Source of the DNA: Hyphomicrobiales bacterium
GTDB lineage: Bacteria > Pseudomonadota > Alphaproteobacteria > Rhizobiales > Rhizobiaceae
NCBI GenBank assembly: GCA_900474095.1
Contig: UCOA01000033.1
Coordinates: 1-63,186 of the forward strand
Reading direction: 5' to 3'
DNA length: 63,186 nt
Of this stretch, positions 1-63,186 are shown piece after piece. Below the pieces are notes generated by a model that had not been told where the DNA came from, did no database searches, and worked only from the letters and a program-made list of their open reading frames with translations. The translations under genes were made by a program, and so were the position numbers. Position 1 is the first letter of the stretch; each line of letters opens with the position of its first letter.

Positions 1-1780
1 CGGCTTCCTGCCGCTGGCTCAGCGACAGCCGGAAATCCTCTTCCATGGCTTTTTCGAACTCGTCGAAATCGTCCTCGACGGGCGCACCGCCGGAGGTGAA
101 CTGCGCCTGCGGGGTCGAGTGCTGCAGCGCACCGAAACCGAGTTCGTCGTCGGTACCTCTGTTCGCGCGAGTGCCGTTACGGCTCGGCGTTCCGAACAGC
201 TGGGCCATTTCAGCGTCGATATCCAGGTCGTAGTCTGGCTGGTGGACGACAGGACGCTCCTGCTCGACGACCGGCAATTGCGGTACGTTCAGATCGGCGA
301 TGGCCGTCAGGTTTTCTTCCGTTTCGGCAATCATGGAGGGATCGAAAGGAAGAACGCTTTCGGGCTCGTCGCGCGCAGGCTCGTCGTCCTGTAGGACTTC
401 GTCGACGGGTGCTGCTGGCGCCGCAGCAATGCTGACGGGCTCCTCTGCAATCGCAGCAGGCGGAGCAAAAGTGACTTCCTGAGCCGCAGTTTCGAATTCC
501 GAGGGGTCGATGTCGAGGTCGATACCGGAAAGGTCGAGTTCGAACGAGTCGAGATCGAAATCCGGTTCCTGATCGACAGGGGCCAACAGAGCCGGTGCTG
601 CTTCGGTCACCACCGGCTCGACGGGCGTTTCAACTGGCTGATACGCGGTTTCGGTGACAGCCGCTCTCACTGGCACAGCCGCCGTCGGAAGCGGCGTCGC
701 AAAGGCCTTCTGCGACAGGACCCCGCCGTTCGAGGCGACCGGCGTAGCCCGGCTAAATGTCGGCGTGAAGGGATAATTGATTTTCCGCGCGGCGTCCGCC
801 GAGGTAGCGAGCTTTACAGCAGCTTTGGCGGGAACCGGAAACCGTTCGATATCTGTGAGCAAAGCGTCAATGCCATGCGCGTCCGCCGCGGAAATCACGA
901 TGTCGCCCGACTTCGATGACGGTGCCGACTCTGGCTGCCACTCAGGCAGATCATCCTGCTTCTCGCTCGTCGGCTCCGGCACCACTACGGCTTGGTTGAC
1001 GGCAGCCTGGACGTCTTCAATGGGATCAATTGCGACGGACTCTTCAAACGCAGGCAAAGGCGCAACTTCTTCGGCTGGCTCCTCCGCCGTGGCGTCAACG
1101 GGAGCGGCCAACTCAGGCTCCAAATGCTGCATCTGCACAGAGGCCGTTTCAACTGCAGGCACTTCGGCAGCATGCTCGTCGTAGCCGATGGACAGTTCGA
1201 GTTCGCGCTCGAGATCTGCGCCGTCGAATACCGGCTCGTTGTAAGAATCAACGAACCAGACGTTTTCCGGCGAAGCCGGCTCTGGCTGGGGTGACCAGAA
1301 ATCGACAACCGGTTCTTCGTTAACGCCAACAACCTCAGACGCGGGTTCTGCAAGAATTGGCTCTTCGGCAGCAGGCGGCGCGATTTCCACGGCAAGCGCC
1401 GTGACGTCAGCCTCCGGAAGAATTTCTTCAGCCTCGTAGGCAACGGACTCCGGCTCAACGAAATCGCCCGGAGCAAAATCGCTCTCTTCGGGAAGCGGCG
1501 CGAAAGCAACGTGCTCCTCGGCACTGACCGGCTCCGGCGCATCCGTCGATGACCCACCTTGCGGTGCATCGTAGACGTCAAACTCGCGTAGCAGTTCGTC
1601 CTCCAGATCGAGAACAGGTTCACGGCGAACTGTTTCGCGATGTCTTTCGAGCTCTTGCAGCTGCTGAACTGCGGGCCGATTGTCATAGCCGACAATGCGG
1701 GCCAGCTCTGCCAAAGGATCGTCATCCGACAAAACGTCGAATTCCGCAGTCCCGCTTCGTGCCAATTGTTTGTCTGCCAT
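1..1780 (-). CDS. SPOR-domain protein, N-terminal part (runs off window)
   Basis: An open minus-strand frame runs from an ATG at 1780 to the window edge, so about 593 N-terminal residues are visible. It starts MADKQLARSGTAEFDVLSDD. What follows is low-complexity, acidic and rich in Pro, Ala, Glu and Val, interrupted by short motifs such as FVDSYNEPVF. In rhizobia the gene just downstream of argS typically encodes a long acidic protein with one membrane segment and a C-terminal SPOR (peptidoglycan-binding) domain that acts at division sites. Neither of those parts lies in the window, so the assignment rests on synteny and composition. It begins 63 bases after the argS stop, probably in one operon. 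Confidence 0.72.
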   Translation of the reverse strand, partial: MADKQLARSGTAEFDVLSDDDPLAELARIVGYDNRPAVQQLQELERHRETVRREPVLDLEDELLREFDVYDAPQGGSSTDAPEPVSAEEHVAFAPLPEESDFAPGDFVEPESVAYEAEEILPEADVTALAVEIAPPAAEEPILAEPASEVVGVNEEPVVDFWSPQPEPASPENVWFVDSYNEPVFDGADLERELELSIGYDEHAAEVPAVETASVQMQHLEPELAAPVDATAEEPAEEVAPLPAFEESVAIDPIEDVQAAVNQAVVVPEPTSEKQDDLPEWQPESAPSSKSGDIVISAADAHGIDALLTDIERFPVPAKAAVKLATSADAARKINYPFTPTFSRATPVASNGGVLSQKAFATPLPTAAVPVRAAVTETAYQPVETPVEPVVTEAAPALLAPVDQEPDFDLDSFELDLSGIDLDIDPSEFETAAQEVTFAPPAAIAEEPVSIAAAPAAPVDEVLQDDEPARDEPESVLPFDPSMIAETEENLTAIADLNVPQLPVVEQERPVVHQPDYDLDIDAEMAQLFGTPSRNGTRANRGTDDELGFGALQHSTPQAQFTSGGAPVEDDFDEFEKAMEEDFRLSLSQRQEA

Positions 1781-1843
1781 GCGCTCCACTCACAACTTAC
1801 TAGCCAGTTCTTGCCAGTGCTTTGTGGGGAAATGGTGACATTA

Positions 1844-3604
1844 CTATCGCATCTCGTCCGGGGCAGCGGTACCTGTAATGGACAGGCCCGACTTCAAAAC
1901 GGAGGCAACGGCACGCACCAGTCCTAGTCTGGCAATGGTCAATTCTCGGTTCTTATCGTTAACAAAACGTAATTCCGGAGATTCTTTACCTTTATTCCAG
2001 TGTCCGTGGAAGACGCTGGCAAGATCGTAGAGGTAAAACGCGATCCTGTGAGGCTCCTGAGACAGTGCCGCTGCCTCGATGACACGCGGATATTCTGCGA
2101 GCTTGGCAACGAGCTGGAGCTCATTCGAATCAGTGATATTGCCTGCGACAGCTCCCGCCAGGTCGAGGGCTTCGAAATCGGTGCCCGGGAACGCTTCGCC
2201 CGCCTGCCGGAAGACCGACATGCAGCGCGCATGCGCGTACTGCACGTAAAAGACCGGATTATCCTTCGACTGTTCTGTCACCTTGGCAAAGTCGAAGTCG
2301 AGCGCTTCGGAACTCTTGCGATAGATCATCATGAACCGTACCGAATCCCGCCCAACTTCTTCCACGACATCCCGGAGCGTGACAAAGTCGCCCGAGCGTT
2401 TGGACATCTTCACCGGCTCGCCGTCGCGATAAAGCTTGACCAGCTGGCAAAGCAGCACCGTCAGCTTCGAAGTGCCGCCCGAGACCGCGCGCGCCAGCGC
2501 CTCGAGCCGCTTGACGTATCCGCCGTGATCGGCGCCGAGCACATAGATCATCTCGTTGAAGCCGCGGTCGAACTTGTCCTTGAAATAGGCAACGTCGGCG
2601 GCGAAGTATGTATAGGAGCCATCCGACTTGATCAGCGGTCGGTCGATGTCGTCGCCGACCTCGGTCGAACGGAACAAGGTCTGCTCGCGATCTTCCCAGT
2701 CTTCCGGAACTTGCCCCTTCGGCGGCGGCAGCGCGCCCTTGTAGACATGACCCTTGAAGGTCAGGTCGTTGATGGCGTTGCGGATCCGTCCGGCGCCGTC
2801 GGCGTGCAGCGTCCGCTCGGAGAAGAAGACATCGTGATGAACGTTGAGTGCGGCTAGATCCTCCCGGATCATCACCATCATCGCATCAATCGTCCTTTCC
2901 TTGACGAGCGGCATCCACTTGTCTTCCGGCATGATCCGGAGACTAGAGCCGAACTCATCCGCCAGCGCCTGGCCGACCGGAACGAGATAGTCGCCCGGAT
3001 AAAGACCCGCCGGGATATCGCCGATCTTTTCACCCAGAGCCTCGCGGTAACGCAGGAAGGCGGACCGGGCGAGCGTGTCGATCTGAGAGCCGGCATCGTT
3101 GATGTAATATTCCTTGGTCACCTCATAACCGGCGAATTCCAGCAAGTTTGCAAGCGTGTCACCGACGACGGCGCCGCGGCAGTGACCGACATGCATCGGT
3201 CCGGTCGGGTTGGCCGAGACATATTCGACATTGACCTTACGCCCGGCGCCGACGGCGCTCTTACCGAAACCGGTACCATCGGCGATCATGATCGCCAGAA
3301 GTTTCTGCCAATAGGCGACCGAGAGTTTGACATTGATGAAGCCCGGTCCCGCCACCGAGACCTCGGAGACCTCCGGATCCTCCTTCAGCTTCGCGACAAT
3401 CCGGTCGGCGAGAGCACGCGGATTGGTGCCCAGCGGCTTGGCCAGCACCATGGCGGCGTTGGTTGCGACATCGCCATGACTGGCATCACGCGGCGATTCC
3501 ACGCTGACACGTCCAAAATCGAGCTCAGATATATTTTCACGTACGATATCAATCGTTTCCAGAACGTTTTTAATTCTTGATTCGAAGTCTGTGAAAAGAT
3601 TCAT
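1844..3604 (-). CDS. argS: Arginine--tRNA ligase
   Basis: Class I aminoacyl-tRNA synthetase that charges tRNA-Arg in the cytoplasm. The translation has the ArgS N-terminal domain ([20 protein letters not shown]), the HIGH-type signature in [14 protein letters not shown] near residue 130, a KMSK-type loop ([10 protein letters not shown]) and the C-terminal anticodon-binding DALR domain. The start chosen (MNLFTDFE) gives 586 residues, the usual rhizobial length. An in-frame ATG nine bases upstream (MDDMNLF) is an alternative, and anything longer would add an Arg-rich tail not seen in the family. dgt lies 100 bases upstream on the same strand, and the two probably share a transcript with the SPOR gene downstream. 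Confidence 0.97.
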
Positions 3605-3704
3605 GTCATCCATCCGCTCTGCTCGCGTTTGAATGCGAGACCGCGTTGCTATCGTTCGGTTGGCATTGCGGCGGCACAATCGCCGTCCTCAACCGGCGCG
3701 GTGA

Positions 3705-4922
3705 CTACCGCAATTCCGGAGTATGGTCAAACAAGCGCCTGTGTACGGCAATCGCATAGGTGTCGGTCATGCCGGCGATATAATCGCCGACGTGCCGGGC
3801 CTTGGCGGGCTCGGCCATGCCGGCAATCTGGTCGATCCAATAATGCTTCCGCATCTCACGCGGATCGGCCATGAAGGCATGGTAGAGATCGGTGACGATC
3901 GCAGCCGCATTGGCGCGCACACGCATGACTTCGGGATGACGATATATCCTCGTCATCAGCATCTTCTTGATCTGCTGGTCCGTCTCGAACATTGCTTCAG
4001 AAAACGTGGCGATCACCCTGCCTGCATTGCGGATATCCGCAGCGCTTTGCGGGCACACTTCCTTGAGACCTTGCTGCGCAACGGTGATCACGTCCTCCAC
4101 CATGGCGGTGATCTGCCGGCGCATGATCTCGTGGGTGAAGCGGCTGGGCTCCAGCCCGGGATAGCGACCGCCGACCTCGCGCATCAGGCCAGCAAGAAAG
4201 GGAATTTCCTCCAACATCTCGAAGGTCAGATAGCCGGACCGCAAACCGTCGTCGATATCGTGGGTGTTGTAGGCGATATCGTCGGCGATCGCCGCTACCT
4301 GAGCCTCAAGGCTGGCATAGCTCGACAGTTCCAGGTCGTGCAGTGCGCAATATTCGAGTATCGGCTGGGGGACCGGGCCGCGGGTGCCCTCGCCGACCTG
4401 CCCGATCAGGGGACCGTTGTGCTTGACGAGCCCCTCAAGACTTTCCCAGGTGAGGTTCAAACCGTCGAACTCGGCATAGCGGCGCTCCAGCTTGGTGACA
4501 ATGCGCAACGACTGGGCGTTGTGATCGAAGCCGCCATAGGGTTCGAGCATTTCGTGCAGCGCATCCTCGCCGGTATGGCCGAAGGGCGTGTGGCCGAAAT
4601 CGTGGACAAGCGCGACACCTTCTGCGAGATCCTCGTCCAGCTTCAGCGCGCGCGCCAGGGCGCGGGCAATCTGCGCCACCTCGACCGTATGGGTAAGCCG
4701 CGTGCGATAGTGGTCGCCATCGGCGGCAATGAAGACCTGGGTCTTGTGCTTCAGCCGGCGAAAAGCGGTGGTATGGACGATACGGTCGCGGTCGCGCTGG
4801 AAATCGGAGCGCGTCGGGCTGCTGGCCTCAGGGTACAGCCGCCCCCTGCTCGCCCAGGGATCAGATGCGAAAATCGCGCGTTCACCGGCACCAAAACCAA
4901 GCGCATGTCTGTCCAATGTCAT
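3705..4922 (-). CDS. dgt: dGTPase-like HD-domain nucleotide triphosphohydrolase
   Basis: Member of the deoxyguanosinetriphosphate triphosphohydrolase-like family. These enzymes release tripolyphosphate from dNTPs and are thought to adjust the dNTP pool. The HD metal-binding residues are intact: His78 in [10 protein letters not shown], His107-Asp108 in [17 protein letters not shown], then further His at 111 and 116. The 405-residue length and the start [16 protein letters not shown] fit the rhizobial type 2 (RpiE-length) proteins. The gene precedes argS on the same strand and is divergent from erpA, with about 210 bases between. Substrate preference cannot be read from the sequence. Confidence 0.92.
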
Positions 4923-5131
4923 TTCCCACTCTTCATCCCATTGACGCGGTACTCAAGCCTTCATACCTATAGTGCGCGTTGCAGGAAAGCACCGAGTGGA
5001 CGACGCTCTCGAGCTTGAACGAAAACAGGGCTTTGCTGCACATGTGGACCACACAGCCGCCCGGCGATACAATGCCGCAAACGGCGCAAACAGCGAATCT
5101 CTCCGGTTCTTGACCCCGGCAGGAGGTAGAT

Positions 5132-5464
5132 ATGACTACAGATACTGTGACGCTTTCGGACTCGGCGGCAAAGCGCATCGGCGTGATCCTAAAATCCGAT
5201 GCGGCGAAGAAAGCCATGCGCGTCTCCGTCGAAGGCGGCGGCTGCTCCGGCTTTTCCTATAAGTTCGATCTGGTCGGCGATGCGGACGCCGACGATCTCG
5301 TGCTCGAAAAAGGCGACGCCAAGGTGCTGATCGACAGCCTGTCGCTGGTCTACATGAGCGGCTCCGAAATCGACTTTGTCGATAACCTGCTCGGCCAATC
5401 CTTTCAGATCAAGAATCCGAACGCCGTCGCAAGCTGCGGATGCGGCACCAGTTTCTCGGTCTGA
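5132..5464 (+). CDS. erpA: Iron-sulfur cluster insertion protein ErpA (HesB/IscA family)
   Basis: A-type carrier that delivers Fe-S clusters to apoproteins. The 110-residue product has the three conserved cysteines of the family: Cys38 in EGGGCSGFSY, and Cys102 and Cys104 in SCGCGTSF near the C-terminus. A strong ribosome site (AGGAGG) sits just before the ATG. It is transcribed divergently from dgt and converges on cls, leaving an 11-base gap. ErpA rather than IscA or SufA is chosen because it stands alone, away from isc or suf genes, as in other rhizobia. The three paralogues are otherwise hard to separate. Confidence 0.9.
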   Translation: MTTDTVTLSDSAAKRIGVILKSDAAKKAMRVSVEGGGCSGFSYKFDLVGDADADDLVLEKGDAKVLIDSLSLVYMSGSEIDFVDNLLGQSFQIKNPNAVASCGCGTSFSV

Positions 5465-5475
5465 CGGCGGCCAAT

Positions 5476-6933
5476 TCACAGATAGGGTGAGCCGAGCCAG
5501 AAGATTTTGTTGATCAATCGGGTCAAAAACGGCTTGGCGCCCAGTTCGGCCAATGTCACCGGCCGAGCGCTCTTCAACATCGCCTGTGTCCGCTGTCCGA
5601 CGGCGGCTGCGAAACCAGAGTCTAGCACTTCGAGATCGATCTCGAAATTCAACCGCAGCGAACGCGGATCGAGATTCGACGAACCGACATAAGCCCAGCG
5701 GTCGTCGACGGTCATCAACTTGGAATGGTTGAAGACGCCCGTGGACCGCCAGATGCGGCATCCGCCTTTCAGCGCCTGGTCGAATTGCGCCGTCATCGCC
5801 CGATCCACCAGCACCAGATTATTGACCGCCGGAACGATGATATCCACCTCGACGCCGCGCATCGCCGCCGTGACAAGGGCGCTGATCAATTCCCTGTCTG
5901 GCAGGAAATAGGGGGACATGATGCGGATATTACGCCTGGCGACCGAAAACGCCCCCATCATCATCTTGTGATTGGACTCATTTGCCCTGTCCGGCCCGGA
6001 TGGCACGGCGCGCATGAGCGTGCCGGGCTTCTGCGGTTGCAGCAACGCGATCTGCCACGCCTCGCCCTCAAGGGATTCCCTGCTCGAAAACTGCCAATCC
6101 TCGGCGGCTACCTGAAAGAGATCGGCAACGACAGGCCCGGAAACGCGGAAATGCGTGTCGCGCGCCTGCGCGTCACCGGCAAATTCCAAGGTGAAACCTG
6201 CTCTGATGTTCATGCCGCCGGTAAAGGCAACTGCACCATCCACGATCAGTATTTTACGGTGCGTGCGCAGATTGGCGTAGGGCAAGCGCAGTCCCATGAT
6301 GATGTTGCCGTTGAAGACCCTGACGGTCACGCCACCGGCCTCCAGATGACCGACGATGCTCGGCACCGAATAACGCGCTCCGACCGCATCGATCAGAACC
6401 CTCACCTCCACGCCACGTTTGGCGGCGGCGATCAACGCATCGGCGAAACGCAAACCGATATCATCGCGATCGAAAATATAGGTCTCAAGCAGAATGGCGC
6501 GGCGGGCATTTCCGATCTCGAGCAGCATCGCGGCGTAGGCCGCGTCCCCTCCCTCTAGTATCGTGATGCTGTTTCCCGTGCACAGGCGGTGCCGGCTGAC
6601 GCGGTCTCCCAGCATCTTCATCGCCGCGAATCGCTGGCCGAACCGGTCGGAGACCGCCTCGCCCGAAATATCGAACTCGCCCAGGGCATCCGGCCCGCGC
6701 TCGCGGAACTGCGACCTCTGCTGTTCAATCGACGAGCGGCGAATCCGGTTGATGCCGGCGATCGCATAGACCAGCGCGCCGAGTATGGGAGACAAGAGGA
6801 TAACGCCGACCCAGCCGAGCGCGGACCGCACCTCCTCCTTGGTCATCGTTGCATGGATGGCCGCGGGCACGCCAAGGACGACGGAAAGCACTGCCAGAAC
6901 ATGCGGCCAATAGGTGGTGAGCACATCGATCAT
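5476..6933 (-). CDS. cls: Cardiolipin synthase (phospholipase D family)
   Basis: Membrane enzyme that condenses phosphatidylglycerol into cardiolipin. Two N-terminal membrane segments (about residues 10-28 and 40-60) precede two HKD catalytic motifs: HRKILIVDGAVAFTGG (His225, Lys227, Asp232) and HSKLMTVDDRWAYVGSSN (His403, Lys405, Asp410). With the ATG at 6933 the protein has 485 residues, the normal length. A TTG seven codons upstream would extend it slightly and has no better ribosome site. The gene is convergent with erpA and divergent from xthA. Confidence 0.94.
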   Translation of the reverse strand: MIDVLTTYWPHVLAVLSVVLGVPAAIHATMTKEEVRSALGWVGVILLSPILGALVYAIAGINRIRRSSIEQQRSQFRERGPDALGEFDISGEAVSDRFGQRFAAMKMLGDRVSRHRLCTGNSITILEGGDAAYAAMLLEIGNARRAILLETYIFDRDDIGLRFADALIAAAKRGVEVRVLIDAVGARYSVPSIVGHLEAGGVTVRVFNGNIIMGLRLPYANLRTHRKILIVDGAVAFTGGMNIRAGFTLEFAGDAQARDTHFRVSGPVVADLFQVAAEDWQFSSRESLEGEAWQIALLQPQKPGTLMRAVPSGPDRANESNHKMMMGAFSVARRNIRIMSPYFLPDRELISALVTAAMRGVEVDIIVPAVNNLVLVDRAMTAQFDQALKGGCRIWRSTGVFNHSKLMTVDDRWAYVGSSNLDPRSLRLNFEIDLEVLDSGFAAAVGQRTQAMLKSARPVTLAELGAKPFLTRLINKIFWLGSPYL

Positions 6934-7058
6934 CCGCCGGACTATAGCGGCCAAAAGTCAGGAAGCAATTCATGCTCCACACCGGATTTGTCAAAAAAAT
7001 CCAGCGGCGCTAAAAGGATGGCCGGCCGCGCACAGTTAACAAAAAGGATGCCAACCAC

Positions 7059-7844
7059 ATGAAAATCGTGACCTGGAACATCAACGGCGTCAGGGCCCGC
7101 ATCGACGTTCTGACGGCCTGGCTGAAAGAATCACAGCCCGATATCGTCTGCCTTCAGGAAATCAAAACGGTGGACGAGGGTTTTCCGCGGCTGGAGATCG
7201 AAGCACTTGGCTATCATGTCGAGACGCACGGCCAGAAGGGTTTCAACGGCGTGGCCATCCTGTCGAAAATACGGCCTGATGAAATCAACCGCGGGCTGCC
7301 CGGCGGCGATGCGGACGAGCAGTCGCGCTTCATCGAGGCGGTGTTTTCCGTCAACGGCGGCGCCATCCGTGTCTGCTCGATCTATTTGCCGAACGGCAAT
7401 CCGGTCGGAACCGAAAAATTTCCCTATAAGTTATCCTGGATGGATCGCCTCAGCGCCTTTGCGGAAAGTCGTCTCGCCCTGGAGGAGCCGCTTGTTCTCG
7501 CAGGCGACTACAATGTCATCGCCGAGCCGCATGACTGCTGGGACGTCAAGGTCTGGCAGAACGACGCACTGTTTCAGCCGCAGACGCGCCAAGCCTTCCG
7601 CCGCCTTGAAAATCTCGGCTTTAGCGATGCAGTGCGGGCGACGACGGACGCGGCGCCGCTCTATACGTTCTGGGATTATCAGGCGGGCTGCTGGCAAAAG
7701 AATTTCGGGATCCGCATCGACCACTTGATGCTGTCGCCGGAGGCGACGGACAGGCTGATTTCGACGGGAATCGAAAAACACGTGCGCGCCTGGGAAAAGC
7801 CATCGGACCATGTGCCGGTCGCGGCAGAATTCAACTTCGCTTGA
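7059..7844 (+). CDS. xthA: Exodeoxyribonuclease III
   Basis: AP endonuclease and 3'-5' exonuclease of base-excision repair (EEP superfamily). The order of conserved motifs is complete: the N-terminal WNINGVRAR, the metal-binding Glu in VCLQEIKT (residue 34), LAGDYNVI, and the C-terminal RIDHLMLS and SDHVPVAAEF with the catalytic Asp-His. The 261 residues match the family length. It sits between cls and exoR and converges on exoR with a 21-base gap, as in other Rhizobiaceae. Nothing unusual was seen. Confidence 0.95.
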   Translation: MKIVTWNINGVRARIDVLTAWLKESQPDIVCLQEIKTVDEGFPRLEIEALGYHVETHGQKGFNGVAILSKIRPDEINRGLPGGDADEQSRFIEAVFSVNGGAIRVCSIYLPNGNPVGTEKFPYKLSWMDRLSAFAESRLALEEPLVLAGDYNVIAEPHDCWDVKVWQNDALFQPQTRQAFRRLENLGFSDAVRATTDAAPLYTFWDYQAGCWQKNFGIRIDHLMLSPEATDRLISTGIEKHVRAWEKPSDHVPVAAEFNFA

Positions 7845-7865
7845 CGCATATTATCCCGGCGCCGC

Positions 7866-8663
7866 TCAGTCGCTGTCAAGGTGAATGCTGCTCGCCATAA
7901 CGACGGCCGTCCGGCGGTCGTCTTCCGTGGCGAGCGAGAAGGCCTGCTCCTGAAGGGATTGCAACCAGGGCCGGTCTTTCGGCGAACACTGGTCGAGCGC
8001 CGCCGTCATGTAAGCCAGGCCGCGGGCCGTCTGGCCTTCCTGGAAAATCACATTGCCAAAGACGCCCATGGCGCCGGCATGACCGTTCTTGCGGGCGCGA
8101 TTGAGCCATTTCTTGGCCTGCTGAACGTTAACGCTGCCGCCATCGCCGGCAAGAAGCATCTTTGCCAGCTGGAACTGCGCCTCGGCGACACCGAAGGTCG
8201 AAGCAGCCTGGAAATAGAGCTGGCGGGCCTGACTAAGATCGCTCTTGATCGGACTATCCGGAATGCCGCGCCGATAATAACCGGCAAGCGAAATCAGGGC
8301 GTTGACGAAATAACCGGTGTCCTCGGATCCCGGTTCGACACCCTTTTCTGCTATTTCGCTGTAAATCTTGAAGGCTTCGAGGTCGTTTTCCGTAACACCG
8401 TCGCCATAGGCATACATGTTGGCAAGAGCCCAGCGGGATCCGGTATGCCCTTTTTCGGCGGCATAACGATAGGCTTCGACCGCCTCGTCCTTGCGGCCGT
8501 TCTTATAAGCGGAGAAACCGAACTTGAAGAGTGCAAAGGGACCAGATTCCTTGCTGACACCGGCATTCGGATCAAAGGCGTACGCAGCGCGCCCCTGTGC
8601 GGCCAGGGCGAGCGCAACACTCAAAACAAGAAACGTCAACGACCGGTTACCGCGTATCAGCAT
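7866..8663 (-). CDS. exoR: ExoR, periplasmic regulator of ExoS/ChvI
   Basis: ExoR binds and restrains the ExoS (ChvG) sensor kinase in the periplasm. Its proteolysis, for example in acid conditions, switches on succinoglycan synthesis and shuts down flagella (established in Sinorhizobium and Agrobacterium). The 265-residue product has a signal peptide ending AYA before FDPNAG at residue 30, the diagnostic segment ESGPFALFKFGFSAYKNG, and Sel1-like repeats (EAYRYAAEKGHTGSRWALAN and others). The gene has its own upstream region of more than 600 bases. A ribosome site GGGAAG lies 11 bases before the ATG, rather far, so the start is good but not certain. Confidence 0.95.
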   Translation of the reverse strand: MLIRGNRSLTFLVLSVALALAAQGRAAYAFDPNAGVSKESGPFALFKFGFSAYKNGRKDEAVEAYRYAAEKGHTGSRWALANMYAYGDGVTENDLEAFKIYSEIAEKGVEPGSEDTGYFVNALISLAGYYRRGIPDSPIKSDLSQARQLYFQAASTFGVAEAQFQLAKMLLAGDGGSVNVQQAKKWLNRARKNGHAGAMGVFGNVIFQEGQTARGLAYMTAALDQCSPKDRPWLQSLQEQAFSLATEDDRRTAVVMASSIHLDSD

Positions 8664-9226
8664 GATAGTCTATATCTTCCCGTTCAATCCCAAGAGCCGG
8701 CCAGGGCCAGTCCAAACGAGATCCCTGTCGTCAACGCTGCGACAGACGGCGGTAAAGGCATCTCGCCTGTTGCCAATCTGTCCATTCATCCCGGCAGTTT
8801 CCCAACTGTAGTCGGTGTTTTCGGCAAGAGTACGGCTTGCCCTCGCAGCTTCGACGAGCTCGCACCGCCACGCCCCGTCGAACAGCCCAAAAGGCTGTTT
8901 CGAAGCCATGTAACGTCACGGAGAGCCTGGAATTTTTCGAAAATGCGATGACTCATCTTACCTCAAACGCCGCATGCTCAAAACTCTGTGCAGGTTTGTC
9001 AAGTTCATCGGTGCTCCTAGTTTGTGGCGGGAAATAGACCACAATCGCCCCTCTCACGGCCACCACGGACTATAGAAAGAATGTGTTGCTGAATCGTCAC
9101 AATTCTCGGCACGGCAAAAGGCAAAAACCTTGATCGGCTCACTGAATTCCTTGGAACCGAATCTCCACAAACAGAGAAATTATCGGCGGTTCGTAACGCG
9201 ACAATGCCACGAGTAAATGGAAAGGC
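8664..9226. other. Intergenic region upstream of exoR
   Basis: About 560 bases lie between the exoR start and the hairpins behind the outer membrane protein gene. The part nearest exoR must hold its promoter and leader, but I could not fix convincing -35 and -10 boxes. A minus-strand frame of 79 codons (8670-8909) has no ribosome site and no recognisable product, so I do not call it a gene. No repeat or RNA gene was recognised. Confidence 0.5.
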
Positions 9227-9281
9227 CGGCTACCGTTAGCGGTAGCCGAAAACAAAACGGCCCGATGCGAACACGGGCCGT
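9227..9281 (-). terminator. Tandem hairpins ending the FadL-type gene
   Basis: On the minus strand, 28 bases after the outer membrane protein stop, an 8-bp stem (ACGGCCCG/CGGGCCGT, 9257-9281) is followed by TTTTGTTTTC, a standard Rho-independent terminator. A second perfect 8-bp stem (CGGCTACC/GGTAGCCG, 9227-9248) follows directly and may act as a backup or protect the 3' end. Confidence 0.8.
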
Positions 9282-9308
9282 GTCTGTCTTGACCTGTCTG
9301 CTTGTTGA

Positions 9309-10559
9309 TCAGAATTTGATCTTCAGCGACGTGGAAACGGCACTGACGATATCGGTGCCGAAATCATAGGTGACGTCGTCGCCGACAACTTCACCCTGGT
9401 ATGTTTGCGGGCCGGAGCTGCCGCTCGTCAGGATGCCGATGGCACCGGCCAGCCGAAGCTCGACATTCTCGGTCGGCATGTAGGAAACGCCCGTGCCGAC
9501 CGTCCAGGTATCCGTCTGGGTTCCGTAGCCGTGGCTGGTGCCGCGGTCCCACGTCAGGCTGACAGCCCCGCTCCACTGATCGTTGAACTTGTGGCCGACG
9601 CCTCCGGAGATCGTCCAGCCGTCGCGATAAAGAAGATCGAGGCTGGTCGGAAGATTACGCGGATCCGACGTATCGTTCGCAGTAACCTGAATGACCTGCA
9701 GCTGGCTCCAGTCAGTCCACTTGACCGAGCCGAAAGCGAGCCAACCGGGCGCGATGCCAGTCTGAAGCTTGAGTTCCAGCGAATCGGGCATGGAGGCGAA
9801 GCTGGACACGTCATACTTCGTTCCCGGAACGAACCCGCCTGGGGTAGGAAGTAGGGTATTGGTCAGATCGATCGTTCCACCAAGATTATCGAGATCGACC
9901 GCACTGTTGTAAACAAGGCTTGCGCGAAGGGCGTATTCCGGAATCTCGTATGCAACACCGGTGCGCCAACCCCAGCCGCTGCCCTCCAGATCAAGACGAC
10001 CGACGCCGCTCAACGGGGATCCGAAAGGCGAAAGGTCCGTCACCAGACGTTCCTTGAAGCCCCCAACTTCCTGGTAGAAAGCACCGCCGATAACCCGAAA
10101 CTGTCCTTGTCCCACATCCCATTTGTAGGAGCACGTTGCAGCGTAATTGTCGCTTTCGATCTTTGTCTCAATGTTGTCATTGGCACCTGCCCAGTTCGAG
10201 CCCGGATTGGTGTGCGCGCCCCAAGGCTGCGAATAATCGGCCATGCAGTCAACGCTATCGCCAATACCGGCCTTTACCCCGATGCGGGGAACCCAATAGC
10301 CTTCGGTATCTCCAATGCCGTCGTTCGGACGCCCGTTCAAATTGCCACTGGTGATGCCGGTATTGATATCTACGACATTGTCGAGTTCGCGCTGCGGATT
10401 GACATAGGTCGCCGCTGCCTCGGCGGCATAGGTCGACGGATCGAACAACAGGTCGATATTGTAGCCGCCCCGTTCGAGACCGCCTGCGTTGGCCGCCGTT
10501 GTGCTAAGCAAGACGGCAATCGCCGCCGTCATCGCCGCCTTGATTTTGTTGTGAGCCAT
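9309..10559 (-). CDS. FadL-type outer membrane transport protein
   Basis: Predicted 416-residue beta-barrel of the OmpP1/FadL/TodX family, which moves hydrophobic compounds such as long-chain fatty acids through the outer membrane. It has a signal peptide (MAHNKIKAAMTAAIAVLLST, cleavage after ANA), then AGGLERGGYNIDLLF, the conserved start of rhizobial members. Repeated amphipathic strands such as WRTGVAYEIPEYALRASLVY and a final strand ending in Phe (VSTSLKIKF) follow. The start at 10559 has a strong site (GGGGAGGAACGG), so the longer frame upstream is not used. It is monocistronic, with its own terminator. The substrate is unknown. Confidence 0.85.
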   Translation of the reverse strand: MAHNKIKAAMTAAIAVLLSTTAANAGGLERGGYNIDLLFDPSTYAAEAAATYVNPQRELDNVVDINTGITSGNLNGRPNDGIGDTEGYWVPRIGVKAGIGDSVDCMADYSQPWGAHTNPGSNWAGANDNIETKIESDNYAATCSYKWDVGQGQFRVIGGAFYQEVGGFKERLVTDLSPFGSPLSGVGRLDLEGSGWGWRTGVAYEIPEYALRASLVYNSAVDLDNLGGTIDLTNTLLPTPGGFVPGTKYDVSSFASMPDSLELKLQTGIAPGWLAFGSVKWTDWSQLQVIQVTANDTSDPRNLPTSLDLLYRDGWTISGGVGHKFNDQWSGAVSLTWDRGTSHGYGTQTDTWTVGTGVSYMPTENVELRLAGAIGILTSGSSGPQTYQGEVVGDDVTYDFGTDIVSAVSTSLKIKF

Positions 10560-11017
10560 CCGTTCCTCCCCTGAACACAAATCAGTGGTCGGCGCTTGCG
10601 CCAACCGCTCGGATCGAAATTACCGACTGTGGGCGGCGAATGGCAAATGCCTCTATTTAGCGATCAGCTGCTCCAGGTCACAAAAATTTACGTAAGAAAA
10701 CCTAAACCAACGTTAAATCCGTCAAAACCGAGATAAAATTCTCTTAAGTTGACCCCCAGCGGTGTTTGGTTAGCATAATATTTCATAAATACATCAGAGT
10801 GTCACTTCGACACAACAATGCCGTTTTTTGACACCGTTGCGCTTTGACGGTCAAATCCGTGACATGGAGGGCCGGCTTGGCGCCGATGGCAAAAGGCGAG
10901 AGACATTTTACGTCATGCGAGAGAATCAGACAGCATACGAAAAGGCGACCGAAGCCGACCGCCTTTTCCACTCGTTAGAAACCGGGATCTCTCCCGGCCT
11001 AGCCATGGCGGGGCTCG
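10560..11017. other. Intergenic region between valS and the FadL-type gene
   Basis: The 458-base gap is AT-rich in the middle (10640-10800), consistent with promoter DNA for the outer membrane protein gene read leftward. A short hairpin, GTGTC-ACTTC-GACAC, lies near 10798. The right end holds the valS terminator. No open frame here looks like a gene. The plus-strand frame starting at 10828 runs into valS antisense and is discounted. Confidence 0.5.
10939..10968 (-). terminator. Probable valS terminator
   Basis: Fifty bases after the valS stop, GAAAAGGCG and CGCCTTTTC form a 9-bp stem around a 12-base loop on the minus strand. The T-run is part of the stem rather than a long tail, so strength is uncertain. 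Confidence 0.6.
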
Positions 11018-13858
11018 TCAGCCTGCGTCGGCCACCCGCGCCAGCGCCACTCCGAGCGACGTTTTCTGGCCCTCGAGTTCGGCCAGGCGCTCGCGCTCGG
11101 CATCGACCACGTCAGGCCGAGCATTGGCCACGAATTTTTCGTTCGAAAGCTTGCCGAGGATGCGCTCGCGCTCCTGATCGACCTTGCCGATTGCCTTTTC
11201 TAGCCGGGACTTCTCGGCCGCAAGATCGATCAGGCTGCCGAGCGGCAGGCAGGCCGTTGCCTCGCCGACAACGATCTGGGCACTACCTTTCGGCGCAGCC
11301 GCCGCAAGATCGATCGCATCAACGCGCGCGAGCCGGCGAATGGCGGCCGCGTGGCTTTGCAGGCGCTCCTTGGTCAGGGTGCTCGCGTCGACAACGACGA
11401 GGGGCGCGATTGCGGCCGGCGGAACGTTCATTTCAGAGCGGACAGAGCGAATGCCCGAAACCAGATCGATCAGCCAGTTGATCTCGCCGGCTGCCGCATC
11501 GTCCGCATAGGACGCCGCAGGCCATTCCGCATGGCACAGCAACCCGTCGCGCGTCTTGCCCTCGCCCGCCGTCTGCGCCCAGAGTTCCTCTGTCATGAAC
11601 GGCATGAAGGGATGCAGCAGCTTATAGGTCTCGTCGAGTACATAGGCGACGCACGCCTGCGATTCCGCCTTTGCAGCCTCATCCTCGCCACTGAAGACGG
11701 GCTTCAGCAGTTCGAGATACCAGTCGCAGAACTGATTCCAGACGAAACGGTAGAGACTACCTGCCGCCTCGTTGAAGCGGTAGCTTTCGATTGCCTCGCT
11801 GACATCGCGGATAGTGCGCGACAGTTCGGTCAGGATCCAGCGGTTGATCGTCAGAGAGCAGGTTTCCGGCACGAATTTCGGGTCGTTGGACACGCCGTTC
11901 ATCCCGGCAAAACGCGTCGCGTTCCAGAGCTTGGTGCCGAAATTGCGGTACCCGGCGATACGGGCGGGGTCGAGCTTCACGTCGCGCCCCTGAGCCGCCA
12001 TGATCGCCAGCGTGAAGCGCAACGAGTCGGCGCCGTACTCGTCGATGAGCTCCAACGGATCGATGACATTGCCCTTGGACTTCGACATCTTCTGGCCGTT
12101 CTTGTCACGGACCAGCGCATGCACATAGACCGTGTGGAACGGCTCGACAGGGGTACCGTCCGGATCCTTCATGAAATGCAGGCCCATCATCATCATGCGG
12201 GCGACCCAGAAGAAGATGATGTCAAAACCCGTCACCAGGACGTCGGTCTGATAATACTTGTCGAGTTCCGGCGTCTTGTCGGGCCAGCCGAGCGTCGAGA
12301 AAGGCCAGAGCGCCGAAGAAAACCAGGTATCAAGCACATCCTCATCCCGGGTGAGAATTTCGCCCGGACGGAAGTTTTCGAGCAGATCCTCGACATAGGC
12401 CTTCATCGGGCCTTCGTGCGACAGGTAGTGCTGGATCGCGGCGTGCAGCGCCTCTTCCTCGGTCTTCTCGACGAAAACCTGCCCGTCCGGTCCGTACCAG
12501 GCCGGAATCTGGTGGCCCCACCAGAGCTGACGCGAGATACACCAAGGCTGGATGTTTTCCATCCATTCGAAATAGGTCTTTTCCCAGTTTTTCGGGACGA
12601 AGTTCGTGCGGCCTTCGCGCACGGACGCGATCGCGGGCTTGGCGAGCGTCTTGCCATCGACATACCACTGCTCGGTCAGCCGCGGCTCGATCGGAACACC
12701 GCCGCGGTCGCCATGCGGGATCGTATGCTTATGCGGTTCGATCTTGTCGAGCAGGCCCTGCTCTTCGAACATCGAAACGATCATCTTGCGGGCGGCAAAG
12801 CGCTCTACGCCATCGAGCTTGGAAACCAGCGCTTCGAGGTCGCGCCCGGCCGGCAATTCGTGAAGGAAATCCTCATTGCCGGCGAGCGTCAGATGGCCGT
12901 CGATGGTGAGGACGTTGACCTGGCGGAGGTGATGCCGCTTGCCGACGTCGAAATCGTTGAAATCGTGCGCCGGCGTCATTTTGACCGCACCGGTGCCCGC
13001 TGTCGGGTCTGGATATTCATCGGCAACGATCGGGATACGCCGACCGATGAGCGGCAGTACGGCGTGCTTGCCGACAATCGACTTGTAGCGCTCGTCGCTC
13101 GGATGGACCGCAACGCCGGTATCGCCGAGCATGGTTTCGGGGCGTGTCGTCGCGACAACCAGATAGTCGCGCGCTTCCCATTCGGTCGCTTTGCCGTCCT
13201 CGTCAAAAGCGATCGGATGCTGGTAGGTGACGCCTTCTTCCAGCGGATACCGCAGGTGCCAAAGGCTGCCGGTGACTTCGACCTGCTCGACCTCAAGATC
13301 GGAAATCGCCGTCAGCAGCTTCGGATCCCAGTTGACCAGTCGCTTGTCCTTGTAGATCAGGCCGTCCTTGTAGAGCGAGACGAAAACTTCGAGAACGGCC
13401 TTCGACAAGCCCTCATCCATTGTGAAGCGTTCTCGAGACCAGTCGCAGGAGGCGCCGAGCCGCTTCAGCTGATTGAAGATCAGACCGCCGGATTCAGCCT
13501 TCCATTCCCACACCTTATCTATGAATGCCTCACGGCCCATTTCGCGGCGGTGCTGTTGCCGCTCCATCAACTGACGTTCGACGACCATCTGGGTGGCGAT
13601 GCCGGCATGATCCATGCCCGGCTGCCAGAGCACATCCTTGCCGCGCATACGCTCGAAGCGAACCATGATGTCCTGCAGCGTATTGTTCAGCGCGTGGCCC
13701 ATGTGCAGCGAGCCGGTGACGTTCGGCGGCGGGATAACGATGCAGAAAGTCTCGGCGCCCGGTTTTGCACCCGCGCCGGCGCGGAACGCATCCTCCTCAT
13801 CCCATAGCTGGGCGATGCGGGGTTCGACAGCGGCGGAATCATAGGTTTTTTCAAGCAT
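11018..13858 (-). CDS. valS: Valine--tRNA ligase
   Basis: Class I synthetase charging tRNA-Val, 946 residues, normal for the alphaproteobacterial enzyme. The HIGH signature is PPPNVTGSLHMGHALNNT (HMGH at 52-55), the KMSKS loop is KMSKSKGNVID, and an editing domain lies between (TTRPETMLGDTGVAVHP). The C-terminal coiled-coil arm contains LEKAIGKVDQERERILGKLS. It lies 125 bases downstream of the PopZ-like gene, which has its own terminator, so valS may be driven partly by readthrough or by its own promoter. Confidence 0.97.
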   Translation of the reverse strand: MLEKTYDSAAVEPRIAQLWDEEDAFRAGAGAKPGAETFCIVIPPPNVTGSLHMGHALNNTLQDIMVRFERMRGKDVLWQPGMDHAGIATQMVVERQLMERQQHRREMGREAFIDKVWEWKAESGGLIFNQLKRLGASCDWSRERFTMDEGLSKAVLEVFVSLYKDGLIYKDKRLVNWDPKLLTAISDLEVEQVEVTGSLWHLRYPLEEGVTYQHPIAFDEDGKATEWEARDYLVVATTRPETMLGDTGVAVHPSDERYKSIVGKHAVLPLIGRRIPIVADEYPDPTAGTGAVKMTPAHDFNDFDVGKRHHLRQVNVLTIDGHLTLAGNEDFLHELPAGRDLEALVSKLDGVERFAARKMIVSMFEEQGLLDKIEPHKHTIPHGDRGGVPIEPRLTEQWYVDGKTLAKPAIASVREGRTNFVPKNWEKTYFEWMENIQPWCISRQLWWGHQIPAWYGPDGQVFVEKTEEEALHAAIQHYLSHEGPMKAYVEDLLENFRPGEILTRDEDVLDTWFSSALWPFSTLGWPDKTPELDKYYQTDVLVTGFDIIFFWVARMMMMGLHFMKDPDGTPVEPFHTVYVHALVRDKNGQKMSKSKGNVIDPLELIDEYGADSLRFTLAIMAAQGRDVKLDPARIAGYRNFGTKLWNATRFAGMNGVSNDPKFVPETCSLTINRWILTELSRTIRDVSEAIESYRFNEAAGSLYRFVWNQFCDWYLELLKPVFSGEDEAAKAESQACVAYVLDETYKLLHPFMPFMTEELWAQTAGEGKTRDGLLCHAEWPAASYADDAAAGEINWLIDLVSGIRSVRSEMNVPPAAIAPLVVVDASTLTKERLQSHAAAIRRLARVDAIDLAAAAPKGSAQIVVGEATACLPLGSLIDLAAEKSRLEKAIGKVDQERERILGKLSNEKFVANARPDVVDAERERLAELEGQKTSLGVALARVADAG

Positions 13859-13928
13859 TCTGAAGCCAAACTTGCTGATTGATATGGTGGTTGTAAATCG
13901 GAACGAGGCATTGGTGTCAATAATAACA

Positions 13929-13960
13929 GCAAAAAAGCCGCCAGTGCGATTGCTGGCGGC
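13929..13960 (-). terminator. Terminator between popZ-like gene and valS
   Basis: On the minus strand AGCCGCCAG and CTGGCGGCT form a 9-bp stem with an 8-base loop, directly followed by TTTTTT. It is a clear intrinsic terminator 23 bases past the PopZ-like stop. Confidence 0.85.
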
Positions 13961-13983
13961 TCTGTCTTAAGAACTTTCGGCGT

Positions 13984-14853
13984 TTACCGTCGAGGACCGC
14001 GGGCGACGCGCTCGATTTCCTCTCGCACAAGGCGCTCGACAAGCGTCGGCAGATTGTCGTCCAGCCATTCCTGCAGCATCGGCCGCAGCATATCCTCGGC
14101 GATCTCATCGAAGGAACGGCGGGCACTGCTGTCGATGGCCAGCGCCAAGTCCCCGAAGGAGCGGGCGACCTGTTCACCAACGGCTGGTGAAACAATCGCC
14201 GAAATCTCCTTTTCAGCGACGAAGGCAAGCGGCTGACTTTGCGTCACCGCTTCGGAACCTGCTGGCGACGGCGTCCTGGTCTCCTGCACCTCGTGCTTTT
14301 CATCGCTGACCGTCGGGTGTTGCCGGGATACCGCAGGGGACACAGGCGTCGTGGAGAGGGCGGATTCGGAGCGGCGGGCGGCGTCTGCAGGCTGGGAGGC
14401 AACGTCCGGCCCCATGCGCGATGTGACGAGCGGGCTCTCCGACCTTGCCGCGCCGACGGTTTCCAGCTCCCGAAGGGGTGCAGAATGTCGCTCCGAGGCT
14501 GCGCGTACACGCGCCGCGACGTCGGCAAGAGATTGCGGTGGTGTCGCGACAGAAACGGCGGGTTTTTCGGTCTCCCGCTGCGGTGTCTGTGACTGGGACT
14601 CCGTCAGCGCTGCGGACTGCTGTGCTTCCGCCTCGAACTCCGCCACCAGCACCTCGTCGTCGATCGTCAGGTGAATGTCTTCGGCGCTGTCGTCGTCATA
14701 GGTGTGATCGCCACGATAGCCGTCGTCAGACGCAGGGCCGAGGTCATTGGCAGGGAAACCGGGTATGCCCGGTTCATTGCTTTCGATGATCTTTCGAATG
14801 GAGGCGAGAATCTCATCCATGGAGGGTTCACGCGCTACATTGGGCTGTGCCAT
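13984..14853 (-). CDS. popZ: PopZ-like polar organizing protein (DUF2497)
   Basis: The 289-residue protein has the layout of PopZ, the polar scaffold that anchors chromosome origins and, in Agrobacterium, marks the growth pole. A short N-terminal helix (REPSMDEILASIRKIIES) leads into a long acidic, Pro/Ser-rich disordered linker. The conserved C-terminal oligomerisation region contains EIAEDMLRPMLQEWLDDNLP and LVERLVREEIERV. Synteny with valS is the same as for Caulobacter popZ. The start at 14853 follows a GGGG ribosome site and gives the canonical MAQPN N-terminus, so the longer upstream frame is rejected. It reads in the same direction as tolC further upstream. Confidence 0.85.
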   Translation of the reverse strand: MAQPNVAREPSMDEILASIRKIIESNEPGIPGFPANDLGPASDDGYRGDHTYDDDSAEDIHLTIDDEVLVAEFEAEAQQSAALTESQSQTPQRETEKPAVSVATPPQSLADVAARVRAASERHSAPLRELETVGAARSESPLVTSRMGPDVASQPADAARRSESALSTTPVSPAVSRQHPTVSDEKHEVQETRTPSPAGSEAVTQSQPLAFVAEKEISAIVSPAVGEQVARSFGDLALAIDSSARRSFDEIAEDMLRPMLQEWLDDNLPTLVERLVREEIERVARGPRR

Positions 14854-15013
14854 AATTATCCCCGTTTTCTGCGGTCGCGCTTGATCGAAACATTGCCGCG
14901 CAGTCGTTGACGCGGACTGTATGTGAGTTCGGCGCCGAACAAAACGACGCGAATCATCAAGTTGGATTCTTGCACAGATTTGTTGACGGCGGCACCCGCT
15001 GTCATTGAACAGC

Positions 15014-15044
15014 AAAGCCGCGCGTCTATCTGGCGCGCGGCTTT
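15014..15044 (-). terminator. Probable tolC terminator
   Basis: An 11-bp GC-rich stem (AAAGCCGCGCG/CGCGCGGCTTT) lies 32 bases after the tolC stop, on the minus strand. It is followed only by GCTGTTC, so the T-tract is weak. Confidence 0.65.
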
Positions 15045-15075
15045 CGAAAATACGGCACGAGATTAGGCGTGCAGA

Positions 15076-16446
15076 TCAGCGGCCATCAACGGTTCGCAAT
15101 CCGAACCACTTGTCCTTGACGGCCTCGTAGTGTTCCTCGGCGCGATATTCAGCGACCTGCAGGCCCTGGCTCTTGATTGTCAGCCGTCCCATCGACGCCA
15201 GAAGGGAATAGCTGGCGACAACCGCATTGCGCTGCGACGCTACCAGGCTTTCCTCGGCGACGAGGACACTCTGCTGGGCATCGAGCACGTCAAGCGTCGT
15301 GCGTTGGCCGACCTTACGCTCTTCGATGACACCTTCCAGGGCCATGTTCGCGGCACTCACCTGGGACCTGTTTGCAGTAATGTTGGCCAGCGCCGCCTCA
15401 AGCTCCGCATGCGCACTGACGATCGTCTGCTGAACTTCCAAACGGGCGGAATCAACGAGAATCCGCTGTTGACCGAGCCGCTCCTTGGCCTGGCGGATCT
15501 GGCCATATTCCGCGCCACCCTGATAGAGCGGGATTTCGAGCCGGGCAGTGATTGAAGCGGTGTTGCCATCAAGACCGCCGCCTGGTGAATTGCCGGTGCT
15601 ACGCTCCAGCGCGCCCTGGACGACGACACCCGGGAGCATGGTTCCCTCGGCAGATTTCACCCCGTATCCTGCCGCATCGACATTGTACTGTGCGGCGGCG
15701 ATCGTCGGATGCTCGCGCAAACCAGCGGCCACGGCCTGATCCAGATTTTTCGGGAGTGCCTTTGACGCAGGCGACGGCTGTTTGATCCTCGTCGGGGCAT
15801 CGCCGACGATCTGCACGTAAACCGCTTCGCTCTGTTTCAGCTGCGCCACCGCATTGACGAGGAGCGCCTGCGCACTGGCGAGTTCAGCTTCCGCCTGGCT
15901 GACATCCGTACGCGTGCCCTCGCCCACCTCCAGCCGCGCGTTCGCAGCATTCAGCTGCTCCCTCAGGAACGACAGGTTCTGTTTACGGATGGACACGATC
16001 CGCTGATCGCGGGCGATATTCGCGTAGGACTGAGCCGCCGCCAGCAGAATCGAAATCTCGTTGGCCTTCAGCGTTTCACGGCTTGAAAAGACATTCGCTT
16101 CGGCAGCCCTGACATTGTTCAAGGTCTGAAAGCCATCGAAAATCTGTTGCGTGATCGTGATGCCGGCGGAGCCGGTATGAAAATCCTCGGTCGCCGTCAG
16201 TTCGCTTTCCTCTCTTATCAACGAGCCCGTAGCCGTTGCCGAGATGCGTGGCCGGTAGCCGGCCTTGGCGATCGGCACGCCTTCATCGGTTGCCCGGAGT
16301 CCGGCGCGCGCAGCATTGAGATCCGGATTGTTCTGATAGGCCTTCTCCATCGCGCCATAGATGGTTTCGGCGGAAACGGCATGCGGCAGGAGCGACAAGG
16401 CGGTGGAAAGGGCTGCTGCCACAGCTGTCTTACGGAAAATCGACAC
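15076..16446 (-). CDS. tolC: TolC-family outer membrane efflux/secretion channel
   Basis: Outer membrane channel that works with type I secretion and RND pumps. The 456-residue product has a signal peptide (SIFRKTAVAAALSTALSLLP, cleavage after VSA), then ETIYGAMEKAYQNNPDL, the start of the first helical repeat. Two OEP repeats follow, with typical segments SQAEAELASAQALLVNAVAQ and LDVLDAQQSVLVAEESLVAS. The best start is a GTG at 16446, because GGAG lies 8 bases upstream and the signal peptide then begins correctly; the ATG 21 codons further up would bury it. The Pcm-like gene lies upstream on the same strand, as in other rhizobia. Confidence 0.92.
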   Translation of the reverse strand: MSIFRKTAVAAALSTALSLLPHAVSAETIYGAMEKAYQNNPDLNAARAGLRATDEGVPIAKAGYRPRISATATGSLIREESELTATEDFHTGSAGITITQQIFDGFQTLNNVRAAEANVFSSRETLKANEISILLAAAQSYANIARDQRIVSIRKQNLSFLREQLNAANARLEVGEGTRTDVSQAEAELASAQALLVNAVAQLKQSEAVYVQIVGDAPTRIKQPSPASKALPKNLDQAVAAGLREHPTIAAAQYNVDAAGYGVKSAEGTMLPGVVVQGALERSTGNSPGGGLDGNTASITARLEIPLYQGGAEYGQIRQAKERLGQQRILVDSARLEVQQTIVSAHAELEAALANITANRSQVSAANMALEGVIEERKVGQRTTLDVLDAQQSVLVAEESLVASQRNAVVASYSLLASMGRLTIKSQGLQVAEYRAEEHYEAVKDKWFGLRTVDGR

Positions 16447-16754
16447 AATCTCTACTCCGGTACGGAAGCTGGTGTACCAGACCTTCCCAGTTTGGCAAAG
16501 CGACGGCATCCCAGACTGCCCGGAAAGCCTTTATGTTCTGTTGCATTCGACCGACGGAGCTTCCAAAAGCAAACCGGCCGCCCCGCTCTTATCATTCCCG
16601 AACAACTTTTAGAAACCCCTAATTTGACGTATCGATAACTGATAACCCCTTGCCAATCGCACAGATTGAAGTGAAACGACGTCATGCTGCCAATTGCGAC
16701 TTTTCAATTTGCGGATTCACAACCGGATATTGAGGCCCCTCAGCAAGAGGTTTA
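16447..16754. other. Intergenic region upstream of tolC
   Basis: About 308 bases separate the methyltransferase stop from tolC. On the minus strand TTGGCA (near 16650) with a suitably spaced AT-rich stretch is a possible tolC promoter, but the match is weak. No gene or RNA was recognised. Confidence 0.35.
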
Positions 16755-17420
16755 TCAAAACACGAATTCGCGAGCAAGCCGGAAGCCTGGCAGCAGTTTC
16801 ACCGCTGTATTGAAGGCTGGCCGCTCCGAGGTAATACCATTCTCGCGCAGGTAAAGCTTGGCCCGGGATGCGTTGCCGGAACCGACCACGGCAATCAGGC
16901 GGCCGCGGTCGTTGAGTTGCGAAAGGAGGGAATCGGGAACCGCCTCGACGGCGCCATGGACGAAGATCACGTCGTAAGGCGCGGCTGCTGCATGTCCCGT
17001 TTCAAGATCGCCTGTGACGACCGAGACATTCGAATACCCCAGGCGGGCGAGCGTTTCGGCCGCCGCGGAGGCAAGCGCAGCGTCGCATTCGAGCGCCACG
17101 ACCGACCCGGCAAGCGTCGAGAGAATGGCCGACGCATAGCCCGTGCCGCAGCCGATTTCGAGCACCTTGTCGCTCTTGGAAATGCTTGCCAGTTGCAAGA
17201 GCTTTGCCAGCGGTGACGGCTCCATCAGATAGCGCCGACCGGATACGCCACTTGCCTGCAGCTCAATGTCCGTGTCGATATAGGCGAGAGGCTTCATCGC
17301 GGCAGGCACGAACTCTTCGCGCGGGACCGATAGAAATGCCGAGAGAACGGCATGCGACGTCACATCCGTGGTACGGATCTGATTGTCGACCATCTTGATG
17401 CGTGCTGCTTCGAAATTCAT
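16755..17420 (-). CDS. Protein-L-isoaspartate O-methyltransferase family protein
   Basis: A 221-residue SAM-dependent methyltransferase of the Pcm family. The SAM-binding motif is VLEIGCGTGYASAILS, and the Pcm substrate region VPREEFVP and LMEPSPLAKLLQL is present. In this alphaproteobacterial branch the motif before the catalytic region differs from classical Pcm, so true isoaspartate repair activity is uncertain. The start at 17420 is chosen because GGCAGG precedes it and MNFEAARIKMVDNQIR is the conserved N-terminus. It lies upstream of tolC on the same strand. Confidence 0.85.
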   Translation of the reverse strand: MNFEAARIKMVDNQIRTTDVTSHAVLSAFLSVPREEFVPAAMKPLAYIDTDIELQASGVSGRRYLMEPSPLAKLLQLASISKSDKVLEIGCGTGYASAILSTLAGSVVALECDAALASAAAETLARLGYSNVSVVTGDLETGHAAAAPYDVIFVHGAVEAVPDSLLSQLNDRGRLIAVVGSGNASRAKLYLRENGITSERPAFNTAVKLLPGFRLAREFVF

Positions 17421-17644
17421 CCTGCCTGCCCTCATGGTCCGGATCGTCTTCCGGCGTTTGCGCGCTCTTCGCCTGCGCAGATAAAACAACCGGCAGCGCT
17501 TGGCCAACCGGCTTGGTCACGCTCATAAATCCGCGCACCCGCCGTTTCAAGCTATGGAAAGCAGTTCTTGCAAAAAAGCAAGCTTCGCAAAAGCGTGCCG
17601 TCATAATCTGACTTCCCTGCAGTCGAAAAATTGAAGATTTTCCA

Positions 17645-17910
17645 CTGCGTCCTGGAGTCGAAGATCTATCTCGGCGCCTCGGCTGGAATCGGTGACGGCG
17701 CCGATCAAGTCTATGGCGGCTTCGCCTGGACCCCAAATGTCACCGACAAGCTCTTTGTCGAACTCGGCCTGGCGGTACCGTCCACAACGGCGATTTGAAT
17801 GACGACGGCACGAACAGATTGCTGTCAGCTATCGTGTGACGGGCAATTGGCAAATTTTGGCGACCGTCGACCATTCGTCGCATGCCAATCTTTGTGACGA
17901 ACGAACGATG
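17645..17910 (+). pseudogene. Remnant of a lipid A 3-O-deacylase (PagL/acyloxyacyl hydrolase family)
   Basis: Three plus-strand reading frames together rebuild the C-terminal half of a PagL-type outer membrane deacylase. Frame one gives SKIYLGASAGIGDG then DQVYGGFAWTPNVTDKLFVE. A shift near 17770 continues as GGTVHNGDLNDDGTNR. After another break near 17822 the third frame reads SYRVTGNWQILATVDHSSHA then NLCDER, which holds the His-Ser catalytic segment of the family. The N-terminal half with signal peptide is missing and the last strand is lost. I read it as a decayed gene from the match to the family pattern, not from a search. Confidence 0.72.
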
Positions 17911-17949
17911 GCCTCAGCCATGCGGCCCTGGCCATCCGTTGGCCGTCGT

Positions 17950-18375
17950 TCAGCCGGCAGGCGCCGTCTCCAGCCCGACCAGTCCGATTTTCGTGTAGCC
18001 CGCCCTCTGGATGAGGTTCATGACGGCCATCAGTTCGCCGTAGTCGACGGACTTGTCGGCACGCAGCAGGATACGCGTCTGCGTATTGCCCTCGGTGATG
18101 CGGCTGAGTTCCGCGACGAAATTGTCGCGTCCCGTTTCCTCGTTGCCGAGTGCCAGGGAAAGATCCGCTTTCAGCGTGACAAAAACGGGCTTGTCGTCGC
18201 GTTTGGCCGGTTGTGCTGCCGATTGCGGCAGATCAACCTTCATATCGACGGTGGCGAGCGGCGCCGCCACCATGAAAATGATCAGCAGCACGAGCATCAC
18301 GTCGATGAAGGGCGTGACGTTGATCTCGCTATTTTCCTCGAGGTCGCCGCCACCTTCGCTGATTTTGCTCGCCAT
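17950..18375 (-). CDS. exbD: ExbD, TonB-system proton channel subunit
   Basis: Inner membrane partner of ExbB that uses proton motive force to drive TonB. The 141-residue product has the short cytoplasmic N-terminus, one membrane segment with the conserved Asp (NVTPFIDVMLVLLIIFMVAA) and a periplasmic domain (ILLRADKSVDYGELMAVMN). The start at 18375 gives MASKISEGGGDLEENSEIN, the family N-terminus. It follows exbB by four bases, so the two are translationally linked. No tonB gene follows; the region downstream is the broken lipid A deacylase gene. Confidence 0.93.
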   Translation of the reverse strand: MASKISEGGGDLEENSEINVTPFIDVMLVLLIIFMVAAPLATVDMKVDLPQSAAQPAKRDDKPVFVTLKADLSLALGNEETGRDNFVAELSRITEGNTQTRILLRADKSVDYGELMAVMNLIQRAGYTKIGLVGLETAPAG

Positions 18376-18379
18376 GGCG

Positions 18380-19357
18380 TTATCCGATCCGTGCGATGCC
18401 GGTGTCCGAATGCACGTGGCTTTCGGCCTTGCGCGGTGTGAGGCGGCGTGCCTGGCGGAAGTCGAGATCACGGCTGACAAGCCGCTCGACCGCTGCCGAG
18501 GCGTCGGCAAGGATGAGGCGATAACCACTGATCGAGCGGGCGAAATAGTTGTAGATCACCACTGCCGGGATAGCGGCGACAAGACCGATGGCGGTCGCCA
18601 GCAGCGCTTCGGCAATACCCGGTGCGACGATCGCCAGATTCGTGGTCTGCGCCTGACTGATGCCGATGAATGAATTCATGATGCCCCAGACTGTGCCGAA
18701 AAGCCCGACGAACGGCGAAATCGAGCCGATTGTCGCAAGAATGCCGGTGCCGCCGGCAATGCGCTTTCCGGCTCCAGCCTCGACGCGCGACAATTGTGAT
18801 GCCACGCGTTCCTTGACGCCCTGACCCGACACCAGGTCGAGCAACGCTTCCGATTTCGACAGTTCGTCATTTGCCACAGCAACCATACGGCCTGCCGGGC
18901 CTGGCTTGCCGGACAGGCTTTCGCCGACATCGCGCAGAATGACCGCATCCGTCAGGAGACGAACCGCCCGCTTGACGCTCCGCTTTGCGGCGGCCAGTTC
19001 GAACATCTTGACGAGCAGGATCGCCCATGTAGCGACCGATGCAAGGGCAAGCGCGCTCATCACGCCTTTGACAACAATGTCTGCGGCAAGGAACATGCCG
19101 AGCGGAGAAAGATCATGCGGCAGCACCGGGTTCGGCGCTGTCTCCACGGTGCCGTCGCTCTGTCGAACGGCCCGCGCCGGGACTGCCTGATCTGCCGGTG
19201 CGCCCTGTGTGGCTTCGCTTGCAGGTATCTTTTCGGCAGGTTGCATTTCGGTCGCAGCCGGAGCCGGGTTTTCCTGCGCGTGCAGCGCTCCTGCATTCGA
19301 GAGCGCCAGCAAGACGACCGCCAGCATCATCCATTTCGGCTTTACCCGGTTTGGCAT
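18380..19357 (-). CDS. exbB: ExbB, TonB-system proton channel subunit
   Basis: Polytopic inner membrane protein of the TonB energiser, 325 residues. A signal-like segment (MMLAVVLLALSNAGALHAQ) and an Ala/Pro-rich periplasmic extension of about 70 residues, typical of the longer alphaproteobacterial ExbB, precede three membrane segments. The MotA/TolQ/ExbB signature is GTGILATIGSISPFVGLFGT, followed by IAEALLATAIGLVAAIPAVV. It is the first gene of an exbB-exbD pair. TolQ is less likely because of the periplasmic extension and the absence of tolR, tolA and tolB. The upstream AT-rich stretch (19500-19540) may hold an iron-responsive operator, but no consensus match was secure. Confidence 0.92.
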   Translation of the reverse strand: MPNRVKPKWMMLAVVLLALSNAGALHAQENPAPAATEMQPAEKIPASEATQGAPADQAVPARAVRQSDGTVETAPNPVLPHDLSPLGMFLAADIVVKGVMSALALASVATWAILLVKMFELAAAKRSVKRAVRLLTDAVILRDVGESLSGKPGPAGRMVAVANDELSKSEALLDLVSGQGVKERVASQLSRVEAGAGKRIAGGTGILATIGSISPFVGLFGTVWGIMNSFIGISQAQTTNLAIVAPGIAEALLATAIGLVAAIPAVVIYNYFARSISGYRLILADASAAVERLVSRDLDFRQARRLTPRKAESHVHSDTGIARIG

Positions 19358-19596
19358 GACCTATCCTTACCTTTTCAATCGCCCTGCCATCCCCGGAGGC
19401 TGAGGTGGAGGGAACGCAATCATTCCAACGAAAGCTGACGAAAACGGTGCGCCTCGTCGATTGCGGCTTCATACGACACACTATGGCGGAAACGCAAGGA
19501 TTTGTGGAGTTATTTAATCAAGAATAAACATCCGCTGCCCTACCGCGCCGCCTTTAATTGCACTTGGCGCGTTCGTGACGGCGTCATTTACGGTAT

Positions 19597-22068
19597 TCAA
19601 GGGTCGTCGAATTGACCCGTTCGCCAATCAAAGGTCCTGTGGCGAACCCAGGGGCGCTGCAGCTGATCCAACGCCGTCACAACAAGCATTCCAGTTGGCT
19701 GCCCGGCAGAGTGGTCGGCAGCAAAAATCTCGACGGCGCCCGTGCGTCTCAGGCTTTGACCACTGAGCAACATCGCGCCTGACCGACAGTTGCGAAATCG
19801 CACCATGATCGGCGTTACGACGACATCGGCCTCTTCGCAGGCAATGCCGATAAAACGCGCGTCTTCCACCGCGACGACCCGCCATCCCGGCCGCGCCGTT
19901 GCAGCACACCACTGCTTCGGGACGCAGGCAAAACGTCCAGGTGCGGTCTCCGCCAGCAGTCTTCGGATGGCTGATCTTGCCGCATCCTTATCGATCGGCG
20001 GCTTGTTTTTCCGTCCATCGCCGATCTCCGCCTTTTCGGACAGCGGCGTGTCAGCATCCTTGAGGGCAAGATCGGCCCGCTGCTGCGGTTTTTGATGGTC
20101 GTTCAGGCGCAATGCCCGCTGCCATTGCGAGAAGACGAAATCAGGCGGTTTGGTGCGGTTGCTCGACACCTCGCCTTGTTCAATCATGGCGACGAGGCGT
20201 CCGTCCTCGGCGATCACAAGATTCGGCCTTGCAGCGGTGTCAGACCACCCCGTTAGCAGCCCGACCGCGATCACCACTATTCCCGACAAAGCAAGCCACG
20301 TCCGAAACAGGCACGCGATAACACCGCCGGCGGCGATCAGCATGAAGGCACTGTCCGGCACCCGACCGGTCGTCACTTCACCACCCCAGGACGACACCAT
20401 GTTGGCGATGGAAATCATCCAGTCCAACCCCTGCCCCATGATGAGCAGCGGATAGCGATCCAGGCCGAAAGGCATCAGCAGCATGGCAAGCAGCGCGAAC
20501 GGCATCACCAGGATGCTGATCACGGGCATGGCGAGGATGTTGCCCACCAGCCCATAGGCAGCAAGGCGATGGAAGTGACCCGCCGAATAGATCATTGTCG
20601 ACAGGCCGCCGATGAAGGAACTGAGCAGCAACCCCGCAAAAAATCCGCCGGCGGCTTTGAGAGGTCCGGCCGTGTGGCTGCCGGACACCGTTTCTCGGCC
20701 GGGTCGCTCGCGCCAATGGCCATAGCCGACCACCAGGGCCAACGTTGCGGCAAAGGACATCTGGAACCCTGGTCCTGTCACCGCCGACGGTGTGATAATC
20801 AGAATGATCAGCGCCGACAGCGCCACATTGCGCAGGCTGATCGACGGGCGGTCGAAGAAAACGGCGACCAGCATGATCGAAATCATGATCCAGGATCGCA
20901 CTGCCGAAACGGCGCCGCCAGAGATGAGGATATAGAGAAACACCATGACCAGCGCGCCAGCGGCGGCCAGCTTCTTGATCGGCAAACGGTGCGCCAGCCC
21001 TGGGATGAGGCTCAGAAGTGTTCGCGCGCCGATCAGAAATGTGCCGGCGGCGAGCACCATGTTCAGCCCGGATATGGCGAGCACATGCGCCAAGCCTGCC
21101 TCACGCAAAGCCTCGATCGTCGGCCGGCTGATGGCACGTTCCTCGGCCGTGACGAGCGCCGCCGCAATCGCCCCGGCATCGCCTCCGATTGTCCCGCGGA
21201 TGCGCGCGCCAATCGCTTCACGCATCCGCGCGATCGTCTCCTCTCCACGAGCCCTCCAGGCAGCGAGCCCACCTTCGGGTTCAGGCTGCACCGCCATTGC
21301 CACCGGCTCTCCGTAGAAGTAACCGACGGCGCCGATCCCCTTGAAATAACTGTCAAAGGCGAAATCGTTCAAACCTGGGAGGGCCGGGCCGGATGGCGGA
21401 GAGAGCCGCGCCTTGCCTTCAATGCCGCTGCCGATTTCGACCGGTGCCGTCCGGCTGCGGGAGAGAAGGGTGACCATGGCGGGCGCCCGCTTCAAAATCG
21501 GATGCGAGGTATGGGCCACCTTAACAATATAGCGCCAGTATCCGCGATCGGTCGTTTCACGGGCAATGACCGTTCCGCGAACGACAGTGGTCACCGGCGT
21601 ATCCAGAAGCACGGTGTCCTTGCGGGCCGTTTCGCCTGCCGCCAGGAGCATGCCCAACAGAAACAAAGTGACAGGAAGAGCAACGATGCGCCATGAATTC
21701 GCAGAATGCCGCAACAGGAAAGCGGCCATGCCAAAAAAACACATCAGCAGTGCAGTTTTGAGAAGACCGGGCGTTTGAGCGAAGGAAAACCACGCGAGCG
21801 AGCCCAAGCCGAGAAATACGGGCGCTAGCAGGAAGGCATGACCAAAAGCCTGCTCTTCCACCACCGCGCGCCGAAATGCGACACGCCATTTTGCCCGCGA
21901 AAACCGGACGCCGACAGCCAAGGGAAAGGCGATATAGCGCGCCAAACCGCCGCTTTTCGGCGGTTCTTCAATCGTTTCCGGAACTTGAACGGTGGTTTCG
22001 AGCGCATCGACCTCGGCGCCGCGAAATCGCGTGCGCCATGCCACCATAGCCCCCTGTCCTTCACCCAT
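19597..22068 (-). CDS. comEC: ComEC/Rec2-family membrane protein
   Basis: An 823-residue polytopic inner membrane protein of the family that carries single-stranded DNA into the cell during natural transformation. It has an N-terminal DUF4131-like region (RGTVIARETTDRGYWRYIVK) and the Competence core (AGLAHVLAISGLNMVLAAGT). Many membrane helices follow. The C-terminal region (about residues 590-823) has no recognisable HxHxDH metallo-beta-lactamase motif, so it resembles the alphaproteobacterial form with a degenerate C-terminus. Two ATGs, at 22068 and 22047, are possible starts. No other competence genes are in the window. Confidence 0.85.
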   Translation of the reverse strand: MGEGQGAMVAWRTRFRGAEVDALETTVQVPETIEEPPKSGGLARYIAFPLAVGVRFSRAKWRVAFRRAVVEEQAFGHAFLLAPVFLGLGSLAWFSFAQTPGLLKTALLMCFFGMAAFLLRHSANSWRIVALPVTLFLLGMLLAAGETARKDTVLLDTPVTTVVRGTVIARETTDRGYWRYIVKVAHTSHPILKRAPAMVTLLSRSRTAPVEIGSGIEGKARLSPPSGPALPGLNDFAFDSYFKGIGAVGYFYGEPVAMAVQPEPEGGLAAWRARGEETIARMREAIGARIRGTIGGDAGAIAAALVTAEERAISRPTIEALREAGLAHVLAISGLNMVLAAGTFLIGARTLLSLIPGLAHRLPIKKLAAAGALVMVFLYILISGGAVSAVRSWIMISIMLVAVFFDRPSISLRNVALSALIILIITPSAVTGPGFQMSFAATLALVVGYGHWRERPGRETVSGSHTAGPLKAAGGFFAGLLLSSFIGGLSTMIYSAGHFHRLAAYGLVGNILAMPVISILVMPFALLAMLLMPFGLDRYPLLIMGQGLDWMISIANMVSSWGGEVTTGRVPDSAFMLIAAGGVIACLFRTWLALSGIVVIAVGLLTGWSDTAARPNLVIAEDGRLVAMIEQGEVSSNRTKPPDFVFSQWQRALRLNDHQKPQQRADLALKDADTPLSEKAEIGDGRKNKPPIDKDAARSAIRRLLAETAPGRFACVPKQWCAATARPGWRVVAVEDARFIGIACEEADVVVTPIMVRFRNCRSGAMLLSGQSLRRTGAVEIFAADHSAGQPTGMLVVTALDQLQRPWVRHRTFDWRTGQFDDP

Positions 22069-22379
22069 GGATGCTATTCCATCCGCGCCAGCCCAATCTC
22101 ACTCTGCAACCGCAATAGGTAAAATGCAACCATTGAGTTTTTCGCCTAAAAAATGAGCATTGTTTTTTTTCACTGAACGCCCGGTTATTTTTCAGGTCCA
22201 TTATCTCATTGGACATAGGGTCGGAACATGCAATTATTGCGTCGCCATATGCCTATTTTTGCATCGCACAATTTGCCTTTCGTTCAACTTGGCAGCCGTG
22301 TGTAAATCGGGTAGCACATGGACGGCGTTAATATCTGCGGCATAATTGTGTGCCAATTTGCTGCAAACGGAGGATCCCC
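22069..22379. other. Divergent intergenic region comEC/gltA
   Basis: This 311-base region contains AT-rich stretches at 22140-22200 and 22240-22350 that must drive comEC leftward and gltA rightward. I cannot place promoter boxes with confidence. No open frame of interest is present; in particular there is no glutamyl-tRNA synthetase gene here. Confidence 0.5.
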
Positions 22380-23669
22380 ATGACAGGAAAAAGCGCAGTC
22401 GTAACAGTCGACAACAAAACGGTGGAGTTACCGGTGCGATCGGGGTCGATAGGTCCGGATGTGGTCGATATCGGCACGCTCTACAAGCAGACCGGTCAGT
22501 TCACCTATGATCCCGGCTTCACCTCGACGGCATCGTGTGAATCCAAGATCACCTATATCGACGGGGATCAGGGCGTCCTCCTGCATCGCGGTTATCCGAT
22601 CGAGCAGCTCGCCGAACACGGCGATTTCCTCGAAGTCTGCTACCTGCTGCTCTACGGCGAACTGCCGACGGCAGCTCAGAAGAAGGACTTCGATTACCGC
22701 GTCACGCACCACACCATGGTGCATGAGCAGATGTCGCGCTTCTTTACCGGTTTCCGTCGCGACGCCCATCCGATGGCCGTCATGTGCGGCTGTGTCGGAG
22801 CCCTGTCGGCGTTCTATCATGACTCGACCGACATCACCGACCCGCACCAGCGCATGGTCGCCAGCCTGCGCATGATCGCCAAGATGCCGACGCTGGCGGC
22901 GATGGCCTATAAATACCATATCGGCCAGCCCTTCGTTTACCCGAAGAACGACCTCGACTACGCGTCGAACTTCCTGCGCATGTGCTTTGCCGTGCCGTGC
23001 GAGGACTATGTCGTGAATCCGGTGCTCTCGCGCGCCATGGACCGTATCTTCATCCTGCATGCCGACCACGAGCAGAACGCCTCGACCTCGACGGTTCGCC
23101 TCGCCGGCTCGTCGGGCGCCAACCCGTTCGCATGCATCGCAGCCGGCATTGCCTGCCTCTGGGGTCCGGCCCACGGCGGCGCCAACGAAGCAGCGCTCAA
23201 CATGTTGTCGGAAATCGGCTCGGTCGACCGCATTCCGGAATATGTCGCTCGCGCCAAGGACAAGAACGATCCGTTCCGCCTGATGGGCTTTGGTCACCGC
23301 GTCTACAAGAACTACGACCCGCGCGCCAAGATCATGCAGAAGACAACACATGAAGTCCTGGCCGAACTCGGTCACAAGGATGATCCGCTGCTCGAAGTGG
23401 CAATGGAACTGGAGCGTATTGCCCTGACGGACAGCTACTTCATCGAGAAGAAGCTTTATCCGAACATCGATTTCTACTCCGGCATCACGCTGAAGGCGCT
23501 GGGCTTCCCCACGACCATGTTCACCGTGCTGTTCGCGCTTGCCCGCACAGTCGGCTGGATCGCCCAGTGGAACGAGATGATCGAGGACCCGGAACAGCGC
23601 ATCGGCCGCCCGCGCCAGCTTTATATCGGCGAACCGGAACGCGACTACGTCCCCGTTTCCAAGCGCTAA
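22380..23669 (+). CDS. gltA: Citrate synthase, type II
   Basis: Condenses acetyl-CoA and oxaloacetate in the first step of the TCA cycle. The 429-residue length is the standard for the hexameric Gram-negative enzyme. The active-site His and Asp regions are clear: [35 protein letters not shown], and [15 protein letters not shown]. The ATG at 22380 follows GGAGGATCCCC, a strong ribosome site, and gives MTGKSAVV; the frame extends upstream but without need. It is convergent with lpxB and shares a terminator with it. Confidence 0.97.
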
Positions 23670-23690
23670 GCAGCGGAATACAAAATGGAA

Positions 23691-23722
23691 AAGCCCGGTC
23701 AGAGATGGCCGGGCTTTTTTTC
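23691..23722. terminator. Bidirectional terminator gltA/lpxB
   Basis: AAGCCCGG and CCGGGCTT form an 8-bp stem (23691-23716) 21 bases after the gltA stop, followed by TTTTT on the plus strand. The stop codon of lpxB lies inside the hairpin loop, so the element overlaps the end of lpxB. On the minus strand the tail after the stem (TTCCATTTTG) is weaker, so it mainly serves gltA. Confidence 0.8.
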
Positions 23723-24886
23723 GTTGAGTACGTCAAGAACGATGCGGGCGGCGGCCTCCCCAGGCGGCCTTTCCGTCGCCATACCCTGCCAGACCGTCCG
23801 GAAGCCGGCCAGCATGGCCTCGCGCTCCGGCGTAGCCGTGATCAGGCGCTCCATCCAGCGCGCCAATGCACCCGGCCGCACAGCTTCATTGAGATATTCC
23901 GGAACGACCGGGTAGTCCGCGACGAGATTGGGGATCGCGGCTGTCCATATCTTGATGCGCTTGTGCATCAGGCGAATGATCCAGTCAGCCTTGTAGGCTG
24001 AAATCACCGGTATGCCGGCCAGCGCCAGTTCGAGAATGACGGTGCCGGAGGCTGCGATTGCAGCGTCGGCCTCGGCGAAAGCCTGCCACTTCGCCGCAGG
24101 TCCGACGGTGATTTCCGGCTTGATGGCCCACGACGCCGTGATCTGCCGCACCAAGCCTTCCTGTTTCGGAACGGTCGGCAACAGGAACCGCATGTGCGGA
24201 TGACGGCTGCGCAGTTCCTTGGCCGTTTCGCCGAAATCGGGCAACAGACGGGTGATTTCGCTGGCGCGCGATCCCGGCAGCAAAAGGCAGGTGGCTGGAG
24301 CAGTATCTGTCCCTGCGCTGCGTTTTTCGGTCTGTCGCTCCCGGACGGCGAGCACGTTCGCATCGCCTTCCAGTCGGTGCCCGACATAGCTTGTCGGCGG
24401 CCCCCCGAGGCGTTCCATGACCTCCGGCTCGAAGGGCAGCACGGCAAGCACATGGTCGACATAGGGGCGCATTTTGACCGCCCGCTCCGGCTTCCATGCC
24501 CAGACGCTGGGGCAGACATAGTTGACAACCGGCAGATCCGGCAAAGACTTGCGGACAATTTTCGCGACGCGATGGGTGAAATCCGGGCTGTCGACGATCA
24601 CAAGGATATCGGGCTTGGCGGTAATGATCGCCTGCGCCGTTTGGCGGATGCGCAGGATAAGCTTCGGCAGCCTCGCCAGCACCTGCGAAATGCCCATGAT
24701 GGAAAGTTCGGAATAGTCGAACAGCGATTTTAGGCCTTCCGCCTCCAGCCCCTCACCGCCGACGCCGATGACCGACAGATCGCCACCGACAAGCGGGCGC
24801 AGCGCTTTGACGAGATCTGCCGCCAGCAGGTCACCGGAGACCTCTCCGGCAATGACAGCGAGCTTGAGACCGCCTGTGCTCATCAC
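23699..24886 (-). CDS. lpxB: Lipid-A-disaccharide synthase
   Basis: GT-B glycosyltransferase (family GT19) that joins UDP-2,3-diacylglucosamine and lipid X into the lipid A disaccharide at the inner membrane. The 395 residues begin with KLAVIAGEVSGDLLAADLVK, the conserved LpxB N-terminus. The protein also has DSPDFTHRVAK, YVCPSVWAWKPERA and LLLPGSRASEI. The start overlaps the end of lpxI by four bases, indicating translational coupling. It is the last gene of the long envelope block, and its stop sits in the loop of the gltA terminator. Confidence 0.96.
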   Translation of the reverse strand: MMSTGGLKLAVIAGEVSGDLLAADLVKALRPLVGGDLSVIGVGGEGLEAEGLKSLFDYSELSIMGISQVLARLPKLILRIRQTAQAIITAKPDILVIVDSPDFTHRVAKIVRKSLPDLPVVNYVCPSVWAWKPERAVKMRPYVDHVLAVLPFEPEVMERLGGPPTSYVGHRLEGDANVLAVRERQTEKRSAGTDTAPATCLLLPGSRASEITRLLPDFGETAKELRSRHPHMRFLLPTVPKQEGLVRQITASWAIKPEITVGPAAKWQAFAEADAAIAASGTVILELALAGIPVISAYKADWIIRLMHKRIKIWTAAIPNLVADYPVVPEYLNEAVRPGALARWMERLITATPEREAMLAGFRTVWQGMATERPPGEAAARIVLDVLNEKKPGHL

Positions 24887-25764
24887 AAGCCTCGCAGGAA
24901 CGCGCGATCGATTCCGGTGACGAAGATGCCGGCGTCATTCGCCTGCGAAATCATCTCCGATCGCTCAAGCACCAGCGCGCGCCCCGCCTCGACGGCAATA
25001 CCCGCAAGTCCAGCGACGCGGGCACCCTCGATCGTCGATGCGCCGATCGAGGGCAGATCGGCACGCAGATCCTGCTGCGGCTTGCACAGCTTGACCAGCA
25101 CGCCGCGTCGGCGGGCCGAGATCCGCCCTTCGATCCTCAGTGTCGCAACCCGGGCCAGCATGGCGTCCGTTCCCTCCGGCCCCTCGAGAGCAACAACACG
25201 CCCGCCGACAGCGACCGCGCCCTGCCCGACATCAAGCTTGCCGAGAGCGACCGCGGCGGCGGCGGCAATTTCGATATCCCTCCAGTCGTCCTGATCCGGT
25301 TCGTTCGCGCCGAGAGGCCCGGTTTCCGCCAGTAGCTCGGGGATGATGTCCTGCACGCCGATGACACGGGCGCCGCTTGCCTCGATCAATTCGATGGCCA
25401 TTTTCAAGACCGCATCGTCGCCACCGGAGAGCAGCGTCTTCAGTACGCCCGGCACCCTGGTAAGCGTCTTCAGTGTCGGCTTGATGTCACGCCATTCCGG
25501 GCGGCGGCGAACGGCGCCGGACAAAACGACGCGATCGATCCCTTCGTCGCGGAAGAGCGCACTGATCCCCTTGAAATTGCCGATGCCAAGCGACTGATGG
25601 TCGAAATCCGACCAATCCAGCCGGGTTTCGTTGCTGAGCGCAATGATGAAGGGGTTTTCGCCTCTCGCCCGCGCCGCTTCAGCCACGTGATGGGGCAGCA
25701 TGCCTCCGCCGGCGATGATGGCCAGCCTTCCATGCGTTTCCGGCCGGCTGTCGATGGACATCAC
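24883..25764 (-). CDS. lpxI: UDP-2,3-diacylglucosamine diphosphatase LpxI
   Basis: Hydrolyses UDP-2,3-diacylglucosamine to lipid X, the step done by LpxH in enterobacteria. LpxI (DUF1009) is the form found in Alphaproteobacteria and is unrelated to LpxH. The 293-residue protein has the N-terminal RLAIIAGGGMLPHHVAEAAR and the C-terminal domain with ATLRIEGRISARRRGVLVKL, DLPSIGASTI and AGRALVLE. It lies between lpxA (2-base gap) and lpxB (4-base overlap), which fits the pathway order. Confidence 0.95.
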   Translation of the reverse strand: MMSIDSRPETHGRLAIIAGGGMLPHHVAEAARARGENPFIIALSNETRLDWSDFDHQSLGIGNFKGISALFRDEGIDRVVLSGAVRRRPEWRDIKPTLKTLTRVPGVLKTLLSGGDDAVLKMAIELIEASGARVIGVQDIIPELLAETGPLGANEPDQDDWRDIEIAAAAAVALGKLDVGQGAVAVGGRVVALEGPEGTDAMLARVATLRIEGRISARRRGVLVKLCKPQQDLRADLPSIGASTIEGARVAGLAGIAVEAGRALVLERSEMISQANDAGIFVTGIDRAFLRGL

Positions 25765-25766
25765 GC

Positions 25767-26579
25767 TCAGCCTTTTTTACCCCGGCTTGGCGAAGACAAG
25801 GCACGGTCACTCTCGGCGGCGATGAAATCGAGAATTTCCATCGCCGGTACGCAGTCGACGTAGTCCGCACGGATCGCAGCCGCATTGGCACGTATGGACT
25901 CTGGTCCTTCGAAAATCTGTTTATAGGCGCGGCGAACCTCATGGATCGCCGATTTTTCGAAACCGGCCCGCGCCATGCCGACGACGTTGAGGCCGCTCAG
26001 GATACCCGGGTTTCCGTTCAGCATGCCGTAGGGGATGACATCATAGCTGACAGCGGAAAGACCGCCGATAAAGGCTTGGCGTCCGATGCGGGTGAACTGG
26101 TGGACTGCCGAACCGCCGCCGAGAATCGCGCGATCTTCGACCGTCACATGTCCCGCCAGCATGACGTTGTTGGACAGGATGATGTTGTTGCCCAGGCGGC
26201 AGTCATGCGCGACATGCGCATAGGCAAGGAAGAGGTTGTTGTCGCCAATGGTCGTCGCGCCGCCATGCTCGACGGTGCCGGTATTCATCGTCACGCCTTC
26301 ACGGATCGTGCAGTTTTCACCGATCGTCAGCGTCGTATCGACGGCGCTGTGATGCACGCTCTGCGAATCGCCACCGATCACAGCGGACGGAAAAACCTTA
26401 GATCCCTTGCCGACCGTCGTGCGCCCAAGGACGACCACATGGCTAATCAGTTCGACGTTGTCCGCTAGCGTTACCTTCGGTCCAACGTGGCAGAACGGCC
26501 CGACAACGACGTGGTCGCCGATCACCGCTCCATCTTCGATAACCGAGAGCGGGTGGATCTTCGCAGTGACTGCAATCAT
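25767..26579 (-). CDS. lpxA: UDP-N-acetylglucosamine acyltransferase
   Basis: First enzyme of lipid A synthesis; transfers a 3-hydroxyacyl chain from ACP to UDP-GlcNAc. The 270-residue product is a left-handed beta helix of hexapeptide repeats ([20 protein letters not shown] and others), with the catalytic His in [14 protein letters not shown]. The C-terminal helical region contains [12 protein letters not shown]. It is two bases downstream of fabZ and two upstream of lpxI. Confidence 0.96.
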
Positions 26580-26581
26580 GT

Positions 26582-27049
26582 TCAGGCGTCTTCCTTGCTG
26601 ATAATCATCGCGCCGATATCAGCTTCCGCAACAAGTTGCCCGTCAACTTTTGCATCACAATGAAATTTCCAGATATTGCCGCGCTGCTTCTGCTTGACGA
26701 CATGGAATTCGACGCGGTCGCCCGGCACGACCGGCTTGCGGAAGCGGGCGTTGTCGATGGTCATGAAGTAAACCAGATTGCTGCCGTCACCAGTCTTGCG
26801 GGCGCAAATCGCGCCGGCCGTCTGAGCCATGCCTTCGATGAGCAGAACACCAGGCATGATCGGCTGTTCGGGGAAATGGCCCGTAAAGTGTGGCTCGTTG
26901 GCTGTCACGTTCTTGATGCCGATCGCCGAACGGTCGCCGTCGATCTCGATGATCCGATCAACGAGCAGGAAGGGGTAGCGGTGGGGAAGCAGCTTCAAGA
27001 TTTCCCGGATATCGGCCGTGCCGAGAACGGTGGTTCCTGCTTCACTCAT
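26582..27049 (-). CDS. fabZ: 3-hydroxyacyl-ACP dehydratase FabZ
   Basis: Dehydrates 3-hydroxyacyl-ACP in fatty acid elongation, competing with LpxA and LpxD for the same substrate. The 155 residues form a single hot-dog fold with the catalytic His in [14 protein letters not shown] and the Glu in [20 protein letters not shown]. Its start overlaps the end of lpxD by eight bases. Its place between lpxD and lpxA is the common Gram-negative arrangement. Confidence 0.96.
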
Positions 27050-28109
27050 CGTTGCCTCCCGATTTTTTATGTCTGCTGTGTGCCCGTGCCGTCATTTCGG
27101 CGATGTCGCGAAGGAAGTCGCGCATCGGGCGAGCCGGTATCCCACCGTAGCGCTGTCCCGCCGGAACATCCGCTGCGACACCGCTCATTGCGGCGATCTG
27201 GGCCCCGTCACCGATCTTGATATGTCCGTTGATGGCGGCCGCGCCGCCGATCATGACGCCGTCACCGATCTGCGTACTGCCGGCAATGCCCACCTGCGCA
27301 GCGATCCCGCAGTAACGGCCGACATGCACATTGTGTCCGAGCTGCACCAGATTATCGATCTTCGTGCCTTCTCCGACGACAGTATCGTCCATCGCGCCGC
27401 GGTCGATCGTCGTGTTCGCGCCGATTTCAACCCAATCTTGCAGAATCACGCGGCCGATCTGTACGATCTTGATCATGCCGCCCCGCGGTCCCGGTGCGTT
27501 GCCGAAACCATCCTGGCCAATCCGCGCACCGGCATGAATGATGACATTGTCGCCGACAAGTGCGCATACCACGCTGGCGCCAGCAGCGATCGTGCAACCG
27601 CGACCGATGCGGACCCCCGGACCAATGACGACCCCGGCAGCGATTCGCGTGCCAGCACCAATCTGAGCACCGGCACCGATAACCGCGGTGGCTTCAATGT
27701 CGACATCCTCCTCAAGCCGGGCGGATGGATCAACAAAAGCTGCGGCCGATACACCGCCCGGACCTGAAAGGTTCTGCGCAGGGCGCATCGCTTGCGGATG
27801 GAGTATGGCGCCCGCAACAGCAAAAGCCGTATGCGGATAGCGCGTCAGCAAGACTGGAATGTGATCGGGAACAATCGCCGCGATCGCCTGGTCGCAAATA
27901 ATCGCAGCAGCCTTCGAAGTGGCAAATTCGTCCCGGTTGCGCCGGTGCAGCATGTAGCAGACATCATGCTCAGCCGCCCGGTAGACCGGCGCCACCGACC
28001 GGACGAGCCGGTCGGCTGAGCTCTTGTCTTCAAGCGTCGCGCCGATCTGGTCCGCCAGATCGCTCAGGCGAACCCCCTCATGCGGCGGGAAGAACCAATT
28101 GTATTCCAT
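27042..28109 (-). CDS. lpxD: UDP-3-O-(3-hydroxyacyl)glucosamine N-acyltransferase
   Basis: Adds the second 3-hydroxyacyl chain in lipid A synthesis. The 355-residue product has an N-terminal uridine-binding domain ([18 protein letters not shown]), then hexapeptide repeats of a left-handed beta helix ([20 protein letters not shown]), with the catalytic His region [20 protein letters not shown]. The ATG at 28109 (MEYNWFFPP) gives the family N-terminus; 15 more codons upstream are not conserved. It follows bamA by 48 bases. Confidence 0.95.
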
Positions 28110-28157
28110 GGCCAACACTCCAGAACAGTTTTGGCAGGCAGTTCTGGACTGCAAGGA

Positions 28158-30488
28158 TCAGAAGGACGACGAGATACCGAACTTGAGGTTCTGAACCCTA
28201 TCGAAATCTTCCTTGGCGATCGGGAACGCATAGTCGATGCGCAGCGGACCGAAGGGCGACGCCCAGAGTAGACCGAGACCAACGGACGCACGCAGCGAAC
28301 TGCCCGTACCGCGAACTCCGTCGGCCGCGGTCACGTCCACATCGTTGCCGTAAAGCGTACCGGCATCGGCGAACACAGCACCGCGGAAGCCTGCATCGCG
28401 TGAAACGAACGGCAGCGGGAATGTCGCCTCGGCGGACGCCGTGAAATAGGTCGTGCCGCCAATGGCATCGCCGTTTTCCGCGCGCGGGCCAACGCCATTG
28501 CGCTCGAAGCCGCGGATATCGTTGCTGCCCAACTGGAATTGGTCGAACACTTCCATCTCGCCGCCGGTGTTGAACACATGGCCGGCACCACCCGCAAGCG
28601 ATGCGACAATATCCGCATCGTCATTCACCGTGTAGTACCACTTGAACTTGCCGGTCAGCTTGTAAAAGTCAGACGTTCCGCCGAGACCGGCATATTCCTG
28701 CGTCGCTGTCGCCAAGATCCCTTCGTGCGCCTGCTGTGCATCGTCGAGCGAGTTGTATGTCAGAGACTGCGAGATCGAAGAACGGTCCCACGGAGAACCA
28801 TTGACGGCACGATCATACGGGCTCGAAAGATCATCCGTATCGCCGTGATAATCCATCTGCGTATAGTTGTATCGCAGCGTTGTCGACAGCCTTTCCGTGA
28901 TCGGAGCCGTTACGCGCAGGCTGAAGCCCTGGTCCTCGTAGCTGTAGTTGTCTTCATCATAGTCGTTTTCGTTCTTGAAGATATCGAAGCCAGCGGCCAG
29001 ACGATAGCCGAGGAAATAAGGCTCCGTGAACGAAACATTGTAGGTCCGGCTGTCTTGGCCACGACCAGCAGCCAAGCGGATATACTGGCCGCGGCCGAGG
29101 AAGTTTTTCTCCTCGATCGAGGCTTCCACCAGGAAGCCGCCGCCACTGCCGGCCGCATAGCCCGCACCGATACCGAATGAGCCGGTCGACTGGTCCTGCA
29201 CATCAACGACAATCACGACGCGGTCGCCCGCGCTGCCCGGCTGCGTGCTGATGTTGACGGCGGAGAAATAACCGAGAGCCTCAAGCCGGCGCTTGGCCGT
29301 CGCAACCATTTCCTGGTTGAACGCGTCGCCCTCGCTCACGTCGAATTCGCGACGGATGACATAGTCGCGCGTGCGGGTGTTACCACGGATTTCGATGCGC
29401 TCGATATAGGCGCGCTCGCCCTGATCGACGAGATAGTCGACAGCGATCGTCCGGTTGCCGAAATCGCGATTGCCGCGCGGAGTTACGCGAGCGAACGGAT
29501 AACCCTGGGCCGCAACACGCTTGGAAATCGCGGAAATGCTTTCCTGAACGTCCTTGGCCTTGTAGACCGAGCCTTCGGAGGTCTGCACGAGACCCTTCAG
29601 TTCTTCAGCATTCACACCTTCGACGGTCGATTCAACATTGACCGGTCCGAAATCGTAGCGTTCGCCTTCTTCGACGGTGATCGTCACGGTGTATTCGTTG
29701 CTGGTTTCATCCAGGACCGCATCAGAGGAAATGATCCGGAAATCCGCATAGCCGCGATTGTAGTAGAACTGGCGCAACAGCTCTTCGTCCGCGCGCAGCT
29801 TGTCGGCGTTGTAGACATCCTTACGGTTCAGGAAGGAAAAGATGCCCGATTCCTTCGTGGCGATCACCGCCTGAAGACGGCCGTCGCTGTAGGCATTATT
29901 GCCGACGAAGTTGATCTGCGTGATCTTCGTGCGATCACCTTCATTGATGACGAAAGCGAGATTGACGCGACCTTCCGCAATCGGAACGACCTGCGTCGTC
30001 ACCGTGACGTCATTACGGCCAATGCCCGCATATGCATCCTTGATCGCCTGAATATCGGATTCCGCCGTCGCCTCGCTGTAGGGGCCGAGCGAACGCGTGC
30101 GAACGACAGCCTGCAGCTTGTCGTCCTTGATCTTACGGTTGCCGTTGAAAACGACCTGATTGACGAGCTGATTTTCGCTCACGGTAACGACAAGCGTGCC
30201 GCCGGAGACATTGACGCTGACGTCGGAGAAATAGCCGGTCGAATAGAGACGCTTCACGGAAGAATCGATATCAGCATTGCTGAAGCTCTTGCCGGGGACG
30301 ATAGTGATGTTGGCGCGGACAGTTTCCGGGCTTACGCGGGTGGCGCCACGGACTTCAACGCGGCTGATCGTTGCGGCTTCTGCTACAGATGCACTTGCAA
30401 GCGTTACAATGCCAGTCCCCGATGCGACAATCCCAGTAGACAGCGCAATCGCCGACACCGCGTTCAAAAATCTTGAACCAGCTTTCAT
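28158..30488 (-). CDS. bamA: Outer membrane protein assembly factor BamA
   Basis: Core of the BAM machine that folds beta-barrels into the outer membrane. The 776-residue protein has a signal peptide ending AEA before ATISRVEVRGATRVSPETVR. POTRA domains follow (VVFNGNRKIKDDKLQAVV, INFVGNNAYSDGRLQAVI, IEIRGNTRTRDYVIRREFDV), then a 16-strand barrel with the VRGF-type loop as DIRGFERNGVGPR and a terminal Phe (LKFGISSSF). The ATG at 30488 has AAGAAGG upstream and starts the signal peptide; the frame extends 27 codons further without need. It lies between rseP and lpxD, the usual arrangement. Confidence 0.96.
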   Translation of the reverse strand: MKAGSRFLNAVSAIALSTGIVASGTGIVTLASASVAEAATISRVEVRGATRVSPETVRANITIVPGKSFSNADIDSSVKRLYSTGYFSDVSVNVSGGTLVVTVSENQLVNQVVFNGNRKIKDDKLQAVVRTRSLGPYSEATAESDIQAIKDAYAGIGRNDVTVTTQVVPIAEGRVNLAFVINEGDRTKITQINFVGNNAYSDGRLQAVIATKESGIFSFLNRKDVYNADKLRADEELLRQFYYNRGYADFRIISSDAVLDETSNEYTVTITVEEGERYDFGPVNVESTVEGVNAEELKGLVQTSEGSVYKAKDVQESISAISKRVAAQGYPFARVTPRGNRDFGNRTIAVDYLVDQGERAYIERIEIRGNTRTRDYVIRREFDVSEGDAFNQEMVATAKRRLEALGYFSAVNISTQPGSAGDRVVIVVDVQDQSTGSFGIGAGYAAGSGGGFLVEASIEEKNFLGRGQYIRLAAGRGQDSRTYNVSFTEPYFLGYRLAAGFDIFKNENDYDEDNYSYEDQGFSLRVTAPITERLSTTLRYNYTQMDYHGDTDDLSSPYDRAVNGSPWDRSSISQSLTYNSLDDAQQAHEGILATATQEYAGLGGTSDFYKLTGKFKWYYTVNDDADIVASLAGGAGHVFNTGGEMEVFDQFQLGSNDIRGFERNGVGPRAENGDAIGGTTYFTASAEATFPLPFVSRDAGFRGAVFADAGTLYGNDVDVTAADGVRGTGSSLRASVGLGLLWASPFGPLRIDYAFPIAKEDFDRVQNLKFGISSSF

Positions 30489-30738
30489 AAATCTTACCTT
30501 CTTCCCAATGCCCCGCAGCGAACTCGTACCGACTCCGGTCAGGGTTGCCGTTTTAACCGCTTTTCTCATACAAGCAAGGGAGCTCGTTAATTTCTGTTTA
30601 CTTCAATTGAAACCGTGTCCTAACGGCCACTACGAAGTTGCTTTATCGTAAACAATTCCTTTCGATCAACCCTTTGAATTCACAATAAGGTCAACCGGCT
30701 CCCGAATGGCCCGCACCACCGGTGCATGCCCCAAAATC

Positions 30739-31872
30739 CTAGCCCAGAAGCAAGCTTATGTCGTTCCAGGTGGCGAAGACCATCAGCATCAAAACCATGG
30801 CAAAACCGATACGGAAAGCGATCTCCTGCATCCCCGGCCCCACAGGTTTTCCGCGGACGGCTTCCACCGCATAAAACATCAGATGCCCCCCATCAAGTAC
30901 AGGAACGGGCATAAGATTGAGAAGTCCAATGGAAACTGAAAGCACCGCTGCCAGTTGCAGGACGGCGGCAACGCCGATCGTCGCCATCTGGCCAGAGGCC
31001 TGGGCAACCCGGATCGGCCCGCCGAGCTGGTCGGCCTTCATCCGGCCGGTAACGAGATTGGCCAGATAGTCGAACGTGCCGGTGACGATGTGCCAACTTT
31101 CAACGACGCCCTGCCCGACAGCCTCTATCGGGCCAAAGGTCTGCAGGCGAAAATTGCCTGTTTCCTGGTTCGTCAGGATACCGATGATGCCCAGTTCCAT
31201 CTTGTTGCCGAACTGATCGGTGATCTCGGTGCGCTGTGGCACCATCGGCAGATCCAGCAATTCGCCCTTGCGCTGGATCTGAATGGTGATCGGCATTTCC
31301 GGGCGAACACTGACATATCGGCGCACGTCGTCGAAGGTCGTCACGGGCGTGCCGTCGATGGAAACGAGCAGGTCGCCCGGCATCACGCCGGCCTGGGCAG
31401 CTGCACTGTTTTCCTTGACTTCGGCAACTACGGGATCGGCCACGGGCTTGCCGTAGATGGAAAAAAGCACGGCAAAGATCGCGATGGCCAGGATGAAGTT
31501 GGCGATCGGGCCGGCGGCGACGGTGACAGCACGTTTCCACAGCTTTGCGCCAAGAAAGGTGCGACCGCGGTCGGCGGCGGAATATTGCTCGAGGCGACCA
31601 TAGTCCGGAACGCTCGCCGCATCCTCGTCGCCGAAGAACTTGACGTAGCCACCGAGCGGAATGGCACAAACCTTCCAACGTGTCCCGTGTTTGTCGGTAT
31701 AGCCGAGCAATTCCGGGCCGAAACCAACGGAGAAGGCGAGGATGCGGATACCGGACCACCTGCCAGCCAGGTAATGACCCATCTCGTGCACGAAGACGAT
31801 CAGCGTCAGAACCAGCAAAAACGGCACGATATAGCCGAGAATAAAGTGAAGCATATCGGCCAGGTAAGCCAT
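30739..31872 (-). CDS. rseP: Site-2 metalloprotease RseP
   Basis: Intramembrane zinc protease that cleaves membrane-bound anti-sigma factors and signal-peptide remnants. The active site HEMGH (His29, Glu30, His33) lies in the first membrane helix (LVLTLIVFVHEMGHYLAGRW). One PDZ domain is visible (AQAGVMPGDLLVSIDGTPVT), and the second motif LNLMPVPVLDGGHL lies near the C-terminus. The 377-residue length is typical of rhizobial RseP. The ATG at 31872 is preferred over an upstream TTG. Confidence 0.95.
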   Translation of the reverse strand: MAYLADMLHFILGYIVPFLLVLTLIVFVHEMGHYLAGRWSGIRILAFSVGFGPELLGYTDKHGTRWKVCAIPLGGYVKFFGDEDAASVPDYGRLEQYSAADRGRTFLGAKLWKRAVTVAAGPIANFILAIAIFAVLFSIYGKPVADPVVAEVKENSAAAQAGVMPGDLLVSIDGTPVTTFDDVRRYVSVRPEMPITIQIQRKGELLDLPMVPQRTEITDQFGNKMELGIIGILTNQETGNFRLQTFGPIEAVGQGVVESWHIVTGTFDYLANLVTGRMKADQLGGPIRVAQASGQMATIGVAAVLQLAAVLSVSIGLLNLMPVPVLDGGHLMFYAVEAVRGKPVGPGMQEIAFRIGFAMVLMLMVFATWNDISLLLG

Positions 31873-31902
31873 GTCATCCCTCAATCAGGTATGCGGCGCC
31901 AT

Positions 31903-32736
31903 TCACGGCCCCAGCAGGATTGCCCCCATAGGCGCGTTTTGTCCACCGGCAGCCATAACTTGCACCAAGACAAATAAAAGCGCGGCAAAACAGGCAAAAA
32001 CAAGTCCGTCGACACGGTCCATGACGCCGCCATGACCGGGAATGAGCCTGCTCGAATCCTTCACGCCGAACCGGCGCTTTATATAGGATTCAAACAGATC
32101 GCCGATCTGACTGGCAACAGACAGTGCGAGTGCCAGCAACGGAATGCGCACGTCGTCCAGCGAAAAATGGCTGAGGAAGACCGCGACGCCTGCAATCACA
32201 CCGGAAACCGCGCCTCCGATCGCACCCGACCAGGTCTTTCCGGGTGAAATGCGCGGCGCCAGTTTCGGACCGCCGATCGCCCGACCTGTGAAATAGGCGA
32301 GAATATCCGTCGCCCACACGACGGCGAAAATGAAGATCATCGCGACCAGGCCGATATCACTTTCACCCCGGATTGCCGAGAGCGAGATCCCCGTAAGCCC
32401 GGAATAGACAATGCCGCCGGGCAGCCACCAGCTGCCGCCGCGCAGAAAGACCAAAATCGCGGCAATAGCGGCAAATGCCGCCAAGGCCAGCAAGGTCAGT
32501 TGCGCGTTATCAAACAGAATGAGAGCGGCGATAACGGCCTGCGAAAGCCAGCCGAAAGCGTTACCCTGGTAGTCGCGCTCAGCAAGACGGCTAATCGTCG
32601 ACCATTCATAGTAAACGAGCAGCGCAATGGCGACAGAGAGCAATTGGAAGACGGTTCCACCGGCCCAGGTCGCGCCTAGGGTGACGACGGCCAGAATGAT
32701 ACCGGAAAAGATGCGCAGCCGCAGTTCTTTCTGCAT
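31903..32736 (-). CDS. cdsA: Phosphatidate cytidylyltransferase
   Basis: Makes CDP-diacylglycerol from phosphatidate and CTP, the branch point of phospholipid synthesis. The 277-residue polytopic membrane protein carries the family signature near its C-terminus (KRRFGVKDSSRLIPGHGGVM then DRVDGL) and at least six hydrophobic helices. Its ATG overlaps the uppS stop by one base, so the two are translationally coupled. rseP follows after 30 bases. Confidence 0.95.
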   Translation of the reverse strand: MQKELRLRIFSGIILAVVTLGATWAGGTVFQLLSVAIALLVYYEWSTISRLAERDYQGNAFGWLSQAVIAALILFDNAQLTLLALAAFAAIAAILVFLRGGSWWLPGGIVYSGLTGISLSAIRGESDIGLVAMIFIFAVVWATDILAYFTGRAIGGPKLAPRISPGKTWSGAIGGAVSGVIAGVAVFLSHFSLDDVRIPLLALALSVASQIGDLFESYIKRRFGVKDSSRLIPGHGGVMDRVDGLVFACFAALLFVLVQVMAAGGQNAPMGAILLGP

Positions 32737-33479
32737 CAGGAGCCAACTGCCAGCGTCGGCTGCGACAGTCCGCCAAAGCGGCGCTCCCGTCCGGCATAGG
32801 CCTTCAATGCGTCAAGGAAAACCTCGCGGCTGAAATCTGGCCAGAGTTCAGGAATGAACAGAAGTTCGGAATAGGCGGCCTGCCAGAGCAAGAAATTCGA
32901 CAGCCGCTCCTCGCCACTGGTGCGCAGGATAAGGTCTGGATCCGGGATGCCGGCCGTATCGAGTTTGCTCGCAATGCGTTCCGGCGTGATCTGGTCGGCC
33001 GTCAGTCGCCCTTGCTCGACATCCATCGCCAGCGCTTGCATCGCGCGGGTCATCTCATCCCGCGAACCGTAGTTGAAGGCGATGACGAGCGTGATGCCGG
33101 TATTGCTGCGCGTCGTATCCTCGGCCTCGATCAGCAATGGCAGAATATCGCCGCGTAGATTGGTCTTGTCGCCGATCACCCGGATGCGAACGTTCTGCCG
33201 GTGCAGATCCGCCAGGTCGCGCCGGATGAAGGCTTTCAGCAATCCCATCAGGTCGGAGACCTCAGCCTCAGGCCGACTCCAGTTTTCGGACGAGAATGCA
33301 AACAGCGTCAGATAGCGGATACCCACCTCGCCGGCGGTCCGGACCGCCTCCCGGACGGCTTCGACACCCTTGCGATGCCCCATCGTGCGCGGAAGCCCGC
33401 GCGAATTGGCCCAACGGCCGTTGCCATCCATGATGATGGCAACGTGCGCGGGAACATTTCTAATCAATGGGTTTGACAT
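32736..33479 (-). CDS. uppS: Isoprenyl transferase (undecaprenyl diphosphate synthase)
   Basis: Cis-prenyltransferase that builds undecaprenyl diphosphate, the lipid carrier for peptidoglycan and O-antigen. The 247 residues start with [20 protein letters not shown], containing the catalytic Asp and substrate-binding Asn, Arg and Trp. The C-terminal motifs [20 protein letters not shown] and [14 protein letters not shown] complete the fold. It precedes cdsA with a 1-base overlap and follows frr by 37 bases. Confidence 0.96.
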
Positions 33480-33516
33480 CAGCAGCCCGAAAAACAGAGA
33501 CTCGAAAAAGGGCAGT

Positions 33517-34077
33517 CTAGACCTGCATGATTTCCTTTTCCTTATCGGCGAGCAAGCGGTCGATGTCGGAAATCATCTCGTCGGTCATTTTCTGGACCTT
33601 TTCCGACTGGCTGCGGCTCACATCCTGGCCGATGTCCCCGTCTTTTTCGGCTTTTTTCAGGCCGTCCATGCCATCGCGACGAACGTTACGCACCGCGATC
33701 TTCGCCTTTTCGCTGTACTCGTGCGCAACCTTCACCAACGACTTGCGGCGCTCTTCGTTCAGCTCCGGCAAGGGGATGCGCAAATTCTGCCCGTCGACGA
33801 TCGGATTGAGGCCGAGATTCGATTCGCGAATTGCACGATCGACTGCTCCGACCATCGACTTGTCCCAGATCGAAACACCGAGCATGCGCGCCTCCGGCAC
33901 CGTGATGTTGGCAACCTGGTTCAGCGGAACGCGCGAACCATAGGCTTCAACCATGACCGGATCGAGCACATTGGCAGATGCACGGCCGGTGCGCAGTGAC
34001 GCGATATCATGCTTGAAAGCAGCAATAGCGCCGTCCATGCGACGCTTCAGATCACTCAGGTCAATACCTTCACTCAT
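33517..34077 (-). CDS. frr: Ribosome recycling factor
   Basis: Works with EF-G to split the ribosome after termination. The 186-residue protein has the normal RRF length and sequence: [40 protein letters not shown], and the C-terminal [20 protein letters not shown]. It lies between pyrH and uppS on the same strand (53 and 37 bases), the conserved bacterial order pyrH-frr-uppS-cdsA. Confidence 0.97.
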
Positions 34078-34130
34078 GGATCAAACTCCCGTTTTGTCGC
34101 GGCAGCATTGCCACCGCCGCCCTGTACTGC

Positions 34131-34853
34131 TCAATTGTCTGTTACGATGGTGGCACGACCGCCGCCGGTCAAGATTTCTGCGAAACCGCCCTTCTCGTGG
34201 ATTGAGAACACGATGATCGGAATGCTGTTTTCTCGCGCCAGTGCCACCGCTGCAACATCCATCACCGCCAGACCTTTTTCCAGAACTTCGCTGTGCGTCA
34301 AGCGGTCGAAACGCGTCGCGTTCAGATCTTTCTTCGGGTCGGCGGTGTAGATGCCGTCAACCTGCGTTCCCTTGAAGATCGCTTCCGCACCCATTTCCGC
34401 AGCACGCAGAGCCGCCGCAGAATCGGTGGTGAAGAACGGATTGCCGGTGCCGCCGGCAAAAATCACGACGCGGCCCAGCGAAAGATGGTAGAGCGTTGCG
34501 CGCTGCGAGAAACTTTCGCAGATTTCGGGCATGGCGATCGCCGAGAGCACGACTGTATCGATATCGAGCTTGCGCAAGGACGTCGCCAGGGCCAGGGCGT
34601 TGATCACCGTCGCCAGCATGCCCATATGGTCGCCGGTTACCCGGTCGCCGCCCTTGGACGCCACCGCGACGCCGCGAAAAATATTGCCGCCACCGACGAC
34701 GACGCCGACTTCCACTCCCATCGCGCGCGCTTCGGCAATGTCCGAGGCAATCCGGTCGGCAACCGCGACATCGATGCCAAACCCCTGGTTTCCCATCAGC
34801 GCTTCGCCCGAAGCCTTCAGCAGTACGCGTTTAAAGAGAGGTTCGGCTGACAT
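34131..34853 (-). CDS. pyrH: UMP kinase
   Basis: Phosphorylates UMP to UDP in pyrimidine nucleotide synthesis; member of the amino acid kinase family. The 240-residue product shows FKRVLLKASGEALMGNQGFG, GVEVGVVVGGGNIFRGVAVA, GGTGNPFFTTDSAAALRAAE and the UTP/UMP-binding C-terminus. The ATG at 34853 (MSAEPLFKR) is chosen from family length; nine upstream codons are not conserved. The gene is separated from tsf by 193 bases, so it may start its own transcript. Confidence 0.96.
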   Translation of the reverse strand: MSAEPLFKRVLLKASGEALMGNQGFGIDVAVADRIASDIAEARAMGVEVGVVVGGGNIFRGVAVASKGGDRVTGDHMGMLATVINALALATSLRKLDIDTVVLSAIAMPEICESFSQRATLYHLSLGRVVIFAGGTGNPFFTTDSAAALRAAEMGAEAIFKGTQVDGIYTADPKKDLNATRFDRLTHSEVLEKGLAVMDVAAVALARENSIPIIVFSIHEKGGFAEILTGGGRATIVTDN

Positions 34854-35046
34854 GGTCACTCCTGTCCAAGAAGGGCACACATGCGAGATGGTGCTTGAAA
34901 TTGATCTTTCATCCCCGCGCGGCCGATATCACCCCGGATGATGATCTCCGAAGGAGCCTGCGCCAATGTGATGATGATGCCGGATACACGAAGGGCACCG
35001 CGTTGTCACGCGATGCCCCCCGGTTTTCCCAATCAGGATGAAGAAA

Positions 35047-35970
35047 TCAACCCTTGGCGACGGCTGCCACTTCAGCGGCAAAGTCGGTTTCTTCCTTCTC
35101 GACGCCCTCGCCGAGCAGGAGGCGGGCCATGCCGGTGACTTCGATCGGCGCGCCGACGGTCTTCTCAGCTTCCTTGACGGCAGCTTCGACGGTAAGGTCG
35201 GGGTTCATCACGAAAGCCTGCGACAGCAGTGCAACTTCCTCGAAGAACTTGCGCATACGGCCATCGACCATCTTTTCGATGATGTTGTCCGGCTTGCCGG
35301 AAGCGCGCGACTGCTCGATGAAGATCGAGCGCTCGCGCTCGGCAACGGCCGGATCGACCTCTGTCGAACGGATCGCCAGCGGGTTGGTCGCGGCAATGTG
35401 CATGGCAACCTGACGGCCGATTGCGTTCAGGGCATCCTTGTCGCCGGTCGACTTCAGCGCGACGAGGACGCCGAGCTTGCCGAGGCCGTCCGCAACGGAG
35501 TTGTGAACGTAGGTGGCGACGACACCTTCTTCGACCGACAGCAAGGCGGAACGGCGCAGCGCCATGTTTTCGCCGATCGTGGCAATTGCATCGGTGATGC
35601 TTTCGGCAACGGACTTGCCGGTCGCCGGGTAGTTGGCAGCGGAAATCGCCTCAACCGAGCCATCGGTACCAACAGCGACGCCGGCAATACCACGAACCAG
35701 GTCCTGGAAGGCATCGTTGCGGGCAACGAAGTCGGTCTCGGAGTTGAGTTCGATGACGACGGCCTTGGTGCCGCTGGTGGCAATGCCGATCAGGCCTTCG
35801 GCGGCTGCACGGCCGGACTTCTTGTCGGCCTTGGCAATGCCCTTGGCGCGCAGCCAGTCGATCGCGGCTTCCATGTCACCATTGGTTTCGCCGAGTGCCT
35901 TCTTGCAATCCATCATGCCTGCGCCGGTCTTTTCGCGCAGTTCCTTCACCATTGCTGCAGTAATGCTCAT
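35047..35970 (-). CDS. tsf: Elongation factor Ts
   Basis: Nucleotide exchange factor for EF-Tu. The 307-residue protein begins [20 protein letters not shown] with the Cys-Lys-Lys-Ala-Leu motif next to it, and has the two EF-Ts core repeats ([20 protein letters not shown]). The ATG at 35970 sits after an AAAAGATGAG-like leader and matches the family N-terminus exactly; the frame stays open about 120 codons upstream through the rpsB-tsf spacer, which should not be translated. It follows rpsB by 259 bases with a hairpin between. Confidence 0.97.
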
Positions 35971-36133
35971 CTTTTTTGCCTCTTCGTTTGTTCGGCTGGT
36001 CCGCAAGCCAGAGAGCCGGCGCGATACCAGGAGGATGTGGCAGGGCATGACCCCTGAATGTGACATCGTGATGAAAGGCTTCATCGCGACGATAGGCATC
36101 GTAAAAACCGGTGTCCGTGGGGATTGGCCCGAT

Positions 36134-36180
36134 GCAAAAAGAACAAGGCCGTTCACTTCTTCAGTCGTAAACGGCCTTGT
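36134..36180 (-). terminator. Hairpin between rpsB and tsf (attenuator/terminator)
   Basis: On the minus strand ACAAGGCCGTT and AACGGCCTTGT form a perfect 11-bp stem with a 16-base loop, followed by CTTTTTGC. It lies 50 bases after the rpsB stop. It could end most rpsB transcripts and lower tsf expression relative to rpsB; tsf may then also have its own promoter in the remaining 160 bases. Confidence 0.75.
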
Positions 36181-36229
36181 CCTGATTTTATCTAGAGGAG
36201 CGGCGGGGAAACCCCGCCATCCAGCCCGA

Positions 36230-36997
36230 TCAGGCTTCGGCGGATTCTTCCAGAGCCGGCTCGATCGGCAGCTCGGCAGAGGCGCCGAGGTCGCGACCGG
36301 ACGAGCTCTGCTGACGGGCGATGCCGTCAAGAGCAGCGCGGGAGATCAGATCGCAATAGAGCGAGATCGCACGCGAAGCGTCGTCGTTGCCGGGGATCGG
36401 GAAATCGATCTGGTCCGGATCGCAGTTCGAATCGATGATCGCGACGACCGGGATGCCAAGACGCTTGGCTTCGTCGATGGCGATCGATTCCTTGTTGGTG
36501 TCGATGATGAACATCAGGTCCGGTACACCGCCCATATCGCGAATACCGCCGAGAGCGCGGTTCAACTTTTCGCGTTCGCGCTCAAGGTTCAGACGTTCCT
36601 TCTTGGTGAAGCCCGAGGCTTCCGAGCTAAGGATTTCGTCGAGCTTGCGCAGGCGCTGGATCGAGTTCGAAATCGTCTTCCAGTTGGTCATCATGCCGCC
36701 GAGCCAGCGGGCGTTGACGTAATACTGGGCCGAGCGCTTGGCAGCGTCAGCGATGATCTCGGACGCCTGGCGCTTGGTGCCGACGAACAGAACGCGGCCG
36801 CCCTTGGCAACCGTGTCGCTGACGACCTGCAGGGCACGCGACAGCATCGGCACGGTCTGTGCAAGATCGATGATGTGAACGTTCGAGCGATCGCCGAAGA
36901 TGTACGGCTTCATTTTCGGGTTCCAGCGATGAGTCTGGTGACCGAAGTGAACACCAGCTTCCAGAAGCTGGCGCATGCTGAAATCAGGCAATGCCAT
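36230..36997 (-). CDS. rpsB: 30S ribosomal protein S2
   Basis: Small-subunit ribosomal protein, 255 residues from the ATG at 36997. It has [20 protein letters not shown] and the S2 signatures ([60 protein letters not shown]). The AAAAGGAGAAAAAGGC leader gives a strong ribosome site. A TTG far upstream would add a non-conserved Arg-rich tail and is rejected. The C-terminus is short and acidic ([13 protein letters not shown]). It is the first gene of the rpsB-tsf-pyrH-frr block. Confidence 0.97.
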
Positions 36998-37190
36998 GCC
37001 TTTTTCTCCTTTTCCGGTTGAACCTCCGCAAGGCAAACAGCACCTTCTTCGAAGGCGCCACCGGGTGGAACTGCCCGGATTTCTCCCGGACGGCCCCAAA
37101 CCTTACGTGTGGAATGCGGTGCCCTTACCCCCTGTCGCCCGATAAAGCAAGGGCGAAGGCATAAAATATCGAGCGCGGCGCGTCAGGCTT

Positions 37191-38018
37191 CTACTTGCAA
37201 TCGCCCTGTTTGAAGACTTCCAAGTCGGCAAGCTTGCCGGTCAAGACGAAGTCGCCATAGTCCATCGTCAGATCCCGGGTTATGCCGTTTTCATAGAGCT
37301 TGAACTCCATGCGGTAGATCGGCAGCGCGTCACCGGTCATGTCGTCGTTGAAATAGGAGATAGTCACCGGCCAATAGGGCTTGGAAGCCATGGCGCCGGC
37401 TTTTCCGGCGTCGCTATCACCGGCAACCGGGTTGCGCTGCTTGCCGACCATCGTCGTCGTGATCAGCGTCTTATCGCCGGAATCGGAGCCGTCGAAGATG
37501 CGGGATTCGAACAACGCCTCCCCCTTCTGGGCGCGATCTATGACCTCCAGCATGTGCTCGGTCGGAAACAGGCTCTGGGCAAGATCGACCTGGCGCTTGT
37601 CCGGCGAGGTCAGATCCACCTTCACGCCTTGCTCGGCCTCATGGGCGGAACCGCGCACTTCCTTGTCCAGCTTTTCATCGGTGAAGGAACGCGTCAGGAA
37701 GCGGAAATTGCCGTTCTTCAGGTCCTCGTAGGTGGTTGTCTGCTGATCAGTCAGCCTGACCTCCTCGCCGGTATCGACCTTGGTGACGAAGCGGAAACTG
37801 ACGGTATATCCCTCACAGGCGGAGCCATTGAATTCGTATACCATCCGGCCGTACATTCCGGAAATTCCGGAGCGCTCGGATGCGTCTTTCAGTTCCAGAT
37901 CGTACACGGCACGGTGAGGCACCAGGATATTGGCGGAAGCTGCAGAAGCGCCGCCGACCGTCACGCCTGAGAAACACGCCCATGCCAGAATGACAGAGGC
38001 AAAGCCTGAACGAAACAT
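37191..38018 (-). CDS. eipB: EipB-family cell envelope integrity protein (DUF1849)
   Basis: Periplasmic protein of the DUF1849/EipB family, which in Brucella forms a spiral beta structure with an internal disulfide and supports envelope integrity. The 275 residues include a signal peptide (residues 1-27, ending GGASAASA), then NILVPHRAVYDLELK, a segment typical of the family. The mature part has just two cysteines, Cys68 in FNGSACEGY and Cys274 in FKQGDCK, matching the disulfide pair of Brucella EipB. An AGGAGGAAACGG site fixes the start at 38018. It is divergent from ridA. Confidence 0.9.
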   Translation of the reverse strand: MFRSGFASVILAWACFSGVTVGGASAASANILVPHRAVYDLELKDASERSGISGMYGRMVYEFNGSACEGYTVSFRFVTKVDTGEEVRLTDQQTTTYEDLKNGNFRFLTRSFTDEKLDKEVRGSAHEAEQGVKVDLTSPDKRQVDLAQSLFPTEHMLEVIDRAQKGEALFESRIFDGSDSGDKTLITTTMVGKQRNPVAGDSDAGKAGAMASKPYWPVTISYFNDDMTGDALPIYRMEFKLYENGITRDLTMDYGDFVLTGKLADLEVFKQGDCK

Positions 38019-38171
38019 CCGTTTCCTCCTGTTGGACTCGCCGCCGATGCTATAAGAACACATCCGGCGAAAGCGAGGCATAGATGATCGCGAAGCGGTA
38101 TTTCATCACTTCATGAATCACGCTTTGCATGCAGCATTTGGTAACAAAACACAACAATGACGGAGCTATCC

Positions 38172-38648
38172 ATGTCCGCAGAGTCCGCAGAAATCGAAGC
38201 ACGCATCAAGGAACTGGGAATCATCCTGCCGCAGGCCGCGGCTCCTGCCGCCAACTATGTTCCCTTCGTCATCAGTGGGTCGCATCTCTATATCTCAGGC
38301 CAGTTGCCGATGGAAAACGGCAAGATTGTCATCACTGGGCATCTTGGTGACGGTGTCGATGTCGCGACAGGCCAGCGCGCAGCCGAACTCTGCGCCATCA
38401 ACATTCTCGCTCAGGCCAAGGCAGCACTCGGCGGCGATCTTTCGCGCATCCGCCGCGTCCTCAAGCTCAACGGCTTCGTCGCGTCCAAGCCGACCTTTAT
38501 CGAACAGCATCTGGTCATCAATGGGGCGTCCAACCTGATCGCCAAGGTTCTCGGCGACGCGGGTATCCATGCTCGCGCCGCGGTCGGCATGGCCGCCCTA
38601 CCCTTCAATGCCGCCGTCGAAATCGACGCCGTCATCGAAATTGCCTAA
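38172..38648 (+). CDS. RidA/YjgF-family protein
   Basis: A 158-residue member of the RidA (YER057c/UK114) family, whose best-known members deaminate reactive enamines and imines formed from amino acids. The sequence has NYVPFVISGSHLYISGQLPM and the C-terminal AAVGMAALPFNAAVEIDAVI. This subgroup (YjgF-like with an extra N-terminal region) lacks the classical Arg in the expected RVQVA context, so deaminase activity is not assured. The start at 38172 has GGAG seven bases before it. It is the first of four closely spaced plus-strand genes. Confidence 0.85.
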   Translation: MSAESAEIEARIKELGIILPQAAAPAANYVPFVISGSHLYISGQLPMENGKIVITGHLGDGVDVATGQRAAELCAINILAQAKAALGGDLSRIRRVLKLNGFVASKPTFIEQHLVINGASNLIAKVLGDAGIHARAAVGMAALPFNAAVEIDAVIEIA

Positions 38649-38663
38649 CGGAATCACATCTCC

Positions 38664-39389
38664 ATGAAAGACCTTACCTGGCTGACGGCGCAGCCGGTCG
38701 CGCATCGCGGCTATCACGATATGAACTATGCCATCTGGGAAAACACGCTGTCGGCCTTTTCCCGGGCGGTGGAGCACGGCTTCGCCATCGAATGCGACCT
38801 GCAATATACGGCAGACAGCGTGCCCGTCATTTTCCATGATGACGACATGCAGCGCTTGTGCGGCATCAAGGGCGATATCCGCGAAAAAACCGCCGGCGAA
38901 CTCGGACTGGTCGCCATCGGCGGCACCGCCGACAAAGTGCCGACCCTCGGCCAGCTTCTGAGATTGGTAAAGGGACGGGTACCGCTGATCCTCGAACTCA
39001 AGGGCCGCAAGGGCGACGACGAGGGCTTTGCCGACGCGGTGTTGGAAACGCTGGAGGGCTACGAAGGCCATGTCGCACTGATGAGCTTCGATCATTGGCT
39101 GCTGAAGGACCTAAAGGCCCTAGACCCACGCTACCCGCTGGGTCTGACGGCGGGTGGCAATCAACCGGAGTCCTTCTTCATTCACGAAGAAGCGATGCAG
39201 CTCGGTCTTGATTTCATTTCCTATTTCTATGGAGATTTGCCAAATTCGTTCATCACCAAGGAGCGCTCCCTTGGCCGACCGATTCTAACCTGGACTGTGA
39301 GGGACCAGGCTGGCGCGGATCACACCTTCAACCATGCCGATCAGATGACGTTCGAAGGCTTTGATCCGAACGAAAGGCTTACCGCTTAG
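38664..39389 (+). CDS. Glycerophosphodiester phosphodiesterase family protein
   Basis: A 241-residue TIM-barrel enzyme predicted to hydrolyse glycerophosphodiesters to glycerol 3-phosphate and an alcohol. The catalytic set is intact: His14-Arg15 in PVAHRGYHD, Glu26 in WENTLSAF, Glu43 and Asp45 in IECDLQYT, and His58 in VIFHDDDMQRL. No signal peptide is present, so it is cytoplasmic. It starts 15 bases after ridA and ends 3 bases before the next gene. Confidence 0.9.
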   Translation: MKDLTWLTAQPVAHRGYHDMNYAIWENTLSAFSRAVEHGFAIECDLQYTADSVPVIFHDDDMQRLCGIKGDIREKTAGELGLVAIGGTADKVPTLGQLLRLVKGRVPLILELKGRKGDDEGFADAVLETLEGYEGHVALMSFDHWLLKDLKALDPRYPLGLTAGGNQPESFFIHEEAMQLGLDFISYFYGDLPNSFITKERSLGRPILTWTVRDQAGADHTFNHADQMTFEGFDPNERLTA

Positions 39390-39392
39390 AGA

Positions 39393-40586
39393 ATGACAGG
39401 CGAAGTCAAAATCCGCCTCGAAACGTCCTTTCAGGATATTTCGAAGGCGAGCTGGGACGGATTGGCAGGGGCCGCCAAGGGACAGCCTGGCGGCCTCTAC
39501 AATCCCTTCATTTCTCATGCCTATCTATCGTCGCTGGAGCAATCCGGTTCGGCAACCGCGGATACCGGATGGCTTGGCCAGCATCTGTTGATGGAGGGGA
39601 GCGACGGCAGTGTGGCAGGCGGCCTCATCTGCTATCTGAAAAACCACAGCCAGGGCGAATATGTCTTCGATCATGGTTGGGCCGATGCGCTTGAGCGGGC
39701 CGGCGGGCGCTACTATCCAAAATTGCAATGCTCGGTCCCCTTCACGCCGGCGGCTGGTCCGCGGCTCCTGAGTGCGGCGGATGCCGATACCGGCGCAGTT
39801 CGCGAGTCACTTGTGGCCGGACTGCAGGAACTGGTGCGGCGCCACAAGGTGTCGTCTGCGCATGTGACCTTCGTGCCGGAAGAGGAAATACCGACATTCG
39901 AGGACGCCGGTTTCCTGCACCGGACCGACCAGCAGTTTCATTTCGTCAACGATGGCTACGCTTCCCATAACGATTTCCTTGAAACGCTCGCTTCCCGGAA
40001 ACGCAAGGCACTGAAGAAGGAGCGCCGGACAGCGCTTGAACATGGCATCAGCATCGACTGGCTGACCGGCAAGGACCTGACCGAAAGCATCTGGGACCAG
40101 TTCTTCGCTTTCTACATGGATACCGGCAGCCGCAAGTGGGGCCGGCCCTATCTCACCCGCAAATTCTATTCGTTGATCGGCGAGCGTATGGCGGACGACA
40201 TCCTGCTCGTCATGGCCAAGCGCGACGGCCGCTATATAGCCGGCGCGATCAATTTCATCGGCAGCGACGCGCTTTACGGCCGCCACTGGGGTGCCATCGA
40301 AGACCATCCGTTCCTGCATTTCGAGGTCTGCTACCACCAGGCGATCGATTTCGCGCTTTCCAAAGGGCTGAAGCGCGTAGAGGCAGGCGCCCAAGGCGAA
40401 CACAAGCTGGCACGCGGCTACCTGCCGGTGACGACGCATTCGGCGCATTTCATTGCACATCCGGGACTGAAGCGAGCTGTCGCGGATTATCTCGAGCGCG
40501 AGCGGCGGGAAGTCGAGCAGATCGGCGACATCCTTGCCGATCACAGCCCTTTCCGCAAAGGTATGCGGCAGGAAATGGACGACTGA
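39393..40586 (+). CDS. FemAB/GNAT-like protein (DUF482, peptidogalycan biosynthesis family)
   Basis: A 397-residue protein of the DUF482 (PF04339) family, related to FemAB-type aminoacyl/acyl transferases with a double GNAT fold. Typical stretches are YNPFISHAYLSSLEQSG, the core ASRKRKALKKERRTALEHGI and the C-terminal RVEAGAQGEHKLARGYLPV with FIAHPGLKRAVADYLERER. The biochemical reaction is not known to me. It is tightly linked to the phosphodiesterase gene upstream (3 bases) and the HIT gene downstream (43 bases), suggesting one transcript. Confidence 0.85.
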   Translation: MTGEVKIRLETSFQDISKASWDGLAGAAKGQPGGLYNPFISHAYLSSLEQSGSATADTGWLGQHLLMEGSDGSVAGGLICYLKNHSQGEYVFDHGWADALERAGGRYYPKLQCSVPFTPAAGPRLLSAADADTGAVRESLVAGLQELVRRHKVSSAHVTFVPEEEIPTFEDAGFLHRTDQQFHFVNDGYASHNDFLETLASRKRKALKKERRTALEHGISIDWLTGKDLTESIWDQFFAFYMDTGSRKWGRPYLTRKFYSLIGERMADDILLVMAKRDGRYIAGAINFIGSDALYGRHWGAIEDHPFLHFEVCYHQAIDFALSKGLKRVEAGAQGEHKLARGYLPVTTHSAHFIAHPGLKRAVADYLERERREVEQIGDILADHSPFRKGMRQEMDD

Positions 40587-40629
40587 ACACGCTACGCTTT
40601 TGAAGAGACACTCAGGAGGAACATTCAAG

Positions 40630-41082
40630 ATGACCAGCGGCGCCTATGACAGTAGCAATATCTTCGGCAAGATCCTGCGCGGCGAAATTCCCGCGCAGAA
40701 GGTCTATGAAGATGACAACACCCTCGTCATCATGGATGTCATGCCACAGGCGGAAGGCCACATCCTGGTCATCCCGAAGACGGCATCCCGCAACATTCTC
40801 GACGCCGATCCGGCAACGCTTGGTCCCTTGATTGCCGTCGTCCAGAAGATCGCGATCGCGGCGCAGGAGGCCTTCGAGGCCGACGGCGTGACGATCATGC
40901 AGTTCAATGAAGCGCCTGCGGGCCAATCGGTGTTTCACCTGCATTTCCACGTCATTCCTCGTCGTGAGGGCGTACCGTTGCGGCCCCATTCCGGCGCCAT
41001 GGAAGACGGCGCGGTTCTTGCGGCAAACGCTGCGAAAATCAAGGAAGCCCTTGCAGGCTACAGCGCCGCGCGTCAAACCTGA
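40630..41082 (+). CDS. HIT-family (histidine triad) nucleotide hydrolase
   Basis: A 150-residue HINT-type protein. The triad HLHFHVIP (His103, His105, His107) is complete, and the N-terminal NIFGKILRGEIPAQKVYEDD matches bacterial HinT. Family members hydrolyse purine nucleotide phosphoramidates or acyl-adenylates; the physiological substrate here is unknown. AGGAGGAACATTCAAG gives a strong ribosome site for the ATG at 40630, so the longer frame overlapping the previous gene is not used. It is followed by a rhizobial intergenic repeat. Confidence 0.92.
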   Translation: MTSGAYDSSNIFGKILRGEIPAQKVYEDDNTLVIMDVMPQAEGHILVIPKTASRNILDADPATLGPLIAVVQKIAIAAQEAFEADGVTIMQFNEAPAGQSVFHLHFHVIPRREGVPLRPHSGAMEDGAVLAANAAKIKEALAGYSAARQT

Positions 41083-41093
41083 CGCGCAAAGGA

Positions 41094-41161
41094 CGCTGTA
41101 GCGCTTTGAAACCGCTGCATAATTTTGTCCTTCATCGATTCCGATCTAAGGAATTATGCAG
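41094..41161. repeat. Rhizobial intergenic palindromic repeat (TAGCGCTTT...ATTATGCAG type)
   Basis: After GCTGTAGCGCTTTGAAA, the arms CTGCATAATT...TCCTT and AAGGA-ATTATGCAG pair around CATCGATTCCGATCT. I recognise this as a short interspersed element common between rhizobial genes. It separates the HIT gene from azlD and may also act as a transcript end for both. Confidence 0.7.
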
Positions 41162-41170
41162 TAAGGCTTC

Positions 41171-41515
41171 TCAGAACCCCAGCGCGTACAGTCCCACGGC
41201 CAGGACGCCGATGGCCGTGGCGATACCGATCGCGGGTTTCTGTCTGGCGATGAAAAAGGCCACCGCGCCCGCGGCGACCGCCCCGAGACGTAGCCAGAGC
41301 GGCGACTGTTCGAGCACGCCTGTCGGGTAGAGAATGAGTTTAGCGATGACCGCCGCCACCAGCGCCGTCGCAACCGCCCTCACCCAGTTCAATGCTTCGG
41401 AATCCTCCTGCAGCCGATTGCCCGCCAGGACACCCAGCCAGCGCCAGATATCCGTCGCGAGCCAGCCTGCGATCGCTATGAACACGTAAGCCCACCAGCC
41501 TTCAAGAACGGTCAT
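41171..41515 (-). CDS. azlD: AzlD-family branched-chain amino acid exporter small subunit
   Basis: A 114-residue inner membrane protein with about four helices and the AzlD pattern (GWWAYVFIAIAGWLATDIWR, ILYPTGVLEQSPLWLRLGAV). With AzlC it forms an exporter that in other bacteria exports branched-chain amino acids or analogues. Its start overlaps the end of azlC by four bases, so the two are translationally coupled. Substrate is inferred from family only. Confidence 0.87.
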   Translation of the reverse strand: MTVLEGWWAYVFIAIAGWLATDIWRWLGVLAGNRLQEDSEALNWVRAVATALVAAVIAKLILYPTGVLEQSPLWLRLGAVAAGAVAFFIARQKPAIGIATAIGVLAVGLYALGF

Positions 41516-42252
41516 GCGCGGACCTCCTTGCGTTGACGCCAGCCGCGCTCAGCGAGCCAGGCAGCCGTCCCACCGCCGACGCCCGCCAGCAGGATGTCGA
41601 ACTCCGGTGCGAGCCAGTAGAACACCGGACCGGCGATGAGACCGACGACGAGGGCGACATAGATCACGGGATGGCGGGCAGAATTCCAGATCGAAACAAG
41701 AAAATAGACGGGCGTCAGAAAGAACAGGCAGCCCGCTACAAGCGGCGGAAACTCCGCCACGAAGCGGTATACGACGGCCACCAGCACCATATTGGTCAGC
41801 ACGAGCGTGATACCGAACCCGGCGAAAAACACGATCCGCCGCTCGCGCGGCACCGATTGCACCCGCTCCATCGCGAAAACCCATGCGGTGATCGCGACGA
41901 AATGCGAGAGGAACAGCAGGAGCCAGGTGGGCGTCTTCTCCGTGCGGATTTCCGGCACGAGGGCCGCCACCATCGGCATCAGCCGGATGGAGGACAGTGT
42001 TACCGCTATAAATGCTGTCAGGACGTTGGCGCCGCCGAGGATCGACGTGACCAGGATGACCTTGGCGGGCAGTGCCCAGACGGCGCCGACCATGAACACC
42101 ACCTGCTCGACCGGGACGCCAGCCTGCGCGGTAAAGGCGCAAAAGCCGACGAAGGACAGCATCAGGATGGATGCCGGCAGGCTGAAAATGCCCATCATGC
42201 CGGTCAGGAACCAATGCCGGGCAGAGCCGGCCATCTCGCCATTTTCCATCAA
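41512..42252 (-). CDS. azlC: AzlC-family branched-chain amino acid exporter large subunit
   Basis: A 246-residue polytopic membrane protein of the AzlC family (LIV-E transporter). Typical features are LSFVGFCAFTAQAGVPVEQV near the N-terminus and HFVAITAWVFAMERV in the middle, with about seven hydrophobic segments. An adjacent second ATG at 42249 is also possible. It forms a two-gene operon with azlD, just downstream of the clpA terminator on the same strand. Confidence 0.86.
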   Translation of the reverse strand: MMENGEMAGSARHWFLTGMMGIFSLPASILMLSFVGFCAFTAQAGVPVEQVVFMVGAVWALPAKVILVTSILGGANVLTAFIAVTLSSIRLMPMVAALVPEIRTEKTPTWLLLFLSHFVAITAWVFAMERVQSVPRERRIVFFAGFGITLVLTNMVLVAVVYRFVAEFPPLVAGCLFFLTPVYFLVSIWNSARHPVIYVALVVGLIAGPVFYWLAPEFDILLAGVGGGTAAWLAERGWRQRKEVRA

Positions 42253-42273
42253 AACATCCGCTGGTTCATGTCA

Positions 42274-42310
42274 TAAAAAAACAGTGCCGGACCATTCCGC
42301 CCGGCACTGT
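42274..42310 (-). terminator. clpA terminator
   Basis: On the minus strand ACAGTGCCGG and CCGGCACTGT form a 10-bp stem (42281-42310) followed by TTTTTTTATGA. It is a strong intrinsic terminator 20 bases after the clpA stop; the first azlC ATG lies just beyond. Confidence 0.9.
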
Positions 42311-42329
42311 GTCTCTATGTTACCGCCGC

Positions 42330-44852
42330 TTACTTCTTGCGCGGCACCTTCGGTACCGTGCGTCCCTTGCGGGGCGCTGCCGGAGCGACGGCGTCTCCCG
42401 GCTCCTCGGTTTTGGCAGCAGCCTTAACAGCCTTCTTCGGCTTCGCGCTGCCTTCCGGATCAGCACCGACAGTTTCCATTTCCTTCGGCTTTGCCGTCTT
42501 GGAAGACTTCCGTACCGGCGCGACGACCTCCGCCTTCGGCTTGATCCGCGCTGTTTCCGGAACAGAATCGAGGATCAAACCCTTGGTGCCATCGGCCTTC
42601 ACGCCGACAGTCACCTTGACGACACCACCCTTCTTCAGCTTGCCGAAGAGGATTTCGTCGGCCAGCGGCTTCTTGACGCTTTCCTGAATGACGCGCGCCA
42701 GCGGCCGCGCGCCCATCTTCTCGTCGTATCCTTTGTCGGCCAGCCAAGCGATCGCGTCCGGATGCAGGTCGAAGGTAACGTTGCGTTCGGCAAGTTGCGT
42801 TTCGAGCTGCATGACGAACTTCTGCACCACCTGGTGGATGACCGGCGTCGGCAGCGAGCCGAACGGGATCACCGCATCGAGACGGTTGCGGAATTCCGGC
42901 GTGAACAGCCGGTTCAGCGCCTCGATGTCCTCGCCTTCGCGCTTCGAGGAGCCGAAGCCGATCGCCGACTTGGCCATGTCCGACGCACCTGCATTCGTCG
43001 TCATGATCAGGATGACGTTGCGGAAGTCGATCTTCTTGCCGTTGTGATCCGTCAACGAGCCATGATCCATGACCTGTAGCAGGATGTTGAACAGATCCGG
43101 GTGGGCCTTCTCGATTTCGTCGAGCAGCAGCACCGAATGCGGGTGCTGGTCGATGCTGTCTGTCAAAAGCCCGCCCTGGTCGAAGCCGACATAGCCGGGA
43201 GGCGCGCCAAGCAGACGCGAGACCGTATGGCGCTCCATATATTCCGACATGTCGAAACGAATCAGTTCCACGCCGAGCGAGACTGCCAGTTGCTTTGCGA
43301 CTTCCGTCTTGCCGACGCCGGTCGGACCGGAGAAGACATAGGAGCCGATCGGCTTGTTCGGTTCGCGAAGGCCGGCGCGCGCCAGTTTGATCGCCGACGC
43401 CAAAGCTTCGATCGCCAGGTCCTGACCGTAGACGACCGAGCGCAGTTCCTTTTCCAGATTGGCGAGGACGGTCTCGTCATCCTTGGAAACGGTCTTGGGC
43501 GGAATACGGGCCATCGTCGCGATCGTCGCTTCGATCTCCTTCTCGGTGATCAGCTTGCGCCGCTTGTTCTGCGGCAGCAACATCTGCGCGGCACCCGTCT
43601 CGTCGATCACGTCGATCGCCTTGTCCGGCAGCTTGCGGTCGTTGATGTAGCGGGCCGAAAGCTCGACGGCTGACTTGATTGCCTCGTTCGAGTATTTCAG
43701 CTTGTGATAATTCTCAAAATACGGCTTCAGGCCCTTCATGATCTCGATAGTATCGGGGATCGTGGGTTCGTTGACATCGATCTTCTGGAAGCGACGGACA
43801 AGTGCCCGGTCCTTCTCGAAGAATTGACGATACTCCTTGTAGGTGGTCGAACCGATGCAGCGGATAGACCCGGAGGACAGAGCCGGCTTCAACAGGTTGG
43901 AGGCGTCCATGGCGCCGCCCGAGGTCGCCCCGGCGCCGATCACTGTGTGAATCTCGTCGATGAACAGCACAGCTCCGGGATAGTCTTCCAGTTCTTTGAC
44001 GACCTGCTTCAGGCGCTCTTCGAAGTCACCACGATAGCGTGTGCCGGCCAAGAGCGTGCCCATGTCGAGCGAAAAGATCGTCGCGTCCTGCAATGCTTCC
44101 GGCACCTTCTTCTCGACGATGCGCTTGGCGAGCCCCTCGGCGATGGCCGTCTTGCCGACGCCGGGGTCGCCGACATAGAGCGGGTTGTTCTTCGAACGGC
44201 GGCACAGGATTTGGATCGTGCGATTGACTTCCGAATGGCGACCGATGAGCGGATCGATCTTGCCGCCCTTGGCCTTCTCATTCAGGTTGATACAATAGGC
44301 TGTCAGTGCATCCTGCTGTTTCTTCGGTCCAGCTTCGTCCTGCTCACGCGAAGGCTTCTGCTCGGATTCCGACTCATCGGCACCGCGCGGGGTCCGTGTC
44401 TCTGACGAGCCAGGCCGCTTGCCGATGCCGTGCGAAATGAAATTGACCGCGTCGTAACGGGTCATCTCCTGCTCCTGCAGGAAATAGGCGGCATGGCTCT
44501 CTCGCTCGGCGAAGATCGCAACGAGGACGTTGGCCCCCGTCACTTCCTCGCGACCCGACGATTGAACGTGAATGACCGCCCGCTGGATAACGCGCTGAAA
44601 ACCCGCCGTCGGTTTGGAATCCTCGTCATACCCCGTGACCAGGTTGCCGAGCTCATTGTCGACATAGTCTGATACCGTCTTGCGAAGGCTGTCGAGATTG
44701 ACGTTGCACGCGCCCATGACCGCCGACGCATCGGCATCGTCGATCAGTGCCAGCAGCAGGTGCTCCAGCGTGGCATATTCGTGATGGCGCTCATTGGCCA
44801 GCGTCAGAGCCTGGTGCAGCGCCTTTTCGAGGCTGGTTGAAAATGTTGGCAC
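42330..44852 (-). CDS. clpA: ATP-dependent Clp protease ATP-binding subunit ClpA
   Basis: Hsp100 unfoldase that feeds substrates to ClpP. The 840-residue protein has the Clp-N repeat domain (LEKALHQALTLANERHHEYA), AAA module 1 (Walker A GDPGVGKT at 228-235, Walker B VLFIDEIHTVIGAG), and AAA module 2 (Walker A GPTGVGKT, Walker B VLLLDEIEKAHPD). About 75 C-terminal residues are an Ala/Lys/Pro-rich tail ending PKVPRKK, longer than in E. coli ClpA but seen in rhizobia. Its partner adaptor clpS lies 9 bases upstream. Confidence 0.97.
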   Translation of the reverse strand: MPTFSTSLEKALHQALTLANERHHEYATLEHLLLALIDDADASAVMGACNVNLDSLRKTVSDYVDNELGNLVTGYDEDSKPTAGFQRVIQRAVIHVQSSGREEVTGANVLVAIFAERESHAAYFLQEQEMTRYDAVNFISHGIGKRPGSSETRTPRGADESESEQKPSREQDEAGPKKQQDALTAYCINLNEKAKGGKIDPLIGRHSEVNRTIQILCRRSKNNPLYVGDPGVGKTAIAEGLAKRIVEKKVPEALQDATIFSLDMGTLLAGTRYRGDFEERLKQVVKELEDYPGAVLFIDEIHTVIGAGATSGGAMDASNLLKPALSSGSIRCIGSTTYKEYRQFFEKDRALVRRFQKIDVNEPTIPDTIEIMKGLKPYFENYHKLKYSNEAIKSAVELSARYINDRKLPDKAIDVIDETGAAQMLLPQNKRRKLITEKEIEATIATMARIPPKTVSKDDETVLANLEKELRSVVYGQDLAIEALASAIKLARAGLREPNKPIGSYVFSGPTGVGKTEVAKQLAVSLGVELIRFDMSEYMERHTVSRLLGAPPGYVGFDQGGLLTDSIDQHPHSVLLLDEIEKAHPDLFNILLQVMDHGSLTDHNGKKIDFRNVILIMTTNAGASDMAKSAIGFGSSKREGEDIEALNRLFTPEFRNRLDAVIPFGSLPTPVIHQVVQKFVMQLETQLAERNVTFDLHPDAIAWLADKGYDEKMGARPLARVIQESVKKPLADEILFGKLKKGGVVKVTVGVKADGTKGLILDSVPETARIKPKAEVVAPVRKSSKTAKPKEMETVGADPEGSAKPKKAVKAAAKTEEPGDAVAPAAPRKGRTVPKVPRKK

Positions 44853-44861
44853 GTCAGTTCC

Positions 44862-45215
44862 TCATTTCTTTTCCATGACGCATTGCAGCGGGTGCTGATG
44901 CTGGCGGGCGAAATCCATTACTTGCGTCACTTTGGTTTCGGCAACTTCGTACGTGAAGACCCCGCATTCACCCACACCGTGATTGTGAACGTGCAGCATT
45001 ATCAACGTCGCCGCCTCGCGGTCCTTCTGGAAAAAACGCTCCAGGATATGGATCACGAATTCCATCGGTGTGTAGTCGTCGTTCAAAAGCAGTACGCGGT
45101 ACAGGCTTGGCTTCTTGGTCTTCGGCTTTGTCCGAGTGATGACAGACGTGCCGCGGTTGGCATTGCCCCCATCCCCGTCGCTGTCTTTTTGCATCCGGAC
45201 CGGCATGGCGATCAT
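44862..45215 (-). CDS. clpS: ATP-dependent Clp protease adaptor ClpS
   Basis: Adaptor that brings N-end rule substrates to ClpA. The 117-residue protein has a disordered N-terminus and the ClpS core ([20 protein letters not shown]). His residues in [20 protein letters not shown] and the substrate-pocket residues are conserved. Alternative ATGs at residues 4 and 8 are possible. The gene pairs with clpA in one operon, the standard alphaproteobacterial arrangement for the clpA-linked ClpS. Confidence 0.95.
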
Positions 45216-45400
45216 TCTACTTCATTCCCTTGTCCAGCCGCAAATGCTTGGGAGGTATTCACGGCCTGCTTGTGACACATAATCTAGTGGTTCTTTTCCG
45301 GATTTTAAGGCTGTTCTCCTGCACTGCAATCATATTTGCGTCATGGAGCACAAGATTGACCAACTTTCTTGGGCTGCCAATCGGCGAGATCCCATGCAGG

Positions 45401-45438
45401 CAACAAAAAACCGGCCGCGGGTGCGCGCGGCCGGTTTT
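45401..45438 (-). terminator. Phasin gene terminator
   Basis: On the minus strand AAAACCGGCCGCG and CGCGGCCGGTTTT form a stem of about 13 bp with a tight loop, followed by TTGTTG. It starts 28 bases past the phasin stop. Confidence 0.85.
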
Positions 45439-45465
45439 CAGAATTTGATGTGTGACCCGAAGGCC

Positions 45466-45825
45466 TTAAGCTGCGGCAGCGGTAGCCGACTTGACGGCAG
45501 CCGTCGCCTTGGCGACCGGTGCTTCGTACGGCTTGTAGGCGTCCTTGGCGAGATCGGCGTACATTTCGCCAATTTTCGTGGCTTCGGCGATATAGCCTTC
45601 GTAAGCAGACTTGACGTAGCTGGTCTGCAGTTCGAAAGCAGCTTCGACGCTCTTCACGGTGGTGATCTTCTCGACGTGAGCAACGCTGTCTTCAAACGCC
45701 TTCTTGGAATAGTCGGCGGCTTCGGTGGCGATCGCCTGGAAAGCCTTTGTCAACGCTGCATAGCTCTTCAACATCGTATCCATCGTTTCTTTGCTTTTCT
45801 TGTTTGCATCTTCGAAATTGAACAT
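45466..45825 (-). CDS. Phasin family protein
   Basis: Small amphipathic helical protein of 119 residues, the type that coats polyhydroxybutyrate granules. The sequence is almost all helix-forming, with MFNFEDANKKSKETMDTMLK, the phasin-like repeat AFELQTSYVKSAYEGYIAEA and an Ala-rich tail. It has no signal peptide. An AGAGGAGCAG site precedes the ATG. It is monocistronic with a strong promoter containing two TGC-N3-GCA motifs, which supports a role tied to PHB metabolism. Confidence 0.9.
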   Translation of the reverse strand: MFNFEDANKKSKETMDTMLKSYAALTKAFQAIATEAADYSKKAFEDSVAHVEKITTVKSVEAAFELQTSYVKSAYEGYIAEATKIGEMYADLAKDAYKPYEAPVAKATAAVKSATAAAA

Positions 45826-45862
45826 CAGGCTGCTCCTCTTTTTGACGCCTTACAACGATACC

Positions 45863-45908
45863 ACTTTATGTGCACTGCACAATAAAGTCAATGTATACGT
45901 GCAATGCA
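45863..45908 (-). promoter_or_regulatory. Phasin promoter with two PhaR-like operators
   Basis: On the minus strand TTGACT (45891-45886) and TAAAGT (45868-45863) are 17 bases apart, a good housekeeping promoter. The spacer contains TGCAGTGCA (45879-45871), and TGCATTGCA (45908-45900) lies just upstream of the -35 box. Both fit TGC-N3-GCA, the half-palindrome bound by the PHB-responsive repressor PhaR/AniA. Confidence 0.7.
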
Positions 45909-46068
45909 ATAAAACACTGTTATTGCAACAGCTTGATGAAAAACAGCGGAAGTGGAGCACTTTGTGGAAAAAATAAATAAAAGAATGAATAAAAGTATGA
46001 CTTTACGAAAAAACCCGGCTGAATATTAGGGCCGGGTCTAAAAGGAAAAACTCAACTGTAACGAGCAG

Positions 46069-46272
46069 TCAGAGGTCGATGTCGAGAATGGCCATCGAAA
46101 AGTTGTAGGACAGCTCGCCATCTTCCTCATCGCGGAAGACAACGCCCAGAAACTCATCGCCGAGGTAGACTTCGGCGGATTCGTCCTTTTTCGGACGCGC
46201 CTTGATGACCATCGACTGGTTGAAAGTACGCTTGAAATAGGCTTCGAGCTTTCTGATTTCTTCGGGATTCAA
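46069..46272 (-). CDS. DUF3126 family small protein
   Basis: A 67-residue protein conserved in Alphaproteobacteria, of unknown function. The sequence is acidic and has EEIRKLEAYFKRTFNQSMVI and AEVYLGDEFLGVVFRDEEDG. The start is set at a TTG (46272) because GGAG lies seven bases upstream and the family begins with (M)xPEEIRKLEAY. The next ATG upstream in this frame would add a long unrelated Cys/Arg-rich segment. It follows cysE by about 100 bases on the same strand. Confidence 0.85.
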   Translation of the reverse strand: MNPEEIRKLEAYFKRTFNQSMVIKARPKKDESAEVYLGDEFLGVVFRDEEDGELSYNFSMAILDIDL

Positions 46273-46373
46273 GTCTTTTCTCCATGGCGGGTTTGATTTG
46301 CGCCGCTTCTTGCACGCGGCCTCAAGCGGTGTAAACCCCTTGTCTCCACCGCCAGCCGACAATCCGCTGCAAA

Positions 46374-47201
46374 TCAGATCTCGAAGGAAACGAGCAACTG
46401 GTCCATCGAGCGCGACGGCTCGGAGCAACCGGCCTCGCCCACGACACGCGCCGGAACGCCGGCCACAGTGGTTTTCGCAGGAACTTCCTTGAGCACGACC
46501 GAGCCCGCTGCAACACGCGAGCAATTGCCGATGTGAATATTGCCGAGGATTTTCGCGCCGGCGCCGATCAGCACGCCGTTGCCGATCTTCGGATGCCGAT
46601 CGCTGCCCTCTTTGCCAGTGCCGCCAAGCGTCACGCCATGAAGGATCGAGACGTTGTCACCGACCACTGCCGTCTCGCCGACCACAAGGCCCGTTGCGTG
46701 ATCAAGGAAGATGCCCTTGCCTATGCGCGCCGCCGGATTGATGTCCGTCTGGAAGACCGAGGAAGACCGGCTTTGCAGGTAGAGGGCAAAATCGCGGCGG
46801 CCCCGGTTCAGCAGCCAATGCGCCAACCGGTGGGTCTGGATCGCATGGAAGCCCTTGAAATAGAGGATCGCCTCCAGGAACCGCGTGCAGGCCGGATCAC
46901 GGTCGTAGACGGCCTGGATATCGACGCGCAGGATGGCGCCCCATTCCGGCCAGTCCTCCAGCATCTCGGCGAAAGTCTGGCGCAGAAGGTTGGCTTGGAG
47001 ATCGGGGTGATCGAGGCGCTCGCAGATGCGATAGATGACGCTGTCTTCCAGCGAACGCTGATTGATGATGGTTGAATAGAGAAACGCCGCAAGCAACGGG
47101 TCCTGCTGGGCGGCGACACGCGCCTCCTCCTGCAGGCTGTCCCAGATCGGGTCCATGATCTTCACGGTCCCGGTCGGGCGTATGTCATTTCTGGCGACCA
47201 T
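46374..47201 (-). CDS. cysE: Serine O-acetyltransferase
   Basis: Acetylates serine from acetyl-CoA to start cysteine synthesis. The 275 residues have the N-terminal SATase helical domain (DPIWDSLQEEARVAAQQDPL) and a left-handed beta helix of hexapeptide repeats with the catalytic region SVFQTDINPAARIGKGIFLD and HGVTLGGTGKEGSDRHPKIG. The C-terminal tail is longer than in E. coli CysE and ends FEI rather than the usual Ile of the CysK-binding tail context; it still ends in Ile. Confidence 0.94.
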   Translation of the reverse strand: MVARNDIRPTGTVKIMDPIWDSLQEEARVAAQQDPLLAAFLYSTIINQRSLEDSVIYRICERLDHPDLQANLLRQTFAEMLEDWPEWGAILRVDIQAVYDRDPACTRFLEAILYFKGFHAIQTHRLAHWLLNRGRRDFALYLQSRSSSVFQTDINPAARIGKGIFLDHATGLVVGETAVVGDNVSILHGVTLGGTGKEGSDRHPKIGNGVLIGAGAKILGNIHIGNCSRVAAGSVVLKEVPAKTTVAGVPARVVGEAGCSEPSRSMDQLLVSFEI

Positions 47202-47302
47202 CGCCGCTCTCCTTCATAGTCCGTCGTCGGACAGGTATAGGCCAAATCGAACCGGATATAAATGGCTGGTCCGAAAATCAGCGCTAAAACGCTCCGGATG
47301 CT

Positions 47303-48088
47303 TCACGCTGGCCCGACCCTTGCCAAAAACTCGAGCGCGGCCTTCTTGAAGACCCGGTCGCCCACGGCAAGCATATGATCCCGGCCGGGGATATCCAGAG
47401 CCAGGGCGTGCGGTATGAGCGTGGCAAGTTCTTGCGGCGAGCCGGCGATATCGTCTTTCGTACCCACGGCAACGAGCACCGGCACATCGATCCGACCCAC
47501 GTCGTCGACGGATAGAAGGTCGCGGGAGGTCGAGATGCAGGCCGCAAGCGCCTGGCGGTCGCTCTTTGTCTGGTCCGCAAAGGCGCGGAACATCCGGCCG
47601 CGATCATGGGTCACCACATCGAGGGACGGCGCTGTGAGAGCGTCTGCGATCGGATCCCATTCCCCGACGCCGGTCACCATGCCGATGCCAAGCCCACCGA
47701 GAATGAGGGAGCGGACACGATGGGGATTGGCGAGCGTTAGAAAGGCGGAGATGCGGGCACCCATGGAGTAGCCCATCACGTGCGCCTCGGCGATGCCGAG
47801 ATGGTCAAGCAGCGCGATCGCATCACCGCCCATTGCCGGTGGATGGTAGACCGTCGGATCATGGGGCTTGTCGCTGGCACCATGGCCGCGGTTGTCGAGT
47901 GCGATCACACGATATCCGGCATCGCCAAGCGTCTTCAGCCAACCCGGATAAACCCAGTTCACGTTGGCGCTGGACGCAAAACCATGAATCAGCAGGATCG
48001 GATCGCCCGACGGGTCGCCCTCGTCGAAGTAGGCAATCTTCAGCCCGTCATGTAAAAATGTCGAAAAAGGCGGCGGATTCAAATCCAT
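47303..48088 (-). CDS. Alpha/beta hydrolase
   Basis: A 261-residue cytoplasmic alpha/beta hydrolase of unknown substrate. The oxyanion motif is LLIHGFASS (about 33-40), the nucleophile elbow is MGYSMGARIS (Ser108), the acid is Asp212 or Asp213 in VGTKDDI, and the base is His238 in GRDHMLAV. The triad is complete. It is convergent with neither neighbour: cysE lies downstream on the same strand (about 100 bases) and the zinc-finger gene is divergent. Confidence 0.88.
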   Translation of the reverse strand: MDLNPPPFSTFLHDGLKIAYFDEGDPSGDPILLIHGFASSANVNWVYPGWLKTLGDAGYRVIALDNRGHGASDKPHDPTVYHPPAMGGDAIALLDHLGIAEAHVMGYSMGARISAFLTLANPHRVRSLILGGLGIGMVTGVGEWDPIADALTAPSLDVVTHDRGRMFRAFADQTKSDRQALAACISTSRDLLSVDDVGRIDVPVLVAVGTKDDIAGSPQELATLIPHALALDIPGRDHMLAVGDRVFKKAALEFLARVGPA

Positions 48089-48258
48089 GGGAACGTCCTG
48101 TTTTTGCCGAACCTATGATACCGGCATGGCCGGGAAAACCCCGCCGCGGCAAAAAAACGCCCGGGCGCGGCATCTTTGCCGCTACACTTTTTGCGCAAAG
48201 CTTTCTATGGTGCCGCCGAATTCGACTATTCTTCCAGACGACGCAAGTGGAGCACTAC

Positions 48259-48504
48259 ATGGCCGGGCACGGTATTCCTCACTTTCAGAACGACGGCGGC
48301 CACGCAGTGATCGAGATCGGCGTAAAGGAATTCATGTGCACAGGCGCCTCCGTGCCCTTTGACCATCCCCACATCTACATCGACATGGGCGACGACAACG
48401 AGAAAGTCTGCTCCTACTGCTCGACGCTCTATCGCTACAATTCCAGCCTTCATGCCGACCAGACGGTGCCGGACGGCTGCACCTTCAATGCGAAGGCCGC
48501 CTGA
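48259..48504 (+). CDS. Zinc-finger CHCC domain protein
   Basis: An 81-residue protein of the zf-CHCC family (PF10276), related to the NDUFS6-type accessory subunit of complex I in Alphaproteobacteria and mitochondria. Likely zinc ligands are Cys27, one His of FDHPHIY (36 or 38), Cys51 and Cys54 in VCSYCSTLYRY. The ATG at 48259 follows GGAG at seven bases. The frame is open far upstream, but that part is antisense to the hydrolase gene and not conserved. It is 24 bases upstream of the monooxygenase gene. Confidence 0.88.
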   Translation: MAGHGIPHFQNDGGHAVIEIGVKEFMCTGASVPFDHPHIYIDMGDDNEKVCSYCSTLYRYNSSLHADQTVPDGCTFNAKAA

Positions 48505-48528
48505 GCCCATTCGACGAAAGTTTCGTCC

Positions 48529-49689
48529 ATGACACGATACGGGCCGGTCGCGATCGTAGGAGCCGGCATCTCAGGTCTCACGGCCGCCTTGTGTTTTGCG
48601 CGCAAGGGCATCGCCAGCGATATCTTCGAGCAGACTTCGGCCCTGAGCGAAACGGGCGCAGGATTGCAACTCTCCCCCAACGCCACCCGCGTTTTAACGA
48701 AACTCGGCCTTGCCCCGCAATTGGAGCAGATCTGGAGCGAACCGTCGGCAATCTGCCTTGTCAGCGGGACCTCGCTTCGACCGATCGCTTCGGTCCCTTC
48801 CGGAGCCTTCGCGCGCGATCGGTGGAAATCCCCCTACGGCGTCCTGCATAGGGCCGACCTTCAGAGGGTATTGCTTGCCGCTGTCGAAGCCGAGCCATTG
48901 TGCCGCCTGCATCTCGGCGCGCGGATGGACGACGCATCGCGCGGCGCCCTGGCAAGAGTCATGGGCAAAGAACCTGGCCTCGTTGTCGGCGCCGACGGCG
49001 TCTGGTCCAAGGTCAGGAACTGCGTCCAGGGATCTGGAAAAGCACGGTTTTCCGGAAATGTCGCATGGCGGTTGACGCTCGATGAGGCAAGTGCCCCCGC
49101 CATGTTCGATGCAAGCAACGTAACAGCATTTCTCAGCGGAGGTTCGCACCTAGTCGTCTATCCGTTGCCGCGATTGCGCAGATTCAATGTGATCGCGATT
49201 GTCAGCGGACGCGATCCGAATGGGACGCCAGGTCGCACCCTGCCCCATGGCGAGGCGCGAAAACAGCTGCTGGCCGCTTTTTCCGGCTGGCATCCCGAGA
49301 TTGTCGATATGCTGCGGAAAGCACCTGAGCCGACGGTCTGGCCGCTTTACGAGGTCAGCGACGGTGCCTGGCATCAAGGCGAGGAAACGGTTCTGATCGG
49401 TGACGCCGCCCATGCGATGATGCCGTTCGCCGCCCAAGGCGCGGCGATGGCCATCGAAGACGCCTTCGAACTTGCAGCCTTTGCCGCCGGGAGAGAGCCC
49501 CTCGCCGCTTTCGCGGATCACCGGAAGCGCAGAATCGCCCGGGTGCGTTCGCGTGGTGCGTTCAATCGCTTTGCCTATCACGCCCGCGGTCCGGTCAAGC
49601 TCGGGCGTGATCTGGTTCTGTCGATGCGGCGGCCAGAGAGCCTGGCCGCCGATTTCGACTGGCTCTATGGATACGAGCCGCGCGACTGA
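48529..49689 (+). CDS. FAD-dependent monooxygenase
   Basis: A 386-residue group A flavoprotein monooxygenase related to salicylate and 3-hydroxybenzoate hydroxylases. It has the dinucleotide-binding GAGISGLTAALCFARKG at residues 11-27 and a DG-type motif (GLVVGADGVWSKVRN). The FAD ribityl motif is LIGDAAHAMMPFAAQGAAMA. The substrate cannot be deduced; rhizobial homologues are often annotated only as FAD-dependent oxidoreductases. It is convergent with metC (3-base gap). Confidence 0.9.
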   Translation: MTRYGPVAIVGAGISGLTAALCFARKGIASDIFEQTSALSETGAGLQLSPNATRVLTKLGLAPQLEQIWSEPSAICLVSGTSLRPIASVPSGAFARDRWKSPYGVLHRADLQRVLLAAVEAEPLCRLHLGARMDDASRGALARVMGKEPGLVVGADGVWSKVRNCVQGSGKARFSGNVAWRLTLDEASAPAMFDASNVTAFLSGGSHLVVYPLPRLRRFNVIAIVSGRDPNGTPGRTLPHGEARKQLLAAFSGWHPEIVDMLRKAPEPTVWPLYEVSDGAWHQGEETVLIGDAAHAMMPFAAQGAAMAIEDAFELAAFAAGREPLAAFADHRKRRIARVRSRGAFNRFAYHARGPVKLGRDLVLSMRRPESLAADFDWLYGYEPRD

Positions 49690-49692
49690 AGT

Positions 49693-50883
49693 TCAGGCGG
49701 CTTTTGCCGCTGCGAGACCGGCCTCGATATCCTTGCGGATGTCCGCCACGTCTTCCAGCCCGATCTGCAGGCGAAGAACAGGGCCTTCGCTCGGCGCCGT
49801 GCAGATCCTGCGGTCGGAAAGTCCGACATGGAGAGCAAGGCTTTCGAAGCCGCCCCAGGAATAACCAAGCCCAAACAGTGACAGGGCGTCGAGGAAGGCA
49901 TGTGCCTTCGGCTTGAACCGATCCTTGCTCCCGGCTTTCAGAACGAAGGAGAAGATACCGCTGGAGCCCGCAAAATCCCGCTTCCAGAGCTCATGGCCCG
50001 GGAAACTCGGCAGCGCTGGATGCAGGACACGCGCAACGTCCTCGCGCTCTTCCAGCCAGCGGGCGATGTTCAGCGCGCTTTCCTGATGCCGGTCGAGACG
50101 CACGCCCATGGTGCGCAGGCCGCGCAGGATCTGGTAGCTGTCATCAGGAGAGGCGCAGATGCCGAGCGTGATATTGGCTTCCTTGAGCTGCTCCCAATGG
50201 GCGGCATTGGCCGATGCCGTGCCAAGCAGAATATCGGAATGACCCGAAGGATACTTGGTCGATGCATGGATCGAGATGTCGACGCCGTGGTCGAGCGGCT
50301 TGAAATAAAGCGGCGTCGCCCAGGTGTTGTCCATGGTGACAACGCAGCCGTGACGATGGGCTATGGCCGAAATCGCGCTGATATCCTGCATTTCGAATGT
50401 GTTCGAGCCCGGCGCTTCCGTGTGCACGAGTTTCGTGTTCCGCCTGATCAGGCTTTCGATGCCGGTGCCGATCATCGGATCGTAGTATTCAACGCTGACC
50501 CCTAGCCTCTTCAGCATCGTGTCGCAGAAATGGCGGGTCGGGAAGTAGACCGAATCAACGATCAGCGCGTGATCGCCGGCCGACAGGAAGGCCAGGAACG
50601 GAACCGTAACGGCGGCAAGACCGGACGGAACGAGGATCGTGCCGGCCGAGCCTTCCAATGCGTCGATCGCCTCGCACAGTGCATCGGTGGTCGGCGTCCC
50701 GCGCGTGCCATACGTATATTTCTGCGCGCGGGTCTCCATGGTCCTTGCGTTGGGAAACAGCACAGTCGAGGCATGCACCACGGGCGGATTTACGAAGCCA
50801 TGGTAGTCCGAGGGGTCGTTGCCGATATGGGCAAGCCGGGTGTTCGGCCCCGCATCGGCGAGAAAACTCTTCTTGTCGTTCAT
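49693..50883 (-). CDS. metC: Cystathionine beta-lyase
   Basis: PLP enzyme of the Cys/Met metabolism family, 396 residues. The PLP lysine is in SIHASTKYPSGHSDILLG, and RGTPTTDALCEAIDALEGSA forms the cofactor-binding region. MetC is favoured over MetB or MetZ by the family pattern and by its position divergent from aapJ, as described in Rhizobium leguminosarum. The ATG at 50883 (MNDKKSFLADAG) is the family start; 12 upstream codons are not. Confidence 0.9.
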   Translation of the reverse strand: MNDKKSFLADAGPNTRLAHIGNDPSDYHGFVNPPVVHASTVLFPNARTMETRAQKYTYGTRGTPTTDALCEAIDALEGSAGTILVPSGLAAVTVPFLAFLSAGDHALIVDSVYFPTRHFCDTMLKRLGVSVEYYDPMIGTGIESLIRRNTKLVHTEAPGSNTFEMQDISAISAIAHRHGCVVTMDNTWATPLYFKPLDHGVDISIHASTKYPSGHSDILLGTASANAAHWEQLKEANITLGICASPDDSYQILRGLRTMGVRLDRHQESALNIARWLEEREDVARVLHPALPSFPGHELWKRDFAGSSGIFSFVLKAGSKDRFKPKAHAFLDALSLFGLGYSWGGFESLALHVGLSDRRICTAPSEGPVLRLQIGLEDVADIRKDIEAGLAAAKAA

Positions 50884-51251
50884 GGGAGAATCCGTTTGAG
50901 GTCTATCGTGTTGCCGCACTTGTCGGCCCGCTCTCCGGATGGGTCAAGAGACTTCGCCGAGAACGGCCTGTCCAGTTGATGAAAAAATCGATTCTGATGT
51001 CGAAAATTTCGATTCTGGCGGTTTTTTATACAAAAAAATGCTTTCAACAGCTAAAAATTGCCCAAAGATGCGGCTCCAGCGGTGATTCTGCGAGTGTGAC
51101 CGAGAAAAACGGCAACGTGTCCTTGACCCTGCGCGGTTTTGGGAATGAGATAGAGAACTCGCGCCAGGAGGGTGGCGGGGGCCGTGCTTTGCGCTCGACT
51201 GCGAGCAGCGGGTATGGACAAGAACAAAGACAACAGAAAAAGGTTCTAAAA
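50884..51251. promoter_or_regulatory. metC-aapJ divergent control region
   Basis: This 368-base region separates two divergent transcription units. It contains two exact copies of TCGATTCTG (50988-50996 and 51009-51017) spaced 21 bases apart, about two helical turns. AT-rich blocks at 50981-51060 are probable promoter DNA for aapJ. AAAAAGGTTCTAAAA before the aapJ ATG supplies a modest ribosome site. Confidence 0.5.
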
Positions 51252-52277
51252 ATGGCAAAAAGAATTCTGACAGCGCTTGTCGGCGCTGCCGTCATGGGCA
51301 TTGGCGCCCAGGCCGCGTCGGCAACGACGCTTGACGACGTCAAGGCAAAGGGCTTCCTGCAGTGCGGCGTCAACACCGGCCTGACCGGCTTTGCGTCCCC
51401 TGACGCATCCGGCAACTGGAGCGGTTTCGACGTCGATTACTGCAAGGCCATTGCCGCCGCCATTTTCGGCGATGCGACCAAGGTGAAATACACCCCGACC
51501 TCCGCCAAGGATCGTTTCCCGGCGCTTCAGTCGGGCGAAGTGGACGTGCTTGCGCGTAACACGACCTGGACAATCAACCGCGATACCGCGCTCGGCTTCA
51601 ACTTCCGCGCGGTCAACTACTACGACGGCCAGGGCTTCATGGTCCGCAAGTCGCTGAACGTGAAATCGGCTCTCGAGCTTTCCGGCGCAGCCGTCTGCGT
51701 CCAGACCGGCACCACGACCGAGCTGAACCTTGCCGACTACTTCAAGGCCAACAACCTGCAGTACAACCCGGTGGTCTTCGAAAAGCTCGACGAAGTGAAC
51801 GCTGCCTATGACGCTGGCCGTTGCGACGTCTACACAACCGACCAGTCGGGCCTCTATTCGCTGCGCCTGACGCTTGCTGCCCCGGACGATCACATGATCC
51901 TGCCGGAAATCATTTCCAAGGAGCCGCTCGGCCCGGCCGTTCGCCAGGGCGACGACCAGTGGTTCGACATCGTCAGCTGGGTGCACTATGCTCTGATCAA
52001 TGCTGAAGATTTCGGCATCACCCAGGCCAACGTCGAAGAGATGAAGAAGTCCCCGAACCCGGACATCCAGCGCTTCCTGGGCGTTGAAGCCGACACCAAG
52101 ATCGGTACCGATCTCGGTCTCGAAAACGACTGGGCCGTAAAGGTCATCAAGGGCATTGGCAACTACGGCGAAATCTTCGACCGCAACATCGGCACCGGCA
52201 GCCCGCTCAAGATCGAGCGTGGCCTGAACGCCCTGTGGAGCAAGGGCGGCATCCAGTACGCACCGCCCGTCCGCTAA
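51252..52277 (+). CDS. aapJ: General L-amino acid ABC transporter, substrate-binding protein AapJ
   Basis: Periplasmic binding protein for a wide range of L-amino acids, 341 residues. It has a signal peptide (MAKRILTALVGAAVMGIGAQ, cleavage after ASA), then TTLDDVKAKGFLQCGVNTGL, the SBP family 3 region GFDVDYCKAIAAAIFGD and NTTWTINRDTALGFNF. The length and sequence match rhizobial AapJ. The frame continues upstream but the start at 51252 begins the signal peptide. First gene of aapJQMP, followed by a stem-loop. Confidence 0.96.
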   Translation: MAKRILTALVGAAVMGIGAQAASATTLDDVKAKGFLQCGVNTGLTGFASPDASGNWSGFDVDYCKAIAAAIFGDATKVKYTPTSAKDRFPALQSGEVDVLARNTTWTINRDTALGFNFRAVNYYDGQGFMVRKSLNVKSALELSGAAVCVQTGTTTELNLADYFKANNLQYNPVVFEKLDEVNAAYDAGRCDVYTTDQSGLYSLRLTLAAPDDHMILPEIISKEPLGPAVRQGDDQWFDIVSWVHYALINAEDFGITQANVEEMKKSPNPDIQRFLGVEADTKIGTDLGLENDWAVKVIKGIGNYGEIFDRNIGTGSPLKIERGLNALWSKGGIQYAPPVR

Positions 52278-52293
52278 GGCGGTTTGACAACTT

Positions 52294-52319
52294 GAGAAAG
52301 CGGCTCCGGCCGCTTTCTC
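52294..52319 (+). terminator. Stem-loop between aapJ and aapQ
   Basis: GAGAAAGCGG and CCGCTTTCTC form a perfect 10-bp stem with a 6-base loop 17 bases after the aapJ stop, followed by TTCCCAAAAA, not a T-run. It is better read as a 3'-stabilising or attenuating hairpin that lets the binding protein be made in excess over the permeases than as a full terminator. Confidence 0.75.
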
Positions 52320-52375
52320 TTCCCAAAAATAAGAATCGCTCGATACAGGGCGAATAGGGGATAAAGAGGCTCTGA

Positions 52376-53569
52376 ATGACAATTGACGCCACGATTCCGC
52401 CCGGCAAGGCCAAGTCGACCGGTTCGGTTTTGAACGATCCAAAGGTCCGCGGTTATATCTACCAGGGCATTACGCTGCTTTTGCTCGTCGTTTTCGTCTA
52501 CTGGGTTACCGAGAATACGATCGAGAATCTCAAGCGCGCCAATATCGCGTCCGGTTACGGCTTCCTGAACGGCCGCGCGGGCTTCGATGTCGGTCAGTCG
52601 CTGATTGCCTTCACAAGTGATTCGACCTATGGCCGCGCGCTTGTCGTCGGCTTCTTCAACACGATACTCGTCGCGGTCACCGGCATCATCACGGCAACAA
52701 TCATCGGTTTTCTGGTCGGCATCGGCCGCCTGTCGCACAACTGGCTGATCGCCAAGCTGTCGATGGTCTATGTCGAGGTTTTCCGCAACATTCCGCCGCT
52801 GCTCGTCATCTTTTTCTGGTATTCCGGCGTTCTGGCCGTCCTGCCGCAGCCGCGTGAGTCTCTGGCGCTACCGCTCGACATGTACATCAACAATCGCGGC
52901 CTTGCCTTTCCGCGGCCCGTCTTCGACAGCGGCGCGCAGTTCACGTTTTATGCTTTGGTCATCGCGGTGATCGCCAGCATCGTCTTCGCGCGATATGCGC
53001 GCAAAAAGCAGATGGAGACAGGCAAGCGCCTGCCCGTGCTCTGGACGGTGCTTGGCCTGGTGATCGGCCTACCGCTTCTGACCTTCTTTATGACCGGCAT
53101 GCCGATCACGTTCGATGTTCCGATCGCCGGAAAATTCAACCTGACAGGCGGATCGGTCGTCGGGCCGGAATTCCTGTCGTTGTTCCTCGCCCTTTCGTTC
53201 TACACGGCCTCCTTCATCGCGGAAATCGTCCGCGCCGGTATCCGGGGCGTCAGCCATGGCCAGTCCGAGGCTGCCCATGCGCTCGGCGTGCGGCCAGGCC
53301 TGACCACCCGCCTGGTCGTCGTGCCGCAGGCGATGCGGATCATCATCCCACCGCTCACCAGTCAATATCTCAACCTGACGAAAAACTCGTCTCTCGCCAT
53401 CGCCATCGGCTACGCCGATCTTGTCGCCGTCGGCGGCACGATCCTCAACCAGACCGGCCAGGCCGTCGAAATCGTCAGCATCTGGATGATCGTCTACCTG
53501 ACGCTCAGCCTGTCGACATCGCTGTTCATGAACTGGTTCAACGCCAAGATGGCACTGGTGGAGAGATAA
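52376..53569 (+). CDS. aapQ: General L-amino acid ABC transporter permease AapQ
   Basis: A 397-residue inner membrane permease of the His/Glu/Gln/Arg/opine family. It has many helices, a long periplasmic insertion (about 165-270) and the EAA loop [20 protein letters not shown] near the C-terminus. [16 protein letters not shown] is the conserved permease N-half motif. Length agrees with rhizobial AapQ. It is followed by aapM after four bases, so both permeases are made together. Confidence 0.95.
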
Positions 53570-53573
53570 GATC

Positions 53574-54731
53574 ATGAACACACATCAGTCCACCTTCGTT
53601 CGCACCAGCATGCTGGCCCCGTCGACACCGCCAGTGCTTGAAAAAGGGTATATTGCCTGGTTCCGGAAGAACCTCTTCGCCACGCCGAAGGATTCCGTGC
53701 TGACGATCATCGCGATCCTGCTGCTTGCCTGGTTCCTGCCGCCGATGATCAAATGGCTGTTCATCGACGCCGCCTGGACCGGTGGCGGCCGTGGGGTTTG
53801 TGCGACCGTCGCACAGGGCGGCTCGCAGCCGGAGGGCTGGACCGGCGCCTGCTGGGCCTTCGTCGGCGCCAAGTTCGACCAGTTCCTCTTCGGCCGGTAT
53901 CCGATCGAAGAACGCTGGCGCCCGGCGCTGGTGGGGATCCTGTTCGTTGCCCTCCTCGTGCCGATGCTGATTCCGAAGATTCCCTATAAGGGCTGGAATG
54001 CCGTCCTGCTTTTCGCAGCGTTGCCGATCCTGGCCTTCGTCCTCCTGCTTGGCGGCATGTTAGGGCTCGCCTATGTTGAAACCCCGCTCTGGGGTGGCCT
54101 GATGGTCACGCTCATTCTTTCCTTCGTAGGGATTGCCGTTTCCTTGCCTTTCGGCATCATTCTGGCGCTCGGCCGGCGATCGCACATGCCGGTCATTCGG
54201 ATGATCTGCACGATCTTCATCGAAATCGTCCGCGGTATCCCTCTGATCACAGTTCTGTTCATGGCAAGCGTCATGCTACCGCTGTTCCTGCCTCAGGGCA
54301 TGACGGTCGACAAGTTCCTTCGAGCTCTGATCGGGGTATCGTTCTTCGCATCCGCCTATATGGCGGAAGTGGTGCGCGGCGGTCTGCAGGCCATTCCGAA
54401 AGGACAATCCGAAGGCGCTGACTCACTGGGACTCGGCTACTGGCAGAAGATGCGGCTGATCATTCTGCCGCAGGCGCTGAAACTGGTGATCCCGGGAATC
54501 GTCAATACCTTTATCGGCCTGTTCAAAGATACGTCGCTGGTCTCGATCATCGGCATGTTCGACCTGCTCGGTATCGTTCGCCAGAACTTCTCGGACGCCA
54601 ACTGGGCTTCGCCGGTGACGCCGCTGACGGGCCTGATCTTCGCCGGTTTCACCTTCTGGCTTTTCTGCTTCGGCATGTCACGCTATTCGGGATTCATGGA
54701 AAGAAGGCTCGACAAGGGCCACAAACGATAA
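53574..54731 (+). CDS. aapM: General L-amino acid ABC transporter permease AapM
   Basis: Second permease subunit, 385 residues, pairing with AapQ. The N-terminal part includes a cytoplasmic stretch and one helix, then a periplasmic region with [20 protein letters not shown], and the C-terminal core with [20 protein letters not shown] and the EAA loop [20 protein letters not shown]. It is four bases after aapQ and 19 before aapP. Confidence 0.95.
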
Positions 54732-54750
54732 CAATTGAGGGGAATACGTC

Positions 54751-55527
54751 ATGGCAAATGAAGCTCTGGCATCAAAACTGACCGTCTCGTCCACGGACGT
54801 CGCCATCGAAATCATCGGCATGAACAAGTGGTATGGGGATTTCCACGTTCTGCGCGATATCAATCTGAAGGTCATGCGCGGCGAGCGCATCGTCATCGCT
54901 GGTCCCTCCGGTTCCGGCAAATCGACGATGATCCGCTGCATCAACCGTCTCGAAGAGCACCAGAAGGGCAAGATCGTCGTCGATGGTATCGAGCTCACCA
55001 ACGACCTGAAGAAGATCGACGAAGTGCGCCGTGAAGTCGGCATGGTTTTCCAGCACTTCAACCTCTTCCCGCACCTGACCATCCTGGAAAACTGCACGCT
55101 GGCCCCCATCTGGGTGCGCAAGATGCCGAAGAAGCAGGCTGAAGAGGTCGCCATGCACTTCCTGAAGCGCGTCAAGATCCCGGAACAGGCTCACAAATAT
55201 CCGGGCCAGCTCTCCGGTGGTCAGCAGCAGCGCGTGGCAATCGCCCGTTCGCTCTGCATGAACCCGCGCGTCATGCTGTTCGACGAGCCGACATCGGCGC
55301 TCGATCCGGAAATGATCAAGGAAGTGCTCGACACCATGGTCGGCCTTGCCGAAGAGGGCATGACGATGATCTGCGTCACCCACGAAATGGGCTTCGCCCG
55401 TCAGGTGGCCAACCGCGTCATCTTCATGGACCAGGGCCAGATCGTCGAACAGAACGAACCGGCTGCCTTCTTCGACAATCCACAGCACGAGCGCACCAAG
55501 CTGTTCCTCAGCCAAATCCTGCACTAA
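54751..55527 (+). CDS. aapP: General L-amino acid ABC transporter ATPase AapP
   Basis: A 258-residue ATPase that powers AapQM. Walker A is [12 protein letters not shown], the Q-loop is [10 protein letters not shown], the signature is [15 protein letters not shown], Walker B is [13 protein letters not shown] and the H-loop is CVTHEMGFA. All motifs are intact. It closes the aapJQMP operon; in rhizobia this system also influences amino acid efflux and is needed for bacteroid nutrition together with Bra. Confidence 0.97.
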
Positions 55528-55622
55528 GCGCATCGCGTCAAAACGGGTTCATGCGATACGGTTTAGGCCTTTGTTTATGCATGTCGTTGTCCCAAAACCG
55601 CTGCACACTTTTGGGCGACATG
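55528..55622. repeat. Rhizobial intergenic palindromic repeat (ATGTCG...CGACAT type)
   Basis: Directly after the aapP stop, GCATCGCG...CATGCGATAC forms one imperfect palindrome, and CATGTCGTTGTCCCAAAA with TTTTGGGCGACATG (55580-55622) forms a second around CCGCTGCACAC. I recognise this composite as a frequent intergenic element of Rhizobium, of the RIME/ABC mosaic kind. Confidence 0.7.
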
Positions 55623-55657
55623 GATTAATCTGCAGCGATCCCAACAGTGTCCAAAGT

Positions 55658-55687
55658 AGAAAGCCCCGCGACGTCGCGGGGCTTTCT
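55658..55687. terminator. Perfect 30-base palindrome ending the caspase operon
   Basis: AGAAAGCCCCGCGAC and its exact complement meet without a spacer at 55658-55687, between the convergent aapP and caspase genes. The hairpin can form on both transcripts, so it probably ends both. Tails are short (ACTTTGG on the minus strand, GGCTTCTG on the plus), so strength is uncertain. Confidence 0.75.
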
Positions 55688-55708
55688 GGCTTCTGAAGAC
55701 GTTCAGCC

Positions 55709-57265
55709 CTATTCTATCGTGTATTTCAGCGTTCCCAGGGACCATCGCAATCCGCGATTTTCGGCATCACCCGTCCATGTCTTCTGGAGCTTGGCGACGA
55801 TCTCACTCAGGCTTTTTCGCGCGTCGAGTTCGGTCTTCAGTCCCTGCGCCGCGGGTGCGACATCGCGCAAATCGAGATCGTCGCTGACGACGATGGCCAC
55901 CAACATGTTTTCGCCGCTGCCATCGGCTTCAAAATCAAAGCCGTAATAGTCGTCCGGAATAGTCAGCGTCGCGCCCGCCGACAACGGCGTTATCTTCTGC
56001 GCCATCTCATTCGGGAAAATCTGCGTCGCGACACCCTCGCCATTCACGTCGAGCAGCACCAGATGTCCGTCATGCTTGCTGGTGACGGAAATCTTGAATG
56101 ACTGGCCCTTTTTCAGCGTAGGACCGGTATCGAGCGAAATCGCCACCTCGCCGATATCCGCCTTGCCGACGATGTCGCTGATGGCTGCTACGGGATTTGC
56201 ATCGACGTACGCGGATGTTGTTCCTGCATCGACCTTCGCCTGCTGGTACACCGGCTCTGGTTTGGACTGGTCCGTTGTCGTTGCGGTCTGTTCCGTTTTG
56301 TACGGTTCCGGCTTGGCAACGCTGGTGCCGAGCGCATCAGGCACGCTCTCTAACTGTGGATCGAGATTGTCGCAGTTTTCCTGCGCCGAACAATATTCCT
56401 TGGACTTCGTCGTCACATACTGGAAAAGCTCGGCATTGCTCACCAGACCGTTAGAGTTTCCATCCGATTCCGAAGGTTTGTAGCCGGCTACATAAGCTGA
56501 AGTGAAAACGCCGTGGCGGTCTTCGATCGGCAACCGCACATCGTCCCAGGCGACCTGATAGGGGGCGGCGGCGCTCCAGGCGGTGACGCCACCGGCCGTT
56601 AGTTCCGCCGGCTTGTCGACGACACCCAGATCGATCCGCAGGCCTCGTGTTGCATTGTTCTTCAATGTGTTAGCGAAAGGGCGCGGCAGGTAACGCGCGC
56701 CGCTCATGCCCGAAAGCTGCTCAGCCGACAGGGAGCGGGAGATCGTGCCCGAATGGCAGGCGTCGATCACCAGCGTCACCGTCCTGCCCTTCATCTTCTC
56801 CAGAAGCGCCTCGAGATCGTCGTCGAGGATGACATTCGTCCAGTCCGCCTCGCCAGCCTTGATGTCGAAGGTGGACAGAGCCTCGTCCATCCCATCCTCC
56901 TCATCCTTGGTGGCGTCCTTCACCTGCAGGCCATGCCCGGAAAAGTAGAAAAAAATCCGGTCGCCGGGCGCCGTCCCGGCAATCAGCCAATCATTGACCG
57001 AGGACAGGATCGCCTCGCGACTGGCCTTGCCGTCAGTCAAGACGCGGATGGCTTCCGGCTTGAAGGACAGCGTGCGGGTCAACAACGCCTCGATCGCCTT
57101 CACGTCGTTCTTCGGCCCATGCAGAAACATATCTTCCGGCAGATTTTCGTACGTGCCGATACCAACCAGCAGCGCCCGATCCTGCGCCTTTGCCGCCAGC
57201 GATTGCGTCAACAACAACGCCAGCGCACCGGACAGCAATTTGGACACGGTTCGCGGCAGGGCCAT
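55709..57265 (-). CDS. Exported caspase-family peptidase 2 with DUF4384-like C-terminus
   Basis: A 518-residue C14-family (metacaspase/orthocaspase) protein. The signal peptide is residues 1-27 (ending LAAKA), so the enzyme should be periplasmic. The catalytic pair is His111 in FFYFSGHGLQ and Cys170 in VIDACHSGT; the acidic metacaspase segment DEEDGMDEAL lies at 121-130, which in the family favours basic P1 residues. Residues 268-279 (DGNSNGLVSNAE) resemble an EF-hand loop. A Ser/Thr/Glu-rich linker (310-370) leads to a beta-rich C-terminal module (GQSFKISVTSKHDGHLVLLD then PNEMAQ) of DUF4384 type. Its ATG overlaps the stop of caspase 1 by one base. Targets are unknown. Confidence 0.88.
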   Translation of the reverse strand: MALPRTVSKLLSGALALLLTQSLAAKAQDRALLVGIGTYENLPEDMFLHGPKNDVKAIEALLTRTLSFKPEAIRVLTDGKASREAILSSVNDWLIAGTAPGDRIFFYFSGHGLQVKDATKDEEDGMDEALSTFDIKAGEADWTNVILDDDLEALLEKMKGRTVTLVIDACHSGTISRSLSAEQLSGMSGARYLPRPFANTLKNNATRGLRIDLGVVDKPAELTAGGVTAWSAAAPYQVAWDDVRLPIEDRHGVFTSAYVAGYKPSESDGNSNGLVSNAELFQYVTTKSKEYCSAQENCDNLDPQLESVPDALGTSVAKPEPYKTEQTATTTDQSKPEPVYQQAKVDAGTTSAYVDANPVAAISDIVGKADIGEVAISLDTGPTLKKGQSFKISVTSKHDGHLVLLDVNGEGVATQIFPNEMAQKITPLSAGATLTIPDDYYGFDFEADGSGENMLVAIVVSDDLDLRDVAPAAQGLKTELDARKSLSEIVAKLQKTWTGDAENRGLRWSLGTLKYTIE

Positions 57266-58803
57266 CAGAGCTTTCCCCGAGTATAAAGAGGCTGGATCGC
57301 AACGCTTGTATCGGTACCGTCGATCCGCGTCATCAGCAGCTGCTGCACAATCGAGGCGTCGACATTCCTGCTCGCCAAAGCAGCGCCGATGGCGTCGATC
57401 GGCTCATTGGTCGAAAGGGCGATGAGGTGATCGGCACCAAAAGGTTCGACCACCTGCAAGTCCGTCAGCTTGAACTCATGGCTTTCCGTCCCTTCCGCCT
57501 GCACGTCGAGTAATTGCACCTCTCCGGTATTGGCGAGATTGAAGACGATCATGTTTTTGTATGCGGAAGCCGGTGCGTCGAAGGCAATACGGTCACCGGC
57601 CGCATAGATATCCTTCTGCGGTGTCAGCGACACGGCACCGGGATTCTGGCTGGCCATCGCCTTCAGAAAATCGAGCAATATGAATTTGTTGACGACCGCC
57701 TGAACATTGCTTGCCGCTATATTTTCACCGGCAACATCGCCGTTCGGCGTATAGAAGACACCGCTCGCCGCATCCCAGCGATATGGTACGCCGCTGCCGC
57801 CGGTATTTTCCGGAACCATTTGCGAGCCGCTGATGGTCAGCGCCAGCTTACCGTCCCAACCGGTGTCCCTCACGGGCTTGTGCGTTTTCTGAACGCTTGG
57901 ATCGGCCGCGGCTGCGACGCTGCGGGTAAGCGGCATTACCACCTCGTCCTCGGAGCGCGGCACTTGCGGCGTGAAATTCGGGATCTGCAGGGCTTCGGAC
58001 TGGTGTTTCACATTGGCAAAGACATAATCCTCCAGTTCCACCCGGGAGATACGGCCATCCTGGTTGCGATCCGCCGATCCCTCGACCGCGCGGGCAAAAC
58101 TCCAGCTTAGGGCGCCGCGCGCCTCGCCGCCGATGATGACCTCGGGCGAAGGCTGGCTTTCCAATGAGGCGGCAAGCACCGTCACCTGACGGAATTGCGC
58201 CTCCTTGACCTGAGCCCCCGAGACCGCCTCCTCAGACGGTGGCGGCAGTTTGACGGTGACGGCTTGGGCTAGGCGCGTCTTGCCGGAAAAAGAGCGGCTC
58301 ATACCGCCGGAATGGCAGCTGTCTGACACGAACAGGACATGCACGCCCTTGGCCTCCGCTTGGGAAAACCAGGCGTTCAGCTCGTTGTCGACAATGATCT
58401 CGTGATCGGTCTCCTCAGCGCGGCTGCGGTCAAAGCCGGGCAGTTGCAGAAATTCGTCGAGGCCATCCGCCTCATCCCCGGAAACGAGCTCCGGCATCTG
58501 TGCGCCGTGGCCGGCATAGGTGAAGATGACCGTATCGCCTTTGCCAGCCGCATCAACGAAACCCGTCCATGCAGCGCGGATATCATCCTTGCGTGCGGCC
58601 GCGTCGAAGAACGTCGCCATCTGGTCAACACCTGCTTGCCGCAACGCGCCTTCGACGTCCCGCGCATCCTTCACCGCGCCGTCAAGGCTCACCTCATGGG
58701 GATAGGCGTCGATGCCGACCACCAGGGCATAGGTCTTCGCCGAAGCGGCACCGAGCGGCGCGGCGGAGATCAGGAGGGAAAGGAGCAAACCGCGCAGCAT
58801 CAC
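57265..58803 (-). CDS. Exported caspase-family peptidase 1 with EF-hand-like loop
   Basis: A 512-residue C14-family peptidase. The signal peptide is residues 1-22 (MMLRGLLLSLLISAAPLGAA). The catalytic His99 is in FTYAGHGAQ and Cys163 in VSDSCHSGGMS, with DEADGLDEFLQLPGFD between them as in metacaspases. Residues 245-256 read DRNQDGRISRVE, a near-perfect EF-hand calcium loop followed by LEDYVF. The C-terminal third (about 390-512) is beta-rich and resembles the DUF4384-like ends of its operon partners. It starts right after the OmpA-like gene stop and overlaps the next caspase by one base. It is only distantly similar to caspase 2. Confidence 0.88.
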   Translation of the reverse strand: MMLRGLLLSLLISAAPLGAASAKTYALVVGIDAYPHEVSLDGAVKDARDVEGALRQAGVDQMATFFDAAARKDDIRAAWTGFVDAAGKGDTVIFTYAGHGAQMPELVSGDEADGLDEFLQLPGFDRSRAEETDHEIIVDNELNAWFSQAEAKGVHVLFVSDSCHSGGMSRSFSGKTRLAQAVTVKLPPPSEEAVSGAQVKEAQFRQVTVLAASLESQPSPEVIIGGEARGALSWSFARAVEGSADRNQDGRISRVELEDYVFANVKHQSEALQIPNFTPQVPRSEDEVVMPLTRSVAAAADPSVQKTHKPVRDTGWDGKLALTISGSQMVPENTGGSGVPYRWDAASGVFYTPNGDVAGENIAASNVQAVVNKFILLDFLKAMASQNPGAVSLTPQKDIYAAGDRIAFDAPASAYKNMIVFNLANTGEVQLLDVQAEGTESHEFKLTDLQVVEPFGADHLIALSTNEPIDAIGAALASRNVDASIVQQLLMTRIDGTDTSVAIQPLYTRGKL

Positions 58804-59694
58804 TCAGTTCTCCACATCGACGTCAACGCGCCGGTCCATCTGGTGCAGCGTCTCCTCGTCATAGGCGTTGGCATCGTCAGCCTTGAATGGCTCATCCTCG
58901 CCTTTGCCCAAGGTTTGCCATTGTCCCGCATATCCCTCGGCGACAAGATAGTCGGCTAGCGCGTCGGCCCGCTCCAGCGACAGCGCTCGGTTGGCTTCGG
59001 CACCGCCCACCGGGTCCGTATGACCGATCAGCGTGATCGCCTTCGGCTTCACCGATTTGAGGCATTCGGAAAGGTCTTTCGCCGATTGCAGCCCCTCCGG
59101 CGTGAATTCTGCGGTGCCGAAAACGTATCGCACCGGTGTCGATTTCTTCTTTAGCGAAACACCGCGATAGCTAATCTTGCAGGCGCCACGCATGGCAAGT
59201 TTCACGGGCCTCGGCGCCGCCAGCCGCATCTCGGTCGATATATGATCGAGCCGGACGATATACTTCTCGTCCGGCGCCATCCAGTCGGGCGTCAGCACTT
59301 CGTTTGACGCGTCCTCCAGTGCCAGCTGGTAATAACGCGCTGCGGCCTCATAGTCCCGTTGGTCGCGGTTGATATCGCCGAGCGCGTCGAAAACCTGCCA
59401 AGGCGCGGCATTGCTCGTGCGGATCGTTTCGAGCTCCTGTTCGAAATCAGCCAGGTTGGCGCCCTGCCCGACGGCGCCGACAATCCGGTTGAACGATGCC
59501 AGAGCCGCCACGCGGTTGATCATCGCCTTGTCATCCGCCGTGCAGCCCGGCGCCGGGCCGCCAGCAATCTGTTTGGCCCGCGTCTCGTCTCCTGCATTGG
59601 TCGCATCGGCAACCTGCGCCAAAGCTTCGCATGACGCCGAAACCGGCCCGGCAGAAAACAACGCCAGCAGAGATGTGACAATCAGCATTCTCAT
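58804..59694 (-). CDS. Periplasmic OmpA-domain protein with TPR-like region
   Basis: A 296-residue protein with a signal peptide (MRMLIVTSLLALFSAGPVSA). Residues 95-130 look like a TPR repeat (QVFDALGDINRDQRDYEAAA). The C-terminal OmpA/MotB domain has ITLIGHTDPVGGAEANRALS and LERADALADYLVAEGYAG, with the Asp and Arg that bind diaminopimelate in peptidoglycan, then DRRVDVDVEN. There is no beta-barrel and no lipobox, so it should be soluble and hold partners to the cell wall. The ATG at 59694 is best, with GGAG six bases before it. It lies between the cytochrome and caspase genes. Confidence 0.88.
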   Translation of the reverse strand: MRMLIVTSLLALFSAGPVSASCEALAQVADATNAGDETRAKQIAGGPAPGCTADDKAMINRVAALASFNRIVGAVGQGANLADFEQELETIRTSNAAPWQVFDALGDINRDQRDYEAAARYYQLALEDASNEVLTPDWMAPDEKYIVRLDHISTEMRLAAPRPVKLAMRGACKISYRGVSLKKKSTPVRYVFGTAEFTPEGLQSAKDLSECLKSVKPKAITLIGHTDPVGGAEANRALSLERADALADYLVAEGYAGQWQTLGKGEDEPFKADDANAYDEETLHQMDRRVDVDVEN

Positions 59695-59759
59695 TGTGTT
59701 CTCCATGCCATTCCATGCTGCCGTGGATCGTCGTCCAGCCGCCGATGGCGGCCGGTTCA

Positions 59760-62700
59760 TTATTGCTTGATTTCGAACGTCACAACCTGCAGGCCGCTTG
59801 CGCCCTTGTCATCCTCTGCCTTCTTCGCAAGGTTGATGGCGAGCCCGCGCGTCGGCGGCAGATGCGAGTCTGCCACCAGCTGGCGCGCCCGTTCCACCGT
59901 GAGCTTCTGGTCGCCAAGCCCGCCCTGGCGACAAAAGGCGATCATCGTCTCGGCGGGTGCCGGTGTGTCGAAGGTGAGGTTTCCGGTGCCCGGCTGCGGG
60001 ATCTGGCGCTTCTCGCCGGCCTGCAACGTGGTATTGCCGATCATCGCATCTGGTATGACCTCGACATTGCCTGTCTCCTCGACATAGAGCACCTGCAGTT
60101 CGCAGGCCTTGTTGGAGCTCAGCTCGAAAGATAGCTGATCGCCGACTTTGGCCGTGGTCGAAGCCACCTGAAGCGCAAGTTCCAGTTTGCCTTCCGCCGG
60201 TTTTTCCTGGCGATAGGCCGGCGTTGCCTGCGCAATCGTCTCCGCTTTGACGGGGGTCTGCTGGGCGGACTGGCCAGCGACCTCCTGGGTCTGGGCCGTC
60301 GCCGCAACCTTGACCGTTGTCGTGTCGAGTGCCTTCAGCTGCATCAGCGGCGACAGAAGCAGCGGGAATTGCTGTTCGACCTCGGCGCGCGGGATAGTTC
60401 CGCCCGCTTCCAGCGTCGTCACCCAATCGAGCCCCAGCCGCAGCACATCGACATCCTCGACCCGCTTGATCGTCGCTGAAAACTCGTCCGGCTTCATGTC
60501 GAATTCCGCCGCCAGAGCTTCGAAATCGAGTTCGTCCTCATATTTGTCACCGAAATAGGTGACGAGTTCCGCGTTGCCCGGCGCCAGCATGCTTTGCGCG
60601 CTGCCATCCGGGGTCGGCTCGGTCACGCCAAGCTTCACAAGAGCTTCGACAAAGCGCTGCCGATCCTTGTTATAGGCAGTGTCGAGCTCTTCCTGCGGCA
60701 CGTACATGTCGAGCAGGATCGCCTGCTGATCCTTGCTGAACAGCGTCGAGGTCTCGATATGCTCGCGCAGCTGGTCGCGCTTCGATAAGATGCCGTTGGC
60801 ATGACAGTCGAAGCAGGAGCGGGCATTGGTGATCTCGACGCCCTTGCCGATCGGCCGCTCGCGGAACGAGACGATGCTGGTAGGGCCGACGTCGAGCTGC
60901 TTTCCTTCCGCGTCGGACAGGTAATATCCTTGCAACCCGTTCGGCAGCGAGAAGATCATTTCGCCGCCGTCATGCTGGAAGGCGGTCAGGCTGGCATCGA
61001 GCGGCTCGATCTCCTTCGGGCCATGCGGGAAGCGTTTCAACACCTGCTTGCCGACATCGCCGCCGAAATCATAGGATTTCCAGTAGTAGCCGCCGAACGG
61101 CATGTCATGGCGTTCCAGCATGCGGTTGTGATCCGACACCCCGGACGAACCATCGGCGAATCCGGCTCTGAGCACCTGACGGCGGCGGATGTTCTCATCC
61201 ACGTTGATCTGGAAACGCTTCTCGAGCTCCCGGATTTGGGTCGGCAGTTTCATCACCTGATTGTAGATCTTCGGCTTGGCGGCATTGGCCATGAACCAGT
61301 CGATGCGCATGATCGGCAAGACGGTATCCGTTTCCTTGGTCAAGGCCAGCAGCGAAGCGTCGCTCGCTGGATCGACGCCATAGAAATATTGCGAGATCAG
61401 AAAGTTATAGTCCTCGGCCGACCATTGCAGGTCGCGAAGGTCGACGCGCACCATCAGGCCGTTGGTTCCCTCGACTTCCTGCGGCAGCACCAGCTTCGGG
61501 CCATAGGACAGCGAGTTCAGGAGCTTCTTGAAGCCGCCGGCCAGCACCTCCATGCGCTTCATGAAGGTCTTGTCCGCCTCGCAGCCCATCATGCCGTTGT
61601 ACTGGTTGCGATAGGAGAAATAGCGCATGTGTTTCCGGTCGAGTTCGCCGACCAAGGAAATGTCCTTCAGACCCGCCTCGATGAAGTCGCCATAGGATAG
61701 CATCGGCCGGGTTCGGTCCGGCTTCGTCGCAGCCGTCTGCGGCAGGTTCGACTGATTGAGCGAATTGATCCAGTCCTCGAGGCTTTTCACTTCCTCGGCG
61801 GTCGGTCGCTTGCCGAGCGGCATACGGCCGCTGGTCACGGACGTGAACAGCCGGGATTTCGAGGCATCGCCGGGAACCACGAAGGCGGCGTCTGCGGCGA
61901 TCGATTTCAGGTCGCCGGTCGAGTAGCTGCCCTGCGAGCTTTCACCCGGCCCGTGGCAATTGCGGCAATATTTGCCGATGAAGGCATCAGCCTGCACCGC
62001 CAATGCTGCATTGTCTCCCGACAACGCGGCTTCCGGCGTGCTTTCCTTGCAGACGGCAGTCGCCGATTGTGCAACCGGTTCCGGCGGCTTGACCTCACGG
62101 TCTGACAGGAAGGCATAGATCGCCGTCCTGTCCTTTTCCGTCAGCTTCGACAGGCCGTGGGCGATCTCGCGCATCACCGGATCCGTCAGCGGCGCGCCGG
62201 ACAGCTTCTTGCCTTCGTCGATCAGCCCGACGGTGAAGACTTCGGGAGAGGCAAGGCTTGCCATGCGCGCCCTGGTGATATCGGGCGCAACCGCACCGGT
62301 CAGACCCTTTTCGCCGGCATAGGCGTTCTCGACATCGAGGCCGTAGGTGGTGGTTCGGGGCGTATGGCAATCGCCACAGCCACCGACGTTTTCGACAAGA
62401 TAACGACCGCGCTCCATCTGCGTCTCTTCGCGCGACTGATACACGGGTACATTGAAATGACTGCGCTTCCACAGCGTAATCGTCGTCTGGCGGCTATAGG
62501 GGAAGGCGATCTCGTGTTCCTGCGAGACGGCATCGGATTGCACCAGCGTGTCGATATAGGCCTTGATGTCGAGAACGTCTTCCGGCTTCATGCCGCCATA
62601 GGATGTATAGGGCATGACCGGATAAAGATGGTTGCCGTCGCGGTCGATGCCCTGCATCACCGCGTTGAGAAACTGCGCATTGCTCCAGCCGCCGATGCCA

Positions 62701-63005
62701 TTGGTATGCGGTGAAATATTCGGCGCATAGAACTTGCCGATCGCCGTATCCATCTCCATGCCGCCGGAAAGCAACTCCGTATTGCTCCCGGACCCGTGGC
62801 AGGCGCCGCAGCCCGCTGCGCTGAACACATATTTCCCGTTGTCCACATTTGCCTTGTAGGTCGCATAGGCATCATCGGCAAAAGCATCGCGCGCGGAGGC
62901 TGTCTGCGGACAGTGCGCCATTGCCAGCACGGCCGCCGCCATCGCCAGCATATGTCGCGGCAGGCTGCGGATCATTTTCCCAGGCATTTGATCGAACACG
63001 CGCAT
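59760..63005 (-). CDS. Exported tetraheme cytochrome c with DUF4384-like C-terminus
   Basis: A 1081-residue exported protein. After a signal peptide (cleavage near ASA, residue 38) come four CxxCH sites: Cys66-His70 (CGACH), Cys210-His214 (CGDCH), Cys347-His351 (CRNCH) and Cys731-His735 (CFDCH). The first two lie in modules like the alcohol dehydrogenase cytochrome subunit (GIGGWSNAQFLNAVMQGIDR, MPYTSYGGMKPEDV), the third in a PSCyt1-like module. Residues 430-730 form a large domain I do not recognise (RYFSYRNQYNGMM, RVDLRDLQWSAEDYNFLIS). The last 170 residues match the DUF4384-like pattern of the caspases. AAGGGGA before 63005 sets the start. Confidence 0.87.
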   Translation of the reverse strand: MRVFDQMPGKMIRSLPRHMLAMAAAVLAMAHCPQTASARDAFADDAYATYKANVDNGKYVFSAAGCGACHGSGSNTELLSGGMEMDTAIGKFYAPNISPHTNGIGGWSNAQFLNAVMQGIDRDGNHLYPVMPYTSYGGMKPEDVLDIKAYIDTLVQSDAVSQEHEIAFPYSRQTTITLWKRSHFNVPVYQSREETQMERGRYLVENVGGCGDCHTPRTTTYGLDVENAYAGEKGLTGAVAPDITRARMASLASPEVFTVGLIDEGKKLSGAPLTDPVMREIAHGLSKLTEKDRTAIYAFLSDREVKPPEPVAQSATAVCKESTPEAALSGDNAALAVQADAFIGKYCRNCHGPGESSQGSYSTGDLKSIAADAAFVVPGDASKSRLFTSVTSGRMPLGKRPTAEEVKSLEDWINSLNQSNLPQTAATKPDRTRPMLSYGDFIEAGLKDISLVGELDRKHMRYFSYRNQYNGMMGCEADKTFMKRMEVLAGGFKKLLNSLSYGPKLVLPQEVEGTNGLMVRVDLRDLQWSAEDYNFLISQYFYGVDPASDASLLALTKETDTVLPIMRIDWFMANAAKPKIYNQVMKLPTQIRELEKRFQINVDENIRRRQVLRAGFADGSSGVSDHNRMLERHDMPFGGYYWKSYDFGGDVGKQVLKRFPHGPKEIEPLDASLTAFQHDGGEMIFSLPNGLQGYYLSDAEGKQLDVGPTSIVSFRERPIGKGVEITNARSCFDCHANGILSKRDQLREHIETSTLFSKDQQAILLDMYVPQEELDTAYNKDRQRFVEALVKLGVTEPTPDGSAQSMLAPGNAELVTYFGDKYEDELDFEALAAEFDMKPDEFSATIKRVEDVDVLRLGLDWVTTLEAGGTIPRAEVEQQFPLLLSPLMQLKALDTTTVKVAATAQTQEVAGQSAQQTPVKAETIAQATPAYRQEKPAEGKLELALQVASTTAKVGDQLSFELSSNKACELQVLYVEETGNVEVIPDAMIGNTTLQAGEKRQIPQPGTGNLTFDTPAPAETMIAFCRQGGLGDQKLTVERARQLVADSHLPPTRGLAINLAKKAEDDKGASGLQVVTFEIKQ

Positions 63006-63052
63006 GGCTTGTTCCCCTTGCTTTCTCAAACGATAAAATATGCGATGCGGTA

Positions 63053-63186
63053 TCAGCGGAACTCGAACAGCTCGAACTCGACCCGTCCGGGCTTTTTCCC
63101 GAGTTCTTTCAGTCCTTTTTCAATGGCTTTCCGTAGAGGCGGCGGCCCGCAGAACCAAAGGTCCGCCCCCGCCGGATCGACGGCGC
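63053..63186 (-). CDS. C-terminus of a ferric-reductase-like NAD(P)H/FAD oxidoreductase (partial)
   Basis: The last 44 residues of a protein whose start lies beyond the window. The reading is DPAGADLWFCGPPPLRKAIE, then KGLKELGKKPG, RVEFELFEFR and a stop. The FCGPxPLRxAI pattern is the NAD(P)H-binding end of ferredoxin-reductase-type flavoproteins, and the short FELFEFR finish is typical of ferric reductase/NOX-like membrane proteins. It ends 47 bases before the cytochrome ATG on the same strand, so it is likely in the same operon and could pass electrons to the cytochrome. The membrane part is not visible. Confidence 0.65.
   Translation of the reverse strand, partial: AVDPAGADLWFCGPPPLRKAIEKGLKELGKKPGRVEFELFEFR

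Follow-up and report, generated by a model that had tools for sequence, protein, structure and literature searches.

A tightly packed cluster of five minus-strand genes, encoding a NOX-like flavoprotein, a cytochrome with four heme motifs (cytM), an OmpA-domain protein, and two metacaspase-type proteases (casA and casB), occupies one end of the window (the whole 63,186-nucleotide stretch of DNA analyzed) and recurs throughout the Rhizobiaceae loci that we compared. We tentatively favor reading it as an envelope switch, in which the cytochrome would sense redox state or a ligand and thereby cause casA to cut proteins in a calcium-dependent manner, casB being its likely regulatory partner. The cluster would likely couple redox or gas stress to calcium-controlled protein cutting in some Rhizobium-group soil bacteria. 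A sequence-only reading had previously noticed the gene cluster, an observation that is confirmed here, whereas its interpretation is, as a whole, partly supported.

Organization of the cluster

The window contains four complete genes, all tightly packed on the minus strand, and the terminal 44 codons of the flavoprotein gene, which runs off the contig at its end, position 63186 (Table 1). When the likelier start codons are used, 47 bases separate the flavoprotein stop from the cytochrome ATG and 65 bases separate the cytochrome stop from the OmpA start, the OmpA and casA genes abut (gap of 0 bases), and casA and casB overlap by 1 base, such that the close packing reported earlier is borne out. 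When the minus strand between 55400 and 63186 was scanned with a consensus, no site resembling a sigma-70 promoter emerged, and the absence of such an internal site is weak evidence for a single transcript.

The CxxCH sites, the OmpA motif, and the intact His/Cys dyads of the sequence-only reading were all recovered in motif positions and Pfam scores. Its signal peptides are matched by signal-like N termini in all four complete products, each of which begins with a hydrophobic stretch that contains, or is followed by, an A-x-A triplet (as judged by a simple heuristic rather than by SignalP). The products are predicted to reside in and outside the inner membrane, and the caspases are predicted to be exported, as had been proposed.

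Table 1. Positions of the genes, domains, and motifs of the cluster within the window
Feature	Position	Strand	Remarks
Flavoprotein (FRE, NOX-like flavocytochrome), C-terminal 44 codons and stop	63053..63186	-	
Cytochrome	59760..63029	-	1089 aa; four CxxCH; TTG start; alternative ATG start at 63005
Cytochrome N-terminal part, residues 56-369	61923..62864	-	Homologue of fructose dehydrogenase cytochrome subunit (7w2j_C, E 4.7e-39)
Heme motif 1	62796-62810	-	
Heme motif 2	62364-62378	-	
Heme motif 3	61953-61967	-	
Heme-4 domain	60708..61295	-	Motif 4 at 60801-60815; predicted fold closest to cytochrome P460/c'-beta
DUF4384 of cytochrome, residues 961-1032	59934..60149	-	Pfam, 30.1 bits (cut-off 27)
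OmpA-domain protein	58804..59760	-	Likelier start at 59694; weak TPR match
OmpA domain	58864-59127	-	Pfam, 49.2 bits (cut-off 27.2)
casA, metacaspase-type protease	57265..58803	-	GTG start; DUF4384-like C-terminal tail
EF-hand loop of casA, residues 245-256	58036..58071	-	DRNQDGRISRVE
casB, metacaspase-type paralogue of casA	55709..57265	-	
EF-hand loop of casB, residues 268-279	56429..56464	-	DGNSNGLVSNAE
DUF4384 of casB	55889-56116	-	

Conservation and co-occurrence

Among 46 Rhizobiaceae loci, which were picked by the cytochrome alone, 45 retain the complete set of five, with gene order and strand unchanged; in 3 of these 45, some genes are shortened (flavoprotein and OmpA in L015, OmpA and casA in L050, and casB in L047). 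Pairwise dN/dS values between the four complete genes and those of five relatives range from 0.06 to 0.15, which, together with the retention of order and strand, indicates that the cluster is more than a chance arrangement. The cysI and aapP-like genes remain neighbors of the cluster in many Rhizobiaceae loci.

The association extends beyond these loci. L116 (genome G449, from family f74 of another taxonomic order) has the flavoprotein, cytochrome, OmpA, and casA genes in the same order, its cytochrome being of the fused form and its flavoprotein NOX-like. In loci from other families (L100-L105 and L109), cytM, OmpA, and both caspases occur together in rearranged orders. The system is modular and patchy, because OmpA-casA-casB also occurs without cytM in several genomes; in others, cytM occurs without caspases.

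Across 297 genomes, casA (present at E 1e-50 or better) and cytM co-occur in 16, compared to approximately 5 expected (P = 1.2e-6, Fisher test; the table entries of 16, 22, and 23 were counted by hand, and related genomes are not independent), and the two genes lie within about 12 kb of one another in 12 of the 16. Similarly, 17 of the 31 stretches around cytM contain a caspase, versus about 1.2 expected from caspase density (276 caspases in about 145-148 Mb, over which the expectation stays about 1.2). The co-occurrence of cytochrome and caspase genes, which had been put forward as a check on the cluster, therefore survives in the Rhizobiaceae loci, in L116, and in the genome counts. As evidence against the five genes being a fixed unit, cytM was not detected in 22 of the 38 casA genomes, 23 of the 39 cytM genomes lack casA, and few genomes of the window's own family have cytM in an even sample (at least 1 of 13). 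The order-wide search for cytM, by alignment of its central domain, scored at most 5 candidates per genome, so its counts are lower bounds. With the own genome included, cytM was present in 2 of 289 genomes of the class sample and 3 of 398 of the phylum sample; the further genomes are G449 and G859, both of family f74, the former having the caspase cassette and the latter (L117) only cytM in the stretch fetched.

Flavoprotein and cytochrome

The NOX motifs of the flavoprotein were judged on relatives of the 44-codon tail present in the window. A full-length relative (L009:7718-8977) carries Ferric_reduct, FAD, and NAD domains. The criteria for bacterial NOX given in the available text of PMC5676040 comprise a motif filter, four heme-ligating histidines, and 3 to 7 transmembrane helices. 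The filter motifs occur in 45 of the 46 Rhizobiaceae loci (the open reading frame in L015 is shortened) and in 5 of 6 flavoproteins outside them, with L116 lacking the FAD motif. All four histidines (His71, 85, 144, and 157) are invariant in 47 of 47 rows, in which L009 is counted twice, and a hydropathy scan yielded three separate regions above threshold. By the filter motifs, the protein is best described as NOX-like rather than as a ferric reductase of known function.

The cytochrome has CxxCH motifs at residues 74, 218, 355, and 739, all four of which are present in every one of 47 aligned cytochromes (the window and 46 loci), and scores 49.5 bits against Pfam Cytochrom_C (cut-off, 21.3). 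The earlier designation as a tetraheme cytochrome holds for the four motifs but needs changing in kind: judged by its matches, the protein fuses two units, a cytochrome of the fructose dehydrogenase type and a member of a separate two-heme family. The region from which the heme-4 domain derives has no Pfam family, and Foldseek alone matched neither of two models of the heme-4 region significantly. When the models were structurally re-aligned, the top four rows were P460/c'-beta proteins both times, in comparisons that covered 1000 chains each and in which the absence of other families proves nothing.

The caspases

Both proteases match Pfam Peptidase_C14 (casB, 72.3 bits; casA, 54.7 bits; cut-off, 21.4), and each has a p20 domain with its dyad, which in the window is His99/Cys163 in casA and His111/Cys170 in casB. 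The casB protein matches metacaspase-1 (7qp0) at E 1e-16, and, as regards a p10 domain (present in metacaspases, absent from orthocaspases), casA shows only a weak second segment, residues 199-240, in alignment with the C-terminal part of metacaspase-1. A tree of 78 of the 94 caspase rows, built after repeated fetches (13) and sequences shorter than 200 residues (three) had been dropped and casB_L048 had been trimmed, places casA and casB in separate lineages, with 23 rows supported at 100/99 and 21 rows supported at 96/88, respectively. A split supported at 100/100 sets these two and the long-branch row L134 apart from the 33 other caspases.

The caspases are unequal, with casB repeatedly and apparently dead. 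In the window and 45 Rhizobiaceae loci, the dyad is intact in 45 of 46 casA proteins (L050 is truncated) and in 43 of 46 casB proteins (L030 and L031 are substituted, and L047 is truncated). Counted as distinct proteins outside the 46 Rhizobiaceae loci (L156 being of the window's own family), it is lost in 8 of 23 casB proteins and in 1 of 36 casA proteins.

Outside the Rhizobiaceae loci, all 22 full-length cassette caspases have an EF-hand-type loop (three fragments at locus ends, L132, L136, and L142, which have no such loop, were left out), compared to 0 of 39 other caspase rows. The calcium-dependent proteolysis proposed earlier thereby gains sequence support that the proposal had not drawn upon, from the EF-hand loop that each caspase carries and from the acidic metacaspase stretch D-E-x-D-G-x-D-E; these features hint at calcium control. 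DUF4384-type tails occur on three proteins of the cluster, with hhalign values of 97% for casB and the cytochrome, 90% for casA and the cytochrome, and 53% for casA and casB.

Proposed mechanism and alternatives

We infer the export, sensing, activation, and substrates of the system as follows. Electrons from NADPH would enter the flavocytochrome and cross the inner membrane to the hemes of the periplasmic cytochrome, which is predicted to respond to the redox state of the periplasm or to a small ligand (NO and peroxide are examples), with heme 4 in its P460/c'-beta-like domain as the putative site of ligand or oxidant sensing. The DUF4384 tails would join the cytochrome and caspases, and the OmpA protein would tether the complex to peptidoglycan. 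A change in heme state or in periplasmic calcium would then cause the casA-casB pair to cut envelope proteins after basic residues, whether for repair, remodeling, or self-killing.

A more specific version of the switch is unlikely: that active casA and regulatory, often dead casB form a calcium-dependent heterodimer, held on peptidoglycan by OmpA and gated directly by a heme that binds NO or peroxide, which would unite an NADPH oxidase, a cytochrome c, and a caspase, three hallmarks of cell-death signaling in animals, in one operon. Such a pair would be comparable to caspase-8, which is controlled by the pseudo-caspase c-FLIP. The caspase bll3611 in the NnrR regulon of Bradyrhizobium diazoefficiens, as described in the available text of PMC6710368, hints at NO, but because its caspase type is not established, we keep it out of the evidence.

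According to a somewhat unlikely alternative, the genes form an MsrQ-MsrP-like electron transfer and repair chain of the envelope, with the NOX-like protein and the cytochrome performing redox chemistry that serves, for example, NO or peroxide detoxification, and with housekeeping caspases maturing or clearing damaged envelope proteins and no gating by heme. The incidence of cytM without casA, the dehydrogenase cytochrome type of the N-terminal heme unit, the MsrQ-MsrP precedent (PMC5676040, in part), and the peroxidase-like activity described for a c'-beta (PMC11928373, in part) are all consistent with such a chain, but the recurrent joining with the same specialized casA-casB pair and the DUF4384-type tails in common argue for a physical link. 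Moreover, the casB dyad is repeatedly lost while the protein is kept, suggesting regulation rather than mere clearance.

It is quite unlikely that stress or infection oxidizes the cytochrome and thereby triggers the caspases to dismantle the envelope, as in a cell-death or anti-phage switch. Cell death in animals likewise involves NOX enzymes, cytochrome c, and caspases, and the generic caspase model of PADLOC matches both proteases, but PADLOC otherwise matched the OmpA domain only weakly, to ZorB of the MotB type (E 0.0016 and 0.022), with no match for the cytochrome or flavoprotein and no further anti-phage system model. The cytochrome, OmpA protein, and caspases are, in addition, predicted to be periplasmic, and the retained cysI and aapP-like neighbors and purifying selection are unlike typical defense islands. 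The defense role suggested by the sequence-only reading is not borne out.

That the genes are mere neighbors, perhaps sharing a transcript but having no functional coupling, is very improbable: the separate occurrence of OmpA-casA-casB and cytM fits this view, but co-occurrence and adjacency far exceed expectation, also in differing gene orders, and partners have DUF4384-type tails in common, such that we reject chance neighbors on conservation, rearranged recurrence, and co-occurrence. Less probable still is an electron conduit of the outer membrane that serves metal reduction and in which the caspases merely ride along. A ferric-reductase-like transmembrane domain and a multi-heme cytochrome fit such a conduit, but we reject it as the main reading: neither a porin nor a many-heme (decaheme) cytochrome is encoded by the five genes, the flavoprotein has the NOX motifs, and OmpA and the caspases are kept in rearranged loci. 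The metal reduction mentioned in the sequence-only reading thus finds no support.

For the study of bacterial caspase homologues and their activation, the cluster offers a well-defined system that recurs in rhizobia amenable to genetics, with heme as the candidate sensor, calcium (via the EF-hands) as the candidate second signal, and OmpA and the DUF4384 tails as the candidate scaffold. That casB is apparently dead in some lineages and alive in others provides a natural experiment. If heme gates the protease, the system would be a redox- or gas-controlled periplasmic protease switch that combines components of the NOX, cytochrome c, and caspase types. The cluster also suggests a testable role in assembly for DUF4384, present in some form on three partners.

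Comparison with known systems

The literature searched contains no description of a system with such a make-up, in line with the sequence-only reading, but its parts resemble several known systems. Like bacterial NOX and MsrQ proteins (PMC5676040, in part), the flavoprotein, judged on its relatives, has the H-x13-H and H-x12-H pairs and the HPFT and GxGVTP motifs, and the MsrQ-MsrP pair described there is a precedent for a periplasmic enzyme supplied by a membrane protein of the NOX-like kind; unlike them, it is encoded beside a periplasmic multi-heme cytochrome and caspases. Residues 56-369 of the cytochrome are homologous to the cytochrome subunit of a fructose dehydrogenase-type complex (7w2j_C), but here this part shares one polypeptide with a second two-heme family and DUF4384, and no cognate dehydrogenase subunit is present among the five genes. 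The predicted fold of the heme-4 domain, in which the single CxxCH comes after the sheet, is closest to that of cytochromes P460 and c'-beta (PMC11928373, in part).

Of the 217 metacaspase operons predicted by Asplund-Samuelsson et al. 2012 (PMC3501461), 14 were reported to have OmpA domains, and the survey also reports multi-metacaspase operons in Alphaproteobacteria. The word "cytochrome" is absent from the main text of PMC3501461, and the available text describes no NOX-like protein, EF-hand, or casA/casB pair. In iSTAND conflict systems (PMC7159879, in part), caspases occur near OmpA, PEGA, or Sel1 domains at the membrane, thus sharing the combination of a caspase with a peptidoglycan-binding domain, but those systems are NTP dependent and ternary, and none of the four complete genes here has a Pfam match to an NTPase of that kind.

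The casA and casB proteins share with type I metacaspases (Mca1-type) and prokaryotic orthocaspases the His/Cys dyad and the D-x-C-H-S-G and D-E-x-D-G-x-D stretches, but differ from them in their signal-like N terminus, in the EF-hand loop at the domain end, in the DUF4384-type tail, and in the pairing of casA with an often dead paralogue. The QC-type pseudo-orthocaspases of Alphaproteobacteria have a trypsin-like domain, a Gln/Cys caspase domain, and a terminal DUF4384, with no operon partner mentioned in the available text of PMC6426788. The casB of the window, with its intact His/Cys and no trypsin domain, is unlike this type, but its relatives L155 and L156 have just that make-up, and a part of the casB lineage has therefore, to judge from that text, already been described.

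Gene cluster conservation in Rhizobiaceae

The right end of the window carries a tightly packed minus-strand array of four complete genes plus the tail of a fifth; under the more likely starts, three junctions have gaps of 47, 65, and 0 bases, and the fourth has a 1-base overlap. The window is one entire contig of a 6.40-Mb draft genome (279 contigs, 99.7% complete), and its cytochrome is nearest to those of "Rhizobiales bacterium R129_N" (97%) and Rhizobium giardinii H152 (96%). Because the contig terminates within the gene for the NOX-like flavocytochrome (FRE), the full form of this flavoprotein was taken from a relative, locus L009.

A one-genome-per-species scan with the cytochrome as sole query provided 46 Rhizobiaceae loci, whose titles read Rhizobium, Pararhizobium, Ensifer or Sinorhizobium, Shinella, Metarhizobium, or simply "Rhizobiales bacterium." The genes for FRE, the cytochrome, the OmpA-domain protein, and the paired metacaspase-type proteins casA and casB are identical in order and strand in 45 of these loci, among which some genes are shortened (FRE and OmpA in L015, OmpA and casA in L050, and casB in L047). 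The exception, L052, is a distant Rhizobium MAG (53% identical) that retains FRE and the cytochrome, flanked by another kind of OmpA gene and a pair of unrelated caspases (886 and 551 aa), as though these had taken over the caspase role. Against five relatives, dN/dS is 0.06 to 0.10 for the cytochrome, 0.08 to 0.11 for OmpA, 0.06 to 0.11 for casA, and 0.12 to 0.15 for casB.

Locations and domain content of features in the fetched loci
Feature	Locus	Coordinates	Strand	Content
FRE and cytochrome with flanking OmpA and caspase genes	L052	4165-14292
Flavoprotein (FRE)	L009	7718-8977		419 aa; Ferric_reduct, FAD_binding_8, NAD_binding_1
Serralysin-type RTX metalloprotease	L009	5600-7111	-	Peptidase_M10_C, RTX repeats
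casB relative	L155	6089-8947	-	N-terminal trypsin domain, caspase (His to Gln), DUF4384 behind
casB relative	L156	7204-9753	+	N-terminal trypsin domain, caspase (His to Gln), DUF4384 behind
Genes between cytM and casB	L110	11087-14465		Crp-type regulator, CHASE2-guanylate cyclase, DUF928 protein
Large caspase protein	L158	13134-16979		Matches to WD40-like repeats, Big_7, SH3_3, PG_binding_1

Cytochrome and flavoprotein

Over residues 56 to 369, the cytochrome shows homology to the fructose dehydrogenase cytochrome subunit (7w2j_C, E = 4.7e-39); residues 430 to 870, which matched no Pfam family, form a second unit holding the fourth CxxCH. All four CxxCH motifs are kept in 47 of 47 aligned cytochromes (the window plus the 46 loci). 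Other families of the order encode the cytochrome as two separate proteins, the two-heme cytN (~305 to 365 aa) and cytM (~600 to 950 aa), likewise a two-heme protein, which carries heme motifs 3 and 4. Among the ~8000 best candidates scored in each protein search, relatives numbered at least 1461 for the central domain and at least 3432 for the split form.

Pfam assigns a DUF4384 domain to the C-terminal end of the cytochrome and to casB. By profile comparison, the casB tail matches that of the cytochrome at 97%, and the casA tail is DUF4384-like, at 90% to the cytochrome tail and 53% to the casB tail, making the DUF4384-type tail a candidate assembly domain.

Both histidine pairs of FRE, H-x13-H and H-x12-H, occur unchanged in all 47 rows, with L009 entered twice, and FRE is retained by the FAD, NADPH, and histidine filters for bacterial NOX, as given in PMC5676040, in 45 of the 46 Rhizobiaceae loci. 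Among the fetched stretches, FRE adjoins fused cytochromes only. An RTX metalloprotease often lies divergently upstream of the flavocytochrome, as in L009, with similar genes in many of L010 to L049; its calcium requirement would fit alongside EF-hand caspases.

Lineage and divergence of the paired caspases

The cassette caspases (casA and casB types) mostly carry D[AS]C[HFYN]SG, a few having HSA or H/F/Y-A-G variants, and background caspases have DAC[RQ][NDE]N-type motifs or none that is clear. A 78-row tree gives casA (23 rows; 100/99) and casB (21 rows; 96/88) one branch each, and the two plus L134, a long-branch row with DACHSG lying outside both, are separated at 100/100 from 33 other caspases, including the three others of this genome. 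A joint casA-casB clade excluding L134 has support of only 88/29. At the sequence level, casA and casB are similar to metacaspases of eukaryotes: the match of casB to metacaspase-1 (7qp0) has E = 1e-16, and casA has matches to GSU0716 (E = 4.8e-10) and to metacaspase-1 (E = 2.3e-7).

Both proteins contain an EF-hand loop, which reads DRNQDGRISRVE in casA and DGNSNGLVSNAE in casB. Within the Rhizobiaceae set, it is present in 44 of 46 casA rows and 45 of 46 casB rows; outside the set, all 22 full-length cassette caspases have it, dead casB copies included. Neither L134 nor any of the 39 other caspase rows in this comparison has the loop; a few of the rows compared are repeated copies. The window's own genome encodes three more caspases, all of the DACR[ND]NP type and all without EF-hand loops (C266, C164, and C87; L004 to L006).

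The catalytic His and Cys are intact in 45 of 46 casA rows of the Rhizobiaceae set (one is truncated) and in 35 of 36 casA proteins elsewhere, versus 43 of 46 and 15 of 23 for casB. Elsewhere, then, dyad loss affects 8 of 23 casB proteins versus 1 of 36 casA proteins (P = 0.0015, with lineages that are not independent). The casB failures within the Rhizobiaceae set fall in Ensifer, where casA is intact: L030 has Gln for the His, L031 has Gly for the Cys, and L047 has a shortened gene; casB is decaying or changing in this genus. Of the eight losses elsewhere, five belong to family f50, with Gln/Ser or Glu/Ser, and one belongs to f16, with Leu/Gly; the remaining two, L155 and L156, have Gln/Cys. 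The domain make-up of the latter two is that of the QC pseudo-orthocaspase clade described in PMC6426788, and their protease work may have shifted to the trypsin domain. Loss of the dyad while the protein and its EF-hand stay is the pattern expected of a regulatory partner, a role that casB may play.

Distribution across the order

In an even, order-wide sample of 297 genomes, the cytM domain was detected in 39 and casA-type caspases (E of 1e-50 or better) in 38. Both occur in 16 genomes, compared to ~5 expected (P = 1.2e-6, Fisher exact test over the 297 genomes); in 12 of these they lie within ~12 kb of each other, and in 4 they are on separate contigs, near contig ends in G150 and G144. A caspase was present in 17 of 31 stretches fetched around cytM (weakly in L108), against ~1.2 expected from caspase density. 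Gene order varies: FRE-cytochrome-OmpA-casA-casB in the window and L086, cytM-OmpA-casA-casB in L101 and L103, and cytN-casA-casB-cytM-OmpA in L100, L102, L104, L105, and L109. L116, from a genome of another order, has FRE-cytochrome-OmpA-casA arranged as in the window. In L110, regulatory genes lie between cytM and casB, hinting at cyclic-nucleotide control in that lineage.

The distribution is patchy, with cytM in 1 of 13 sampled genomes of the window's own family (the window's genome itself), and the cytochrome-caspase association is not obligatory. There are 22 genomes with casA and no detected cytM, in several of which casA sits in an OmpA-casA-casB triad (L146, L147, L148, L152, and L158). 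Conversely, 23 genomes have cytM without casA, eight of them from family f33; an OmpA gene is nearby in seven of these eight, and none of the eight has a local caspase near cytM. Across the f33 loci (L089 to L096 and L115), the cytochrome is mostly accompanied by a divergent OmpA gene, and caspases are encoded elsewhere in the genome. Near cytochrome-less casA genes lies a large caspase protein (L158, with similar ORFs in L146, L154, and L162), which may be an alternative input module.

Possible function and relation to known systems

We tentatively view the cluster as a sensor-protease module of the envelope: NOX-like electron supply, along with a heme that binds a ligand, would determine the state of a complex anchored to peptidoglycan, and envelope proteins would be cleaved by calcium-binding casA together with casB. 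Precedents for passing electrons to a periplasmic partner are SpNOX, which directly reduces cytochrome c, and MsrQ, which supplies periplasmic MsrP (PMC5676040). The leading rival, in which the proteases are ungated and accompany a chain for redox repair or detoxification, seems to us less likely; the sensor-protease module is the reading we prefer.

No description of a cytochrome-caspase-OmpA cluster was recognized in the open-access literature searched. OmpA was counted in 14 of 217 metacaspase operons in PMC3501461, whose main text does not contain the word "cytochrome," and the available text of PMC6426788 names DUF4384 once, for the QC pseudo-orthocaspase clade. A caspase gene of Bradyrhizobium diazoefficiens, bll3611, is controlled by the regulator NnrR (PMC6710368). 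Caspases and OmpA-type domains are described in iSTAND systems (PMC7159879).
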